From Clostridia bacterium (lineage in GTDB: Bacteria; Bacillota; Clostridia; Christensenellales; CAG-138), in assembly GCA_017614315.1 (NCBI GenBank), contig JAGACA010000021.1:1-63256 (forward strand): a stretch of 63,256 bases of DNA, read 5' to 3'. Shown piece by piece: positions 1 through 63,256 of this stretch. The notes under the pieces are model-generated. The model saw only the letters and a program-made list of their open reading frames with translations. It searched no databases and was not told the origin of the DNA. The translations under genes and the position numbers were made by a program. Each line of letters starts with the position of its first letter. Position 1 is the first letter of the stretch.

Positions 1-288
1 ATGCCCAACCCCAAGAGCGGCACCGTTACCATGGACGTGGCGAAGGCCATCGCCGATATCAAAGCCGGTAAGGTCGAGTATCGTGTCGATAAGACCAACA
101 TCTGCCACTGCCCCATCGGCAAGGCCAGCTTCGGCAAGGATAAGCTCGTTGAGAACCTCAACACCCTTATGGACGCCATCATCAAGGCGAAGCCCGCTGC
201 GGCGAAGGGCACCTACATCAAGTCCCTCGTCCTCTCCAGCACCATGGGCCCGGGCGTTAAGTTCAACAGCGCCCGCTTCGGCAACTGA
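1..288 (+). CDS. rplA: 50S ribosomal protein L1, C-terminal part (5' end outside window)
   Basis: L1 binds 23S rRNA at the mobile L1 stalk and its own mRNA. The visible 95 residues match the C-terminal half of L1: the PNPK(S/A)GTVT segment opens it, [11 protein letters not shown] and PIGK follow, and SSTMGPGVK is near the end. The reading frame is open from base 1, so the first ATG is almost certainly internal and the gene is cut by the window edge. A strong hairpin terminator follows 13 bases after the stop, so rplA ends its transcript here. The next gene is not rplJ, unlike the common rplK-rplA-rplJ-rplL order. Confidence 0.95.
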
Positions 289-301
289 TCTTAACGAAGA
301 G

Positions 302-334
302 GCGGCATGCTTTTTTCACGGCATGCCGCTTTTT
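302..334 (+). terminator. Rho-independent terminator after rplA
   Basis: Perfect 9-bp stem GCGGCATGC/GCATGCCGC (302-310 and 321-329) with a 10-base loop, followed by five T. Confidence 0.9.
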
Positions 335-363
335 AATTCTTTGACCAACGGGTTAATCAAAAT

Positions 364-1164
364 ATGAAACAGTTTTTTATCGATCTTTTTTCGTCGATAG
401 CGTTCAAATTTTCGGAGGCGCCCAAGGCGTGGGGCGCGGCGCATATAATCTATATCGCGGTCGGGCTCACGTCGGCGGTGTTCTTCGCGTTCCTCTTGAG
501 GAAGTCGGATGAGCGCAGGTTCAACACGGTGCTCCGCACGGTCGGCTTCGTGCTCGCGGGGATGGAGATATTCAAGATCTCGTTTTTCCATTTCGGGCTC
601 CACGGGGGCGATATCGTCACGACGGCATATCTTTTCCCGTTCCAGCTGTGCAGTCTGCCGATCTATATGGCGCCGCTCGCGTCTTTCCTCAAAAAGGAGG
701 ATCCCGTAAGGAAGGCGCTCCTCACCTTCATGATGACCTATACGCTCATGAGCGGCTTCTCGACCTTCATCGAGACCTCGGGCATACTGCAGGAGCACGT
801 TATCCCGACGCTGCATTCGTGCATATGGCACGCGATCCTGGTGTTCATCGGCCTCCTCATCGCGTTCTCCGGCAGGGGCGGATATAAGTTCCGCGATTTC
901 TTCCGCGGATTCGTCTGCTTCATAGTGTGCTGCAACACAGCGATATTCCTGAACGTGCTGATCGAAACGCTCATACCCGGCGCGGAGGTCAATATGTTCT
1001 ACATCGGGCCGCGCCGCTCGTCGCTCGTCGTGTTCAACACGATATTCGACAAATACGGCTGGGTGGTACAGATGAGGATCTATGAGATCGCGCTGTCGAT
1101 CGGCGCGTACCTGGTGTTCCTGCTCGCAAGGCTCGGCGCAAGGCCGAAAAAAGCGGAAAAATAA
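364..1164 (+). CDS. YwaF/TIGR02206-type integral membrane protein
   Basis: A 266-residue protein with about six to seven hydrophobic segments across its whole length. The segment around residues 95-105 (FPFQLCSLPIY) matches the P-(L/F)-Q-L-C signature of the YwaF family of membrane proteins, whose biochemical role is not established. A cluster with HSCIWHAI near the middle keeps the histidines typical of the family. No strong Shine-Dalgarno precedes the ATG, so the start is less certain than the family call. The gene stands alone between two terminators. Function is unknown; a lipid-related role suggested for distant relatives would be inference only. Confidence 0.75.
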   Translation: MKQFFIDLFSSIAFKFSEAPKAWGAAHIIYIAVGLTSAVFFAFLLRKSDERRFNTVLRTVGFVLAGMEIFKISFFHFGLHGGDIVTTAYLFPFQLCSLPIYMAPLASFLKKEDPVRKALLTFMMTYTLMSGFSTFIETSGILQEHVIPTLHSCIWHAILVFIGLLIAFSGRGGYKFRDFFRGFVCFIVCCNTAIFLNVLIETLIPGAEVNMFYIGPRRSSLVVFNTIFDKYGWVVQMRIYEIALSIGAYLVFLLARLGARPKKAEK

Positions 1165-1171
1165 GTAAAAC

Positions 1172-1196
1172 GCAGGCGTTAACGCCTGCTTATTTT
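1172..1196. terminator. Hairpin terminator after the YwaF-type gene
   Basis: GCAGGCG-TTAA-CGCCTGC (1172-1189) followed by TTATTTT. The A-rich 5' flank would also let it work on the other strand. Confidence 0.8.
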
Positions 1197-1209
1197 GAGC
1201 CCGCGGCTC

Positions 1210-1238
1210 TTCCATTCGGGCGGCAGATGGGGTATAAT
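1210..1238 (+). promoter_or_regulatory. Promoter for the M29 aminopeptidase
   Basis: Consensus -10 TATAAT at 1233-1238, with a weak -35 TTCCAT 17 bases upstream. A Shine-Dalgarno AAGGAAAGGAA follows just before the ATG at 1270. Confidence 0.65.
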
Positions 1239-1269
1239 GTAAAGGATATAAGGAAAGGAACCTCTTTTT

Positions 1270-2505
1270 ATGAACGAAAACATGCTTTGGCAGTACGCGC
1301 GCCTCGTCGTGGGTGTCGGCATAAACGTTAAGAAGGGACAGCCCGTGACGGTCAACTGCCCTGTCGAGTGCGCCGCTTTCGGCAGGCTCCTTACGAAGGC
1401 CGCCTTCGGGGCGGGCGCGAAGGACGTTTTCATGGTCTGGCGCGACGATTTCGTTTCCCGCGAGCGCTGGCTTCACGCGGACGATACCATGTTCGACGCG
1501 GTGCCCGCGTGGGACGTTCTGATGAGCAAAGAGCTTATCAAGCAGGGCGCGGGCAGGATATCGATAGCCGCGTCCGATCCCGAGAACTTAAAGGGCGTCG
1601 ATCCCGAGAGGCTTCGCCGCTGGAGCGCGGCAGCCGGGCGCGACCTCAAGGAGGTCTCCCGCGACGTGATGGCGAACGTCGTTCCGTGGTGTGTGGTCTC
1701 CGTGCCCATACCGAGCTGGGCTAAAAAGGTGTTCCCGGGGATCCCCGAGGACGAAGCCATGGAAAAGCTGTGGCGGGCGATTTTCAAGGCCGTGCGCATC
1801 ACCGAGGACGGCGATGCGGTCGAAAACTGGAGAGAGCATTGCGCCGATCTTGAGGGCAAGGCGCGCGCGATGACGGAGTTCGATTTCGAGGAGTTGCATT
1901 ACGTCAATTCCTCGGGCACCGATCTTTACGTCAAAATGCCCGAGAACAACGTCTGGATGGCGGGCGGCGAGCTGACGAAGGGCGGCGTCAAATTCGTAGC
2001 CAACATGCCGACCGAGGAGGTCTTCTCCGCGCCGCTGCGCACGGGCGTGAACGGCGTCCTCGCGGCGTCGAAGCCCCTCGTGCTCCACGGGAACGTGGTC
2101 GAGGGCATACGCTTCACATTCAGGGACGGCCGCATAACCGGGATACACGCGGACAGGAACGAGGAGACGCTCCGCGCTGAGGTCGAACTCGACGAGGGCA
2201 GCCATTACCTCGGCGAGATTGCGCTCGTGCCCTACGATTCGCCCATTTCGAACAGCGGGATACTCTTTTACAACACCCTCTTCGACGAGAACGCGTCCTG
2301 CCATTTCGCCTTCGGCCAGGCTTACCCCTCCTGCGTGAAGGACGGCGAGGAGCTTTCGACCGAGGAGCTTGCCGAAAAAGGCCTCAACGCCGACAGCAGC
2401 ACGCACGTCGATTTCATGGTCGGCACGCGCGATCTTTCCATAATCGGCAAGACCCGGGACGGAAAGACGGTCAAGGTTTTCGAAAACGGCAATTTCGCGA
2501 TATAA
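1270..2505 (+). CDS. Aminopeptidase, M29 family (AmpS/PepS type)
   Basis: A 411-residue, dinuclear-metal aminopeptidase that removes N-terminal residues from peptides in the cytoplasm. Length and layout fit family M29. The likely metal ligands are visible in order: Glu in MPTEEVFSAP (about residue 240), Glu in GEIALVPY, His and Tyr in CHFAFGQAY, and the paired His and Asp in THVDFMVGTRD near the C-terminus. An N-terminal YARLVVGVGINVKKGQPV segment is also family-typical. It has its own promoter and a good Shine-Dalgarno (AAGGAAAGGAA, about 9 bases before ATG). It appears to be a single-gene unit. M29 enzymes differ in substrate range, so the specific substrate is not predicted. Confidence 0.93.
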   Translation: MNENMLWQYARLVVGVGINVKKGQPVTVNCPVECAAFGRLLTKAAFGAGAKDVFMVWRDDFVSRERWLHADDTMFDAVPAWDVLMSKELIKQGAGRISIAASDPENLKGVDPERLRRWSAAAGRDLKEVSRDVMANVVPWCVVSVPIPSWAKKVFPGIPEDEAMEKLWRAIFKAVRITEDGDAVENWREHCADLEGKARAMTEFDFEELHYVNSSGTDLYVKMPENNVWMAGGELTKGGVKFVANMPTEEVFSAPLRTGVNGVLAASKPLVLHGNVVEGIRFTFRDGRITGIHADRNEETLRAEVELDEGSHYLGEIALVPYDSPISNSGILFYNTLFDENASCHFAFGQAYPSCVKDGEELSTEELAEKGLNADSSTHVDFMVGTRDLSIIGKTRDGKTVKVFENGNFAI

Positions 2506-2588
2506 CGGGAACCGCGGCGAACGGATGATCCGCATCTTTGATCCCGCGTACGCCGAGGACGGCCTCAACAGGTAAATTTTTCACGAAA

Positions 2589-2761
2589 TGTGGAAAACTC
2601 CGCCGTTTCAGGCGGGGTTTTACGAGTTTTCCACAGAAAACTCGCCGGTTTTTCCACATTTGCCCTGATAAAGGCAGGATAGTATAATCACAGGCGCCGC
2701 ATGGGTTTTTGGACGGGATACGCTCAAACGGCGATCTCCGACCGCTTTTTCCATGTGGAAA
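2589..2761. other. Gap with four DnaA-box-like nonamers and a nested dyad
   Basis: The 268-base gap between the aminopeptidase and the kinase has no gene. Nonamers of the form TTTTCCACA, one base from the consensus DnaA box TTATCCACA, occur at 2589-2597 (reverse), 2627-2635 and 2650-2658. A CTTTCCACA variant is at 2753-2761 (reverse). The first two are the arms of a 12-bp perfect inverted repeat (2589-2600 and 2624-2635) that encloses an AAACTCCGCC/GGCGGGGTTT hairpin (2595-2620), which resembles the terminators used elsewhere in the window. DnaA binding is inference. Confidence 0.45.
2660..2688 (+). promoter_or_regulatory. Promoter for the histidine kinase
   Basis: -35 TTGCCC (2660-2665), 17-base spacer, -10 TATAAT (2683-2688). 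One of the TTTTCCACA nonamers abuts the -35 box. Confidence 0.65.
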
Positions 2762-2773
2762 GGATGACGATAT

Positions 2774-3952
2774 ATGAACAAACGCTTTCGGTCCCTCGCG
2801 ATAATCGTTTACATTCTGGTATGTACGCTCGTGTCGTCCGCGTCCGTTATCGCCGTGCTTCTCGAGCTCCGCGCACCGTGGCTTTACATAGCCGTCGGCG
2901 CATCCGTATGTCTCGGGGCTGCGGCGCTTTACGTGTTCACGGCGACGCTCATGCGCGAGGACAGGAGCTATCACGGGGCGGATTACGCCGCCATGATCGA
3001 TTCGATAACGGGCGGCGTGCTCGTGCTCGACGGCAACGAGCGCGTATATACGGTCAGCGAGGACGCGAGGCATTACCTCGACCTGCCCGAATATGCGATA
3101 GGCATGTCAAGGAACGAGGTCATCCGCGACGATGAGCTCAACAGGTGCATAGACCTTGCGAAACAGGGACAGAGCAGCCTTACCGAGTTTACGAGCCACG
3201 GGACGACGCTTCGCGTGCTGATCGACCCGGTCATATTCAGCGGGCAGATAGTCGGCACTATGATGCTGCTCCTCGACATGGGCGAGCAGCTCACGCTCGA
3301 AAAGCTGAAAAGGGAGTTCGCGGCGAACGTCAGCCACGAGCTCAAGACGCCTCTCACCAGCATACAGGGCTATGCCGAGATGATCGCGACGGGGCTCGCC
3401 TCAAAGGAGGACGTGCCGGACTTCGCGGAGAGGATACAGAAGGAATCGAAACGGCTCCTCGCCCTCATCAGCGACATAATCAGGCTTTCGAGTCTCGACG
3501 AGGGCGCGCCGGAGTCCGAACGCGAGCCGATCGATATGGCCGAGATCGCGGACGAATGCCGCGACGTGCTTTTGAAGTCTGCGGAGGATCACGGCGTTAC
3601 GCTCGAGCTCGATACCGAGAGCTTCGTCATCGAGGGCTCGCGCAGCCTGCTTTCCGAGATGATCTATAATCTCGTCGATAACGCCATCCGCTATAACGTG
3701 CCGGGTGGCAGCGTGCTCGTCACCGTGAAAAACGGGCTCGTTTCCGTGCGCGACACCGGCATCGGGATCCCCGAGGAGCACCGCGAGCACGTGTTCGAGC
3801 GGTTCTACCGCGTGGACAAGTCCCGCTCAAAGAGCACCGGCGGCACGGGTCTCGGGCTTGCCATAGTGAAGCATATCGCCATGAAATACGGCGGAAGGAT
3901 ATCCCTCGAGAGCGAGGTCGGAAAGGGCACCGAGATCAAAATCGCGTTCTGA
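2774..3952 (+). CDS. Sensor histidine kinase, PhoR/WalK-like, orphan
   Basis: A 392-residue membrane histidine kinase. Two transmembrane helices (about 8-30 and 37-58) are joined by only a few residues, so there is almost no extracytoplasmic sensor. A PAS-like region (about 70-165) precedes the HisKA domain, with phospho-acceptor His188 in NVSHELKTPLTS. The ATPase domain carries the N box NLVDNAIRYN and the G boxes DTGIGIP and GGTGLGLAIVK. Shine-Dalgarno AAAGGA lies 9 bases before the ATG. No response regulator flanks it on either side, so its partner must be encoded elsewhere. It sits where dnaA-dnaN often lie next to rpmH. A cell-envelope or phosphate role would be guesswork. Confidence 0.92.
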   Translation: MNKRFRSLAIIVYILVCTLVSSASVIAVLLELRAPWLYIAVGASVCLGAAALYVFTATLMREDRSYHGADYAAMIDSITGGVLVLDGNERVYTVSEDARHYLDLPEYAIGMSRNEVIRDDELNRCIDLAKQGQSSLTEFTSHGTTLRVLIDPVIFSGQIVGTMMLLLDMGEQLTLEKLKREFAANVSHELKTPLTSIQGYAEMIATGLASKEDVPDFAERIQKESKRLLALISDIIRLSSLDEGAPESEREPIDMAEIADECRDVLLKSAEDHGVTLELDTESFVIEGSRSLLSEMIYNLVDNAIRYNVPGGSVLVTVKNGLVSVRDTGIGIPEEHREHVFERFYRVDKSRSKSTGGTGLGLAIVKHIAMKYGGRISLESEVGKGTEIKIAF

Positions 3953-4017
3953 CGGACAAAAAGCGTCTTTTCGGCCAAAATATACCGCCTTTCGGGCCCA
4001 AAAATCAAAATAAGCGC

Positions 4018-4047
4018 TTGACAAATCGAGTGTCAATCCGATATAAT
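4018..4047 (+). promoter_or_regulatory. rpmH promoter
   Basis: Perfect -35 TTGACA (4018-4023), 18-base spacer, perfect -10 TATAAT (4042-4047). The leader then runs about 80 bases to rpmH. Confidence 0.85.
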
Positions 4048-4127
4048 GCTTATCTGTGACAATGTGGGGTAAAGCCCTTCGGGTTCCCCCTTGAACCAAT
4101 ACTGTAAAAGGAAAGAGGTGTACATCC

Positions 4128-4262
4128 ATGAAGATGACATACCAGCCCAAGGCAAGGCAGAGGAAGAAGGTCCACGGTTTCCGTCAGCGTATGTCCACCG
4201 CTAACGGCAGGAACGTTCTTGCCAGAAGGCGCGCAAAGGGCAGGAAGAAGCTTTCCGCATAA
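4128..4262 (+). CDS. rpmH: 50S ribosomal protein L34
   Basis: A 44-residue, very basic ribosomal protein of the large subunit. It has the full family signature: YQPK near the start, KVHGFRQRM in the middle and [14 protein letters not shown] at the end. Shine-Dalgarno AGAGGTG lies 7 bases before the ATG, under a consensus promoter. It is the first gene of the rpmH-rnpA-yidD-yidC-jag-mnmE-mnmG-rsmG run, in the conserved Firmicutes order. dnaA is not upstream as it is in Bacillus and many Clostridia; a histidine kinase occupies that position. Confidence 0.98.
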
Positions 4263-4372
4263 CCGAATGTAATCGAACGGACCACGGCGCGTGTCACATG
4301 AGTCGTGGTTCGAATACTATTTATACATTCCGCGGGAAAAGGGGCGAGCGCCCCGAATAATACACAGGTACA

Positions 4373-4708
4373 ATGAAGCGCTGCTATTCGTTAAAGCGGA
4401 ACAAGGAATTTCACCGGGTCTTCAAGCGCGGCAAATCCGTCGGAAGCCATTTGTTGGTCCTCGTTCATATATCGTCCCGCGCGCCCGATACGAAGATAGG
4501 GTTCGCGGTGAGCAAAAAAATCGGCAGCGCGGTCGTCCGCAATCGGGTGAAACGCAGACTGAGAGAGGCTGTAACTCCTCTCTTGCCGGAGATGCTTCCC
4601 GGCTGCCGCCTCATTTTTATCGCGCGTACACCGATAAAGGACGCAAGCTTCAAGGAGATCGAATCCACCGTGCGCCGCCTCATGGCGAAGGCGGGCTTGC
4701 TTGGCTGA
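4373..4708 (+). CDS. rnpA: Ribonuclease P protein component
   Basis: A 111-residue protein that assists RNase P RNA in 5' maturation of precursor tRNAs. The start [20 protein letters not shown] and the RNP-binding motif NRVKRRLRE in the middle identify it. It lies 110 bases after rpmH on the same strand. No strong Shine-Dalgarno is visible before the ATG, but the N-terminus aligns with the usual family start. Its last bases run close to yidD. Confidence 0.97.
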
Positions 4709-4719
4709 AAGAGCCCGAT

Positions 4720-5001
4720 TTGACTTTGATCGGAAACGCTATAAAACGCTTTCTCATATATCTCATCCGCTGCTACCGCGGCTTAAGACCGGACAGGGCT
4801 CCCTGCTGCCGGTACACGCCGTCGTGCTCGGAATATGCCATACAAGCCATACAGGTCCACGGTGCTGCCAAGGGGTCGATACTTGCCCTTTGGCGGCTTT
4901 TGCGCTGTAATCCGTTCTCAAAAGGCGGATACGATCCCGTCCCTCTTAAGGGAAGGTGGAGATCTCCCGCTCTCGGGACCTACGAAAGGAAAGCAAGATG
5001 A
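4720..5001 (+). CDS. yidD: Membrane protein insertion efficiency factor YidD
   Basis: A small membrane-associated protein that aids YidC/Sec insertion. The signature [16 protein letters not shown], the segment [18 protein letters not shown] and the preceding amphipathic helix are all present. The frame stays open upstream through the whole of rnpA in another register, but family similarity begins only near 4720-4730. I chose the TTG at 4720 (93 residues) because GAAAGAG (4707-4713) gives a usable Shine-Dalgarno 6 bases away; the TTG at 4726 is the alternative. The stop overlaps the yidC start by ATGA at 4998-5001, which suggests translational coupling. Confidence 0.9.
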
Positions 5002-6206
5002 CTTTTTTTCTCACACGCTGGTTTTACTGGCTGATGCAGTTCCTTTACGGACTGTTCAACAACAGCTATCTTCTGACGATACTCGTCGTCACAATATTGC
5101 TGCGTCTTGTCCAGATATTCCCCGATATCTCCAACCGTAAGACGCAGATAAAAATGGCGGTCGTTCAGCCCAAGCTCAACGCGCTTCAGAAGCGCTACGA
5201 AAACGATCCTCAGAAGCTCCGCGTGGAGCAGCAGAAGCTCATGAAGGAGCACGGCGTTTCCACGCTCTCGAGCTGCCTGCCCATGCTGATCACCCTTCCC
5301 CTCTTCTTCTGCTTCCTCGCCGCTTTCCGCTGCTGGGGCAATGAAGAGACGGTCAAGCTCATGTACGAGACCGCCGTCGCCGAGACCTGCACGGTCGAAC
5401 AGCGCGCGGAGGCCGACGAGACCGCGATGGACACCTTCAAGAGCTATAAGTTCCTGTGGGTAAACAACGTCTGGCAGCCCGACAGCTTCCTCGATGCAAA
5501 CGTGCTGATCTTCCGTCTTGACGGCGAGGTCATCACGAAGCCGAGGAACCTTACGGCGATAAGCTCCGTAACTCTCGCCAACATGCCGATGCTGCAGAAC
5601 GGCTATACCGACTCGAACGGCAATCATATTTCGGGCGAGACGATCTGGGCGAAGCTCAAGGAGACCGGCCTTGCCGCCGGCGAATACGGCGACGCGGGCG
5701 CAAAGACCGGATGCAGCAACTGCTCCTCCTGCTCGACTGACAGATCGGGCATGAGCCTGCTCCCCGAAAGCGTCGATACCGCCACCGCGGCAAAGATGCT
5801 GGGCGAGAACGCCGAGGGCACCGGCACGGACAACGCCGTGACCGGCTCGGATATCTATTCCAAGATAATGCAGCGCTATCCCGACGCGCTTTCGAAGAAC
5901 GGCAGCACCCCTGCCAACGGACTTATGATACTCCCGTTCCTGGCGGCCGGCATGCAGCTTCTGTCCTCCATAATACTGATGAGGCGCCAGAAGAAGGACG
6001 GCAGCAGCCAGAACCAGAGCAACAAGTCCATGAACTACATGATGTACCTCATGCCGATCATGAGTATCATGATCTGTATGAGCTCCACCGCCGCGTTCGC
6101 GTTCTACTGGACGGTATCCGGCGCGGTGCAGATCGTATCCTCGTTGATTATCAACGCGGTGTTTGACAGAAAGGCAAAGAAGGACGCGGAGGTCAAAGCG
6201 GCATAA
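4998..6206 (+). CDS. yidC: Membrane protein insertase YidC, with large inserted loop
   Basis: Inserts and folds membrane proteins with or without SecYEG. The start [11 protein letters not shown] at 4998 is chosen for Shine-Dalgarno AAAGGA 7 bases upstream and the ATGA overlap with yidD. The conserved hydrophilic-groove arginine is Arg36 in ILLRLVQ. A positive cytoplasmic hairpin (about 47-90) precedes the next helix. At 402 residues it is over 100 longer than usual Gram-positive YidC. The excess is an insertion at about 166-305 between transmembrane segments, rich in Gly, Thr and Asp, with Cys239, Cys242 and Cys245 spaced CxxCxxC. The C-terminal helices (about 306-395) look normal. Confidence 0.95.
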
Positions 6207-7354
6207 TGGAAGATAACGAGATCATGTGCATCGAATCGACGGGCAAATCCGTCGACGAGGCGATATTCAAAGGATTGCAGCAGATGGGCATCTCCATCGA
6301 CGAGGTATCGATAGAGATACTCCGCACGGAGACCAAGGGCATACTCGGCATAGGCGCGAAGCCCGCCGTGGTAAAGCTCACGAAGAAGCCCGACGACGAG
6401 CTCTTAGACGTATTCGGCAGGGACGAAAAGCCCGCGAGGAACGAGGATCGTCCGAGAAACGAGCGCCGCGAGGATAACGACAGGCGCGACAGGAAGAACC
6501 GTCACGACCGCAGGGACAATGCGGAGCAGGAAAGGGCGAAAAAGCCCGAGCAGGCAAAGAAAAACGCCGAGGAGAGGAAGCCCCGTCCCGAAAAGAAGGA
6601 AGAGGCGAACGCGAATATTTCCCGGGAAAATATGACCGAGAAAAAGCCCGAACCCTCCGTTAAGGAAGCCGCGGATAAGCCCGAGGCCGTGAAGACGCTC
6701 AACTACACCGAGGAGGCCGCCGAGGGCAATCCCGCCGCCGAATTCGTTAAGGGGCTCATAAAGCGCATGGGCGCGGAGGGCCGGGTTCTCGCCGCCATGG
6801 ACGAGGACTGCCTGAGGCTCCGCATCGATTCCGAGAAGATGGGCATGCTGATCGGACACAGGGGCGAGACGCTCGACGCAATGCAGTATCTTACCGGCCT
6901 TGTCGTCAACAAGAACCGCAAGACCGACGGCTACACCCGCGTCACGCTGAACACCGAGGAATACCGCGAGAAGCGCGAGGAGACCCTCCGCAGACTCGCG
7001 AAGAAGGTCGCCGCGCAGGTGCGCGCCACCGGCCGTCCCCGCGTGCTCGAGCCGATGAACCCCTACGAGAGGCGCGTGCTTCACGCCACGCTGCAGAACA
7101 ACCCCGACGTTACCACTCATTCCGAGGGCGAAGAGCCCAACCGCCGCGTCGTAGTCACCCCCAAGCGCAGGGGCAGGAGCGGCTATACGAAGAACAGGAA
7201 CAGCCGCAGGCCGTCGGAGAGGCGTCCCGCGCAGGTCCGCGAAGACGATTCCGACAACGGCACCATCAGCCGCGAGGAGTACGAAAGGCTCTACGCCGCC
7301 GCGAGGGCCGCGAACCCCATGTTCATGAACACCCCGAAAAAGGAAGAGGAATGA
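6206..7354 (+). CDS. jag: RNA-binding protein Jag (KhpB/EloR)
   Basis: A 382-residue cytoplasmic RNA-binding protein linked in other Firmicutes to cell elongation and sporulation control. The Jag-N domain occupies about residues 1-60 (KGILGIGAKPAVV). A long charged linker of Lys, Glu, Arg and Asp runs about 70-170. The KH domain follows, with its GxxG at IGHRGETLD, then an R3H domain with ERRVLH. The basic C-terminal tail after about 320 is longer than in many homologs. The start overlaps the yidC stop by one base (TAATG). The position after yidC is the standard one. Confidence 0.95.
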   Translation: MEDNEIMCIESTGKSVDEAIFKGLQQMGISIDEVSIEILRTETKGILGIGAKPAVVKLTKKPDDELLDVFGRDEKPARNEDRPRNERREDNDRRDRKNRHDRRDNAEQERAKKPEQAKKNAEERKPRPEKKEEANANISRENMTEKKPEPSVKEAADKPEAVKTLNYTEEAAEGNPAAEFVKGLIKRMGAEGRVLAAMDEDCLRLRIDSEKMGMLIGHRGETLDAMQYLTGLVVNKNRKTDGYTRVTLNTEEYREKREETLRRLAKKVAAQVRATGRPRVLEPMNPYERRVLHATLQNNPDVTTHSEGEEPNRRVVVTPKRRGRSGYTKNRNSRRPSERRPAQVREDDSDNGTISREEYERLYAAARAANPMFMNTPKKEEE

Positions 7355-8703
7355 CAAATAACGACACAGTTTTTGCACTGTCCACACCCGTGGGCGGTGC
7401 AATTCAAATTATGAGGATATCCGGCCCCGCCGCGCGGAAGACGCTCGAGACCGTATTCACGGGAAGGATCGAGCCGAGGCGTATTTCGTACGGCACGGTC
7501 ACCGACGCAGACGGCTCCGCGATCGATTCGTGCTGCGCAGTGTTCTTCGAGGCGCCCGCGTCCTATACGGGCGAGGACATGGCGGAGATCTATTGCCACG
7601 GCTCGCGCGCAGTCGCGGCGAAGCTTTCGGAAAGGCTTGCTGCGGCGGAGTTTTTGAGACTCGCCGAAGCCGGCGAGTTCACGAAACGCGCCTATCTTAA
7701 CGGCAAGATGGATCTCGCCCGCGCGGAAGCGGTGATGGATCTCGTCTCCGCCGGCGCGGAGCGGTCGAGGAAGGCTGCGCTCGATCAGCTCGAGGGCAGG
7801 CTTAGCGCCGTCATTACGGGGCTTTACTTAAGGGCGAAGAGCCTCCTCGCGGAGCTTGCGAATTACCTGGAGGACGACACGGGCGAAGCCGCGTTCGATC
7901 CCGCCGCGTCGATGACCGCCGCGGACGAACTCGCTTCCGAAACGGAAACGCTCGCCGAAAACGGCATGCGCTCGAGGATACTGCGCGAGGGCGCGCGCGT
8001 CGCGATCATAGGCAGCCCCAACGTGGGCAAGAGCTCGCTCCTCAACGCGCTGCTCCTCCGCGAGAGGGCGATAGTCACGCCGATACCCGGCACGACGCGT
8101 GACACGCTCGAGGAGAGCCTCTCGGTAGAAGGCATACCCGTCGTTCTGGTCGATACAGCCGGAATACGCGAAACGCCCGACGCCGTCGAATCGATGGGCG
8201 TGGCGCGTTCACGCCGCGAAGCGACGGAGGCCGATCTTGTCCTCTGGATAGTCGACGGCTCGCGCGGACTTGAACCCGCCGACAGGGAGATACTCTCGTC
8301 CATTTCGGGAAAGAGGACTGTCGCCGTAGTCGCCAAATCCGATCTTGAAAACGTCATTTTATTAGACGGCGACGGGACTTTTTGCTCCTTCCCCGCCGTC
8401 CGCACGAGCGCGGTCACGGGAGACGGCATAGCCGAGCTCAAGCGCCTTATCGCCGAAACGCTCCTCCCGGGCGCCGACGAGGGCGCGGAGAATCTTGTGA
8501 CCAATTTGCGCCACGTCACGGCGCTCGAAAGGGCGGAGTCCGCGCTCGACGCCGCGAAGTCCGCGCTCGGCGCGCGAGACTTCGACGCCGCGTTCTTCTC
8601 GTATAAAAACGCGATGGACGCGTTCGCCTCGATACTCGGCAGGGACGATCCCGCGGAGGAGCTCGTTGAGTCGATATTCAGGGATTTCTGCATGGGAAAA
8701 TAA
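7351..8703 (+). CDS. mnmE: tRNA uridine-5-carboxymethylaminomethyl modification GTPase MnmE
   Basis: With MnmG it modifies the wobble U34 of several tRNAs. At 450 residues it is full length. The N-terminal folate-binding domain begins FALSTPVGGAIQIMRISG. The inserted G domain has the P-loop GSPNVGKSS, the G2/G3 region DTAGIRETPD and AKSD as the base-recognition motif. The essential C-terminal C(M)GK tail closes the protein as DFCMGK. It overlaps jag by 4 bases (ATGA) and is 3 bases from mnmG, consistent with one operon. Confidence 0.97.
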   Translation: MTNNDTVFALSTPVGGAIQIMRISGPAARKTLETVFTGRIEPRRISYGTVTDADGSAIDSCCAVFFEAPASYTGEDMAEIYCHGSRAVAAKLSERLAAAEFLRLAEAGEFTKRAYLNGKMDLARAEAVMDLVSAGAERSRKAALDQLEGRLSAVITGLYLRAKSLLAELANYLEDDTGEAAFDPAASMTAADELASETETLAENGMRSRILREGARVAIIGSPNVGKSSLLNALLLRERAIVTPIPGTTRDTLEESLSVEGIPVVLVDTAGIRETPDAVESMGVARSRREATEADLVLWIVDGSRGLEPADREILSSISGKRTVAVVAKSDLENVILLDGDGTFCSFPAVRTSAVTGDGIAELKRLIAETLLPGADEGAENLVTNLRHVTALERAESALDAAKSALGARDFDAAFFSYKNAMDAFASILGRDDPAEELVESIFRDFCMGK

Positions 8704-8706
8704 ACG

Positions 8707-10575
8707 ATGCCCGATTATGACGAACAATTCGATATCGCGGTGATAGGCGCCGGTCACGCTGGCTGCGAGGCAGCGCTCGCCTGCGCCCGAACGGGACTTT
8801 CCACGCTTGTTCTGTGCATGGATCTCGATTCGGTCGCGCTTATGGCGTGCAATCCGTCGATAGGCGGCACGTCGAAGGGGCATCTCGTGCGGGAGGTGGA
8901 CGCGCTCGGCGGCGAGATGGGTCTCGCGGCGGACGACTGCCTTATCCAGATGCGCATGCTGAACACCGGAAAGGGTCCCGCCGTGCAGTCCTTAAGGGCG
9001 CAGACGGACAAGCGCCGTTATCATGAGCGCATGAAAAAGGCTCTTGAGCTTAACGTAAACATCACTCTCCGCCAGGACGAGTGCGCGAGGATAATACTCT
9101 CCTCCGGCGCGGTTTCGGGTATCGAGACCGCTCTCGGCGCAAGGTACGCCTGCCGTGCGGTCGTGATATCGACGGGAGTTTATCTAAACGCCCGCACGCA
9201 CACCGGCGAGTTCAACCGCTTCGGAGGCCCGTCGGGACTTGCGAACTCGACGAGACTTTCCGGCTCGCTCGAGGAGCTCGGCTTTACTCTCCGCAGGTTC
9301 AAGACAGGCACGCCTCCGCGCGTTCAGGGAAGGAGCCTAGATTATTCACGCATGCAGCCGCAGTTCGGCGACGAGCCGATACCGCATTTCTCGTTCATGA
9401 CGGATGAGATAATCAGGGATCAGCTGCCCTGCCACCTTACCTACACCAACGAAAAAACCCATAAGATAATTAAGGAAAACATACACCGCTCGCCCATGTA
9501 CGCGGGCACGATACACGCCACCGGCACGCGGTACTGCCCATCGATCGAGGACAAGATCGTCCGCTTTGAGGGACGGGACAGGCATCAGCTTTTCATCGAG
9601 CCCGAGGGGCTTTCGACGGACGAGATGTACGTGCAGGGGCTTTCGACGAGCCTTCCGCGCGACGTGCAGGACGCGATGCTCCGCACCATCGAGGGCATGG
9701 AAAACTGCCGCGTCATGCGCTACGGCTACGCGATAGAGTACGACTGCATCGATCCGACCGAGCTAAAGGGCGGACTTGCTTCGAAAAGGATACCCGGCCT
9801 GTACTTCGCGGGGCAGATAAACGGTTCCTCCGGCTATGAGGAGGCCGCCGCGCAGGGGATCTACGCCGGCATAAACGCCGCGCTGTACGTAAAGGGCGAG
9901 GAGCCCTTCCTGCTTGCGAGAAACGACGCGTACATCGGCGTGCTCTGCGACGACCTGACCGTAAAGGGCACCAACGAGCCTTACCGCATGATGACCTGCC
10001 GCGCGGAGTTCAGGATGCTCCTCCGTCAGGACAACGCCGACCTGAGGCTCACGGAAAAGGCTTACAGGACGGGGCTGATCTCGAACGAAAGATTCGACCG
10101 TCTCATGAGGAAGAAGGAGCTCATCGCCTCCGCGCACACCGCCCTCGACAGAGCCGTCCCCGCGGACGAGAGGCTCAACGCCCTGCTCGAAATGAAGGGC
10201 TCGACGCCCGTTCGCGGCAGCATCCGGCTCGACGCGCTTTTGAAGCGTCGGGGCGTCGGCTACGCCGACCTTGCGGGGCTTTTCGACCTGCCCTATATCG
10301 GCCGCGAGGCCGCGGAAGAGATCGAGGTCGACGCACTCTACGGCGGCTATATCAAACGTCAGGACGACGAGATCAGGAAGCTCAAGGCGCTTGACGGGGA
10401 AAAGATCCCCGAAAACACAGACTTTTTTGCGATCACGAACCTGCGCACCGAGGCGCGGCAGAAGCTTTCCGCGATCAGGCCGTCGAACCTCGGAGAAGCC
10501 TCGCGCATATCGGGCGTGAGCCCCGCGGACGTCGCCGTGCTGAGCGTATACCTTAAATCGAGGGAGGGCGAATGA
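8707..10575 (+). CDS. mnmG: tRNA uridine-5-carboxymethylaminomethyl modification enzyme MnmG (GidA)
   Basis: FAD-dependent partner of MnmE in wobble-uridine modification; 622 residues, typical length. The dinucleotide-binding motif VIGAGHAGCEAA is at the N-terminus. The family signatures NPSIGGTSKGHLVREVDALGG and GPAVQSLRAQ(T)DK follow, and FAGQINGSSGYEEAAAQG closes the FAD domain. It directly follows mnmE and is one base from rsmG, so co-transcription is near certain. Confidence 0.98.
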   Translation: MPDYDEQFDIAVIGAGHAGCEAALACARTGLSTLVLCMDLDSVALMACNPSIGGTSKGHLVREVDALGGEMGLAADDCLIQMRMLNTGKGPAVQSLRAQTDKRRYHERMKKALELNVNITLRQDECARIILSSGAVSGIETALGARYACRAVVISTGVYLNARTHTGEFNRFGGPSGLANSTRLSGSLEELGFTLRRFKTGTPPRVQGRSLDYSRMQPQFGDEPIPHFSFMTDEIIRDQLPCHLTYTNEKTHKIIKENIHRSPMYAGTIHATGTRYCPSIEDKIVRFEGRDRHQLFIEPEGLSTDEMYVQGLSTSLPRDVQDAMLRTIEGMENCRVMRYGYAIEYDCIDPTELKGGLASKRIPGLYFAGQINGSSGYEEAAAQGIYAGINAALYVKGEEPFLLARNDAYIGVLCDDLTVKGTNEPYRMMTCRAEFRMLLRQDNADLRLTEKAYRTGLISNERFDRLMRKKELIASAHTALDRAVPADERLNALLEMKGSTPVRGSIRLDALLKRRGVGYADLAGLFDLPYIGREAAEEIEVDALYGGYIKRQDDEIRKLKALDGEKIPENTDFFAITNLRTEARQKLSAIRPSNLGEASRISGVSPADVAVLSVYLKSREGE

Positions 10576-10576
10576 G

Positions 10577-11269
10577 ATGGAAGAGATGACCGCGAGCCTG
10601 CTCGCTTTCGAGATCGAAGGCTTGACCGATGAACAAATAAGGCAATTTATAAACTATTACAATATACTTATAGAATGGAACTCGCGCATGAACCTGACAA
10701 GGATCACCGATCCCGTCGAGGTTGCGAGAAAGCATTTTGCCGACAGCGTTCTGGGATCAGAGCTCCTTCCTGCGAATGCACGCGTGATCGACGTCGGCAC
10801 CGGCGCGGGATTCCCGGGGATACCGCTTAAGATCGTCCGCCCGGATATAGAGCTCGTGCTCGTGGATTCGCTCGGCAAAAGGGTCAATTTCTTAAAGGAA
10901 GCCTGCGCCGCGATCGGCGTCGACGCCGAGGCGATCCACGCGAGAGCCGAGGACGCGGCGCGCGATCCCGGGCTCCGTGAGCGTTTCGACGTTGCGCTTT
11001 CCCGCGCAGTCGCGCCGATGAACATTCTGCTTGAGCTGACTGTTCCGTTCGTCAGGGTCGGCGGAAGCTCGCTCATGTATAAGGCCGCGAGCGTCGGCGA
11101 GGAGCTATCGGCGGCTGAGAGCGCGCTCGGAAAGCTCGGCTGCCGCGCCGAAGTCCATCCCTTTGACGTCGGCTGGGGCGCGAGGAGCATCGTCCGCGCC
11201 GTCAAGCTGAAAAAGACCGACGCTAAGTATCCGCGAAAGGCGGGCTCGATCGAGAAGGCTCCGTTATAA
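10577..11269 (+). CDS. rsmG: 16S rRNA (guanine527-N7)-methyltransferase RsmG (GidB)
   Basis: Methylates G527 of 16S rRNA using S-adenosylmethionine. The SAM site VIDVGTGAGFPGIPLKI and the catalytic-region phrase ALSRAVAPM are present. At 230 residues it is of usual length. The NLTRITDP segment near residue 40 is family-typical. It begins one base after the mnmG stop, with GAGGG inside mnmG as Shine-Dalgarno. A second ATG at 10586 is possible. The short basic C-terminal tail looks non-conserved. Confidence 0.97.
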   Translation: MEEMTASLLAFEIEGLTDEQIRQFINYYNILIEWNSRMNLTRITDPVEVARKHFADSVLGSELLPANARVIDVGTGAGFPGIPLKIVRPDIELVLVDSLGKRVNFLKEACAAIGVDAEAIHARAEDAARDPGLRERFDVALSRAVAPMNILLELTVPFVRVGGSSLMYKAASVGEELSAAESALGKLGCRAEVHPFDVGWGARSIVRAVKLKKTDAKYPRKAGSIEKAPL

Positions 11270-11365
11270 AAGCTTTGTCGCAAAACGACTTATCGCGCCG
11301 CATGGCAGGTATCCGCGCCGCTTCCGGGGAATATCACTCCAAGGAAGCTTGCGCGGAGGTTTTTT

Positions 11366-12199
11366 ATGGCATTGTTCGGCACCAAAAGGGATGAAAGACG
11401 GGATAAGGAGCCGCGGATACTCGTGGAGGACGTTCCGACTGACAGGATACTGCCTAATCCCGATCAGCCGCGCCGATCCTTCGACGACGAGAGCATTTCG
11501 GAGCTTGCAGCCTCGATACGGCAGGTCGGGCTGATACAGCCCCTCGTCGTAAGGCGGTCGGGCGACAACTACGTGCTGATCGCGGGCGAAAGACGGCTGC
11601 GCGCGGTAAAGACGCTCGCGTGGCCGACGGTCCAATGCATAATCTCCCCGGTCTCCGGCGAAGAGGACGCCGCCGTTATGGCGATCGTAGAGAACCTTCA
11701 GCGCGAGGATCTTCATTTCTTTGAGGAGGCGGAATGCTATTCGGCGCTCCTCGACAAGCTCGGCATCACGCAGGACGAGCTTGCGGCGCGCCTGGGGAAA
11801 TCCCAAAGCTTCATCGCGAACAAGCTGAGGATACTGAGACTTTCTTCGGAGCTTCGCGGCGTGATAACGGAAGCGGGACTTTCCGAACGTCACGCCCGCG
11901 CCATATTGAGGCTCGATTCCGACGCAGACCGCGAGGCGGCGGTATCGAAGATCATATCCGGCACGCTTTCCGTGAAGGAGACGGAAAAACTGGTCGACGG
12001 CATGCTCGAAGCGCCGGACAGGACGCCTGCAGGCGCAAAGCCGAGGCCGAAGATAATAAGGATATTCCGCGACTACAAGCTGTTCATTAACACCGTCAAC
12101 TCCGCCTGCGATCAGCTCCGCGACAGCGGCCTCGCCGTATTCGTGGAGCAGACCGACAGGGACAACGGTGTCGACATACTGATACGCATATCGCAATAG
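11366..12199 (+). CDS. noc: ParB-family DNA-binding protein, Noc-like
   Basis: A 277-residue ParB/Noc family CTPase. It has the CTP-binding motifs AGERRLRAV and ENLQRED, then a central helix-turn-helix (GITQDELAARLGKSQSFIANK). Position between rsmG and parA matches noc in Bacillus. Against this, the N-terminus MALFGTKRDERRDKE is charged and lacks the clear amphipathic membrane helix of Bacillus Noc. A second ParB acting on the adjacent parS sites is therefore a fair alternative. The Shine-Dalgarno GCGGAGG sits 6 bases before the ATG. A near-palindrome TTCCGGGGAA at 11322-11331 resembles the core of a Noc box with one mismatch. A terminator follows the gene. Confidence 0.82.
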   Translation: MALFGTKRDERRDKEPRILVEDVPTDRILPNPDQPRRSFDDESISELAASIRQVGLIQPLVVRRSGDNYVLIAGERRLRAVKTLAWPTVQCIISPVSGEEDAAVMAIVENLQREDLHFFEEAECYSALLDKLGITQDELAARLGKSQSFIANKLRILRLSSELRGVITEAGLSERHARAILRLDSDADREAAVSKIISGTLSVKETEKLVDGMLEAPDRTPAGAKPRPKIIRIFRDYKLFINTVNSACDQLRDSGLAVFVEQTDRDNGVDILIRISQ

Positions 12200-12213
12200 C
12201 GCCGCGCACGTTC

Positions 12214-12246
12214 AACGAGGAGGACGATCGTCCTCCTCGTTTTGTT
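12214..12246 (+). terminator. Terminator after the noc-like gene
   Basis: A perfect inverted repeat spans 12214-12241, with arms built on ACGAGGAGGACG, followed by TTGTTT. The T tract runs directly into the first parS site. Confidence 0.85.
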
Positions 12247-12258
12247 TCACGTGAAACA
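12243..12258. promoter_or_regulatory. parS site 1
   Basis: TGTTTCACGTGAAACA, an exact 16-bp match to the bacterial centromere consensus. It overlaps the T tract of the preceding terminator and lies upstream of parA. Confidence 0.96.
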
Positions 12259-12269
12259 TTGTGCGGAAT

Positions 12270-12285
12270 TGTTTCACGTGAAACA
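12270..12285. promoter_or_regulatory. parS site 2
   Basis: A second exact TGTTTCACGTGAAACA. Its centre is 27 bp from the centre of site 1. ParB loaded here would spread over the parA promoter 14 bp away. Confidence 0.96.
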
Positions 12286-12298
12286 ATCAAATTGGGCG

Positions 12299-12327
12299 TT
12301 GCAAGAGTGACGGTTATGCATTATAAT
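12299..12327 (+). promoter_or_regulatory. parA promoter
   Basis: -35 TTGCAA (12299-12304), 17-base spacer, -10 TATAAT (12322-12327), just downstream of parS site 2. Confidence 0.7.
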
Positions 12328-12364
12328 TGATACGTAAGCTGGATCAAGGAGCGTGGTGCAGAAA

Positions 12365-13138
12365 ATGAGCAAGATAATAGCGATAGCAAACCAGAAAGGC
12401 GGTGTCGGAAAAACGACCACCGCAGTCAACATGGCGGCCTGTGTCGCGCAGAAGGGAAAGAATGTCCTGCTTGTGGACATAGATCCGCAGGGCAACGCGA
12501 CGAGCGGCGTGGGCATAGACAAAAACGCCTGCGAATACAGCATATACGACGTGCTGATAAACGACGTCAAAGCGGAGGACGCGATACTCCCGACGCGGAT
12601 AAAGACGCTTAAGGTCATACCGTCGAGGATAGACCTCGCCGGCGCGGAGGTCGAGCTAGTGCCCATGATGGCAAGGGAAAGAAAGCTCAAGAACGCCATA
12701 AGGCCGCTGGGCGACAGATTCGATTACATATTCATCGACTGCCCGCCGTCGTTGGGGCTACTGACGCTCAATGCGCTGACCGTCGCGAACACGCTGCTGG
12801 TACCCATCCAATGCGAGTATTACGCGCTGGAGGGACTGGCGCAGCTGATGAACACGGTAAAGCTCGTGCGTCAGCACCTGAACGAGGCGCTGGAGGTCGA
12901 GGGCGTGGTCATGACGATGTACGACGCAAGGACGAACCTCTCGCCGCTGGTCGTCAACGAGGTCAAGAAATTCTTTAAGAACAAGGTGTACGAAACGGTG
13001 ATACCGCGGTCGGTAAGGCTCGGCGAGGCGCCGAGCTTCGGACTGCCGATATCGCTTTACGATCCGAAGAGCGCGGGCGCGAAGGCGTACGAAAATCTTG
13101 CAAAGGAGCTTTTGGACAGAGATGGAAACGAAGAATAA
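12365..13138 (+). CDS. parA: Chromosome-partitioning ATPase ParA (Soj)
   Basis: A 257-residue ParA/Soj ATPase that works with ParB in origin segregation and, in Bacillus, modulates DnaA. The deviant Walker A box KGGVGKTT is at the N-terminus. DPQGNAT and the Walker B-like FIDCPPSLG follow. I place the start at ATG 12365 (MSKIIAIANQKGG), although the frame is open to a GTG at 12353. AAGGAG (12346-12351) is slightly far from the ATG but directly abuts the GTG. parB begins inside the 3' end. Confidence 0.97.
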   Translation: MSKIIAIANQKGGVGKTTTAVNMAACVAQKGKNVLLVDIDPQGNATSGVGIDKNACEYSIYDVLINDVKAEDAILPTRIKTLKVIPSRIDLAGAEVELVPMMARERKLKNAIRPLGDRFDYIFIDCPPSLGLLTLNALTVANTLLVPIQCEYYALEGLAQLMNTVKLVRQHLNEALEVEGVVMTMYDARTNLSPLVVNEVKKFFKNKVYETVIPRSVRLGEAPSFGLPISLYDPKSAGAKAYENLAKELLDRDGNEE

Positions 13139-13988
13139 AAAAGGCCTCGGAAAGGGGTTGGAGTCCCTGTTTTCGGACTTTGAGCCGCAGGAGACCGACG
13201 CGGTAAGGATAATACCGGTCAATCAAATAGACAACAACCCCGGGCAGCCGCGCAAAAGCTTCGATGAAGAAAAGCTCAATGAGCTCGCGGAGTCTATAAA
13301 GCGCCACGGCGTCATACAGCCGCTCATACTGATGAAAAAGGGCGAGAGGTACACCATAATCGCGGGAGAAAGACGTTTCAGGGCGGCGAGGCTTGCCGGG
13401 ATCGACGAGGTACCCGCGATACTCCGCGATATGGACGGCAGCGAGATCATGGAGGTCGCGCTGATCGAGAACATCCAGAGGGAGGATCTTAACCCCATCG
13501 AGGAAGCGGCGGCGATACGGTTCCTGATGACGGAGCACGACCTCACTCAGGAGGAGGTCGCGAAGAGGCTCTCGAAATCGAGACCGGCAATCGCGAACTC
13601 GGTAAGGCTCCTCCAGCTTCCGGAGAGCGTACAGACATGGCTTCGCGACGGGAGCATACAGCCCGGCCACGCGAGGGTACTTGCGGCGATCACGGACGAG
13701 GAACTGCTTGAAAAGACGGCGGAAAAATGCGCGCAGAACGGGTGGTCCGTCCGCGAGACAGAGGAACAGGTCAAAAAGGCGATGACGCTCGCGGAGCTCC
13801 ATAAGCGTCCGAGGAAGCGCCGCACACTGACCAACGACCTCGCCGAGGCGAGAGCGAGGCTCCGCGAGAGGCTCGGAACGAGGGTCGAGATACAGGGCGA
13901 CGAGAAAAAAGGCAAGATAATCATTGAATACTATACCGACGAAGGCCTCCAGTCCATCTACGAGACCATAATGGGCGAAGAGGAATGA
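13122..13988 (+). CDS. parB: Chromosome-partitioning protein ParB (Spo0J)
   Basis: A 288-residue CTPase that binds parS and loads SMC. The start METKNKKGLGKGLESLF is the classic ParB N-terminus that stimulates ParA; the frame extends further 5' but only within parA. AGERRFRAARLAG and ENIQREDLNPIEEA form the CTP pocket. A helix-turn-helix (LTQEEVAKRLSKSRPAIAN) and a basic C-terminal dimer domain follow. It overlaps parA by 17 bases. Together with the noc-like gene this gives two ParB-type readers for the two local parS sites. Confidence 0.97.
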   Translation: METKNKKGLGKGLESLFSDFEPQETDAVRIIPVNQIDNNPGQPRKSFDEEKLNELAESIKRHGVIQPLILMKKGERYTIIAGERRFRAARLAGIDEVPAILRDMDGSEIMEVALIENIQREDLNPIEEAAAIRFLMTEHDLTQEEVAKRLSKSRPAIANSVRLLQLPESVQTWLRDGSIQPGHARVLAAITDEELLEKTAEKCAQNGWSVRETEEQVKKAMTLAELHKRPRKRRTLTNDLAEARARLRERLGTRVEIQGDEKKGKIIIEYYTDEGLQSIYETIMGEEE

Positions 13989-14731
13989 CCGATCTCAAGG
14001 AAGGCGAAAAGCTCGAGGATCTTCAGTATAAGGGACTGAAGATCATTCAGAACGCTTCGGGCTTCCGTTTCGGCACGGATTCGGTGCTGCTCGCGGGGTT
14101 CGCAAAAGCGAACCGCCGTGAAAAAGTGCTGGATATGGGCGCGGGCACGGGCGTAATCGCGATACTGCTCGCGGGAAGGACGGGTGCCGCGCTTACTGCG
14201 CTCGAGATACAGAAGGAGCAATGCGCCATGGCGCGCCGCTCTGTCGAGCTGAACGGTCAGGATATCGAGGTCGTCGAGGCGGATATGCGCACGGCGCACG
14301 GCGTGCTCGGCCTCGGAACTTTCGACGCGGCGGTATGCAACCCGCCCTACTACCCCGCTTCGGGCGGAGCTGTCTCGAGCAAGGGCGAGGAAGGCTTCCG
14401 CGGGGCGGCTACACACGACGTTTACTGCACCCTGCGCGAGGTCGCGGAAAGCGCGGCGAGGCTAATAAAATTCGGCGGCAGGTTTTACACCTGCTGTCCC
14501 GCCGCGAGGCTCGCGGAGGCGTTTTTCGAGCTTAAGACCGCGGGGCTCGAGCCCAAGAGACTGCGCCTCGTCGCCTCGAACGCGGAAAAAGCGCCGTATC
14601 TTGCCCTCATAGAGGCAAAAAAAGGCGCCGCGCCGGGGCTTAAAATGGAAAAACAGCTGAACGTCACCGATCCGGACGGCAGCTATACCGAGGAAACGAA
14701 CAGGATATATCACAGGGAAAATGACCGATAA
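13985..14731 (+). CDS. tRNA1(Val) adenine-N6 methyltransferase-like protein (YabB/TrmN6)
   Basis: A 248-residue Rossmann-fold methyltransferase. The SAM loop DMGAGTGVIAILLAG and the base-flipping NPPYY motif of N6-adenine enzymes are clear. The N-terminal phrase GFRFGTDSVLLAGF is typical of the YabB/TrmN6 group. It overlaps parB by 4 bases and rsmI by 11. The yabB-rsmI pairing also occurs in Bacillus. Exact tRNA target is assigned by homology only. Confidence 0.88.
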   Translation: MTDLKEGEKLEDLQYKGLKIIQNASGFRFGTDSVLLAGFAKANRREKVLDMGAGTGVIAILLAGRTGAALTALEIQKEQCAMARRSVELNGQDIEVVEADMRTAHGVLGLGTFDAAVCNPPYYPASGGAVSSKGEEGFRGAATHDVYCTLREVAESAARLIKFGGRFYTCCPAARLAEAFFELKTAGLEPKRLRLVASNAEKAPYLALIEAKKGAAPGLKMEKQLNVTDPDGSYTEETNRIYHRENDR

Positions 14732-15572
14732 CGCCGTAAAAACCGATGGAAAGCTCCTGCTTTGCGCGACGCCGATAGGAAATCTCGGCGACGTGACGGA
14801 GAGGGTCGCCGCAGCGCTCAAGGATGCGGACGCCGTTTTCTGCGAGGATACGCGGAACAGCGGCGTTTTGCTGAACAAGCTCGGTGTCAGGAACAGGCTT
14901 TTCAGCATGCACGAGCATAACGAGGAGCGCGAGGCGGAGCATATCGCATCGCTCGTCGCGGAGGGCAAGACCGTCGCGTACGTCTCCGATGCGGGAATGC
15001 CCTGTATATCCGATCCCGGCGCGAGGCTCGTCCGCGTGTTCATCGAAAAAGGCCTCCCCTTTACCGTGCTGCCCGGCGCGAGCGCGAGCCTGACCGCCGC
15101 GATACTGAGCGGGCTCGGCACGGACAGGATCTATTTCGCGGGCTTTCTGCCGCGGGAAAACCGCGAGCGTACGGAGCTTTTGTCGGAGATCAGGCGCGTA
15201 AGGGCGACTGTCGTTATCTACGAAAGCCCCTATCGCGCCGCGGAGACGCTGCGCGAGCTCAAAGAGATAATGGGCGACAGGGACGCGGCGCTCGTGCGCG
15301 AAATAACGAAGCTTTTCGAGGAGACGAAGCGCGGGAAGCTGTCGGAGCTTTACGAGATCTACCGCGAGAACGCGCCGAAGGGCGAATGCGTTATAGTCGT
15401 ATCCGGCGCGCAGGGAAATGAAAAGCCCGAGGAGAGCCTCGACGAAATGCTCTTGAGGCTTATGCGCGGCGGGATGAGCGCGAAGGACGCCTCAAAGCAG
15501 GCGGCGCTCGTGCTGGACATCCCCAAAGCGGATGCGTATTCCCGCGCGAACGAGCTGAAAAACGAGCTATGA
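14721..15572 (+). CDS. rsmI: 16S rRNA (cytidine1402-2'-O)-methyltransferase RsmI
   Basis: Tetrapyrrole-methylase-fold enzyme that 2'-O-methylates C1402 in the ribosomal decoding centre. Signature segments are ATPIGNLGDVTERV near the start, CEDTRNSGVLL, YVSDAGMPCISDPG and VLPGASA. At 283 residues it is standard length. It begins 11 bases inside the preceding methyltransferase gene. Its 3' end overlaps the convergent spoIID stop by 6 bases, so the block ends without an intergenic terminator. Confidence 0.97.
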   Translation: MTDNAVKTDGKLLLCATPIGNLGDVTERVAAALKDADAVFCEDTRNSGVLLNKLGVRNRLFSMHEHNEEREAEHIASLVAEGKTVAYVSDAGMPCISDPGARLVRVFIEKGLPFTVLPGASASLTAAILSGLGTDRIYFAGFLPRENRERTELLSEIRRVRATVVIYESPYRAAETLRELKEIMGDRDAALVREITKLFEETKRGKLSELYEIYRENAPKGECVIVVSGAQGNEKPEESLDEMLLRLMRGGMSAKDASKQAALVLDIPKADAYSRANELKNEL

Positions 15573-16706
15573 GCTGTATTCGAGCCGGGAAATGTCCGTT
15601 CCCGTATAGAAATGGGCGAGGATCGTCCTGTAATCCGCGCCGTTCTTCGCCATCTCGTTGGCGCCGACCTGGCTCATGCCTACTCCGTGACCGTACCCCA
15701 AGCAGGTAAAGGTCACTTTGTTTTCGTCGAAAGTGACAGTGAAGGACGCGCTCCTCAAGCCGAGCGTCATTCGAAGGTCGCTTCCCGATATGACCGAGTC
15801 GCCTATCCTCACGAGCTGCACCCTGCCGGAATCGGACCGTCCCCAGATGTCGAAGTCGGTCGGGCTGAGCGGCGCTTTCATATTGGCCTCGGGATAGCGT
15901 GCATTTATCTTTTTTACTACCTCCTCGACCGAGAATTCCTGCACGGAGACAATCTCGGCGTCGCCCTCGAAGCTTTCCACGGAGACAAGATACGGCAGAG
16001 CGACCGCAAAGACCTCCTCGCTGTTCTCCGTCGCGGGGCCGCTCGAGGCGTGATAGAGCGCGGAGATCAGCTGTCCGTCGAAAGTGACGACGAGACCTTC
16101 GGTGGAGCTGACCGCGTCGCGGATCTTCGAAATGTATTCGTCATAACGGCTTCCCCATGCGGATTTTAGAACATCTGTTCCCTTATATGCCTGACAGCAG
16201 CGGTAGTCGCTGCATACCGTACAGCCGGAGGGGCATTTCGCGCTCCCGTTCATGTGCAGAGCGGTGAACGTGCGCGCGGCGATCGCCTGGGCGCGGAGCG
16301 CGTCGGGCTCGCTCTTGACGCTCATCTCGGCCGCGACGACGCCGACGAGGTATTCCTCAAGCTCCATTGTTTGGGGAACGCCGTCGACGGAAACCGTTAT
16401 GACGGATGAATCGAGCCGTATCACCCCGCCCTTATGCGGGATCGAGGTCGGCGACGGCGTATCCGACGCCGCCGGCACGAAAAGATCCTTTAAGGCGGAG
16501 CCGATCTGAGCTTCTTTGGGCGTCGCGGCGGTCGGAGAAGCGGCCTCATGCTCCGAGTCTTCCTTGGGCTCGCTCCCGAACGTGCTGCCTATGAATATCC
16601 CGAGGCACAGCGCCGCGACGAGCGCGATCCACGCGCGGGCGCCGTACGGCCTCCCTCCGCATGAGCGCCTCGAGGCGCTTTTTCTTTTTACAGAGTGCTT
16701 GTACAT
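15567..16706 (-). CDS. spoIID: Stage II sporulation protein D (SpoIID), peptidoglycan lytic enzyme
   Basis: A 379-residue membrane-anchored lytic transglycosylase of forespore engulfment. A basic N-terminus is followed by a single transmembrane helix (about 25-43) and a Thr/Pro/Ser-rich linker to about 90. The catalytic glutamate is Glu127 in VVAAEMS. The zinc-region signature is cysteine-heavy: Cys158, Cys162, Cys165, Cys170 and Cys171 in the stretch ending RCCQAY, where relatives have HCQAY. The C-terminal GYGHGVGMSQVGA motif is intact. It is divergent from the vanY-type gene. Its presence argues that the organism sporulates or recently did. Confidence 0.95.
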   Translation of the reverse strand: MYKHSVKRKSASRRSCGGRPYGARAWIALVAALCLGIFIGSTFGSEPKEDSEHEAASPTAATPKEAQIGSALKDLFVPAASDTPSPTSIPHKGGVIRLDSSVITVSVDGVPQTMELEEYLVGVVAAEMSVKSEPDALRAQAIAARTFTALHMNGSAKCPSGCTVCSDYRCCQAYKGTDVLKSAWGSRYDEYISKIRDAVSSTEGLVVTFDGQLISALYHASSGPATENSEEVFAVALPYLVSVESFEGDAEIVSVQEFSVEEVVKKINARYPEANMKAPLSPTDFDIWGRSDSGRVQLVRIGDSVISGSDLRMTLGLRSASFTVTFDENKVTFTCLGYGHGVGMSQVGANEMAKNGADYRTILAHFYTGTDISRLEYSS

Positions 16707-16758
16707 GGTACTCTATATGCGGGCAAAGTCCGGGTTATGCAGGCGTGGACGGCGGGTA

Positions 16759-16787
16759 TTGACCGCGCTGCGCCGATATGAGATAAT
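16759..16787 (+). promoter_or_regulatory. Promoter of the VanY-type lipoprotein gene, possibly leaderless
   Basis: -35 TTGACC (16759-16764), 17-base spacer, -10 GATAAT (16782-16787). The ATG at 16794 lies 7 bases after the -10 box, about where transcription should start. Confidence 0.6.
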
Positions 16788-16793
16788 AACCGC

Positions 16794-17693
16794 ATGAAAG
16801 CCTATAAGCTCACAGCCGCAATACTGATACTCGCGATGCTGACCTGCGCCGCGTGTTCCGGCGCGCCGGGCGGGAACGATACTCCCGCGGCTCCCGGCGG
16901 CGCGGAGGTCGTCCTGATACCCACGCGCGAGCCGGACGCCACTTCCGCCGCGACGGATGTGCCGTCTCCCGCGCCATCGCCGACGCCGGTCCCGACGGCG
17001 GTACCCACTCCCGAGCCCACTCCCGAGCCGACGGCGGCCCCGACACCAGCTCCGACGACCGCGCCTACGGAGAGCGCCGCCCTGCATGCTCCGCTGACCG
17101 ATGCGGAAAAGAGGATGCTGATAAACTTCGAGCACAGACTGCCGGACGGCTATGTCCCGCACGATCTCGTAAACGCGAAGCAGCTCCTCGGCAGCTCGGG
17201 TACGGTCAAGAGCAGCTCCATACTGATCCAGTTTGAGGTAGGCATGCAGCTCAAGGCCATGTTCGAGGCGGCGTACAGTGAGGGGATCACCTGCAAATAC
17301 CGTATAAACAGCGCATACCGCACCATGGAAAAGCAATGGCAGATGTGGTACAACAAGCTCAGCGCCGATCCGCATTACGGCGACGATCCCTATACCAACC
17401 CTGTCGGAGTGATGCCGGGAAACGCCAGCGAGCACTGCGCGGGGCTCGCAGTCGACCTCGCTTCCACGGATTTCCCGCAGGAGAACGCGGCGTTCGGCAA
17501 TACGCCCGAAGGGATCTGGCTTTACGAGAATTCGTGGAGGTTCGGTTTCATACTTCGCTACCCCGCGGACAAGACGAACCTGACCGGCGTAAAGAGCGAG
17601 CCGTGGCATTTCAGATACGTGGGCGTTGAGCTCGCGAAGCTCATACACGACGGCGGTCTCTGTTTGGAGGAATACTTCTCCCGCGAGAACTGA
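16794..17693 (+). CDS. D-alanyl-D-alanine carboxypeptidase, VanY/M15B family, lipoprotein
   Basis: A 299-residue cell-wall peptidase that trims the terminal D-Ala of peptidoglycan stems. A lipoprotein-type signal peptide ends at TCAAC (about residue 20), though the -3 residue is not the usual Leu/Val. A Pro/Thr/Glu-rich spacer (about 38-95) holds the enzyme away from the membrane. The zinc ligands sit in SEHCAGLAVDLA and EPWHFRYVG, with SAYRT upstream. It faces spoIID divergently, so both may serve wall remodelling. No Shine-Dalgarno is visible, in line with a leaderless message. Confidence 0.9.
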   Translation: MKAYKLTAAILILAMLTCAACSGAPGGNDTPAAPGGAEVVLIPTREPDATSAATDVPSPAPSPTPVPTAVPTPEPTPEPTAAPTPAPTTAPTESAALHAPLTDAEKRMLINFEHRLPDGYVPHDLVNAKQLLGSSGTVKSSSILIQFEVGMQLKAMFEAAYSEGITCKYRINSAYRTMEKQWQMWYNKLSADPHYGDDPYTNPVGVMPGNASEHCAGLAVDLASTDFPQENAAFGNTPEGIWLYENSWRFGFILRYPADKTNLTGVKSEPWHFRYVGVELAKLIHDGGLCLEEYFSREN

Positions 17694-17712
17694 CGGTACA
17701 AGGAAAAACATA

Positions 17713-17744
17713 ACGGACGCGGAAGCTGTTCCGCGCCCGTTTTT
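17713..17744 (+). terminator. Terminator after the VanY-type gene
   Basis: 12-bp stem with one mismatch (17713-17724 with 17729-17740), loop GCTG, then five T. Confidence 0.88.
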
Positions 17745-17755
17745 ACTCGTTTTTG

Positions 17756-17784
17756 TTGACAAAAGCCGCCGGGGGTGATAATAT
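17756..17784 (+). promoter_or_regulatory. Promoter of the first HD-GYP gene
   Basis: Perfect -35 TTGACA (17756-17761), 17-base spacer and -10 TAATAT (17779-17784); GATAAT two bases upstream is an alternative -10. Confidence 0.65.
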
Positions 17785-17796
17785 ACTAAAAGAAAA

Positions 17797-17814
17797 GGTA
17801 TGACCTTTCATACC
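17797..17814 (+). promoter_or_regulatory. Dyad in the leader of the first HD-GYP gene
   Basis: Perfect inverted repeat GGTATGA-CCTT-TCATACC, a few bases downstream of the promoter and about 55 bases before the ATG. It could be an operator or an RNA hairpin. It does not match the conserved core of known c-di-GMP riboswitches. Confidence 0.4.
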
Positions 17815-17869
17815 CGGCATACAATGACAGGACATAACGGCGGATACGGCTTTAGGTATCGGAGGGAAA

Positions 17870-19975
17870 ATGAGCAGGAACAACAGGATCAGGTTCGGAT
17901 CGGCGATCGCGCCGGTGCTGCTTATCGTCGCAGGCGTCCTTTTGAACGTGCTTATGGAACGGGGGCTCAAACCGCTCCATCTGCCCGTATACATGGACAC
18001 GTTCGGCACGGTGATCGCGGCGCTGCTCGGCGGCTCGCTCCCCGGCGTGCTGACTGCGCTGATCACGGCGATCGTTCGCGGCGCGACCATGTCGTGGATG
18101 AATATCTATTTCGGCATTGTCGGCATACTGCTCGCGATAAGCGTCGCTTGGCTAAAAAACCGAGGCGTATTCAAAAAAGCATGGAAAACCGCGATCGCGG
18201 TGGTATTCCTCGCGCTCTTAAGCGGCGTTCTCAGCGCGGTGCTCACATGGTTCACGTACCGCTACACGACCGGCGAGGGCGTGACGGCGATCTATTCAGC
18301 AAAGGTCGAGGCGCTTGGCATATCGGACAAAACTTTCACGAACCTCTTCATAGCCTGCCTGTTCGTCGATCTCATAGACAAAGCGGTGATACTCTCCGCC
18401 GCGATACTCATTTACAGGCTTCTTCCCGACAAGATAAAGGCGCGCTTCACCGATCCCCTGATATCCAACAACTATCACGGCGCGGACGCGAGGGTCAAGC
18501 ATTCTCTGCTTAAAAAGGTCATAGCTATAGTTCTCGCCGGAACGGTGCTCCTCGGAGCGCTCGCCTGCGGAATAACGTTCTACCTTTACCGGGAAACGAG
18601 CATACAGAAATATTCCGAGATCTGTACGGGCGTCACGCAGAACATCGCTCTGCAGATAGACGCCGACAGGGTGGTCGAGTATATCGAGGACGGCGCCGAC
18701 GCGCCGGGGTACCTTGAGACAGAGGATAAAATGTATAAGATCAGGGACAGCTTCCCCGAGATCGAATACGTCTACTGCTACCGCATGGAAAAACGCGGCT
18801 GCCGTGTCGTGTTCGACCTCGACACGCCGGACGAAAAGGGCGCTGACCCCGGCGATCTGATCCCGTTCGACGAGTCGTTCGAGGAGATGCTGCCCACGCT
18901 CTTCGCGGGCGGCGAGATCGATCCCATAATCACAAACGACACATACGGCTGGCTCCTTACAGTATATACCCCGCTCAGGGATTCGAACGGCGAATGTGTG
19001 TGCTATGTCTGCGCCGATATCACGATGGCGAGCATCATGACCGATCAGGTTATGTTCATCGCGAAGATGTTCTCGCTGTTTTTCGCGGTTGCGATAATCG
19101 TAATGAATATCGTGCTCGAGGTCGTTAAAAACGGCGTCATATTCCCGATCAACGCCATGGCGGGCACGGCGAACCAGTTCGCGTACGATACGGAATCCGG
19201 CCGAAGCACAAGCCTGAAGCGCCTGCAGGAGCTTAACATCTCCACCGAGGACGAGATAAACAACCTCTACGACGCCCTCAAGAAGATGGCCGAGGACTCC
19301 GACAACTACATCGAAGAGGTCGAGAAACAGTCCGAGCTGATCTCTGCCATGCAGGAAGAGATCATACTCGACTTCGCGGAGATGGTCGAAGCGCGCGACA
19401 AGTGCACCGGCGACCATATCAAGAAGACCTCGTATTACGTCCGCGCCATCGCCGAGGAGCTGAAGAGCGAGGGGAAATTCCCCGAGATCATGTGCGACGA
19501 GTACATCTCGAAGCTCGTCCGCAGCGCGCCTCTGCACGACGTGGGCAAGATAAAGATCTCGGATCTCATACTCAACAAGCCGGGCAGGCTGACCGAGGAG
19601 GAGTTCGAGATAATGAAGACTCACACCACCGAAGGCAGGGAAATACTGACGAAGACCTCGGGCGTCGCGCTCTCATCCGGCTATCTTGACGAGGCGCTCG
19701 ATATGGCGTACAGCCATCACGAGCGATGGGACGGCACGGGCTATCCCGCGCACCTTAAGGGCGACGAGATACCGCTCTCCGCCAGGATAATGGCGGTCGC
19801 CGACGTGTTCGACGCGCTCGTCTCGCAGAGGAGCTATAAGCAGCCGTTCACGTATACCAAGGCGATCGAGATAATCAAGGAGGAATCGGGCACGCACTTC
19901 GACCCGACCGTCGTCGACGCGTTCCTCGCCGTATCCGAAAGCGCCTATACTGCACAGGTCGGCGCGATAAGCTGA
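17870..19975 (+). CDS. Membrane HD-GYP phosphodiesterase with an ECF-S-like N-terminal region
   Basis: A 701-residue predicted cyclic-dinucleotide phosphodiesterase. About six transmembrane helices (about 10-190) resemble the substrate-binding S component of ECF transporters. A further helix (about 218-240) leads to an extracytoplasmic sensor-like region (about 245-390). A last helix (about 398-425) and a signalling helix follow. The HD-GYP domain (about 495-690) keeps the metal site His556-Asp557 in LHDVGK and the GYP at 624-626 in HHERWDGTGYP. It has its own promoter and terminator. Ligand and exact nucleotide are not predicted. Confidence 0.93.
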   Translation: MSRNNRIRFGSAIAPVLLIVAGVLLNVLMERGLKPLHLPVYMDTFGTVIAALLGGSLPGVLTALITAIVRGATMSWMNIYFGIVGILLAISVAWLKNRGVFKKAWKTAIAVVFLALLSGVLSAVLTWFTYRYTTGEGVTAIYSAKVEALGISDKTFTNLFIACLFVDLIDKAVILSAAILIYRLLPDKIKARFTDPLISNNYHGADARVKHSLLKKVIAIVLAGTVLLGALACGITFYLYRETSIQKYSEICTGVTQNIALQIDADRVVEYIEDGADAPGYLETEDKMYKIRDSFPEIEYVYCYRMEKRGCRVVFDLDTPDEKGADPGDLIPFDESFEEMLPTLFAGGEIDPIITNDTYGWLLTVYTPLRDSNGECVCYVCADITMASIMTDQVMFIAKMFSLFFAVAIIVMNIVLEVVKNGVIFPINAMAGTANQFAYDTESGRSTSLKRLQELNISTEDEINNLYDALKKMAEDSDNYIEEVEKQSELISAMQEEIILDFAEMVEARDKCTGDHIKKTSYYVRAIAEELKSEGKFPEIMCDEYISKLVRSAPLHDVGKIKISDLILNKPGRLTEEEFEIMKTHTTEGREILTKTSGVALSSGYLDEALDMAYSHHERWDGTGYPAHLKGDEIPLSARIMAVADVFDALVSQRSYKQPFTYTKAIEIIKEESGTHFDPTVVDAFLAVSESAYTAQVGAIS

Positions 19976-19985
19976 AAACAAAACC

Positions 19986-20022
19986 AAAAGGCGTTCCGAC
20001 GTAATTGCGGAACGCCTTTTTT
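19986..20022. terminator. Bidirectional terminator between HD-GYP and ychF
   Basis: Stem AAAAGGCGTTCCG/CGGAACGCCTTTT (19986-19998, 20008-20020) with T runs on both strands, between convergent genes. Confidence 0.92.
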
Positions 20023-20054
20023 GCGGTCAAAAACGTTTTGCGAAAGAGGAGTTT

Positions 20055-21143
20055 TCAGACGTTGAACCTGAACACGACTATGTCCCCGTCCTGCATGACG
20101 TAATCCTTGCCCTCGGAGCGTATGAGCCCCTTCTCCCTGCAGGCGGTCATGGAGCCGTTCTCGATCAGCGTGTCGTAGGGCACGACTTCCGCCCTTATGA
20201 AGCCGCGCTCGAAATCCGTGTGGATCTTGCCCGCGGCCTGCGGAGCCTTGGTGCCCTTCTCGATCGTCCACGCGCGGACCTCCTTGGGACCCGCGGTGAG
20301 GAAGCTTATGAGCCCGAGGAGACGATAGCCCGCCTTGACGAGCTTGTCGAGGCCGCTCTCGCCGATGCCGAGCTCCTCTAAAAAGAGCTGTTTTTCCTCG
20401 GGCGAGAGGGACGAGAGCTCCTCCTCGACCTTGGCGGAAATGACGATGACCTCCGCACCCTCTTTTTCCGCCTGCTCCCTGACCTCGCGGACGAAATCGG
20501 TCTCGACGCCTATCTCGTCCTCGGCGATGTTCGCAGCGTAGATGACGGGCTTTGTCGTCAGGAGGAACATATCGCGCACCATCGCCTTTTCGTCGTCGTC
20601 GAGCTCCATGCCGCGGACGGGCAGCTGTTTTTCGAGGCGCGCCTGTATGCGCTCGAGGAGCTCGATCTCCTTAAGATATTTTTTCTCGCCGGATTTCGCG
20701 GACTTTTTAGACTTGTCAAGACGGCGCTCAACGGTGTCGAGATCGGCGAAAATCAGCTCGATATTGATCGTTTCCATGTCCCTGACAGGATCGACGGAGC
20801 CATCGACATGAACGATATTGCCGTCCTCGAAGCAGCGAACGACGTGAACGACCGCGTCCACCTCCCTTATATGGGAAAGGAACTTGTTGCCGAGACCTTC
20901 GCCGCGGTACGCACCGCGGACGAGCCCGGCGATATCGACGAACTCGATCGTCGCCGGAGTGTATTTCTGCGGGTCGTACATCTTAGCAAGAACGTCGAGA
21001 CGCTCGTCGGGAACGGCGACGACGCCGACGTTCGGCTCGATGGTGCAGAACGGGTAATTCGCCGCCTGCGCGCCCGCCTGAGTGATGGCGTTGAAAAGAG
21101 TGCTCTTGCCCACGTTGGGAAGACCGATGACTCCGAGCTTCAT
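20055..21143 (-). CDS. ychF: Redox-regulated ATPase/GTPase YchF (Obg family)
   Basis: A 362-residue ribosome-associated P-loop NTPase. The P-loop GLPNVGKST is followed by NYPFCTIEPNVG, the G3 motif DIAGLVRGA and a C-terminal TGS domain with HTDFERGFIRAEV. I start at ATG 21143 (MKLGVIG), the usual family start; a TTG at 21155 in frame has a Shine-Dalgarno only two bases away. It stands alone on the reverse strand with its own promoter. Confidence 0.96.
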   Translation of the reverse strand: MKLGVIGLPNVGKSTLFNAITQAGAQAANYPFCTIEPNVGVVAVPDERLDVLAKMYDPQKYTPATIEFVDIAGLVRGAYRGEGLGNKFLSHIREVDAVVHVVRCFEDGNIVHVDGSVDPVRDMETINIELIFADLDTVERRLDKSKKSAKSGEKKYLKEIELLERIQARLEKQLPVRGMELDDDEKAMVRDMFLLTTKPVIYAANIAEDEIGVETDFVREVREQAEKEGAEVIVISAKVEEELSSLSPEEKQLFLEELGIGESGLDKLVKAGYRLLGLISFLTAGPKEVRAWTIEKGTKAPQAAGKIHTDFERGFIRAEVVPYDTLIENGSMTACREKGLIRSEGKDYVMQDGDIVVFRFNV

Positions 21144-21188
21144 GGCATTTACCAAACCTTTCGTCGAAGGATCATAAATTTCAATCGT

Positions 21189-21217
21189 ATTCTAAACCAA
21201 TTCCGCGCTTCCGTCAA
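21189..21217 (-). promoter_or_regulatory. ychF promoter
   Basis: On the reverse strand: -35 TTGACG (21217-21212), 17-base spacer, -10 TAGAAT (21194-21189). Confidence 0.7.
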
Positions 21218-21244
21218 GTACGGCGCCGAAAATGCGTTTTCGCC

Positions 21245-21273
21245 TTTACGGCGGCCTCGCTTTGTGGTATAAT
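21245..21273 (+). promoter_or_regulatory. Promoter of the DUF1385-prmC-prfA unit
   Basis: -10 TATAAT (21268-21273) with an extended TGG before it; -35 TTTACG (21245-21250) at 17 bases. Confidence 0.7.
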
Positions 21274-21327
21274 TAAAATGTAAAAATATGTGCCTGTTTT
21301 CGCCCGGCGCGGGCGGAAAGGAGTATT

Positions 21328-22479
21328 ATGGGAAAGAAAAAGGACAACGCGCCCGCCGTGCGCCGCTGCTCGGTCGGCGGTCAGGCCGTGATGGAGGGCG
21401 TGATGATGCGCTCCGACGTCGGCATCGCCATGGCGGTCAGAAAGCCCGACGGGAGCATCGCGAAAAGCTATAAGAAATTCGTATCGAAAGCGCAGAAGGG
21501 CACCTTCTGGGGGCTTCCCGTGGTGCGCGGAGTTGTCGCGTTCATCGAGTCGCTCAAGACCGGCATGGATACCACGACGAAATCCGCCGACATGCTCGGC
21601 GAGGGCTTCGAGGAGGAGCCGTCCAAGTTCGAGAAATGGCTTGCGGATAAGCTCCATATCGACGTGTCGGACGCGGTCATGGGCGTAGCGATATTCCTCG
21701 GCGTCGCGCTCGCGATAGGACTGTTCATGTTCCTGCCCCAGCTCATCGCCTCGCTCATTTTCGGCAAGGCGGTGAAGGACGCGGTCGATACGCATTACGT
21801 CTGGCGCTCGCTCGTCGAGGGCGGCGTCAGGCTCGTGATATACGTCGGATATCTCTTTCTCATTTCGCTCATAAAGGATATCAGAAGGCTGTTCATGTAT
21901 CACGGCGCGGAGCATAAAACCATTGCCTGCTACGAGGCCGGCGTCGAGGAGCTCACGCCGGAAAACGCCATGAAATACAAGCGCCTGCACCCCCGCTGCG
22001 GCACGAATTACCTGTTCCTCGTGATGGCGGTATCGATAATCGTGCTGACGCTCGTCGACATACTCATGCACGCACTGGGCTTCCCGCCCGAGGGCATGAA
22101 CAGGGCGCTGTCGTTCGTCATACGCTTCGGCGTGAGGATAATCTGCCTGCCGCTTATCGCGGGCATAAGCTATGAGGTGCTTCGCGCAGCCGCCAAGACC
22201 GACAACTGGTTCACAAAGGCCGTACGCGCGCCGGGCATGGCGCTCCAGCTGATCACGACTAGGGAGCCCGATCCCGACATGCTCGAGGTCGCGATCTATT
22301 CGTTCTATCTCGCCATGGGCGAAAAGAACCCGCTCGAAGAGAAGAAGCTCCGCGAGGAGGCCGAGAGGAAAGCCGCCGTGGAAGCGGAGAAACAGGCCGC
22401 GGATGAAACTGCCGCGGAAGAGGCGCCAGCGGAGGAAGCTCCCGCCGAGGAGCCCGCGCCCGAAGATGAAAACGAGTGA
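21328..22479 (+). CDS. DUF1385 (YqhQ-type) membrane protein
   Basis: A 383-residue protein of unknown function. The family signature GGQAVMEGVMMR lies at about residues 17-28. Several hydrophobic segments follow, and the conserved YHGAEHKTI(A)CYEAG and HPRCGTNYLF motifs are present. The C-terminal 50 residues are an Ala/Glu repeat-like acidic tail. The DUF1385-prmC-prfA order recurs across Clostridia, which ties it by context, but not by proof, to translation termination. It ends 14 bases inside the prmC coding region. Confidence 0.9.
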   Translation: MGKKKDNAPAVRRCSVGGQAVMEGVMMRSDVGIAMAVRKPDGSIAKSYKKFVSKAQKGTFWGLPVVRGVVAFIESLKTGMDTTTKSADMLGEGFEEEPSKFEKWLADKLHIDVSDAVMGVAIFLGVALAIGLFMFLPQLIASLIFGKAVKDAVDTHYVWRSLVEGGVRLVIYVGYLFLISLIKDIRRLFMYHGAEHKTIACYEAGVEELTPENAMKYKRLHPRCGTNYLFLVMAVSIIVLTLVDILMHALGFPPEGMNRALSFVIRFGVRIICLPLIAGISYEVLRAAAKTDNWFTKAVRAPGMALQLITTREPDPDMLEVAIYSFYLAMGEKNPLEEKKLREEAERKAAVEAEKQAADETAAEEAPAEEAPAEEPAPEDENE

Positions 22480-23275
22480 CGCGCTGAAATACACAAGGGA
22501 AAGGCTCGCGGCCGTTACCGACGAGGCGGCGGCCGAAGCGAAGCTCATTCTTTCGCATTATACCGGCAAAGCCCCATACATGCTCGCGATCTCGGACGGC
22601 GAGATCGGCGCGGATACGCTTTCAGCGATAGACCGCGCGGTCGAAAGAAGGCTCTCCCGTGAGCCTATACAGTATGTGCTCGGCGAATGGAGCTTCATGG
22701 GGCTCGATTTTTTCACAGCGCCCGACGCGCTGATACCGAGGCAGGACACAGAGACCCTTGCGGAGGAGGCGGTAAGGCTGATCCGCGGACGCGGGTATAA
22801 GAGCCTCCTCGATATCTGCACCGGCACGGGCTGCATAGCGGTATCGCTCAATAAGCTTACCGGCATATATACGGAGGCGTCCGATATCTCGCACGCCTGC
22901 GTCCTCCTCGCGCGGAGGAACGCCGAAAGAAACGGCGTGCGCGTATCTTTCCGCGAGGCGGATCTGTTTGAAGGCGCGGGCATGTACGATATCGTCACCG
23001 CGAACCCGCCCTATATCTCCGATAAGGATATGGAAGACATCCAGGCGGAGGTGCGCTTCGAGCCGGAGCTCGCGCTTCGCGGCGGCGAAGACGGGCTTAC
23101 GGTAATAAGGAGGATCGCCGCGGAGGCCGCGGAGCATATCCTCCCCGGCGGTACGCTCCTGATCGAGGTCGGCGCAGGGCAGACGGAAGAAACCTCCGCG
23201 CTGTTTGACGGAAGGAAGACGCGGATACTTTACGACCTTAACGGCATCGGAAGAACGGTCGCGATAGATTTTTAA
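22466..23275 (+). CDS. prmC: Peptide chain release factor N5-glutamine methyltransferase PrmC (HemK)
   Basis: Methylates the glutamine of the GGQ motif in release factors. The start [12 protein letters not shown] (22466) is chosen because similarity begins here; the frame is open further upstream inside the previous gene. The N-terminal helical domain contains [14 protein letters not shown]. The SAM loop [14 protein letters not shown] and catalytic NPPYI follow. At 269 residues it is complete. It overlaps the DUF1385 gene and is 5 bases from prfA, its substrate gene. Confidence 0.96.
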
Positions 23276-23280
23276 TTGAA

Positions 23281-24348
23281 ATGCTCGAGAAACTCAAAAA
23301 AATGAAGGAGCGCTATAATGAGCTCGGCGAAAGGCTGTCGGACGCGGAAGTGATATCCGATCAGAAGCTTTTCCGCGAGCTCGCGAAGGAGCATTCGTCC
23401 CTCGGCGAGATCGTCGGCGTATACGACGAATACCGCGCAGCGCTCGATTCCTGCGCGGAATGCCGCGAGCTCATTTCCGACTCGGACGACGCGGATATGC
23501 GCGAGCTTGCGCACGAGGAGCTTAGGGCATCCGAAGCAAAGGCGTCGGAGCTCGAGGAGAAGCTGAAAATAATGCTCCTCCCGCGCGACCCGAACGACGA
23601 CAGGAACGTCATAATCGAGATAAGGGCGGGCATCGGAGGCGACGAGGCGGCGCTGTTCGGCGCGGTGCTCTTCCGCATGTATTCACGCTACGCCGAGCGT
23701 CACGGCTTCAAGCTCGAGGTCATCGACATGAACGACACCGAGATCGGCGGCGTTAAGGAAGCCGTATTCCAGATAAACGGCAAGGCGGCGTACTCGCGCA
23801 TGAAGTTCGAAAGCGGCGTGCACCGCGTGCAGAGGGTGCCCGAGACCGAGTCGCAGGGGCGCATACACACCAGCGCGGCTACCGTCGCCGTTCTCCCCGA
23901 GGCGGAGGACGTAGACGTCGTGATCGACCCGAACGACATCCGCGTCGACACCTACCGCTCGAGCGGCGCCGGCGGTCAGCACGTCAACAAGACCTCGTCC
24001 GCGATCCGCATAACGCATATCCCCACCGGGATAGTCGTGCAGAGTCAGGACGAAAGGAGCCAGATACAGAATCGTGAAAAGGCCATGCGCGTTTTGAAGA
24101 GCCGCCTTTTCGACCTGTACTCGACGCGCGCGCACGAAGCGGAGGCCGCCTCGCGCAGGGCAATGGTCGGCACGGGCGACCGCTCCGCGAAGATAAGGAC
24201 GTACAATTTCCCGCAGAGCCGCGTGACCGATCACAGGATAGGACTTACCCTTTATAAGCTCGAGGCGTTCATCGACGGCGACATGGATGAGATGATCGAC
24301 GCGCTGATACTCGACGAAAGGATGAAGCTTTTGCACAATGAAGAATGA
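23281..24348 (+). CDS. prfA: Peptide chain release factor 1
   Basis: Recognises UAA and UAG and triggers peptide release. At 355 residues it is full length. The codon-recognition segment reads [15 protein letters not shown], with PET as in other Firmicutes RF1. The catalytic [15 protein letters not shown] is intact, including the Gln methylated by PrmC. The start follows prmC by 5 bases with little visible Shine-Dalgarno, suggesting translational coupling. Confidence 0.98.
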
Positions 24349-24568
24349 CATTAGAGCGGCTTTTTCGCCTTAAACGAATGCGAGCGCAGCGAGCAGCGAC
24401 CAACGGGAGCCGCGCGGGTCAGCGCGGGAGCGGCGCGACAGCCGCGATACCTCGATCAATAAAAAACTGAGGCTGCTCCTGCGGACATATCCCCGCAGAA
24501 GGGGCCTGCAAAAAACAGCGCAGCTAAAGCGGGAATAACAGACTCGGTATAGCAACAAGGCAGTTTTA
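24349..24568. other. GC-rich structured gap between prfA and tsaC
   Basis: No gene is seen. The 220 bases contain GC-rich inverted pieces such as GAGCGCAGCGAGCAGCG near 24380 and a hairpin CTGCGG/CCGCAG near 24480-24500, plus A-rich single-stranded stretches. No known riboswitch or RNA family was recognised. It may be a small RNA, a leader of tsaC or repeat debris. Confidence 0.35.
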
Positions 24569-25609
24569 ATGAAAACGGAAGTTTATAACGCAACCACTCA
24601 AAAAGAAAACGGCACCAACATCTGCGGCCGCATAATACGCGACGGCGGACTTGTCGCGTTCCCTACCGAGACGGTATACGGCCTCGGCGCGAACGGACTT
24701 GACGGCGACGCCGTCAGGAGGATATTCGAGGCGAAGGGCAGACCGCAGGACAATCCGCTCATTCTTCACGTCGCGAAGAAGTCCGACGTAAAGGATCTGT
24801 GGCAGCACGTTCCCGACGACGCGAGGCGGCTTATGGACGCGTTCTGGCCGGGGCCTTTGACGCTCATCTTCCTTAAGAGCGACATCGTCCCCGACGAGGT
24901 GACGGCGGGGCTTCCGACCGTCGCCGTGCGCATGCCGGAGCATAAGACGGCGCTCGCCCTGATACGCGCCGCGGGCGTGCCGATAGCCGCTCCGAGCGCG
25001 AACCTTTCGGGAAAGCCAAGCCCCACTGCCGCAGAGCATGTGCTCGATGATATGGACGGGCGGATAGACGCCGTGATCGACGGCGGCGCCTGCCGCGTCG
25101 GCGTCGAGTCGACGGTGCTCTCGCTCGTGGGAAAGCCCACGATATTGAGGCCGGGCGGGATCACGCGCGAGATGCTCGAGCAGGTGATAGGCGCTGTCGA
25201 GGTGTCGCCCGCGGTGCTGCGCCCGCTTTCCGAGGACGAGCCCGCCGAGTCCCCCGGCATGAAGCACAAGCACTACGCGCCCGACGCGGAGGTCGTCGTC
25301 GCGGTCGGCTCCGTAAGAAAGATCGCGGCGATCATCTGCCGCGAATACGACATCGCCGAGGCGATGGGAAAAAGCTGCATCATACTCGGCACGAAGCAAA
25401 CTCAGTCTTGTTATCACGGCATGCGTTGTGATATAATAGGCGACAGGGACGAGCCCGCGTCGCTCTGCCGCGAGCTGTTCGCGGCGCTCCGCCGTCACTC
25501 CGGAAAGGTCGACATGATATTCGCGGAGGGCGTTCCCGAGGACGACAGCGGCCTTGCCTACATGAACAGGCTTTTGAGGGCCGCGGGGTTCAACATTATA
25601 AGCGATTAG
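24569..25609 (+). CDS. L-threonylcarbamoyladenylate synthase (Sua5/TsaC, YwlC type)
   Basis: Makes threonylcarbamoyl-AMP for t6A37 modification of ANN-decoding tRNAs. The YrdC domain fills about residues 15-215, with GLVAFPTETVYGLGAN, KGRPQDNPLI and APSANLSGKPSPT. The C-terminal Sua5 domain (to residue 346) follows the conserved linker SPGMKHKHYAP. The start has AAGG 8 bases upstream. It is 12 bases from rpiB and likely co-transcribed with rpiB and upp. Confidence 0.95.
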   Translation: MKTEVYNATTQKENGTNICGRIIRDGGLVAFPTETVYGLGANGLDGDAVRRIFEAKGRPQDNPLILHVAKKSDVKDLWQHVPDDARRLMDAFWPGPLTLIFLKSDIVPDEVTAGLPTVAVRMPEHKTALALIRAAGVPIAAPSANLSGKPSPTAAEHVLDDMDGRIDAVIDGGACRVGVESTVLSLVGKPTILRPGGITREMLEQVIGAVEVSPAVLRPLSEDEPAESPGMKHKHYAPDAEVVVAVGSVRKIAAIICREYDIAEAMGKSCIILGTKQTQSCYHGMRCDIIGDRDEPASLCRELFAALRRHSGKVDMIFAEGVPEDDSGLAYMNRLLRAAGFNIISD

Positions 25610-25621
25610 GAGCGAAAGATC

Positions 25622-26059
25622 ATGAAGATCGCCGTCTGTTCGGATCACGGAGGATTCGAACTCAAAACGAGGCTTATCCCGTTCATCGAGGAACTGGGGC
25701 ACGAGGTCACTGACTTCGGCTGTTATTCCGATAAGTCCGTCGATTATCCCGATTACGCCTTCCCCATGGCGGAGGCGGTCGCGGCCGGCGGATACGACCG
25801 CGGAATTGCCGTCTGCGGCACGGGCATAGGCGTTTCGATCTGCTGCAACAAGGTGAGGGGCATTCGCTGCGCGCTCTGCGGCGATGTGCTCTCCGCCGAG
25901 CTCACGAGGAAGCATAACGACTCCAACGTGCTCGCGATGGGCGGGCGCATAATCGGCGTCGAGACGGCAAAGGCGATAACCAAGGTCTGGCTCGATACCG
26001 CCTTCGACGGAGGCCGTCACGAGGGCAGGATCAATAAAATCGCCAACTACGAGAAATAA
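25622..26059 (+). CDS. rpiB: Ribose-5-phosphate isomerase B
   Basis: Interconverts ribose-5-phosphate and ribulose-5-phosphate. At 145 residues it is typical. It has SDHGGFELK at the N-terminus, DYPDYAFPMAEAV, the active-site cysteine region GIAVCGTGIGVSI and RKHNDSNVLAMGGR. Shine-Dalgarno AGGAG lies 8 bases before the ATG. It sits between tsaC and upp, and its product can feed the PRPP pool used by Upp. Confidence 0.97.
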   Translation: MKIAVCSDHGGFELKTRLIPFIEELGHEVTDFGCYSDKSVDYPDYAFPMAEAVAAGGYDRGIAVCGTGIGVSICCNKVRGIRCALCGDVLSAELTRKHNDSNVLAMGGRIIGVETAKAITKVWLDTAFDGGRHEGRINKIANYEK

Positions 26060-26083
26060 CTATCATCTATCAGGAGGCAATAC

Positions 26084-26722
26084 ATGAGCGAATTCAAAAA
26101 CGTAACCGTCATCGACCATCCGCTGGTACAGCACAAGCTTGCTCTTTTAAGGGACAAGAACACGGGCACGAAGGATTTCCGCACCCTCTTGGGCGAGCTT
26201 TCGACGCTCATGGCGTATGAGGTCACCCGCGATCTGCCCCTTGACGAGGTGGAGATCGAGACCCCCGTCGCTCCGACCAAGGCGAAGATGCTCCTCTCCT
26301 GCAAGGTCGGAGTAGTTCCCATACTCCGCGCTGGTCTCGGCATGGCCGACGGCATAATGAGCCTTATCCCGACCGCCAAGATGGGTCATATCGGCCTCTT
26401 CCGCGATCCCGAGACGTTAAAGCCCGTTACCTATTACTGCAAGCTCCCCGCTGACGTTGAGGACCGCGACATAATCGTCGTCGACCCGATGCTCGCGACC
26501 GGCGGCTCCGCCTGCGAGGGCATAAGGAAGGTCAAGGAGGCCGGCTGCAAGTCCGTCCGCCTCATGTGCCTCGTATCCGTGCCCGAGGGCATAAGGGCCG
26601 TGCAGGCGATGCACCCCGACGTGAGGATCTACACCGCCGCGATCGACGATCACCTTAACGATCACGGCTATATCGTACCCGGTCTCGGCGACGCCGGCGA
26701 CCGTATCTTCGGTACGATGTAA
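26084..26722 (+). CDS. upp: Uracil phosphoribosyltransferase
   Basis: Salvages uracil to UMP with PRPP. At 212 residues it is complete. Identifying segments are [14 protein letters not shown] near the start, [10 protein letters not shown] and the PRPP loop [12 protein letters not shown], with the uracil-binding [13 protein letters not shown] at the end. The Shine-Dalgarno AGGAGG precedes the ATG at good spacing. A bidirectional terminator separates it from convergent murC. Confidence 0.98.
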
Positions 26723-26739
26723 ACGAGGATGAAAAACCG

Positions 26740-26765
26740 AAAACTCCGCCTGTCGGCGGAGTTTT
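26740..26765. terminator. Bidirectional terminator between upp and murC
   Basis: AAAACTCCGCC-TGTC-GGCGGAGTTTT, the same ACTCCGCC-type hairpin found after several genes in this window. Confidence 0.92.
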
Positions 26766-26789
26766 ATTATTATAAGGCTTCAAACAGGG

Positions 26790-28172
26790 TCACAGCAGCT
26801 TTTTCGTCTGGATGTACACGTCGCCGGAGCCGAGGGTCACGACTATGTCGCCGGGGATGGCGTTTTCCTTAAGCCAGTCGGATATCTCCTCGAACGTGGG
26901 AATGTAGATGGCGTTCCCCGTCGCCTCGTTGATGGCCTTCGCCATGTCGCGGGCGTGGACGGAGCCGTCGTCGACCTCGCGGCCGGGATAGATGTCGGGC
27001 ACGAGCACTTTTTCGACTCCCCTGAAGCAGTCGCCCTGATGTCCGCAGAAGAGCGTCTTCGCCCTGGTATAGCTGTTGCACTGGAATACGCAGTAGACGT
27101 GCTTATGCGGAGTGCGGAGCGCGGAATCGACCGCGGCGCGTATCTCGGCGGGGTGATGCGCGTAGTCGTGGAACACGCGAACGCCGTCCTTTTCGCCGTA
27201 ATATTCGAAGCGGCGGCGGGTGTTTTTGAATTCTGCGAGCGCGTTCGCCGCGGTATCGAAATCGGTGCCGTGCGAGAGGGCGACGGAAAGCGCCGCGATC
27301 GAGTTGAGCATGTTATGCCGGCCGGGAACGTGAAGCACGACGCGGCCGACCTTCGCCCCGCGGAACATGAGGTCGTAGGACGGACAGCCGAATTCGTCGT
27401 AGACGGCGTTTTCGGGATAATAATCGGGCGAATGATCTTTATCGAGGCCGTAGATCAGCTCGTTGACCCTGCCCTTGAACTCGGCGATAAGCCCGCGGAC
27501 GCGCTCGTCGTCAGCGCAGCCTATGAAGAGACCGCCGTCGGGGATCAGTTTGATGAATTTCCTGAAAGCGTCGGTGATATGGTCAATGTCCTTGAAATAA
27601 TCGAGGTGATCGTCGTCGATGTTGTTAATCAGCGCGACGGTCGGATGCAGGGTCAGGAAGCTTTCGACGTATTCGCACGCCTCGGTGATGAACAGGTCGC
27701 GCGCGCCGATCCTCGTTCCGCCCTTCAGGAATTCAACGAAGCCGCCCACGTGCACGGTCGCATCGAGGCCGCCCTTCTCGGCGATCAGCGCAAGCATGCT
27801 CGTGATGGTCGTCTTGCCGTGACAGCCGGCGATGCCGATGACGTCATGATAGCGTTCGCTTATCCAGCCGAGAGCCTCGGATCTTTCCATGTCTGGTATG
27901 CCGAGCTCGCGGGCGCGGACGCGCTCGGGGTTGTCGGGCTTTATCGCCGCCGACCAGATGACGAGGTCGCTTCCTTCAACGTTTTCGGCCTTCTGACCGA
28001 TCGAAACGGGGACGCCAATCTCCTTCAGCCTCTCGGTAAAGGGCGATTCGGCCTTGTCGCTTCCCTTCACCTCATAGCCGCGGGCGCGGAGTATCTGGGC
28101 AAGGCCGTTCATAGAACAGCCGCCTATGCCTATAAGATGTATCTTTTTGACGTTATCGAGATCACGATCCAT
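26790..28172 (-). CDS. murC: UDP-N-acetylmuramate--L-alanine ligase MurC
   Basis: Adds L-Ala to UDP-MurNAc in cytoplasmic peptidoglycan synthesis. The core starts MDRDLDNVKKIHLIGIGG, and GGAAGGAAAC lies 6 bases before that ATG. The UDP-binding N domain has GGCSMNGLA. The ATP loop is GIAGCHGKTTITS. The central domain holds EACEY and NNIDDDHLDY, and the ligase C domain YAHHPAEI. At 460 residues the core is full length. The frame continues upstream for 62 more codons behind a better Shine-Dalgarno (see the adjoining entry), so the true product may be 522 residues. Confidence 0.95.
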   Translation of the reverse strand: MDRDLDNVKKIHLIGIGGCSMNGLAQILRARGYEVKGSDKAESPFTERLKEIGVPVSIGQKAENVEGSDLVIWSAAIKPDNPERVRARELGIPDMERSEALGWISERYHDVIGIAGCHGKTTITSMLALIAEKGGLDATVHVGGFVEFLKGGTRIGARDLFITEACEYVESFLTLHPTVALINNIDDDHLDYFKDIDHITDAFRKFIKLIPDGGLFIGCADDERVRGLIAEFKGRVNELIYGLDKDHSPDYYPENAVYDEFGCPSYDLMFRGAKVGRVVLHVPGRHNMLNSIAALSVALSHGTDFDTAANALAEFKNTRRRFEYYGEKDGVRVFHDYAHHPAEIRAAVDSALRTPHKHVYCVFQCNSYTRAKTLFCGHQGDCFRGVEKVLVPDIYPGREVDDGSVHARDMAKAINEATGNAIYIPTFEEISDWLKENAIPGDIVVTLGSGDVYIQTKKLL

Positions 28173-28358
28173 GTTGTTTCCTTCCGGGGCAGTATATGCG
28201 CTTGTTGGTTCACGATTTCCACGACCTTTTAGGCCGTCTTGATTATCTGTCGAGGGCACGAATTTTCCATTAACAAAGCGGCCGGGTTTTCCGTTAACAT
28301 ACATAACAGTGTCACCGGCATGCCATGTAAACCTATCCATTTTATGTTCGTCCGACAA
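28173..28358 (-). other. In-frame N-terminal extension of murC behind a strong Shine-Dalgarno
   Basis: The murC frame stays open upstream to a TTG at 28358, preceded at 9 bases by a perfect AGGAGG (28373-28368). The 62 added residues include DTVMYVNGKPGRFVNGKF, with two near copies of VNGK. No stop separates them from MurC. By hand count only 24 of 62 codons end in G or C, clearly lower than the neighbouring murC core. It may be a real extra domain, a captured foreign fragment or a translated leader. I know of no MurC domain like it. Confidence 0.5.
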
Positions 28359-28467
28359 AACGTATTGCCTCCTAGTTTGTGCTGAAAGGCGGCAAGAATA
28401 TGAGTTTTCCTTTAGCCGATTAAGCTCAGAGGAAACAGCTGTTGAACATCGCTCGCCCACGACCTTT

Positions 28468-28497
28468 ATTATACTACATTCGGGATAAGGAACACAA
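28468..28497 (-). promoter_or_regulatory. murC promoter
   Basis: Reverse strand: -10 TATAAT (28473-28468), weak -35 TTGTGT (28497-28492), 18-base spacer. Transcription would start near 28461, leaving about 100 bases to the upstream TTG or 290 to the core ATG. Confidence 0.6.
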
Positions 28498-28723
28498 GAA
28501 GTAGCGTCTAAAAAATAAATCAGCGATTTTTTACAAAAACCGGGAACCGCGGGGGCTCTTCGCGCGTTATATGATCGAAAAGAGGAGCGAGGACCTCTTA
28601 ATACAGAGCGGGGACAGGCATATGCCCCGAAAAAAATGTTGGCCTTTCCTTCCTGAAAAAGACGCCGCGGCTCCGAAACTATCGGAGCCGCGGCCGTTTA
28701 TCGCCCGATTATCGGGAAAAAGG
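28498..28723. other. Gap between murC and the LRR cluster
   Basis: No gene is seen. The region is less GC-rich than its surroundings at 28498-28545. A perfect 12-bp hairpin GCCGCGGCTCCG/CGGAGCCGCGGC lies at 28664-28694 with a T-rich flank only on its reverse-strand side. A smaller palindrome CCCGATTATCGGG is at 28704-28716. Confidence 0.5.
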
Positions 28724-28751
28724 TTGACAGAAGGCATACGCGCAGTATAAA
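28724..28751 (+). promoter_or_regulatory. Promoter of LRR-dockerin gene 1
   Basis: Perfect -35 TTGACA (28724-28729), 16-base spacer, -10 TATAAA (28746-28751). The Shine-Dalgarno AAGGAGG follows about 8 bases before the ATG. Confidence 0.8.
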
Positions 28752-28782
28752 ATTATATATATGACAGAAGGAGGTATGACGA

Positions 28783-31044
28783 ATGAAAAAACGCTTTTTG
28801 GCTTTGTTCACCGCGTCATTGATGATAATCTTATTCGCGCTGCCGGCGTCCGCGCTTCACGGGGCGATCCCGACGCGCTACGACACGCCCGCGGGGTATA
28901 ACGATCACGACTATCAGAAGATGGTTGCCTTCCTCGAACAGGAGAGATCTTTCACCTTATACGGTTCCGATAATATTTATACCGTGAAAAACGGGGAATG
29001 CATCGCGGTATACGGAACCGAGTACAGCCCGACCGATCCCGATACATGGGGAGGCCTCACGTGGGAAGAAATCGGCGGAGAAAAGAGGCTGACCAAGATC
29101 AACTGGCCGTACAAATCGGTCTACGGCGATATGGACGTTTCCGGACTCGACGAGCTGACCTCGCTGACTCTGAACAACAGCAGCTATATCGTCTCGATCG
29201 ACGTGTCGAACTGCGGGAAGCTTGAAACGCTTAAAGCCTATTCAAACTCCGACATGACGAAGCTTTCCGTCAAAAACACCCCTGTCAGAACGGTCGATTG
29301 CTACAATTCCGCCTTGACCGAGCTCGACATTTCCGGATGCGCAGTGCTTGAATCGCTTAACTGCTATACCAACGCGCTGACGGAGCTCGACGTATCGGGC
29401 TGCGCCAAGCTTGAAAGGCTAAGCTGTTATACCAATGCGCTGACAAAACTCAACGTATCCGGCTGCACGGAGCTGTATAGGCTCTCCTGCCACGAAAACC
29501 AGCTGACTGCGCTCAACGTTTCGGGCTGTACCGGGCTTGAAGAGCTCTATTGCTATAAAAACCTGCTTGCGTCGCTCGATATCTCCGGCTGCACTGAGCT
29601 CTATCTGCTTTCCTGCTACGAGAATCAGCTGACGGCGCTCGACTTATCGGACTGTCCCGACCTCGAGACGCTGGATTGTCATGCAAACCGGCTTGCATCG
29701 CTCGACGTCGCGGGAAAAACCGAGCTCGAAACGCTGTACTGCCATAATAACCTGCTGACCGACATCAGCGTCACCGGTCTGCCGAAACTCGGCAAATTCT
29801 ATTGCCATGAAAACGGGCTGACCCTGATCGACCTCACGGGCTGCAGTAAGCTCACGGAGTTTTCGTGCCACAATAACCCGCTGGACGAACTGGATCTTAC
29901 TCCCTGCACGAACCTTGAAAAACTTTGGTGCAACGACTGCGGGGTGCTCGAGCTTGATATGACCCCCTGCCCCAAACTCACGATCGTCAACTGCTCGGGC
30001 AACGCGCTTGCCGCGCTCGACCTGTCGGGGAATACCGCTCTTAAACAGCTGTTCTGTTCCGGGAACGGTTTTACGTCGCTTGACCTTGCTCCCGTGACAC
30101 TGCTCCAAATACTTGACTGCTCGAAAAACGCGCTGACGGAGCTCGACTTAACTCCGTGCACGAAGCTTACGACTGTCACCGCGAACGACAACAAGCTTGC
30201 CGCGCTCAACTTGACTCAGTGCGAGAAGCTTGTGAATCTCACCGCGAACGGCAACAAGCTGACCGCGCTCGACCTCGGCAACTGCACAAGCCTGAAAAAC
30301 GTCAACGTTTCCGAAAACCTGCTGACCGCGCTCGACCTGTCGCAGAACACAAAGCTTTCACAGCTTTACTGCTTCGGAAACAAGATCGCCTCCCTCGATC
30401 TTACCGCAAGCCCGAATATACAGACCGTCGTGTGCTATGACAACCTTTTGACGACGCTCACCGTCGCGGGACTTGACGAGATGCGCGCTCTGCTCTGTTG
30501 GGGCAACCTCCTCACCGAGCTTGATCTTACCGACTGCGATTACCTCGTAATGCTCGCCTGCAGCGGGAACCCGCTCAAGACGCTGATACTGGAAGGCTAT
30601 AACACCCTGTGGCTCGACAGGCTCACCGCCGGCGAAGGCGGCACGATCGGGTATGACACCGGCGAGCTCACCGACGAAGGTCAGTACGTCAATTCCAAAT
30701 ACAAGGCGACGGCCGTCGCGGACGACGGATACCATTTCGTCGGCTGGTACACAGCGGACGGCACGCTGATAACGGCCAATCCCGTGCTTACGGTCGACGA
30801 TACGGACGATACGCAGAAGGTCGTCGAAGCGAGATTCGCGGCCGGAGCGGGCGTGCTCGGCGATGTTGACGGAAACGGCGCGGTCGAGGCGACGGACGCT
30901 CTCCTCGCCCTCCGCATGGCGATGGGGATCATCGCCGTTCCCGACGACATATCGCGCGCCGACGTCGACGGCAGCGGCGCGATCGAGGCGACCGACGCGC
31001 TGCTCATACTGAGATACGCGATGGGGATAATCGATCACTTCTAA
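28783..31044 (+). CDS. Secreted leucine-rich-repeat protein with C-terminal dockerin (copy 1, 23 repeats)
   Basis: A 753-residue exported protein. A Sec signal peptide ends at PASA (about 24). The mature N-terminus has IPTRYDTPAGYNDHDYQK, shared by all three paralogs. About 23 tandem 21-residue leucine-rich repeats follow (about 125-610), each close to LxxLxCxxNxLTxLDLSGC. An InlB B-repeat-like region (about 620-690) holds GWYTADGTLI. The last 61 residues are a type I dockerin with two calcium loops (DVDGNGAVEATD and DVDGSGAIEATD). Dockerins bind cohesins on scaffoldins or the cell surface. The role, perhaps adhesion or complex assembly, is inference. Confidence 0.9.
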   Translation: MKKRFLALFTASLMIILFALPASALHGAIPTRYDTPAGYNDHDYQKMVAFLEQERSFTLYGSDNIYTVKNGECIAVYGTEYSPTDPDTWGGLTWEEIGGEKRLTKINWPYKSVYGDMDVSGLDELTSLTLNNSSYIVSIDVSNCGKLETLKAYSNSDMTKLSVKNTPVRTVDCYNSALTELDISGCAVLESLNCYTNALTELDVSGCAKLERLSCYTNALTKLNVSGCTELYRLSCHENQLTALNVSGCTGLEELYCYKNLLASLDISGCTELYLLSCYENQLTALDLSDCPDLETLDCHANRLASLDVAGKTELETLYCHNNLLTDISVTGLPKLGKFYCHENGLTLIDLTGCSKLTEFSCHNNPLDELDLTPCTNLEKLWCNDCGVLELDMTPCPKLTIVNCSGNALAALDLSGNTALKQLFCSGNGFTSLDLAPVTLLQILDCSKNALTELDLTPCTKLTTVTANDNKLAALNLTQCEKLVNLTANGNKLTALDLGNCTSLKNVNVSENLLTALDLSQNTKLSQLYCFGNKIASLDLTASPNIQTVVCYDNLLTTLTVAGLDEMRALLCWGNLLTELDLTDCDYLVMLACSGNPLKTLILEGYNTLWLDRLTAGEGGTIGYDTGELTDEGQYVNSKYKATAVADDGYHFVGWYTADGTLITANPVLTVDDTDDTQKVVEARFAAGAGVLGDVDGNGAVEATDALLALRMAMGIIAVPDDISRADVDGSGAIEATDALLILRYAMGIIDHF

Positions 31045-31045
31045 T

Positions 31046-31077
31046 GAATACTGAAGACTGAAAAACGAAAAATGAAT
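31046..31077 (+). repeat. 32-bp post-gene repeat, copy A
   Basis: Begins GAATACTGAAGACTGAAAAA and continues to AATGAAT. It lies directly after LRR gene 1 and before its terminator. Near-identical copies follow LRR genes 2 and 3, and one lies in reverse at 53166-53197. Confidence 0.8.
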
Positions 31078-31087
31078 GATTGACGTG

Positions 31088-31114
31088 AAAACTCCGCCGG
31101 CAGGCGGAGTTTTT
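31088..31114 (+). terminator. Terminator after LRR gene 1
   Basis: AAAACTCCGCC-GGCA-GGCGGAGTTTTT. Confidence 0.92.
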
Positions 31115-31135
31115 GTAATACAGACTGTAAAAGTG

Positions 31136-31164
31136 TTGACTGCCGGAAAAGCTCGGTATATAAT
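31136..31164 (+). promoter_or_regulatory. Promoter of LRR-dockerin gene 2
   Basis: -35 TTGACT (31136-31141), 17-base spacer, -10 TATAAT (31159-31164). The surrounding 100 bases closely match those upstream of gene 3. Confidence 0.85.
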
Positions 31165-31215
31165 CGGAAGAAGGAAATATACACGTTAAAGCCGACGAGC
31201 GGGGAGGTAAAAGCT

Positions 31216-33099
31216 ATGACAAAACGATTACTGGCTGTTTGCATCGCAGCGCTGTTCATTGTCTCGTCGCTTCCTGCGTTCGCTCTCAACGGCGCGATAC
31301 CGACGCGCTTCGACACGCCCGAGGGATATAACGATCACGACTATCAGAAGCTCGTTGAGTTCCTCGAGATCGAGGACGCGGAAGGCGTCAAGAACGGAAC
31401 GAAGCTGAACGAAGAATACGATCCCGCCGATCCCGAATCCTGGGGCAAAGTGAGTTGGGAGGAGACGCGCTCGGAGAAAAAGCTTGTCGCGATAAGCTGG
31501 GAGAACGCCGACATTACCGGCGCGCTTGACGTATCCGGATGCGAGTCGCTTTTCCGCCTTACCTGCACGGACTGCGGGATAACCTCGATGGATGCGTCGG
31601 ACTGCACGTCGCTGAATACGCTCGACTGTTCCGCAAACGCGCTCGGGACGCTTACGGTCAAGAACTCGACGGTCAAAACGATCAACTGCAGCGGCAACGA
31701 GCTGACCGAGCTCGATTTTGAGGCGCTTCCGAGCCTCGAAGCGCTCGACTGCTCCGCCAATGAGCTCGCGGCGCTCGACGTTTCGGCGTTCACGGAGCTC
31801 ACGGCGCTTTCGTGCGGCGACAATCGGCTGACCGAGCTCGATCTTTCGGGACTTACCCTGCTTACGACCCTTTCATGCGGCGAAAATCAGATCGAGGCGC
31901 TCGATCTGTCCGACTGCGCGGCGCTCACCGAGCTTTACTGCGGGGATAACGCGCTGACCGGGCTCGACGTTTCCTTCTGCCCCGCTCTTGAGGCCCTCTC
32001 CTTCGGCGGCAACGCCATAACGGCGCTCAACGCTTCCGGCCTGACCGCGCTCGTGACGCTCGAAGCGGACGGCAATGTGCTCGAGTCGCTCGACGTATCC
32101 GGCTGTACGGCGCTGACATATATCGACGTAAGCTGCGGCAGCCTGACGTCGCTCGACGTATCGGACTGCGCGGCGCTTCAAAAGCTTTACTGCCAGGAAA
32201 ACGAGTTGACTTCGCTCACCGTTTCGGGCTGCGCGGCGCTCGAGGAGCTCTGCTGTCAGGAAAACGAGCTGACTTCGCTCGATGTATCGGGCTGCGCGGC
32301 GCTTTCCTCCCTTCACTGCAATATGAACGCTCTGACCGAGCTCGAGGTCGGGACGCTTTCCGCCCTTGTCGAGCTCAACTGCTCCGACAACGCGCTGACC
32401 TCGCTCGACCTGTCGGGGCTCGGGGAGCTCGAACTTGTCGAGGCCGGGGACAACAGCCTTTCGGAGATCGGCTTCGGCGGCTGCGCGAAGCTCCGTTACG
32501 TCAACGTTTCGGGGAACTTTATTACCGCGCTCGACCTCTTCGAGCTGATGGCTCTCGAGAGCCTGTACTGCGCCGACAACCTTCTTACAGAGATCAACAT
32601 ATCCGGGCTCGGGGAGCTAACGGAGCTTTTCTGCCAGGGGAACCCCCTGACGAGGCTCATAATGGAGGACTGCCGAAACCTTGCTTTCGAAAGGATCACC
32701 GCCGCGGAGGGAGGCACCTTTGCGGCAGGCGGGCCTGACGAGAACGGCGAATTGACGGATACCGACAGCAAGATCACCGCGTACGCGGATGCGGGTATGC
32801 GGTTTGCCGGCTGGTATACCTCGGACGGCGAGCTGATATCCACGTCCGCAACTCTGTCGGCTGACGATACCGACGAGACGGTCGTCGAGGCGAGGTTCAC
32901 GCTCGGCATACCCGGCGATGTCGACGGCAACGGCGCGATCGAGGCGTCCGACGCGCTCCTCGCCCTTCGCATGGCGATGGGGATACTCGAGATCCCGGAA
33001 AGGATATCGCATATCGACGTGGACGGGAACGGCGCAGTCGAGGCGTCCGACGCGCTGCTCATATTGAGATACGCGATGGGGATAATCGATCACTTTTAA
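31216..33099 (+). CDS. Secreted leucine-rich-repeat protein with C-terminal dockerin (copy 2, 18 repeats)
   Basis: A 627-residue paralog of copy 1. The signal peptide ends at PAFA (about 23). The IPTRFDTPEGYNDHDYQK block is conserved. About 18 repeats of 21 residues follow, again with a Cys at the position after the second leucine in most. A B-repeat-like region with GWYTSDGELI precedes the dockerin, whose calcium loops read DVDGNGAIEASD and DVDGNGAVEASD. Residues at loop positions 10-11 are Ala-Ser, not Ala-Thr as in copy 1. Signal peptide and 5' flank match copy 3 more closely than copy 1. Confidence 0.9.
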   Translation: MTKRLLAVCIAALFIVSSLPAFALNGAIPTRFDTPEGYNDHDYQKLVEFLEIEDAEGVKNGTKLNEEYDPADPESWGKVSWEETRSEKKLVAISWENADITGALDVSGCESLFRLTCTDCGITSMDASDCTSLNTLDCSANALGTLTVKNSTVKTINCSGNELTELDFEALPSLEALDCSANELAALDVSAFTELTALSCGDNRLTELDLSGLTLLTTLSCGENQIEALDLSDCAALTELYCGDNALTGLDVSFCPALEALSFGGNAITALNASGLTALVTLEADGNVLESLDVSGCTALTYIDVSCGSLTSLDVSDCAALQKLYCQENELTSLTVSGCAALEELCCQENELTSLDVSGCAALSSLHCNMNALTELEVGTLSALVELNCSDNALTSLDLSGLGELELVEAGDNSLSEIGFGGCAKLRYVNVSGNFITALDLFELMALESLYCADNLLTEINISGLGELTELFCQGNPLTRLIMEDCRNLAFERITAAEGGTFAAGGPDENGELTDTDSKITAYADAGMRFAGWYTSDGELISTSATLSADDTDETVVEARFTLGIPGDVDGNGAIEASDALLALRMAMGILEIPERISHIDVDGNGAVEASDALLILRYAMGIIDHF

Positions 33100-33100
33100 T

Positions 33101-33132
33101 GAATACTGAAGACTGAAAAACGAATAATGAAT
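33101..33132 (+). repeat. 32-bp post-gene repeat, copy B
   Basis: Same element as at 31046, differing by one base (GAATAATGAAT in place of GAAAAATGAAT at the 3' end). Confidence 0.8.
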
Positions 33133-33142
33133 GATTGACGTG

Positions 33143-33170
33143 AAAACTCCGCCGGCAGGCGGGGCTTTTT
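33143..33170 (+). terminator. Terminator after LRR gene 2
   Basis: AAAACTCCGCC-GGCA-GGCGGGGCTTTTT, with a G-U and a mismatch at the stem base. Confidence 0.88.
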
Positions 33171-33191
33171 GCAATACCGACTGCAAAAGTG

Positions 33192-33220
33192 TTGACGGCC
33201 GGGGGAGCTCGGTATATAAT
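33192..33220 (+). promoter_or_regulatory. Promoter of LRR-dockerin gene 3
   Basis: -35 TTGACG (33192-33197), 17-base spacer, -10 TATAAT (33215-33220); nearly the same as the promoter of gene 2, so it was duplicated with the gene. Confidence 0.85.
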
Positions 33221-33271
33221 CGAAAGAAAGAATAATGCTCGTAAAAGCCGACGGGCGGGGAGGTAAACAAC

Positions 33272-34549
33272 ATGACAAAACGATTACTGGCTGTTTGCAT
33301 CGCAGCGCTGTTCATTGTAGCGTCGCTGCCGGCGTCCGCGCTCCGCGGGACGATCCCGACGCGCTACGCCACGCCCGCGGGGTACAACGATCACGATTAT
33401 CAGAAGCTCATCGCATTTCTTGAAAAGACCGACGCGGACGGCGTAAAGAATGGAACGAAGATCATTTCGAGTTACGATCCGGCGGATCCGGCTATGTGGT
33501 GGAGCTCGAACACGTATACGGGCTTCAAGTGGAAACAGATCGGGGACAGCAAAAGGATCTATATGATCATCATGAAACAAAAGGGCGTCGTCGGCCCTCT
33601 CGATCTGTCGGGCTGTACCGAGCTTAACAGGATCGAATGCTCGCACAATCCGCTGCTTTCCGCCATCGACGTGAGCGGAGACGCCGCACTTGAGGAATTC
33701 AACTGCCAGGATACCGGGATCACCGCCATCGATCTGACCGACAACACCAACCTTATGTATTTTTACTGCGGCGACAACCAGCTTACTGAACTCGACGTAT
33801 CGAACAACACCAAACTGTATTGGATCTTCTGCGAAAACAACGCGCTGACCTCGCTCGACGTTTCGAAAAACGTCATGCTTGCGAGCCTTGACTGCTCGGG
33901 CAACGCACTGAACTCGATCGACATATCGAACAACACCGCGGTTTGGGATCTCGATTGCTCCGACAATCAGCTGACGTCGCTCGACTTATCGAAAAACACC
34001 GAGCTCAAGTATGTCAAATGCATGGACAACTCGCTGACGAAGCTTGACCTTACGAACAGCCCCAAGCTCAAGGATCTTGACTGCAAGGGCAACCGCATAA
34101 CGGAGATCACCCTTGCGGAAGGAACGGCCTTGAGTTTCGTATCCGTCAAGGCGGCAAACGGAGGCACCGTCGCTTTCTATTACACTATAAACGATCAGAC
34201 GTGGGATTACGATTCCTTCGTGACGGCTGTGCCGGACGACGGGAACGGCTTTCTCGGGTGGTATTCTGACAGCGGCGAGCTTTTGTCCGACAGCGCGACT
34301 CTCGCCTGCGCTTCCGCGAACGAGATCGGAGAGCAGAGGATCATCGCGAGATTCTCCATTCTCGGCGACGTCGACGGAAACGGCGCAGTCGAGGCTTCGG
34401 ACGCGCTCCTTGCCCTAAGGATGGCGATGAGCATCATCGATACTCCCGCCGATATCTCCCTTATCGACGTCGATAAAAACGGCAAGGTCGAGGCATCGGA
34501 TGCGCTCCTCATACTGAGATACGCGATGGGGATAATCGATCACTTTTAA
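33272..34549 (+). CDS. Secreted leucine-rich-repeat protein with C-terminal dockerin (copy 3, about 8 repeats)
   Basis: The shortest paralog at 425 residues. The signal peptide (ending PASA, about 23) is almost identical to copy 2. The GYNDHDYQK block and YDPADPAMWW follow. Only about 8 leucine-rich repeats are present, with Asn-Asn more often ending each repeat. A shortened B-repeat-like region with GWYSDSGELL leads to a dockerin with DVDGNGAVEASD and DVDKNGKVEASD. All three proteins end in the same LRYAMGIIDHF. Repeat number shrinks 23, 18, 8 along the cluster. Confidence 0.9.
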   Translation: MTKRLLAVCIAALFIVASLPASALRGTIPTRYATPAGYNDHDYQKLIAFLEKTDADGVKNGTKIISSYDPADPAMWWSSNTYTGFKWKQIGDSKRIYMIIMKQKGVVGPLDLSGCTELNRIECSHNPLLSAIDVSGDAALEEFNCQDTGITAIDLTDNTNLMYFYCGDNQLTELDVSNNTKLYWIFCENNALTSLDVSKNVMLASLDCSGNALNSIDISNNTAVWDLDCSDNQLTSLDLSKNTELKYVKCMDNSLTKLDLTNSPKLKDLDCKGNRITEITLAEGTALSFVSVKAANGGTVAFYYTINDQTWDYDSFVTAVPDDGNGFLGWYSDSGELLSDSATLACASANEIGEQRIIARFSILGDVDGNGAVEASDALLALRMAMSIIDTPADISLIDVDKNGKVEASDALLILRYAMGIIDHF

Positions 34550-34550
34550 T

Positions 34551-34582
34551 GAATACTGAAGACTGAAAAACGAATAATGAAT
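34551..34582 (+). repeat. 32-bp post-gene repeat, copy C
   Basis: Same element as copy B, directly after LRR gene 3. Confidence 0.8.
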
Positions 34583-34593
34583 AATTGATGAAG

Positions 34594-34619
34594 AAACTCC
34601 GCCAGTCGGCGGAGTTTTT
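34594..34619 (+). terminator. Terminator after LRR gene 3
   Basis: AAACTCCGCC-AGTC-GGCGGAGTTTTT. Confidence 0.92.
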
Positions 34620-34645
34620 GCATTAGTCGCGGCGCGGTTTTCTTC

Positions 34646-34674
34646 TTGCCGACGGGAACGATTGGTGATATAAT
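34646..34674 (+). promoter_or_regulatory. Promoter of the AEC transporter gene
   Basis: -35 TTGCCG (34646-34651), 17-base spacer, -10 TATAAT (34669-34674). Confidence 0.7.
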
Positions 34675-34707
34675 AAACTGTACGAATATGCTCATTCGGG
34701 GGAAGAA

Positions 34708-35742
34708 ATGCTCGAAACACTCATGAATTCGCTTGCGGCGGTCGCCATAGTCATGTGCATCGTTGCGGTCGGCTGGTTTTTCGCGCGCAAGGGGTACATA
34801 AAGCGCGAGCATAAGGGGCTCATGACGAAGCTCATAATCAACGCCGGCATGCCGGCTCTCGTTATGAGCAACATACTCGGCTCCCTCGATCTCGACTCGC
34901 TCGAGAACCCGCTGCTCCTCATCGGCATTCCCGTGGCGAGCATGGCGACGACGCTCGCAATCGGGCTTCTCCTCGCGAAGATATTAAAGCCCGCGCCGGC
35001 GCGCAGGGGCGGATTCATCGTGATGTGCGCGTTCTCGAACTCGATATTCGTGGGGCTTCCCATGAACACCGGGCTTTTCGGGAACTCCGCCGTGCCGTAC
35101 GTGATGATATTCTATATGGTGAACACGACCTTTTTCTGGACGGTCGGGAATTACCTCATCAACAAGAGCGGCGAGGCCGCGCGGGGCGAAAGCGTCAAGG
35201 CCGGTTTCGGCGGGAGCCTCAGGAAGCTCCTTTCGCCGCCGCTGATCGCGCTCATGATCGCGATACCGCTCCTCGTCGGGGAATACTTCTTAAGGCGGGA
35301 CGCCCATTTCATGGAGGCATTTGCCGCCTTCCCCGCTTACGGCGTGATCACCCTCGTGCAGAGGTCGTTCGTGAAAATGTGCGGCTACGTCGGCAATATC
35401 GTTACGCCGCTCGCGCTCCTCTATATCGGCTCCGCGCTTTACGAATACGGCTTTAAGTCGCTCCGTCCCGACAAAGACATGCTCGTGTCCATCGGCGTGA
35501 GGTTCATAGCCGCGCCGGCCACCATGATACTGCTCTGCAAGCTCGCGGGGCTCTCGGGCACGGGCTCCGGGGTGTTCACCGTCGAGGCGGCCATGCCCGT
35601 AATGACGCAGGCGGTCGTGCTCGCCGCGTCCTGCGACGCCGACGAGAGCTTCGTCGCCGCGGGCATGTGCCTTACCACCATCGGCTGCTTCGTGCTCGTG
35701 CCGGTGCTGATGCTCATTTTGAAAGCAATGGGACTTGTTTAA
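34708..35742 (+). CDS. AEC family transporter (auxin efflux carrier fold)
   Basis: A 344-residue inner-membrane carrier with about ten transmembrane segments. Family-typical stretches are NAGMPALVMSNIL in helix 2, CAFSNSIFVGLPM with the broken-helix NS(I)F(V/L)G(L/I)P, and AMPVMTQAVVLA near the end. Relatives move organic anions such as malate, but substrate cannot be read from sequence. It is 27 bases from gltX and may be co-transcribed with it. Confidence 0.88.
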   Translation: MLETLMNSLAAVAIVMCIVAVGWFFARKGYIKREHKGLMTKLIINAGMPALVMSNILGSLDLDSLENPLLLIGIPVASMATTLAIGLLLAKILKPAPARRGGFIVMCAFSNSIFVGLPMNTGLFGNSAVPYVMIFYMVNTTFFWTVGNYLINKSGEAARGESVKAGFGGSLRKLLSPPLIALMIAIPLLVGEYFLRRDAHFMEAFAAFPAYGVITLVQRSFVKMCGYVGNIVTPLALLYIGSALYEYGFKSLRPDKDMLVSIGVRFIAAPATMILLCKLAGLSGTGSGVFTVEAAMPVMTQAVVLAASCDADESFVAAGMCLTTIGCFVLVPVLMLILKAMGLV

Positions 35743-35769
35743 CAGATATATCGAAAGGAATTTCAAACC

Positions 35770-37236
35770 ATGACTGTCAGGACACGCTTTGCTCCGTCGC
35801 CGACGGGATTCATGCACGTCGGCAATCTCCGCACCGCGCTTTACGCGTGGCTGTGGGCCAAAAAGAACAACGGCGTTTTCATGCTCCGCATCGAGGATAC
35901 CGATCAGGCGCGCTTTGTCGAGGGCGCCGAGGAGGTCGTCTATAAGACGCTCCGCACCGCGGGGCTCAACTGGGACGAAGGCCCCGATATAGGCGGCGAT
36001 TACGGCCCGTACGTCCAGTCCGAAAGGAAGGACATGTATCTTCCCTACGCCAAAAAGCTCGTCGAGATGGGCAAGGCGTATTACTGCTTCTGCACCAAGG
36101 AGGAGCTTGAGGAGCGCAGGGCCGCGGTCGAGGCCGCGGGCGGCACTTTCAAATACGACAAGCACTGCCTGGATCTCCCGAAGGAGGAGGTCGAGAGGCG
36201 CCTCGCGGCCGGCGAGCCGTACGTCATCCGTCAGAACGTCCCCGAAAGCGGCAAGGCCGATTTCGACGACGCCATTTTCGGGCATATCGAGGTCGACTGC
36301 TCGGAGCTCGACGATATGATACTCATCAAGGCGGACGGAATGCCCACGTATAACTTCGCAAACGTCATCGACGACCACACGATGGGCGTCACGCACGTTT
36401 TAAGGGGCATGGAGTACCTTTCCTCCACGCCGAAGTACAATCTGCTCTACGAGGCGTTCGGCTGGGAGAAGCCTATGTACGTCCACCTCACGACCATCAT
36501 GCGCGACGCGACGCACAAGCTTTCGAAACGCGACGGCGACGCGACGTTCGAAGATCTGGTCAACGCGGGGTATCTGCCCGAGGCGATAATCAATTATCTT
36601 GCCCTCGTCGGCTGGAGCCCGGGAGACGAGCGCGAGTTCTTCACCCTTTCGGAGCTCAAGGACGCGTTCTCGCTCGAGGGGCTTTCGAAATCCCCCGCGA
36701 TATTCGATCACCTTAAGCTTCGCTGGATGAACGCGGAGTACATCCGCCGTATGGACGGCGCGGCGTATTTCGAAAAGGCGAAGCCGTGGCTCGAAAAGGC
36801 GGGCGTCGGCGATATCGCCGCAAAGCCCGAAAACGGGGATATCCTGACGAGGATACTTCAGCCGAGGACGGAGATATTCTCGGATATCCCGACGGTCGTC
36901 GATTTCCTCGCGAGTCTTGACGAGGACTACGATACGGAGCTCTTTACCAACAAGAAGTCGAAGACCGACGCCGAGGTGTCGAAACGGGTGCTTTCGGACG
37001 TCATACCCCTCCTCAGGACGCTTCCTGACTGGAACGAGACCGCGCTTCACGACCTGCTGCTGGGCTTCGCCGCCGAAAAGGGCATGAAGAACGGCACACT
37101 GCTCTGGCCGGTGCGAATCGCGATGAGCGGCCGCACGGTGACTCCCGGCGGCGCGATCGAGATTGCGGCGCTGCTCGGCAGGGATGAGACGCTGAGAAGG
37201 CTCGAACTCGGCCTTAAGAAGCTCGGAAACGAATAA
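35770..37236 (+). CDS. gltX: Glutamate--tRNA ligase
   Basis: Charges tRNA-Glu (and tRNA-Gln if non-discriminating). The class I HIGH box appears as PSPTGFMHVGNLRTAL and the KMSKS box as HKLSKRDGD. RIEDTDQAR and DGMPTYNFANVIDDH line the active site. At 488 residues it is normal. The CFCTKEE segment falls in the usual zinc-region position. Whether it mischarges tRNA-Gln depends on GlnRS or GatCAB elsewhere in the genome. Confidence 0.97.
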   Translation: MTVRTRFAPSPTGFMHVGNLRTALYAWLWAKKNNGVFMLRIEDTDQARFVEGAEEVVYKTLRTAGLNWDEGPDIGGDYGPYVQSERKDMYLPYAKKLVEMGKAYYCFCTKEELEERRAAVEAAGGTFKYDKHCLDLPKEEVERRLAAGEPYVIRQNVPESGKADFDDAIFGHIEVDCSELDDMILIKADGMPTYNFANVIDDHTMGVTHVLRGMEYLSSTPKYNLLYEAFGWEKPMYVHLTTIMRDATHKLSKRDGDATFEDLVNAGYLPEAIINYLALVGWSPGDEREFFTLSELKDAFSLEGLSKSPAIFDHLKLRWMNAEYIRRMDGAAYFEKAKPWLEKAGVGDIAAKPENGDILTRILQPRTEIFSDIPTVVDFLASLDEDYDTELFTNKKSKTDAEVSKRVLSDVIPLLRTLPDWNETALHDLLLGFAAEKGMKNGTLLWPVRIAMSGRTVTPGGAIEIAALLGRDETLRRLELGLKKLGNE

Positions 37237-37264
37237 CGCGGCCTTATAAAAGGGGGAACGGAAA

Positions 37265-37891
37265 ATGATCATAATCGGCGTGTGCGGAGCGTCCGGCAGC
37301 GGCAAATCGACCTTCGCGAGGGAGATCAAGAACTCGCTCGACTGCGAAACGCTCATACTCGGACAGGACTGCTATTATATCGATCAGAGCTATAAGAGCT
37401 TCGAGGATCGCTGCGCGACGGACTACGACGCGCCGGATATCTTCGATCACGACGAGCTTTTGAGGGATATCGATATGCTTTCCGAGGGCAAGCCCATCAC
37501 GAAAAAGGGCTATGACTACGCAAACCACGTCCGCGCCGATTCGGATGAGCTCATACAGCCCCCGGACGTCCTCATAATCGAGGGCATACACGCGTTTTGG
37601 GACGACAGGCTCGTTTCCCGCATGAGCCTTAAGGTGTTCATGCACGTCGATCCCGACGTCTGCGTAGTAAGGCGCATGAAGCGCGATACGCGCGACCGCG
37701 GCAGGAGCGTCGAAAGCGTCGTAAGGCAGTATCTCGAACAGGTCAAGCCGCATTACGACAACACCGTTTCGCACTACATCAAAAAAGCCGATTTCGCCGT
37801 TATGCAGGGCGGAAAAAACAAGGGCGCGATCGACGCCGTAAGCGCGTATATCACGATCGAGCTCTGGGCGAAGAAGCGCGGAATAAAATAA
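37265..37891 (+). CDS. Uridine kinase-like P-loop kinase
   Basis: A 208-residue nucleoside kinase of the Udk/PRK family. The P-loop GASGSGKSTF is at residues 8-17. DCYYIDQSYKSF and the YDAPDIFDHDEL stretch match uridine/cytidine kinase substrate regions, and RDTRDRGRSVESV is the lid. The Shine-Dalgarno AAAGGGGG precedes the ATG. It could phosphorylate uridine to UMP, parallel to upp in the window. A related sugar or nucleoside substrate remains possible. Confidence 0.88.
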   Translation: MIIIGVCGASGSGKSTFAREIKNSLDCETLILGQDCYYIDQSYKSFEDRCATDYDAPDIFDHDELLRDIDMLSEGKPITKKGYDYANHVRADSDELIQPPDVLIIEGIHAFWDDRLVSRMSLKVFMHVDPDVCVVRRMKRDTRDRGRSVESVVRQYLEQVKPHYDNTVSHYIKKADFAVMQGGKNKGAIDAVSAYITIELWAKKRGIK

Positions 37892-37917
37892 GCCCCGTGT
37901 GGAACAATGCTTTTTAG

Positions 37918-39069
37918 ATGGATCCACTTCTGAAAAGCGATGAAAGGAACAAAAAGATCGCCGCCGTGATACTGATCCCGGCGGCTTTTCTTATCGTTTT
38001 CTCCGAATTCTTTTCCCCCGCGAGGAACGCCGCCGCAAAACTCGCCGCGGTCGCCGCGCCTGTCGTATGGGGGCTCGGTCTTGCGTTCGTTCTGAACCTT
38101 CCCATGAGCTTTTTTGAGGAAAAGCTTTTGAAGAAGCTCAGGGCAAAGAAACCGCGCCTCGCGAGAGCGGCCGCCATGGCGATAAGCTACGCGGCGCTTT
38201 TCGGCACGGCCGCGCTCGTCGCCGCGCTCGTCGCCCCGAAGGTCGCGGACAGCGTGATAACGCTTTCGGAGAACCTCGGGACCTACATAGCCGAGATCGC
38301 GGAGAGGCTCGACGGATGGAGCGGCAGGCTCGGGCTCGGTCCCGAGGCGTACGGTCTGATCGGCGATCTTTCGGAGAAGCTCATGACTAAGGTCAACGAC
38401 ATGGCCGTCGACAAGGCGCCCGAGCTTTTGAAGATGACCGCCGGAGCGGTCACGGTCGTGTACGACTTGCTGATCATGCTCGTGATATCCGTGCATGGGC
38501 TCGCCAAAAAGGAAAAGCTGATCGGCTTCATGAAACGGGCGGCGGCTGCGATAATTCCCGAGAAGAGCCGGAAGAGCTTTTTCGGATACTGCGCGTACGC
38601 GAACCGTACGTTCAAGCGATACATCGCCGGTCAGACGGCAAGCTGCGTGATACTCGGCGCGCTCTGCTATCTGGGGATGAGGATATTCGATATGCCTTAC
38701 CCGGAGCTCATCGCCGTATTCATAAGCGCGGCGGCCTTCCTGCCGATAATCGGCCCGTGGGTGAGCACGATCCTATGCGCGCTGATCATACTCGTCGCCC
38801 GGATCGACGACCCGTGGCTCGCGCTGTGGTTCGTCCTGATCGTCGCCGCGGTGCAGGCGCTCGACGACAACGTGATAGCACCGCGCGTGGTCGGCGACGC
38901 GATTGGCGTGCCGGGCATGCTCGTGGTAGTCGCCATAGTGACGGCAGGCGGGCTTTTCGGCGTGTTCGGACTGCTCGTGGCGGTGCCGACGGCGGCGGTA
39001 TTATACAAGTTGTTCGGGGACTGGATAAATAAAAAAGTGAGGGATCGGGAGAGAGGAGTTGGGAGATAA
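37918..39069 (+). CDS. AI-2E family transporter (PerM/YtvI-type permease)
   Basis: A 383-residue membrane protein. Paired N-terminal helices (about 17-60) are followed by helices near 75-105, a soluble amphipathic stretch (about 110-170), and a C-terminal bundle. The family signatures FLPIIGPWVST and ALDDNVIAPRVVGDAIGVPGM are present. Function in relatives ranges from autoinducer export to sodium/proton antiport and is unsettled. Its last codons (RDRERGVGR) run into a repeat element, so the native C-terminus may have been replaced. Confidence 0.9.
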   Translation: MDPLLKSDERNKKIAAVILIPAAFLIVFSEFFSPARNAAAKLAAVAAPVVWGLGLAFVLNLPMSFFEEKLLKKLRAKKPRLARAAAMAISYAALFGTAALVAALVAPKVADSVITLSENLGTYIAEIAERLDGWSGRLGLGPEAYGLIGDLSEKLMTKVNDMAVDKAPELLKMTAGAVTVVYDLLIMLVISVHGLAKKEKLIGFMKRAAAAIIPEKSRKSFFGYCAYANRTFKRYIAGQTASCVILGALCYLGMRIFDMPYPELIAVFISAAAFLPIIGPWVSTILCALIILVARIDDPWLALWFVLIVAAVQALDDNVIAPRVVGDAIGVPGMLVVVAIVTAGGLFGVFGLLVAVPTAAVLYKLFGDWINKKVRDRERGVGR

Positions 39070-39095
39070 AACATTCCTGACTCCTAACACCCGAT
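39044..39095. repeat. Imperfect inverted and direct repeats at the end of the permease gene
   Basis: Arms ATCGGG....AGGAGT (39044-39059) and ACTCCT....CCCGAT (39080-39095) pair across a 20-base centre. The phrase ATTCCTGACTC occurs twice (starting 39073 and 39094). It replaces a normal terminator between convergent genes. Confidence 0.55.
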
Positions 39096-39102
39096 TCCTG
39101 AC

Positions 39103-40473
39103 TCATATAAGGTCTTTGGTCAAATCGAAAAGCTTTTCCTTTGTGTTGTCGGAGGGCTTGACCGCCGTGTGCATGAGGAGGGCGTTTTTTATCTCGCCTA
39201 TCTTAGGCGAAGGCGCGAGCCCGAAGCGCTCCATTATCTCCGCGCCGGTGACGGCGAGCTCCTTTTCGGAAAACGGGGTGTTTTTCTCCTCCATATCCTT
39301 GAGTATGCGGCGCCAGCGGTCGGCGGTCGGGACGGGTATGTATTCGCCGACCGAGCCCCTGAAATCCGCTTCCCTGATGAGGATAAGCGCGTACGAACGC
39401 TCCTTTCCCCAATGCACGAAGCGCTTTTTGAGCGTAGATTCCTTCGCGTTGCCGTCAAGGTCGAACATATGATGCGCGATCAGCCAGACCGCGTCGCTTA
39501 CAGTCCTGTTGTCATAGCGGAGCCTCGTCATGATATCACGCGCCATATCCGCGCTCACGCGGTCGTGACCGTGCATATTGCCCTGCTCCTTCAAAACCGC
39601 GGGCTTTGCAACGTCGTGAAGGAGGCAGGCGATGCGGAGCGTATTATCGGGCGCGGACATCGCCGCGGTGCGCTCCATATGCTCCAGCACCGGAAAACGG
39701 TGGTATTTTTTCGACTGCTCGACGCCGCGGCAGGCGGCAAACTCGGGCAGTATCACGTCGATCGCGCCTACCTCGTCGAGGAGCCCAAGCCCCCGGAGCA
39801 CGGAGCTTTCCGCGGGGAGCCCGTATTTAACGTCGGACAAAAGTATCCTGTCGAGCTCTTCGCGTATCCTCTCGGCGGAGATGTCCCTCAAAAGCCCCGA
39901 GCATTCTTTCGCGGCGCTGAGCGTGTTTTCCTCGATATCGAAGCCGAGCTCGGCCGCGAAGCGGCAGAGGCGCATTATGCGAAGGCCGTCGTCGCCGAGT
40001 ATTTTTCGCGGATCGGCGCTCGTCGCGCGTATGAGCCTGTTTTTAAGATCGGCCATGCCTCCGGTCGGATCGACGAGCTCGCCGGTAAGTACGTCCGCGT
40101 AAAGGGCATTAACGGTGAAATCGCGGCGGAACGCATCCGTCTCGGGCGAATCGGAGAAGCTCACGCTCTCCGGCCTGTGCGCGCCGCCCTCGTTATAGCG
40201 GTCGGAGCGGAAGGTCGTATGCTCGTACACCTTTCCGCCGGCGTGTATCTCGACCATGCCGAAGGCAATGCCCTTGGGGACGATCTTATACCCCGCGGCA
40301 AGGCAGATATCCGTCACCTCGTCGGGACGGAGCACGCTCGTAATGTCCGTGTCGGATACGGGGAGCCCCAGAAGGGCGTTCCTCACGCGGCCGCCCACAA
40401 CAAAGAGCCTTCCGCCGTTTTGGCGGAAGAGCTCTCCGAGTTTTATAAGCTCCCTTTCGAAATCAAAGCTCAT
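39103..40473 (-). CDS. cca: CCA tRNA nucleotidyltransferase / polyA polymerase family with HD domain
   Basis: A 456-residue class II nucleotidyltransferase that adds or repairs the tRNA CCA end. The head has [12 protein letters not shown] and a D-x-D metal pair in [18 protein letters not shown] and DPTGGMADL follow, then the tRNA-binding neck [17 protein letters not shown]. An HD domain holds LLHDVAKP and AHHMF. Whether it adds all of CCA or only part cannot be told. It overlaps the gyrA stop by ATGA, so it is the distal gene of the recF-gyrB-gyrA unit. Confidence 0.9.
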
Positions 40474-43085
40474 TCTTCATCAAGCAATTCGGTTTCCGTG
40501 AAGCCCAAGTCCCCGCTTTCGTCCTCAAAAGCCGTCTCTGCGCTTCGGGCTTCGGTCGAGGGAGAATTGGACTCGTGCTCCTTCGCGGCCTTCTCAAAGG
40601 CTTCCTCCTCGTTGTGAGGCGCCCTCGCGATGGACACGACCCTGTGCTCGTCGTCGACGCGCATCAGGCGTACGCCCTGGGTGTTCCTCGATATGACGCT
40701 GATGTCCCTCGCGGGAACGCGGATTATGACGCCGTCATCGCGGACGAGCATTATATCCTCCTCGTCGGAGCACATCCTGAGGCAGACGAGCCTGCCGGTC
40801 TTGGGCGTGAGCTTAAGCGTGCGTACGCCCTTGCCGCCGCGTCCCTGCGTGGAGTACTCGTCCTCGACGGTGCGCTTGCCGAGGCCGCGTTCGGTTATGG
40901 CGAGCACATAGCAGCCCTTTTCGATCTTGGTCATGTCGATGACCTCGTCGCCCGGATCGAGCCTTATCGCGCGGACGCCAGTCGCGGTGCGGCCCATGGG
41001 ACGAACGTCGTCCTCATGGAAGCGGATGCTCATGCCGTTCGAGGTGCCGATCATTATATCGTCCTCGCCGCTGGTCAGCTGTACGCCGATCAGCTCGTCG
41101 TCCTCCCTGAGGCCGAGGGCGATTATGCCGCCCTTGTGGATGTTGTCGAAGTCCTTTATCGCGGTCTTCTTGATAACGCCCTGCCTCGTCGCCATAACGA
41201 GGTACTTGCCGCCGTTGGTGTACTCGTTCACGGGGAACGCTGCGGCGACCTTTTCACCGTTCTTGAGCTGCAGGAGGTTAACGATCGCCGTGCCCTTCGC
41301 GGTGCGTCCCGCCTCGGGGATCGAATAGCACTTGATCCTGAACGCTCTGCCCGTGTTGGTGAAGAACAGTATGTGCGAATGGGTGGAGGTGACGAAAATG
41401 TCCTTGACGAAGTCCTCCTCGCGCGTGGAATGGCCGCTGACGCCCACGCCGCCCTTATGCTGGGTACGGTAGGTGTCCTCGTTTATGCGCTTGATATAGC
41501 CGAGACGCGTCATCGTGACGGCCATATCCTCCTCCTGGATGATATCGTCCATGTCGATGTCCTCGATCACCTGCGTGATCTCGGTGCGCCTCGCGTCGGC
41601 ATAGCGTGCCTTGATATCGAGCATCTCGTCCTTGATTATGGAGAGGAGGAGATGTTCGTCGGCAAGTATCTGCTTGTAGTACTCGACCTTCGCGCGAAGA
41701 TCCTGCTCCTCGTTCTGGAGCTTCTCACGCTCGAGCCCGGTCAGCCTCTGCAGACGCATATCGAGTATCGCCTGCGCCTGCTTTTCGGAGAAGCCGAACC
41801 TCTCCATGAGGTTCGACCTCGCCTCGCCCACATTGGGCGACGCCTTTATGACGGCGATGACCTCGTCGATATTGTCGAGCGCCTTAAGAAGGCCCTCGAT
41901 TATGTGCAGGCGCTCCTCGGCCTTTTCGAGGTCGTACCTCGTGCGGCGGGTCACGACCTCCTTCTGATGCTCAAGGTAGTAAAAGAGCATTTCGCGAAGG
42001 TTCAGCACCTTCGGCTCGCCGTCGACGAGCGCGAGCATTATAACGCCGAAGGTGTCCTGCAGCTGCGTATGCTTGTAGAGCCTGTTCAGGACAACGTTCG
42101 CATTTACGTCCTTCTTGAGCTCGATCACTATCCTCATGCCGGCGCGGGAGCTCTCGTCGCGGAGGTCGGAAATGCCGTCGACCTTCTTTTCATGCACGAG
42201 CTCCGCGATTTTTTCGACGAGGCGCGCCTTGTTGACCATGTAGGGTATCTCGGTCACGATTATGCGCGAGCGGTCGTTCTTCATCGGCTCGATCTCGGTC
42301 TTGGCGCGGACGATCAGGCGCCCGCGGCCGGTGAAATACGCGTGGCGTATGCCCGCGTCACCCATAATAACGCCGCCGGTCGGGAAATCGGGGCCGGGGA
42401 TGTAGTTCATAAGCTCGTCGATCGTGACGTCGGGATTATCGATCATCGCGGCGACGGCGTTGATCGTCTCGCTGAGGTTATGCGGCGGGATGTTCGTCGC
42501 CATGCCGACCGCTATGCCGTTCGAGCCGTTGACGAGAAGGTTCGGGAACCTTGCGGGGAGCACTGCGGGCTGCTGCAGCGTCTCGTCGAAGTTGGGATAG
42601 AAGTCCACCGTGTTCTTGTCTATGTCGGAAAGCATCTCCATGGTGAGCTTCGACATGCGGCATTCGGTGTATCGCATGGCTGCGGGCGGGTCTCCGTCTA
42701 TGGAGCCGAAGTTGCCGTGGCCTTCCACGAGGGTATACCTCGTCGAGAAGGGCTGCGCGAGCCTGACCGTCGCGTCGTAGACGGAGGAGTCGCCGTGGGG
42801 ATGATATTTGCCCAGCACGTCGCCGACGAGACGCGCGCATTTCCTGAAGGGCTTGTCGGGCTGCATGCCCAGCTCGTCCATATCATAGAGTATGCGCCTG
42901 TGCACGGGCTTTAAGCCGTCGCGGACATCGGGAAGAGCGCGGCTTATTATGACTGCCATCGCGTAGGAGATGAAGCTCCGCTTCATTTCGCCCACGAGGT
43001 TGATGGGAAGCACCCTTCCGCCCTCGATGTCGGTAGGAAGCTCGTTCGTTCCGAGCATTTCGAGATTGATACGTTTTTCGTCCAT
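40470..43085 (-). CDS. gyrA: DNA gyrase subunit A
   Basis: DNA cleavage-religation subunit of gyrase; 871 residues. The catalytic tyrosine is Tyr139 in AAMRYTECR. The quinolone region reads [13 protein letters not shown] with Ser100 and Asp104, the susceptible-type residues. The C-terminal domain contains the GyrA box QGRGGKG, which marks gyrase rather than topoisomerase IV. The N-terminus has about 17 extra residues and the C-terminus an acidic tail. It lies 13 bases after gyrB. Confidence 0.98.
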
Positions 43086-43098
43086 GATATTTTACCTC

Positions 43099-45039
<1,941 letters not shown>

Positions 45040-45083
45040 TTATAAAGTATTCTGATTATAGGCAAACCCGGCTCCGCCGGTCG

Positions 45084-46199
45084 TTATACGGGTCTCACTT
45101 CGCCGCCCGCGACCTCGAAAAGAGAGGCGCTCCTGCCCGTTACGGCGCTTTCCACGCCCGTCGCGGTGAGCAAGCACTGACAATCGACCGCGGACTCCAT
45201 AAGCGCCCTTTGGCGGCTGTCGTCAAGCTCCGAGAGCACGTCATCGAGGAGCAGCACGGGGCTTTCGCCGACGACCTCGCGGATGAGCGCGAGCTCGGAA
45301 AGCTTCAACGACAGCGCGGCGGTCCTCTGCTGCCCCTGCGAACCGTAGACCTTTACGTCCGTGTCGCCGAGCTTTATGCCGATATCGTCCCTGTGCGGGC
45401 CGCGCGTGGTGAAGCCGCGGCGGATATCCTCCTCGCGGGAGGCAGCGAGCGCGTCGTAGATCGCGTACTCGGCGTCGTCGTCGAAATCGACGTTGGGCTC
45501 GTAATAGGCGAAGAGCCTTTCCCTGCCGCCGGTCAGCTTCATATGCATGTCGGAGGCGATGGTCGAGATATCGTCCATGAACTGCCTGCGGTCGCGCATG
45601 ACCGCAGCGCCCGTCCGCGCGAGCTGCTGGTTCCACATGTCCAGCACTTCGGGGTCGATGGGATCGAGGAACGCCTCCTTGATAAGCGCGTTTCTCTGGC
45701 GGAGCGCGGCGTTATACATGGCGGCCTTTTTGTAATAAGCGGGGCGGAGCTGGCAGAGCTCCATATCCATAAACCTGCGCCTCACGTCGGGAGAGGCCTT
45801 GACGAGCGCCAGATCCTCGGGCGAGAACATCACAACGTTCATCACACCCATGAGCTCACCCGCCTTTTCGGCGCGCTGGCGGTCGATGAAGATCTGCTTC
45901 TTGTCGCGCGGGTTCCTTGAAGCGTCGTCGCCGGAGCGCAGCTTGATCTCGATCGTGCGCGAGCCGTTAAGCGTCTCGAGCTCGAGCCCGACGTAAGCGC
46001 CGGAAAGCCCGTGCCCGATCATCTCCTGATCGCGGACGGTCCGGTGGCTCCTGCCGAGCGCGCAGAGGAACACGGCCTCGAGCACGTTCGTCTTCCCCGC
46101 GGCGTTTGCCCCGTAAAGGAGATTGAGCCCCGCGGAGGGCGTTATCTCGACGTGCCCGTAGCTGCGAAAGCCGTTAAGAACAAGCTTTTTTATGCGCAA
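45084..46199 (-). CDS. recF: DNA replication and repair protein RecF
   Basis: SMC-like ATPase for loading RecA at gaps; 371 residues. The frame is open to 46265, but I start at TTG 46199 (LRIKKLVLNGFRSY) because GGAGG (46211-46207) lies 7 bases upstream and homology begins there. Walker A is GANAAGKTN. The signature is YGSQGQQRTAALSLK and Walker B LLLDDVLSELD. It heads recF-gyrB-gyrA-cca. dnaA and dnaN, which usually precede recF, are absent. Confidence 0.96.
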   Translation of the reverse strand: MRIKKLVLNGFRSYGHVEITPSAGLNLLYGANAAGKTNVLEAVFLCALGRSHRTVRDQEMIGHGLSGAYVGLELETLNGSRTIEIKLRSGDDASRNPRDKKQIFIDRQRAEKAGELMGVMNVVMFSPEDLALVKASPDVRRRFMDMELCQLRPAYYKKAAMYNAALRQRNALIKEAFLDPIDPEVLDMWNQQLARTGAAVMRDRRQFMDDISTIASDMHMKLTGGRERLFAYYEPNVDFDDDAEYAIYDALAASREEDIRRGFTTRGPHRDDIGIKLGDTDVKVYGSQGQQRTAALSLKLSELALIREVVGESPVLLLDDVLSELDDSRQRALMESAVDCQCLLTATGVESAVTGRSASLFEVAGGEVRPV

Positions 46200-46236
46200 T
46201 GGGAGACCTCCGACATTACCCCAATTTACATTTTTT

Positions 46237-46265
46237 ATTATACCACCGCAAGTGAAAAAAAGCAA
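46237..46265 (-). promoter_or_regulatory. recF promoter
   Basis: Reverse strand: extended -10 TGG-TATAAT (TATAAT at 46242-46237) and -35 TTGCTT (46265-46260), 17-base spacer. Confidence 0.65.
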
Positions 46266-46300
46266 GCGTTATATTATAATAAAGAAGAAAGTCCCGATAC

Positions 46301-46330
46301 TTGACAAGACGAACGGGATTAAACTATAAT
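46301..46330 (+). promoter_or_regulatory. Promoter of the flavodoxin-like gene
   Basis: Perfect -35 TTGACA (46301-46306) and -10 TATAAT (46325-46330), 18-base spacer; divergent from the recF promoter. Confidence 0.82.
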
Positions 46331-46372
46331 GATACGCGAAAAGGAAAAAAGCCGTGAAAGAGGGTGTTGGAA

Positions 46373-47062
46373 ATGAAGATAACGGTTTTGAACGGCAGTC
46401 CCAAGGGCGAAAGGAGCGATACTCTCGTAATGACGCGTGCGTTCATCGAGGGAATGGGCAGGGTATGCCCGACAGAAGTGATCACGGTGCACGCTGCCGT
46501 CGCGAATATCGAATACTGCTCGGGCTGCTTCGCCTGCAAGCACAACGGCGGCAAATGCATCCACGACGACGATATGACCGGCATATTGGAGGATATGCTC
46601 TCGTCCGACCTCATAATCTACAGCTTCGGCCTGTACTCCTACGGCATGCCCGGGGCTTTAAAGAACCTTCTCGACCGCACCATGCCCCTTTCGTCGTGGA
46701 ACATGTACCGCGACACTGAGGGCAAATACGGCCACAAGTTCCAGTACGACGTGTCGAGGATGCGCTTCATGATGATCTGCGGCTGCGGATATCCCAACTC
46801 GAAGCACAATTTCGAGGGCGCGGTCAGGCAGTTCGAGCTGAAATATCCCGACAACTGCGGCATAATCACCGTGCCCGAAAGCCCCATGTTCAACATCCCG
46901 CAGGCGGCGCAGTTCGTTTCGCCGAGAATAGAGGAGCTGAAGGACGCGGGTGAAGAATTCGCGAAAAACGGCGCGCTTTCGGACGAGACGATGAAAAAGA
47001 TATGCTCGCCCATGATCCCCGAGGAGATCTACGCGAAGTTCGCGAACGGGGAAAGACATTGA
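46373..47062 (+). CDS. NADPH-dependent FMN reductase / flavodoxin-like oxidoreductase
   Basis: A 229-residue flavoprotein. The FMN phosphate loop is NGSPKGERSDTL near the N-terminus. A CSGCFACK motif follows, like the cysteine pair in iron-sulfur flavoproteins of anaerobes, then GLYSYGMPGALKNLLDR. The ATG at 46373 is preferred over an in-frame TTG at 46364 because AGAGGG sits about 9 bases before it. It is a single gene under a consensus promoter. The electron partner and substrate are unknown. Confidence 0.85.
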   Translation: MKITVLNGSPKGERSDTLVMTRAFIEGMGRVCPTEVITVHAAVANIEYCSGCFACKHNGGKCIHDDDMTGILEDMLSSDLIIYSFGLYSYGMPGALKNLLDRTMPLSSWNMYRDTEGKYGHKFQYDVSRMRFMMICGCGYPNSKHNFEGAVRQFELKYPDNCGIITVPESPMFNIPQAAQFVSPRIEELKDAGEEFAKNGALSDETMKKICSPMIPEEIYAKFANGERH

Positions 47063-47074
47063 CGGAAACAATCA

Positions 47075-47107
47075 AATAAGCCTCCGAGCCCGGCTCGGAG
47101 GCTTATT
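47075..47107. terminator. Bidirectional terminator between flavodoxin-like gene and pckA
   Basis: 16-bp stem from AATAAGCCTCCGAGCC to its complement around a central C, flanked by A/T-rich ends. Confidence 0.92.
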
Positions 47108-47118
47108 ATAATGCATTG

Positions 47119-48693
47119 TCAGTCAGCGATCGGGCCGGCGTCGACGATATGCTTCGGCATATTGCCGTACTTCGCGAAGTTCTTCACGAAGAGCTTTGCA
47201 AGCTCCTTCGCCTGCTTGTCGTAAGCCGCCTTGTCAGCCCACATCTCGCGCGGGTCGAGAACCTCGTCGGGCACTTCGGGGCAGGTCTTGGGAACGAGTA
47301 CGTTGAATATGGGATGACGCACGTACTCTACGTCGTTGAGCGCGCCGGTGAGCGCCGCGGTGACCATCGCGCGGGTGTATTTGATCTTCATGCGGGAGCC
47401 GACACCGTAGGGGCCGCCGGACCAACCGGTGTTGATCAGGTAAGCGTTGGCGTTGTACTCGTCCATCTTTTTGCCCAGCATCTCGGCATACACGGAGGGA
47501 TGCCTGATGAAGAACGGCGCGCCGAAGAGCGTGGAGAAGGTCGCCTGGGGCTCCTTGATGCCGCGCTCGGTGCCCGCGAGCTTCGCGGTGTAGCCGGTCA
47601 CGAAATGGTACATCGCCATGTTCTTATCGAGCTTCGCGATGGGGGGAAGTACGCCGAAAGCGTCCGCAGTGAGGAATATGACCGTCTTGGGATGGCCGCC
47701 CACGCCCGGGATGACGCAGTTGGGAATGTACTCGACCGGGTACGCGACACGGGTGTTCTCGGTAATGGAGCCGTCGTTGTAATCGAGCACGCGGGTCTCG
47801 TCGTCCATTATGACGTTCTCGACGAGAGCGCCGAACCTGATGGCCTCCCAGATCTGGGGCTCGTTTTCATGGGAGAGGTTGATACACTTCGCATAGCAGC
47901 CGCCCTCGAAATTGAACACGCCGTCGTTCGACCAGCCGTGCTCGTCGTCGCCGATGAGGAAGCGGTTCGGATCCGCGGAAAGCGTGGTCTTGCCCGTTCC
48001 GGAAAGGCCGAAGAACAGTGCGGTATCGCCATCGGCGCCCATGTTCGCGGAGCAGTGCATCGGGAATACGTCACGCTCGGGCATGAGGAAATTCATAACG
48101 GAGAACATGCCCTTCTTTATTTCGCCCGAATACATGGAGCAGGCGACGGTGACGCGGCGATACTCGAAATCGAGTATTATCGCGGCCTCGGAATTGGTGC
48201 CGTCGCGCTCGGGTATGCACTTGAAGCCGGGGCATACGAGAACGGTGAATTCGGGTTTGAAGTTCTCGAGCTGTTCCTTGGTGGGACGCACGAAGGCCTG
48301 CGTGGCGAACAGAGCGGAGGCGGCGTTCTCGCAGACGACCCTGATGGGAAGGCTGTAGGTCGTATCCGCGCCGACGTACGCGTCGACGACGAACGCTTCG
48401 CGGTTCTGCATATACGCGCACATCTTGCCGTAAATGGCGTCAGCCGTCTTGCGCTCGATGGGCATATTGATCTTGCCCCAGTCCACCTTGTCGTGCACGT
48501 CGGGACTATCGACGATGAAGCGGTCGTTGGGGGACCTGCCGGTGTACTTGCCGGTGTTGATGACGAGCGCGCCGGTGTCGGCAAGCTTGCCTTCGCCGCG
48601 CCTGAGCGCGTACTCTGTCAGCTCAGCGGGGGACGGGTTGCGGTAGATCGCGGAAAGCTCCGTGATCCCCATGGCGTCGAGATAGTTCTTCAT
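47119..48693 (-). CDS. pckA: Phosphoenolpyruvate carboxykinase (ATP)
   Basis: Interconverts oxaloacetate plus ATP with PEP, CO2 and ADP. At 524 residues it is standard. The kinase-1a loop is GLSGTGKTTLS and kinase-2 reads LIGDDEHGW. RSPNDRF and NTGWSGGPYG are family signatures. In anaerobes it often runs in the carboxylating, ATP-forming direction. AAGGAG precedes the ATG. It starts 36 bases after degV and is probably co-transcribed with it. Confidence 0.98.
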   Translation of the reverse strand: MKNYLDAMGITELSAIYRNPSPAELTEYALRRGEGKLADTGALVINTGKYTGRSPNDRFIVDSPDVHDKVDWGKINMPIERKTADAIYGKMCAYMQNREAFVVDAYVGADTTYSLPIRVVCENAASALFATQAFVRPTKEQLENFKPEFTVLVCPGFKCIPERDGTNSEAAIILDFEYRRVTVACSMYSGEIKKGMFSVMNFLMPERDVFPMHCSANMGADGDTALFFGLSGTGKTTLSADPNRFLIGDDEHGWSNDGVFNFEGGCYAKCINLSHENEPQIWEAIRFGALVENVIMDDETRVLDYNDGSITENTRVAYPVEYIPNCVIPGVGGHPKTVIFLTADAFGVLPPIAKLDKNMAMYHFVTGYTAKLAGTERGIKEPQATFSTLFGAPFFIRHPSVYAEMLGKKMDEYNANAYLINTGWSGGPYGVGSRMKIKYTRAMVTAALTGALNDVEYVRHPIFNVLVPKTCPEVPDEVLDPREMWADKAAYDKQAKELAKLFVKNFAKYGNMPKHIVDAGPIAD

Positions 48694-48729
48694 ATTGTTC
48701 TCCTTCTGAAATATTTTCCGAGGGTTTGT

Positions 48730-49581
48730 TCACTTATGGATGAACAGCACGCCGATCGTGTTCGGGCCGCAGTGGCTCGATACGGTGCAGGCGGCCTGGG
48801 TGATGAGGATTTCTTTGAAGTAGTTCAGCTTCGAGACCTCTTCGTAAACGGCGTCGATGTATTCCTGCTGGCAGTAGGAGCTGGTAATGAATATCCTGTC
48901 GGGACGTATGTCCTCGAGGTTCGCGAGGCGGTCGTTGGCGTACTGCCTGACCACGCGGCTGTACTTGCCCTTATATTTCTTGCCGACGCGCATCCTGCCG
49001 TCGACGACCTCGATGCAGGGCTTGAGCTGGAGGAGGTTGGCGCCGAGCGCCGCGACGTTGGAGCAGCGGCCGCCCTTCGCCATATACTTGAGCGTGTCGA
49101 GCGTGAAGCTCGTATCAACCTTCGGAATGATCTCCTCCTCGATGATCCTCTTTATCTCGGGCGCGGGAACGCCGGCGGCGGCGAGGTTGCACGCCTCGAT
49201 GACGGACTGACCTATGCCGGAGGAGAGGTTTTTGCTATCGATCACGTACACGCCCGGCATATCCTGCGCGGCGAGGCACGCGACGTTAAATGTCGTGGAG
49301 AAGCCCGAGGAGATGGTGAAATGTATTATCTCGTCAGCGTCGGGGAACTTTTCCCTGATGCAGTTCAGATACTTCGTGAAATCGTCGATCGACTGAGCCG
49401 CCGTGGTGGGGAGCTCGCCCGTTTCGTCGACGAGCTTGAAGAGCTGCTCGCTCGTAATATCGACGCCGTCCATGTATTCCCTGCCGCCTATGTTGATGTA
49501 GAGCGGGAGCTTTTCGATGCCGTAGCGCTCATAAAGCTCGGGGGAGAGATCGGCGGTGCAGTCGCATGAGATCTTGATCAT
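48730..49581 (-). CDS. DegV family fatty-acid-binding protein
   Basis: A 283-residue DegV protein; relatives (FakB type) hold fatty acids for phosphorylation by FakA. The N-terminal CDCTADLSPELYERY, PTTAAQSIDDF, the ISSGFSTTF loop and TLKYMAKGGRCSN are conserved. It has a promoter and the Shine-Dalgarno AGAGG. No fakA-like kinase lies nearby. Lipid binding is by homology. Confidence 0.92.
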   Translation of the reverse strand: MIKISCDCTADLSPELYERYGIEKLPLYINIGGREYMDGVDITSEQLFKLVDETGELPTTAAQSIDDFTKYLNCIREKFPDADEIIHFTISSGFSTTFNVACLAAQDMPGVYVIDSKNLSSGIGQSVIEACNLAAAGVPAPEIKRIIEEEIIPKVDTSFTLDTLKYMAKGGRCSNVAALGANLLQLKPCIEVVDGRMRVGKKYKGKYSRVVRQYANDRLANLEDIRPDRIFITSSYCQQEYIDAVYEEVSKLNYFKEILITQAACTVSSHCGPNTIGVLFIHK

Positions 49582-49639
49582 ATGATACCTCTGTAAAAAT
49601 GAAAAAATACGGCAGGCTTACACCTTTTTTACCACATAT

Positions 49640-49668
49640 ATTTTATCACAGCGCGTACGGAATGTAAA
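49640..49668 (-). promoter_or_regulatory. Promoter of degV-pckA
   Basis: Reverse strand: -35 TTTACA (49668-49663), 17-base spacer, -10 TAAAAT (49645-49640). Confidence 0.68.
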
Positions 49669-49692
49669 GCGATTTCGGGAACGAAAAGCGCA

Positions 49693-49718
49693 CAAAAAAA
49701 CTCCGTCTTACGACGGAG
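49693..49718 (-). terminator. Terminator after the comB homolog
   Basis: Reverse strand: CTCCGTC-GTAA-GACGGAG followed by seven T. Confidence 0.9.
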
Positions 49719-49730
49719 CCGGAAAGATGT

Positions 49731-50453
49731 TCACAGCTTTACGATAACGCCTTCGCGATAGACGGGAACGGTGTCGGTGAGGTCGGGAGTGAAGCAGAAA
49801 TACACGTCCTCCTCAAAGCCTAACTTAACGAGCCGCCTGTAATGATAGGTGGTCGAAAGGTCGAAAATACCCGCCTTCCAGTCCTTATAAAGGTTCTCGC
49901 AGACGATCGTCATGTCGGTCAGGGAATCGGAGCCGATATCAATGAACTGCCTTAAACCGTCGATTATCGCACCTGCGCAGGTAAGATCGTCGGCGGAGGG
50001 CTGACCGTCGGTGCCGGCGCAGACGATGAGCACGTCGCGCCCCTCCGCGGCGGCGGCCTTTGCGACCGCAAGGCGGTTTATCATCGCGCCTAAGAGTATC
50101 CTGTCGGCGCTCCGGACAGAATACAGCGCGCCGGTGCCGTTGGTCGTGGAGACTATGACGGTCTTGCCGCGGACTGTCCTCGACAGGTATTCCGCCGGGG
50201 AGTTCCCGAGATCGAAGCCGCTTATTTTGATCCCGCCGCGCTCGCCGCCGAGGACGCATTCCCTCGCGCCGAGCCTTGAGGCAAGCGCGACCGCGTCGCC
50301 CGCGTCGACCGTGGGGACGACCTTGACCGCGCCGCCGTTGAGCGCCGAGATCATGCACGTCGTCGCGCGGAGCACGTCCACGACTATGACCGTGGTCTCC
50401 GACAGCTGGGCGTCCTTCTGTTTCCCGAATATGGGTAAAACGTCGATTTTCAT
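49731..50453 (-). CDS. 2-phosphosulfolactate phosphatase-like protein (ComB family)
   Basis: A 240-residue protein with the ComB signatures VIVVDVLRATT, LGGERGG(I)KI, GFDLGNSPAEY and STTNGTGAL. In methanogens ComB removes phosphate from 2-phosphosulfolactate on the way to coenzyme M. No other coenzyme M gene is in the window, and Clostridia are not known to need it, so the substrate here is open. I start at ATG 50453 with AGGGGC upstream; the frame is open to 50480. Confidence 0.87.
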   Translation of the reverse strand: MKIDVLPIFGKQKDAQLSETTVIVVDVLRATTCMISALNGGAVKVVPTVDAGDAVALASRLGARECVLGGERGGIKISGFDLGNSPAEYLSRTVRGKTVIVSTTNGTGALYSVRSADRILLGAMINRLAVAKAAAAEGRDVLIVCAGTDGQPSADDLTCAGAIIDGLRQFIDIGSDSLTDMTIVCENLYKDWKAGIFDLSTTYHYRRLVKLGFEEDVYFCFTPDLTDTVPVYREGVIVKL

Positions 50454-50478
50454 AAGTCTGCCCCTGAAGTTTTTTGAC

Positions 50479-50507
50479 ATTGTACCACAAATCGCGTTTC
50501 AATGCAA
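50479..50507 (-). promoter_or_regulatory. Promoter of the comB homolog
   Basis: Reverse strand: -35 TTGCAT (50507-50502), 17-base spacer, extended -10 TGG-TACAAT (TACAAT at 50484-50479). Confidence 0.62.
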
Positions 50508-50512
50508 ATCTT

Positions 50513-51016
50513 TCATGCAAGCAGTATCCCCACCGCAGTCCCGACGAGCCCCGAGATTATCGCCGCGGGGACCGCCTGGCGCGTCTTCGTGACGCCGACC
50601 GCGCCGAAATAGACCGAGACCGTGTAGAAGACCGTCTCGGTAGAGCCGACTATTACGCTCGCCTCACGCCCGACGGGGCTGTCCGCGCCGTATTCGGTCA
50701 GCAGCTCTTTGAGTATCGCGAGCGAACCGCTTCCCGAGAACGGCCGAAGCGCGATCAGCGGCACGAGCGGCGCCTTAACACCGAGCTTCTCCGCGGCGGG
50801 GCTTATGAGATCCGTGAAGAAGCCGAGCGCGCCCGAGCCCTTCAATACGCTTATCGCGGTGAGCATCGCGGCGAGGCACGGCAGAAGGGACATCAGGCTC
50901 CGGACGGACTCGCCAACGCCGTCCAGAAAAGCTTTGTAAACGTTGACTTTTTTGACAAGGGCGTACGCCAAAATGGCGACGATCAGCATAGGCACGGCAA
51001 GGGACGCCCATTTCAT
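50513..51016 (-). CDS. spmB: Spore maturation protein B
   Basis: A 167-residue membrane protein with about four helices, needed in Bacillus for spore core dehydration with SpmA. The start MKWASLAVPMLIV (51016) overlaps the spmA stop by ATGA; the frame is open further upstream within spmA but without homology. ALRPFSGSGSLAI and GSTETVFYTVSVYFG are the recognised nucleoside-recognition (Gate) motifs. Confidence 0.93.
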   Translation of the reverse strand: MKWASLAVPMLIVAILAYALVKKVNVYKAFLDGVGESVRSLMSLLPCLAAMLTAISVLKGSGALGFFTDLISPAAEKLGVKAPLVPLIALRPFSGSGSLAILKELLTEYGADSPVGREASVIVGSTETVFYTVSVYFGAVGVTKTRQAVPAAIISGLVGTAVGILLA

Positions 51017-51573
51017 TTGAACACCCTTCCGAGGAGCTTCGCGGAGATGATCGCGGCAAAGGCGGCGGCGAGCGAGGCGAGAAAAGTCGGTATCACGACG
51101 GAATATGGATCGGCAGATCCGCACGCCGTGCGGACGGCGATCACGGAGGTCGGCAAAAGCTCCACCGCCGACGAATTGAGGGCTATGAACATCGCCATCG
51201 AATCGGACGCTCGCCCGTCGCCGCGGTCGAGCCTCTTTACCGCCTCTATCCCGAACGGCGTCGCGGCGTTCCCCAGCCCGAAGAAGTTCGCCGCAAGATT
51301 GAGGCTCACCGGCGCTGCAGCGCCGCCGAGATCGGGCATCAGGAGCGACAGCGGTTTTCGCATCATCTTCGACAGCCCCTCGGTCAGCCCCGCTCTTTCC
51401 GCGACCTTGAACAGCCCCGACCAGAGCATGAACGGCCCCGCGAGCTCAAGAGCGAGCGTCACCGCGCCGCCAGTGCCCGCCGCGAGCGCCGCCATCGCTC
51501 CCGCGCCGTCGCCCTTTACGGCAAAAACGATAAGCCCGACCGCCGTCAGGATCACAAAAACCCAGTTCATCAT
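51013..51573 (-). CDS. spmA: Spore maturation protein A
   Basis: A 186-residue Gate-domain membrane protein, partner of SpmB. The start MMNWVFVILTAVG is the first plausible one, although no clear Shine-Dalgarno precedes it. Signatures include WSGLFKVAERAGL, GLGNAATPFGIEA and MAMFIALNSSAVELLPTSVIA. Together with spoIID it supports an endospore-forming lineage. The frame is open far upstream but carries no recognisable protein there. Confidence 0.93.
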   Translation of the reverse strand: MMNWVFVILTAVGLIVFAVKGDGAGAMAALAAGTGGAVTLALELAGPFMLWSGLFKVAERAGLTEGLSKMMRKPLSLLMPDLGGAAAPVSLNLAANFFGLGNAATPFGIEAVKRLDRGDGRASDSMAMFIALNSSAVELLPTSVIAVRTACGSADPYSVVIPTFLASLAAAFAAIISAKLLGRVFK

Positions 51574-51602
51574 ACGTGATCGATATGCGCGGTTTTCACA
51601 TG

Positions 51603-51622
51603 ATATGCCGATTTCGGCATAT
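51603..51622. promoter_or_regulatory. Operator-like dyad between spmA and the MATE gene
   Basis: Perfect 9-bp inverted repeat ATATGCCGA-TT-TCGGCATAT in the divergent gap, 16 bases upstream of the MATE -35 box. Confidence 0.45.
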
Positions 51623-51638
51623 ATTTGAGCTTTTCGTA

Positions 51639-51667
51639 TTGTCCCGCCGCGGGATGTGTGATAAAAT
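51639..51667 (+). promoter_or_regulatory. MATE transporter promoter
   Basis: -35 TTGTCC (51639-51644), 17-base spacer, -10 TAAAAT (51662-51667). Confidence 0.65.
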
Positions 51668-51699
51668 ACCGAAGTCAGAAGAAAAAAGAGGGCTATAAA

Positions 51700-53109
51700 G
51701 TGGAAAAGGAATTCAAACAGAATAAGATGGGGACAATGCCCGTCGGAAGGCTGATGTTCACGATGTCGCTCCCGATGGTCATCTCTATGCTGGTGCAGGC
51801 GCTTTACAACGTCGTGGACAGCATATTCGTCGCACGCATCAAAACGGCGATCGCGGCGAACGGCGTGAACAACGCGCTCACCGCCGTTGGGCTCGCGTAT
51901 CCGATACAGTTTCTGATGGTTGCGTTCGCCGTCGGAACAGCGGTCGGCATGAACTCGCTGATGAGCCGCAGGCTCGGCGAGAAGCGCCGCGAGGACGCAA
52001 ACTCCGCAGCCTCGAACGGACTGTTCCTCGAATTCGTATCCGCGATGGTGTTTCTCGTTCTGGGGCTGACCTGCGTGCGTCCGTTCCTCCGGATATTCAC
52101 GGACGACGCGGCAGTGCTCGACCTCGGCGTAAGCTACCTCCGCATCTGCATGGTGTTCTGCCTCGGCATATTCATACACCTGGGCTTTGACCGCATACTG
52201 CAGTCCATGGGCAAGACCGGCCTTTCGATGGTCGCGCAGCTCGCCGGAGCGGTCACCAACATAGTCCTCGATCCGCTGATGATATTCGGCTACTGGGGCT
52301 TCCCCGAAATGGGCATCGCGGGCGCCGCCGCCGCGACTGTCATCGGCCAGTGGGTCAGCATGGTCGTTGCCGCGCTGCTCGTCGTTTTAGGCAAGCATGA
52401 GATCAAGGTCTCGTTCAAACATTTCAGGCCGAACGGCGAATCCATAAAGGAGATCTACCGCGTCGGCGCGCCGTCCATCGTCATGCAGGGCATCGGCTCG
52501 GTCATGAACACGGGCATGAACTTCGTGCTCTCGCGCTTTTTGACCGACGGCATGGGCGTCGCGATAATGAACATCTACTATAAGATGCAGTCGCTGATAT
52601 TCATGCCAATGTTCGGCATAACCAACGCGTCGATGAGCATTATCGCGTTCAATTTCGGTGCGAAGGATTACAAGCGCCTCATCAAGACATGGAAGATAAC
52701 GCTCGTCGTGTGCATAGTGATAATGACGGCCGGGCTCGTCTGCTTCCAGATATTCCCGGAAGCGATAGTGAGGATCTTCGACACCGACGGCGCCATCACG
52801 GGCGAGGGCATAAGGGCGTTCAAAACGATCTCCCTGCACTTCCCGATCGCGGCGGTCTGTATCGTCTGCGGCACGCTCTTCCAGGCGACGGGCAGGGGCT
52901 TTTACAGCATGATAGTGTCGCTGATGCGCCAGCTCGTGGCGCTGCTCCCCGCTGCGGCGATACTCGCCCTCGTGACCGGCAGGCTTTCCGCCGTGTGGTG
53001 GTCGTTCATAATCGCGGAGTTCATGTCCCTTGCAGTCAGCCTCACGTGCCTCCGCAGACTTTACAGTAAGGAACTGAAGCCGATAAAGGAACTTAATACA
53101 GAAGAATGA
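51700..53109 (+). CDS. MATE family efflux transporter
   Basis: A 469-residue, twelve-helix cation-coupled drug or metabolite exporter. I start at GTG 51700 (VEKEFKQNKMG) because AGAGGG lies 7 bases upstream; the frame is open to 51625. The MATE features are SLPMVISMLVQALYNVVDS in helix 1, NSLMSRRLGEKR between helices, and LDPLMIFGYWGFPEMGIAGAA. The substrate is unknown. It is followed by an ACTCCGCC-type terminator and a reversed copy of the 32-bp post-gene repeat. Confidence 0.95.
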   Translation: MEKEFKQNKMGTMPVGRLMFTMSLPMVISMLVQALYNVVDSIFVARIKTAIAANGVNNALTAVGLAYPIQFLMVAFAVGTAVGMNSLMSRRLGEKRREDANSAASNGLFLEFVSAMVFLVLGLTCVRPFLRIFTDDAAVLDLGVSYLRICMVFCLGIFIHLGFDRILQSMGKTGLSMVAQLAGAVTNIVLDPLMIFGYWGFPEMGIAGAAAATVIGQWVSMVVAALLVVLGKHEIKVSFKHFRPNGESIKEIYRVGAPSIVMQGIGSVMNTGMNFVLSRFLTDGMGVAIMNIYYKMQSLIFMPMFGITNASMSIIAFNFGAKDYKRLIKTWKITLVVCIVIMTAGLVCFQIFPEAIVRIFDTDGAITGEGIRAFKTISLHFPIAAVCIVCGTLFQATGRGFYSMIVSLMRQLVALLPAAAILALVTGRLSAVWWSFIIAEFMSLAVSLTCLRRLYSKELKPIKELNTEE

Positions 53110-53130
53110 AAAACAGAACAATTATATGAA

Positions 53131-53155
53131 AAAACTCCGCCTTTGGCGGAGTTTT
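53131..53155. terminator. Bidirectional terminator after the MATE gene
   Basis: AAAACTCCGCC-TTT-GGCGGAGTTTT. Confidence 0.92.
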
Positions 53156-53165
53156 CACATCAAAA

Positions 53166-53197
53166 ATTCATTATTCGATCTTCCGTCTTCAGTATTC
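53166..53197 (-). repeat. 32-bp post-gene repeat, reversed copy D
   Basis: Reverse complement reads GAATACTGAAGACGGAAGAT and on to GAATAATGAAT; it differs from copy B at a few bases in the middle. Confidence 0.72.
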
Positions 53198-53214
53198 CGC
53201 AGATCCTTCCTTCG

Positions 53215-53652
53215 TCAGCTCTTCCTCTCGAACACCTCGCCGCACTTCGGGCAGGTGATGCGGATCTTGCCCTTGCCCTTCGGGACGCGCACCGTCTGAC
53301 GGCACTTGGGACATTTATAGAATCTGTGCGTTTTGCCCTGCTCGCGGCGGGTCTTAAGCTCGCTCTTTTTGCGGGAAAAAGGCGCGATCACGTGCGCGCG
53401 GAACCATTCGTACTCGGCGCGGCGCGCGGGTATGTTCCTGCTGAAAGTTCGGAAGGTCGTGAAAAATATCGCCGCGACCGCGACGGCGTAAAACGCGATC
53501 GAGATGATCTTGCCCGCGGTCGAAGCCGAGGCCGACCGCACGATAACAGCCGTTATGAAGCTTATGAGCGAGAACACGCTCAGTACCGTGTTCAGGCTGT
53601 CGCCGCCGTAGCGTCCGGCCAGAAACCGGCGGATCCTGTCTTTGAAGCTCAT
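53215..53652 (-). CDS. Small membrane protein with C-terminal zinc ribbon
   Basis: A 145-residue protein of unknown function. Two transmembrane helices (about 20-40 and 45-65) are followed by a basic stretch. The C-terminus has two CPKC knuckles (YKCPKCRQT and ITCPKCGEVF), a probable zinc ribbon in the cytoplasm. A perfect AGGAGG lies before the ATG at 53652. It is convergent with the MATE gene. Confidence 0.8.
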   Translation of the reverse strand: MSFKDRIRRFLAGRYGGDSLNTVLSVFSLISFITAVIVRSASASTAGKIISIAFYAVAVAAIFFTTFRTFSRNIPARRAEYEWFRAHVIAPFSRKKSELKTRREQGKTHRFYKCPKCRQTVRVPKGKGKIRITCPKCGEVFERKS

Positions 53653-53741
53653 TCTGCCGCCTCCTTTTTACATCATAAAATATAAATCCGCCCGATCAAA
53701 AAATCAATAACGTGCGATAAAATTATACAAAGATTTTACAT

Positions 53742-53770
53742 TTGACATACCAGGAGTCGTAAAATATAAT
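53742..53770 (+). promoter_or_regulatory. Fully consensus promoter, leaderless arrangement
   Basis: TTGACA (53742-53747), 17-base spacer, TATAAT (53765-53770). The ATG at 53777 lies 7 bases after the -10, at the expected transcription start. Confidence 0.8.
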
Positions 53771-53776
53771 ATGGTC

Positions 53777-54238
53777 ATGGAGAAAAAGCGGAAAGGCAAG
53801 TTCATAACGGGCGCGCTGTTCACGCTCGCGCAGTGGACGTGGGGACTGCCCCAGAACCTCGTCGGGGCGGCGCTCGCGCTGGTGTTCAGGGGGCGGCGCT
53901 TTCGGTATCACGGCGCGCTCGTGACCGTCTATCGGAGCCTCCGCGGCATATCGAACAACAGCGGCTTTTCGCTCGGCTCGTTCATATTCATGCCCGAGGC
54001 GTGGAGCGATCACGACCGCGAGCACATCCTTGTTCACGAATACGGCCACAGCGTACAGTCGCTGATACTGGGGCCGTTTTATCTGCCCGTCGTAGGGCTC
54101 CCGTCGGTCATCTGGTCGCGGCGCTATTCCAAAAAGAGGAGCGTCTACCGCGACCGCGGCATAAAATACACCGACCGCTTCCCCGAAAACGAAGCGGACC
54201 GCCTGGGCGAGGCGGTCACGGGAGAAAAACCGTATTGA
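53777..54238 (+). CDS. Small membrane-associated putative zinc peptidase (HEYGH)
   Basis: A 153-residue protein not assigned to a named family. HEYGH at about residues 90-94 fits the HExxH zinc site, and ENEADRLGE near the C-terminus could supply the glutamate third ligand of a gluzincin. A hydrophobic stretch (about 96-115) directly follows HEYGH, and another lies near 10-40. The promoter places transcription at or just before the ATG at 53777, so the upstream ATG at 53771 is unlikely. Peptidase activity is inference from the motif. Confidence 0.7.
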   Translation: MEKKRKGKFITGALFTLAQWTWGLPQNLVGAALALVFRGRRFRYHGALVTVYRSLRGISNNSGFSLGSFIFMPEAWSDHDREHILVHEYGHSVQSLILGPFYLPVVGLPSVIWSRRYSKKRSVYRDRGIKYTDRFPENEADRLGEAVTGEKPY

Positions 54239-54241
54239 CGA

Positions 54242-55087
54242 TCAAAGATTCAGAAGCACGAGGGCTGCGGCGATGAGGCCGAAGCCTATGTATTTGCGCG
54301 CGGAAAGCTTCTCCCTGAAGAGCAGCAGCCCCGCCGCGCCGACGAGGACTATCGCGCCGATGTTATATATGGGATACACGACCACTGCGGGCACCGAGCC
54401 GAGGGACAGGAGCAAGAACCGGCTTGCAAAATAGTTCGGCACGCCGATCATTACGCCGAAGGCGACGTCCTTCCACGATATGGGCCTGTGCTTCACGGCG
54501 GTTATTATCGCCGCCGCGAGGAACGCCGTAACGAAGTTGAAGAACAGGAAATCGTCCTTTAACGCAGGCGAGCCCGTTTTGTCGTAAATGTTCGCCATGG
54601 ACTCCGTAAAGCCGCTCACGATAAGCAGCAGGAGCAGGAACACGGCGGTCTTTTTGGTGCCCTTGTCCTTCTCCTGCGGAGAAACGTTGATTATGATTAT
54701 CGCGGCGACGGCAAGCACGACGCCGACGATCTGGAAAACGGATGGCGTTTCGTGAAACACCGCGACTGCCATACCGGTCGGAACGAGCACGCCGAGCTTC
54801 ATGAATACCGTTGCCAACATGACGCCGTTCTTCGATATGTTCAGCTTCATCAACACGAAGCAGGTGAGGTACAGGCAGCCGCTGATCAGCCCGAGAACGA
54901 GCGTGAACGGTAGCCCCTCGCGGTAAACGAACACGTTCTTGTCCTTCATGAACAGGAACGCGATAGCCGAGCAGACGATATAGTTCGCCGCAAACATGGC
55001 GAAATTGTTTTTTATGTGCTTTTCGCCGAAGCGCATTATTACCGCGACGGCGGAGCTTGCGAGCACCGCGAGGATCAGATAAAGCAT
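54242..55087 (-). CDS. DMT/EamA family transporter
   Basis: A 281-residue protein with ten hydrophobic helices in two similar halves, as in drug/metabolite transporters. The first half ends near residue 140 at the IIIINVSPQEKDK linker; the second has GVPNYFASRFLLLSLG and VVVYPIYNIGAIVLV. GAAGGAAG serves as Shine-Dalgarno. A -10 TATACT (reverse, 55123-55118) lies upstream with a poor -35. Substrate unknown. Confidence 0.85.
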   Translation of the reverse strand: MLYLILAVLASSAVAVIMRFGEKHIKNNFAMFAANYIVCSAIAFLFMKDKNVFVYREGLPFTLVLGLISGCLYLTCFVLMKLNISKNGVMLATVFMKLGVLVPTGMAVAVFHETPSVFQIVGVVLAVAAIIIINVSPQEKDKGTKKTAVFLLLLLIVSGFTESMANIYDKTGSPALKDDFLFFNFVTAFLAAAIITAVKHRPISWKDVAFGVMIGVPNYFASRFLLLSLGSVPAVVVYPIYNIGAIVLVGAAGLLLFREKLSARKYIGFGLIAAALVLLNL

Positions 55088-55135
55088 GGACGAGACTTCC
55101 TTCGATCGATTAAGCTAAGTATAGCATAATCCGAA

Positions 55136-55162
55136 TAAAAACAAAAGACGGCATTGACCGTC
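55136..55162 (-). terminator. Terminator of the ATP synthase operon
   Basis: Reverse strand: GACGGT-CAAT-GCCGTC then TTTTGTTTTT, just after atpC. The DMT promoter lies within or beside it. Confidence 0.78.
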
Positions 55163-55177
55163 CCGAATGTTTTTTGC

Positions 55178-55468
55178 TCATTTCCCGCCGGGTTCCGTTA
55201 CCGACTCGGCGACGAGCGTGAGCTCGTCGTTCTTCACGCGAAGGAATCCGCCCGACGCGATCAGTCTCAATACACATTTCCCGTCTTCGCACGCGGTAAC
55301 GGGCGAGCTTTCCGAAAGCGCGATAACGGCCTCGATGTGGCCGCGGCGTATGCCGACGCCGCCGCCTTCGCCGCCCAGGCCGTCACGCGCGGAAACGGTG
55401 ACCGAATCGCATGGGACGCGGAGCTTTTCCCCCTCGGGGGTTATAATTATAAGCGTCATCGCGCTCAT
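55178..55468 (-). CDS. atpC: ATP synthase epsilon subunit, short form
   Basis: F1 central-stalk subunit that links gamma to the c ring. Only 96 residues, against about 130-140 usually. The N-terminal beta-sandwich is recognisable (ITPEGEKL, GIRRGHIEAVIAL, VKNDELTLVAE). The usual C-terminal helical hairpin, which restrains ATP hydrolysis in many bacteria, is missing. A Gly-rich insertion (GLGGEGGGVG) replaces the loop before the GH motif. It begins one base after the atpD stop and is the last gene of the operon. Confidence 0.92.
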   Translation of the reverse strand: MSAMTLIIITPEGEKLRVPCDSVTVSARDGLGGEGGGVGIRRGHIEAVIALSESSPVTACEDGKCVLRLIASGGFLRVKNDELTLVAESVTEPGGK

Positions 55469-55469
55469 A

Positions 55470-57675
<2,206 letters not shown>

Positions 57676-57688
<13 letters not shown>

Positions 57689-59907
57689 GGGATCTCCTCC
57701 TTATAGCGGGCAAGCGCTCCGCGGACGGAAGACTCGAGCTTTTCGTCCATCCTTTCGCCCGTTTTCAGAGCGGCGGCCAGTTCTTCGCAGTTGGTCTCGA
57801 AATAATCGTAAAGCCCGCGCTCGAAGCTCTCCATCGCGCTTGCGGGAACGCCCTCGGCATAACCCTCCGAAACGGCGAATATTATCAGCGCCTGCTTCCA
57901 GTCGGGAAGCGGCTCGTACCGCTTTTGGCGGAGGGCGCGCATCATCTTTTCGCCGCGCTCGAGCACCATGCCGGAGCTTCTGTCAAGCTCCGAACCGAAC
58001 TGTGCGAAGGACGCGAGCTCGCGGTACTGGGCAAGCTCCATGCGAAGCTTGCCGGAGACCTGCTTCAAAAGCTTCGTCTGCGCCGCCGAGCCCACGCGGG
58101 AAACGGATAGTCCCACGTTGACCGCCGGGCGCTGACCCTCGTTGAACAGGTCGCTTTCGAGGAATATCTGACCGTCGGTGATGGATATGACGTTCGTCGG
58201 GATATAGGCGGAGATGTCGCCCGCCTGCGTTTCGATTATGGGCAGCGCGGTCACGGAGCCGCCGCCCGCCTCGGGCGAAAGCCTTGCCGCGCGTTCGAGC
58301 AGCCTTGAATGCAGATAGAACACGTCGCCCGGGTACGCCTCGCGGCCGGAGGGCCGGTGCAGGAGCAGCGACAGCTCGCGGTACGCGACCGCGTGCTTCG
58401 AAAGATCGTCGTAAACGATCAGGCAGTCCATGCCCTTGTACATGAAGTATTCGCTCATCGCCGCGCCGGCAAAGGGGGCTATGTACTGCATGGAAGCGGA
58501 GCTCGAAGCGGGCGCGGAGACGATGGTCGTGTACTCCATCGCGCCGTGCTTTTCGAGCTTGTCGCGGATCTCGGCCACGGTGGAATCCTTCTGACCTATC
58601 GCGACGTATATGCAGGGAACGTTCCTGCCCTTCTGATTGATTATCGCGTCTATCGCGAGCGCGGATTTGCCCGTGCTGCGGTCGCCGATAATCAGCTCGC
58701 GCTGACCGCGGCCGATCGGGACGAGCGCGTCTATCGCCTTTATGCCCGTGTGCATCGGCGTCGATACCGAGCGCCTGTCGGGTATGCCCGCGGCCTTGAA
58801 CTCGATGGGTCGGCGCTCGCGTGTCCTGATCCTGTCGCCGCCGTCTATCGCACGGCCGAGAGGATCGACGACCCTGCCCAAAAGCTCCTCGCCCACGGGC
58901 ACGCTCGCGATCCTGCCCACGCGGCGGACGCGGCTCAGCGTTTCGATCTGCTCGAATCTGCCGAACACCACGCATCCTATGCGCTCCGGCTCTATGTCGA
59001 GTATCATTCCGCGCTCGCCGCACTCGAACTCGATGACCTCGCCGTACATTATGTCGGCAAGACCGTCAAGACGGCAGATGCCGTCCGAAACGGACAGCAC
59101 GCGGCCGAGCTGGAATTCGTCTATCCGGGGCGATTCCTCGCTTATGCCCGCCATTATGTCGGCAAATATCCCGTCCGCGTCGACGCCGTCGGACATGGGA
59201 CGTTTTAAGAGGTTTCGCTCGAGGTGGTAGAGCATGTTTTTTACGGTGCAGTCGTAGACCGTATCGCCGATCCTCAGCCGCAGCCCGCCGATGAGCTCGG
59301 GATCGGTCTTGACCCAGAAGCTCGGCCTTCCGTCGACCTCGTCGAGCAGGGACTCGGCGCGCTTCTTCAGCTTATCGACGATCTCGTCCGCAAGCGGATA
59401 CGCGCTCGAAAGCGTGACGTACAGCACGTCGTGATGCATCAGATAGCACATATCGCCGGGGGTCAGCCTGATCCTTTCGAGTATGCTGTCGGCGATGCCG
59501 GCCTCTTTTTTGCGTATGAGCGAAGCCTGCGGCTCGCCGGAAAGATGCTCCGCAAGCCTTGCGCAGAGCGCCTTTACCGCCTTCTCCCTGGAAAGCAGCA
59601 TCGCCTCGCGCCTCTGAGCGGAGATGCGCGCGTCGGACGAAGCGAGGAGCTGTTTTTTCTTCTGCTCCGTGCTTTCGGCGATCCGCATTTGCTCGCCGGC
59701 GAAGGCTTCGGGAGCTTCCTCCGGCTCTGCCGGGGCTTCGGTATAGGCCGGATCCTCCGCGGGAGCGAGCGCGGCTTCCGCCTCATCGAGCTCGGCGGCG
59801 ATGCGCTCGCGCCTTGACGAGAACTTCTTTTTAAGCGGCTTATATCCCACTATAAGAAGGATGACGGCGAGGAGAGCGAAATTGATAAGCGCGTATACGT
59901 AATACAT
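57676..59907 (-). CDS. atpA: Fused ATP synthase subunit: b-type anchor, delta C-terminal domain and alpha
   Basis: A single 743-codon frame. Residues 3-22 form a transmembrane helix, followed by YKPLKKKFSSRRERI as in b/b' subunits. An Ala/Glu/Pro-rich stretch (about 40-70) leads to a helical region (about 70-145). Residues 155-235 match the delta (OSCP) C-terminal domain, with VTLSSAYPL, DPELIGGLRLRIGD and the final LYHLERNLL. Met238 onward is a complete 506-residue alpha with P-loop GDRSTGKSA, IYVAIGQKDSTV and VGLSVSRVGSAAQ. No stop, frameshift or clear Shine-Dalgarno marks Met238. No separate atpH exists. Mycobacteria have a b-delta fusion; joining alpha as well is new to me. Confidence 0.93.
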
Positions 59908-60335
59908 CAGCCCTCACCGCCCTTCGTCAGCTTTTCGGTAAAGGCTTCCGTCATCCTGTCCATGAGTGAAGCGAGCCTTTCGTCGGCAAGCTTTCCGGCT
60001 TTTCCGACCTCGGCAAAGGCGGCGTTTTCACGCGCGGCAAGCTCCTCGGCGTAATCCTTCAGCTCCTGCTTCGCGTTCTCCTCGGCGGCGGCGATGATCC
60101 TCCGGGCTTCGTCCTCCGCGGCTCTTTGGCTCGCGGCGCGCGCCTCAAGCGCCCGTGCGCGGCTCTCCTCAAGGGACTGCTCCCTCTCCATTGCCCTTAT
60201 GTGCGCGCGGGCGACCTTGTCCTTTCGTTCGTCCATATGCCTCAAAACGGGCTTTATCAAAAGACCGTTCAGTACGAGCACGAACAGCATGAACAGGATT
60301 ATCGTCCAGATTATGTCGGGGAGGTTTATGTTCAT
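59907..60335 (-). CDS. atpF: ATP synthase subunit b
   Basis: Peripheral-stalk subunit; 142 residues. An N-terminal membrane helix (about 8-27) is followed by KPVLRHMDERKDKV and a long charged helix rich in Ala, Glu and Arg to the end. Its first residues match other bacterial b subunits. The next gene carries a second b-like anchor, so the stalk may be a b/b' heterodimer. It overlaps that gene by one base. Confidence 0.95.
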   Translation of the reverse strand: MNINLPDIIWTIILFMLFVLVLNGLLIKPVLRHMDERKDKVARAHIRAMEREQSLEESRARALEARAASQRAAEDEARRIIAAAEENAKQELKDYAEELAARENAAFAEVGKAGKLADERLASLMDRMTEAFTEKLTKGGEG

Positions 60336-60338
60336 CTA

Positions 60339-61244
<906 letters not shown>

Positions 61245-61252
<8 letters not shown>

Positions 61253-61538
61253 CGGAGCTTTCCTTTCCCGTTCCGCGTATCAGAAGCAGTGTGAATACGA
61301 TCAGTCCTGCGGTCGCGCCGAGCGCGCCGGCGATCATGAAAACGGTCAGATCGAGCTTCAAGGCCCGTCCTATAAAATAGATCGCCGCAAGGCAGCCCCC
61401 GGCGACCAGCGTCCTCAAAGGCAGTATCATATAGACGCCGGACTTTTTGCCGAGCGCCGATCGCGTGATAAGATAATTGACGAATTCCGCCAGCGCGCCT
61501 CCCGAAAAGGCGATCACGGCGGGCAGGATCTCTTTCAC
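61245..61538 (-). CDS. Small membrane protein at the head of the atp operon, AtpI-like
   Basis: A 97-residue protein with three to four hydrophobic helices. Size, topology and position ahead of atpB match ATP synthase subunit I (AtpI/UncI), a c-ring assembly or ion factor, but sequence identity is too weak to be sure. The start is GTG 61538 with AGAGG 8 bases upstream. Confidence 0.7.
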
Positions 61539-61565
61539 AACGAATACCTCTGGGCGATTTTACAT

Positions 61566-61594
61566 ATTTTATCCCAAAGCAGCCCGATTGTCAA
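61566..61594 (-). promoter_or_regulatory. Promoter of the ATP synthase operon
   Basis: Reverse strand: perfect -35 TTGACA (61594-61589), 17-base spacer, -10 TAAAAT (61571-61566). Confidence 0.82.
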
Positions 61595-61629
61595 GAACGC
61601 CGCGCGGGACGATCCGAAGCGCCGAAAGG

Positions 61630-61658
61630 TTGATTATTTGATTGAATAATGTTATAGT
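61630..61658 (+). promoter_or_regulatory. Promoter of the second HD-GYP gene
   Basis: -35 TTGATT (61630-61635), 17-base spacer, -10 TATAGT (61653-61658), divergent from the atp promoter. Confidence 0.6.
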
Positions 61659-61687
61659 TTTTTTACATACGAAAAGGGGGTGTTCTC

Positions 61688-63046
61688 ATGACGATCGAGA
61701 TATCTGCGGTCAGTCTGATCAACATTATTCTGCTTGCGGCTGGCATAGGAGTCTGCATCCTGGGCTTCCTTCACATCAAAATGGCGTCCGAGGTGCAGAG
61801 CGATTTCCGGTACGCCTTTGTCGCCGTGTTCATTTTGCTGACCGTTTTCATGGCTTCCCACATCGCGAGAAGCATACTTGACGGCACCCCGGGAGCAGCG
61901 GCGGGAGCGATCCTCCGTATACTTGCTTTTACCGGGATATTTGCGGCCGGCATGGTCGCGTTTGTGATATTCTTACTTTTCATATTTCTCGAGAAGCGTA
62001 AGAATGTCAGAAAAACGCTGATAATCATGCTGTGCCTGCTTTTCTCGGTTAATCTCGCGCTTCTGATCTTCGGAAGCGTATCGGGCGCGTATTACAGCTT
62101 CGGCGCGGAGAATACATTCACCCGCGGCCCGCTGTACCCCGTAATTTTCGCCGTTCCGCTCATACTGACAGCGGTCAACATGGTCATTCTCGCCCGATAC
62201 GGCAAGCACATCACCCCGCGCCTCGTGCGAGCCTTCTGGTTCTTCTTTATCGCGGCCGCCGCCGCGATGCCGATCCAGTGCCTCACAAACGGGATACAGT
62301 ACACGGTCGTTGCGGCGGTGCTGGGCTCGGCGACCATGTACTTTGTCCTGCTCAAGGAGCAGAGGGACGTGTTCAAACACAATATCCGGTCTATCGAGCG
62401 GCTGCAGGACGGGCTGATACTCGTCATGGCGGACCTGGTCGAGAGCCGCGACAAATGCACCGGCGATCACGTCCGCAAGACTGCGGAGTACACGCGGATC
62501 ATCATGGAGCAGATGAGGAAGGACTGCTCGTATCCCGACGAACTGACCGACGAGTTCATCGAAGACGTGGTTCGTTCCGCGCCGCTTCACGACGTCGGGA
62601 AGATACAGGTCTCCGATGCAATCTTAAACAAACCGGGAAGGCTGACCCCGGAGGAGTTCGAGGAGATAAAGAGCCATACTACCGCGGGAAGGGACATCCT
62701 CACCGAAGCCATAGACATGGTCTCCGAGGAGAGATCCGGATATCTCCTCGAGGCGAGGAACCTCGCATACTGTCACCACGAAAAATGGAACGGCACGGGC
62801 TATCCGCAGGGGCTCGCGGGCGAAAAAATACCGCTTTCCGCCCGGATCATGGCTGTCGCGGACGTGTTCGACGCGCTCGTCTCCAAGCGCAGCTACAAAG
62901 AAGGGCTCCCGATCGAAAAAGCGACGGAGATCATACGCGAGGGTATCGGGACGCATTTCGACCCGCTTGTCGCGGAGGCTTTTCTGAAAGCGGGAGCCGA
63001 GGTGCGCGCGGTGGCCTTATCCCACGAGAAGAAAGCCGCCGGATGA
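61688..63046 (+). CDS. Membrane HD-GYP phosphodiesterase with seven- to eight-helix N-terminal region
   Basis: A 452-residue predicted cyclic-dinucleotide phosphodiesterase. Residues 1-225 hold seven or eight transmembrane helices, similar in layout to 7TM histidine-kinase sensor regions, with no large extracytoplasmic domain. The HD-GYP domain (about 240-440) has His301-Asp302 in LHDVGK and GYP at 371-373 in HHEKWNGTGYP. It shares the CTGDH(V/I)(R/K)KT and ILNKPGRLT stretches with the copy at 17.9 kb. Shine-Dalgarno GGGGGTG lies 6 bases before the ATG. Confidence 0.93.
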   Translation: MTIEISAVSLINIILLAAGIGVCILGFLHIKMASEVQSDFRYAFVAVFILLTVFMASHIARSILDGTPGAAAGAILRILAFTGIFAAGMVAFVIFLLFIFLEKRKNVRKTLIIMLCLLFSVNLALLIFGSVSGAYYSFGAENTFTRGPLYPVIFAVPLILTAVNMVILARYGKHITPRLVRAFWFFFIAAAAAMPIQCLTNGIQYTVVAAVLGSATMYFVLLKEQRDVFKHNIRSIERLQDGLILVMADLVESRDKCTGDHVRKTAEYTRIIMEQMRKDCSYPDELTDEFIEDVVRSAPLHDVGKIQVSDAILNKPGRLTPEEFEEIKSHTTAGRDILTEAIDMVSEERSGYLLEARNLAYCHHEKWNGTGYPQGLAGEKIPLSARIMAVADVFDALVSKRSYKEGLPIEKATEIIREGIGTHFDPLVAEAFLKAGAEVRAVALSHEKKAAG

Positions 63047-63256
63047 TCCATCCGCCGGCCGGACGGCCGCTTCGAGCCCCTTCGGTTCATCGTTCCAGTC
63101 GGGACGGGGCTCTGAACCCCGCGCAGCGAGCTGCCGAGCTTGAAACCGACTTGCGTGACGCTGCGCTTGAATTTGCTTCGCAAATTCAGGGTTCAAGAAT
63201 GAACTTATAATAATGACAGAGAGGACTGCGATGCAGTCCTCTCTGTCATTGGTACA
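63047..63256. repeat. Palindrome-rich window end, probable repeat element
   Basis: No gene is seen. An 8-bp hairpin GAATTTGC-TTC-GCAAATTC lies at 63169-63187. An 18-bp perfect stem follows at 63212-63229 and 63233-63250 with loop GAT. Neither has a proper T tract on the plus strand. The density of palindromes suggests a dispersed repeat or mobile-element end. Confidence 0.5.

Follow-up and report, generated by a model that had tools for sequence, protein, structure and literature searches.

The textbook F-type ATP synthase has one stalk and one a-subunit. V-ATPases have three stalks, the N-type ATPase is not known to have a separate delta gene, and the mycobacterial b-delta protein retains the N-terminal domain of delta. 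That the one-stalk, one-a design is not obligatory was demonstrated by engineering of the Bacillus PS3 enzyme, in which a delta subunit without its N-terminal domain was fused to alpha, giving complexes with as many as three stalks and a-subunits, the mean being about two, and an H+/ATP ratio of 5.8 versus 3.0 (Ueno et al. 2025, PMC12229609). Every stalk seen in the engineered enzyme carried an a-subunit, pumping activity was lowered, and the share of triple-stalk particles in cryo-EM was very low, which the authors explained by stalks being lost on the grid (PMC12229609). The same study predicted natural multi-stalk enzymes and named natural delta-alpha fusions, such as that of Acidaminococcus fermentans and similar UniProt entries (PMC12229609). 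We found no description of a b-delta-alpha fusion protein in the open-licence PMC literature searched, and the expression 'b-delta-alpha' in the accessible part of PMC5709465 probably denotes a gene order. Here we describe such a protein, encoded on a 63,256-nucleotide stretch of DNA from a Clostridia bacterium (contig JAGACA010000021.1; the whole analyzed stretch is referred to below as the window), whose genome of 1.71 Mb is 90.66% complete.

The fused gene and its operon

Positions 57676..59907 on the minus strand encode a b-type anchor, the C-terminal domain of delta and alpha in one uninterrupted frame of 743 codons plus a stop. The frame lies at the coordinates given in the original prediction and starts with ATG, and the joining of the three parts in a single frame is essentially certain. 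The chain opens with a membrane helix and the beginning of a b-type stalk (residues 2-46; 59770..59904), predicted by AF2 as one helix and recognized by NCBIfam B models below their cut-offs and, marginally, by Pfam ATP-synt_B (PF00430, residues 4-111, 29.3 bits against a cut-off of 28), a model that reaches an E value of 0.01 in 9 of 16 triple-fusion members. A P/E/A-rich linker follows (residues 47-66; 59710..59769), which is present after residue 46 in 20 of 20 aligned genomes, varies in length among them and is disordered in the model (pLDDT below 50 at residues 52-59). Stalk helices at residues 67-123, 127-133 and 135-145 (together residues 67-145; 59473..59709) lead to the delta portion (residues 150-235; 59203..59460), where OSCP (PF00213) matches residues 156-233 with 43.8 bits against a cut-off of 22.3, covering only profile positions 97-172 of 172; of the two domains of OSCP, the fusion thus lacks the N-terminal one. 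The modeled C-terminal domain superimposes on residues 114-188 of bovine OSCP with an rmsd of 1.6 (6ziq_S) or 1.7 (6yy0_S) over 75 residues. Residues 236-262 (59122..59202) form the delta-alpha junction, which includes the N-terminal helix of alpha (244-257) and is of equal length in 18 of 20 genomes, and residues 263-743 (57679..59121) are F1 alpha, covered by ATP-synt_ab_N, ATP-synt_ab and ATP-synt_ab_C over residues 268-732 and by TIGR00962 over residues 251-737 (721.8 bits, cut-off 484.45). A full-length alpha beginning at Met238 had been proposed, but the start is not conserved: of the 20 genomes, 2 have ATG at this codon and a third has TTG. The N-terminal 236 residues adopt a confident AF2 fold (mean pLDDT 87.5), and the whole fusion, modeled from a 16-row alignment, has a mean pLDDT of 58.4 with a poor alpha core.

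The fusion lies in a complete F-type ATP synthase operon (55178-61538, minus strand) that begins with a small membrane protein (61245..61538) named AtpI-like from its position, without a Pfam or NCBIfam match; a relative occupies the same position in the other triple-fusion operons whose locus extends that far. Next come subunit a (60590..61252), which contains the stretch RLFGN, subunit c (60339..60569) and a separate b-type subunit of 142 aa (59907..60335) that scores highest with B' models, below their cut-off, and whose stop shares one base with the start of the fusion. Given this separate gene, the fused b-type anchor of the original prediction is a second b-type chain and not the only b of the operon. 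Downstream of the fusion, gamma (56858..57688) has a GTG start and overlaps the end of the fused gene, and is followed by beta (55470..56861) and an epsilon that consists of the N-terminal sandwich only (55178..55468); a, c, gamma, beta and epsilon were all assigned by Pfam. Divergent to the operon, a 452-aa protein is encoded at 61688-63046 on the plus strand, with a C-terminal part recognized by eye as HD-GYP-like.

The absence of atpH from the otherwise complete operon was confirmed: there is no separate delta gene in it, and the fusion provides the sole OSCP match in the 90.66% complete genome. The same genome yielded no second F-type alpha; its other alpha-like matches are F-type beta and two frames, 459 and 622 aa long, which from their size look like V/A-type subunits. 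It also encodes an Rnf/Nqr-type membrane protein (PF03116, 346.8 bits), making an ion gradient plausible.

Distribution and relatives of the fusion

A search of the family with the N-terminal 238 residues found the open frame, 736-791 codons from stop to stop and free of internal stops, in 13 of 103 genomes including the window's. These carriers comprise 11 of the 13 genomes of the genus, again counting the window's, and two further genomes, G001 and G016. Four other family matches are not triple fusions, two having a stop between b and delta and two representing the b part only. A scan of named genomes returned 16 loci, of which 15 carry the triple fusion (L023-L037); all 15 are from Clostridia-type metagenome-assembled genomes, one of them labeled Christensenella sp., and 8 are labeled rumen or omasum. 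Eight of the 15 contigs were already among the family carriers, so that the union is 20 different genomes, window included, with the identical in-frame fusion; in two of them (L028, L037) the contig ends within alpha, and four were aligned from short loci (L008, L010, L013, L014) whose frames were closed as L118, L119, L116 and L117. In one genome (G079) the single TGA listed for the frame is, by its coordinates, the terminal stop. At an E value of 1e-12, the N-terminal profile matched 6 genomes in a sample of 396 from the order and a single one, the window itself, in a sample of 391 from the class.

Far from all having separate atpH and atpA genes at this place, relatives in the genus carry the fused form: 11 of 13 genomes contain exactly one F-type alpha, always within the 736-791 codon frame. 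The search of related Clostridia thus upholds the expectation of a conserved fusion, and the triple fusion is narrow in range yet fixed where present. The remaining two members, G086 (94% complete) and G089 (61%), have no F-type alpha at E 1e-50 and no OSCP match, and the enzyme may therefore be dispensable in the genus; each shows only a weaker alpha-like match that looks V/A-type. Outside the genus, the sole F-type alpha found in G001 is fused, and G016 harbors both a triple-fusion operon (L117, contig C17) and a canonical F-type operon (L076, contig C29; delta frame 180, alpha frame 495).

We inspected 75 loci, chosen non-randomly (60 picked by hand and 15 from the scan of named genomes): 34 encode an anchorless fusion of the delta C-terminal domain with alpha, 19 the triple fusion, 19 a free mini-delta and 3 a canonical delta. 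Delta-alpha fusions are spread over 12 or more families of the order, and the mini-delta genes (e.g., L077, L078, L120 and L122) encode the C-terminal domain only, in 71-136 codons next to a separate alpha. Two loci, L111 (G340, 685 codons; matches at 27-81 and 120-170) and L129 (G331, 684 codons; 30-84 and 120-170), have two tandem delta C-terminal domains ahead of alpha. Frames of 679 codons with an OSCP match at 35-172, such as those of G479, G513, G566 and G653 among the class matches listed, are possibly a nearly full delta fused to alpha; by the argument of Ueno et al., one F1 should not have room for three copies of such a protein.

For alpha we built a tree of 72 rows, the window added, which was confined to the order and rooted at the midpoint, with no outgroup from outside the order and with the truncated L028, L037 and L098 and the split alpha of L079 (two frames) left out. 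In this tree the triple fusions make up a single clade (100/100), next to which stands a clade of six delta-alpha rows (98/92); delta-alpha and mini-delta forms intermingle, the delta-alpha state having changed at least 10 times. In the simplest order of events, delta would first have lost its N-terminal domain, alpha would have been attached next, and b last. When the profiles of the fused and the separate b were compared, only 38 columns aligned (probability 88.7); a duplication of the neighboring b gene is one possible origin of the fused b.

Epsilon lacks its C-terminal domain in the window and in the 16 triple-fusion loci measured, unlike in 28 of 29 delta-alpha relatives; the median number of residues past the N-domain match is 7 in triple-fusion (16 loci), 54 in delta-alpha (29), 55 in mini-delta (19) and 5 in canonical loci (3). 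The motifs RL(F/Y)GN in a and EAL(T/S)IY in c are kept by 19 of 19 triple-fusion loci. The c subunits of the clade are chloroplast-like, and together with the shortened epsilon they make a sideways transfer of the operon possible.

How many chains, stalks and a-subunits

The original prediction had pointed out that three fused copies would bring three anchors and three deltas into each complex. This question of stoichiometry is a real one, and the engineered enzyme, with its up to three stalks, indicates that such an arrangement is physically possible (PMC12229609). Because F1 takes three alphas and the window's genome shows no other, each complex would contain three fused chains, each a single polypeptide combining a b-type anchor and stalk strand, a connector from b to F1 (the delta C-terminal domain) and a non-catalytic alpha. 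The N-terminal domain of delta normally occupies the threefold axis and restricts the enzyme to a single stalk; with this domain gone, three connectors could fit. Each fused strand would be joined by one copy of the separate b', giving three b-b' stalks, and since each stalk could hold an a-subunit, up to three a might face one c-ring. Several ions per c-subunit step would then drive each ATP, and with more ions spent per ATP a smaller gradient would be needed for synthesis.

We favor, with modest confidence, this reading of three fused chains, each with a separate b', forming a three-stalk ATP synthase with up to three a-subunits and more ions per ATP. Judged by parts, three stalks per enzyme are likely, and several a-subunits with a raised ion/ATP ratio are plausible; we infer three intact copies, b-b' pairing, several a-subunits and the energetic effect. 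The more far-reaching proposal of a natural, obligate three-stalk enzyme, in which every alpha is tied to its own membrane strand and up to three a-subunits permit ATP synthesis at weak gradients, is tentative.

Three chains might also assemble around one true stalk with b' and a, the other two anchors being idle tethers. Each operon has a single a gene, as expected if only one a is bound, although the copy number of a in the complex is not fixed by gene count, and the linker at residues 47-66, which from the model could be a cut site or the source of a slack tether, could leave spare anchors loose. In the engineered enzyme, too, the mean was about two stalks and few particles had three; its observed stalks, however, always bore an a-subunit (PMC12229609), and the three connectors are equivalent. 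We consider an enzyme with two idle anchors possible but rather doubtful.

Alternatively, the chain could be made whole and cleaved afterwards, with the disordered linker or the junction as the likeliest site, leaving each complex only a single anchor or connector. The variable P/E/A-rich linker of all 20 genomes, with its low model confidence, would offer a site, yet cleavage there leaves three connectors anyway. A cut at the junction sits poorly with its near-constant length and with the codon positions of its differences: over ten pairs of 43-96% identity, junction differences at codon positions 1, 2 and 3 number 130, 97 and 188, a third-position excess milder than that of alpha (415, 268 and 1525). 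Cleavage to a single anchor or connector is, in our judgment, improbable.

Internal initiation had been offered as another way out, in which a start near the junction would yield a mix of fused and free alpha. In 13 of 20 genomes the N-terminal helix of alpha does contain an in-frame ATG, at aligned residue 251 or 252 and a few times preceded by AGGA or GGAGG; the other 7 lack it, and none of the in-frame starts between residues 215 and 274 is common to all 20. Met287 is ATG in 20 of 20 genomes, but initiation there would cut into the conserved beta-barrel domain of alpha (268-331). Ribosome binding was scored as the pairing energy with the anti-Shine-Dalgarno end for the best in-frame ATG or GTG of each stretch. 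At the junction of the triple fusions the median was -4.8 (19 loci, without the window) versus a background inside alpha of -4.3 (182 windows), and at that of the anchorless delta-alpha fusions it was -2.7 (34 loci), below their background of -4.2 (338 windows). Starts of neighboring genes had medians of -6.4 to -9.5 (67-75 loci each, all states pooled), and the alpha genes that stand free in mini-delta operons had a median of -7.0 at their starts (19 loci); the fusion's own start, at -5.5 in 19 triple-fusion loci, is weaker than most, which limits the power of this test. With no conserved start at the junction and a binding score at background, internal initiation of a free alpha appears unlikely, and we give a mixture of fused and free alpha very little weight.

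Lastly, the relatives are metagenome-assembled or draft genomes, but an assembly error or broken gene is refuted by a frame that runs open through the junction in 20 genomes, with no stop or frameshift near 59196, and by the TIGR00962 score of the alpha part, leaving this explanation a negligible probability.

If the three-stalk reading is true, the enzyme could make ATP at gradients on which ordinary ones fail. The carriers are bacteria partly known from animal rumens, and three supporting stalks in place of one could allow a weak energy source to power their ATP synthesis. In the window's genus the multi-stalk design appears to be built into the genome, since every F-type alpha found there comes with a connector and an anchor. 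As a naturally occurring case fixed in the genes, the genus lets one ask whether enzymes with several stalks and several a-subunits exist and whether they sustain cells at low ion-motive force.

Comparison with known systems

Mycobacterial b-delta (e.g., 7nkd, 7jg5) is the best fold match of the N-terminal part of the fusion and likewise has a b-type helix linked to the C-terminal domain of delta; the model bears less resemblance to V-ATPase stalk subunits and flagellar FliH. Alpha is a separate gene in mycobacteria and part of the chain in the window, where the delta N-terminal domain is absent; the accessible part of PMC5709465 places a separate b and alpha beside b-delta. The idea that the window takes the mycobacterial arrangement one step further is not supported, given the missing delta domain, a PRK13428 score of 33.9 bits against a cut-off of 328, and the delta-alpha kin in the alpha tree. 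Identity with the N-type ATPase was likewise rejected, its b model TIGR03321 scoring 32.1 against 224.7, in a weak match over nearly all 246 model positions, and its alpha model TIGR03324 578.5 against 750.5.

The adjoining delta-alpha clade makes the delta-alpha fusion of Ueno et al. 2025 the closer kin. As described there, the Acidaminococcus fermentans protein is, like the fusion in the window, a delta without its N-terminal domain joined to alpha, and no b anchor in that chain is mentioned (PMC12229609). The engineered PS3 protein (PDB 9jc1) shares the missing N-terminal domain, the C-terminal domain in frame with alpha and a junction of near-equal length: residues 168-721 of the natural fusion align with residues 10-560 of 9jc1_I, interrupted by a single-residue gap where the linker was designed. 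Both also go with an epsilon without its C-terminal domain, removed by design in PS3. The gene features of the multi-stalk type, namely no delta N-terminal domain, a delta C-terminal domain in the alpha frame and no separate alpha, are all found, G016 with its second, canonical operon being the exception to the last. The two differ in that b is separate and homodimeric in the engineered enzyme, whereas the natural fusion has a b-type anchor in the chain and a separate b'-like b. The delta-alpha half is thus already known, and the b anchor in the same chain is the addition made by the window's clade.
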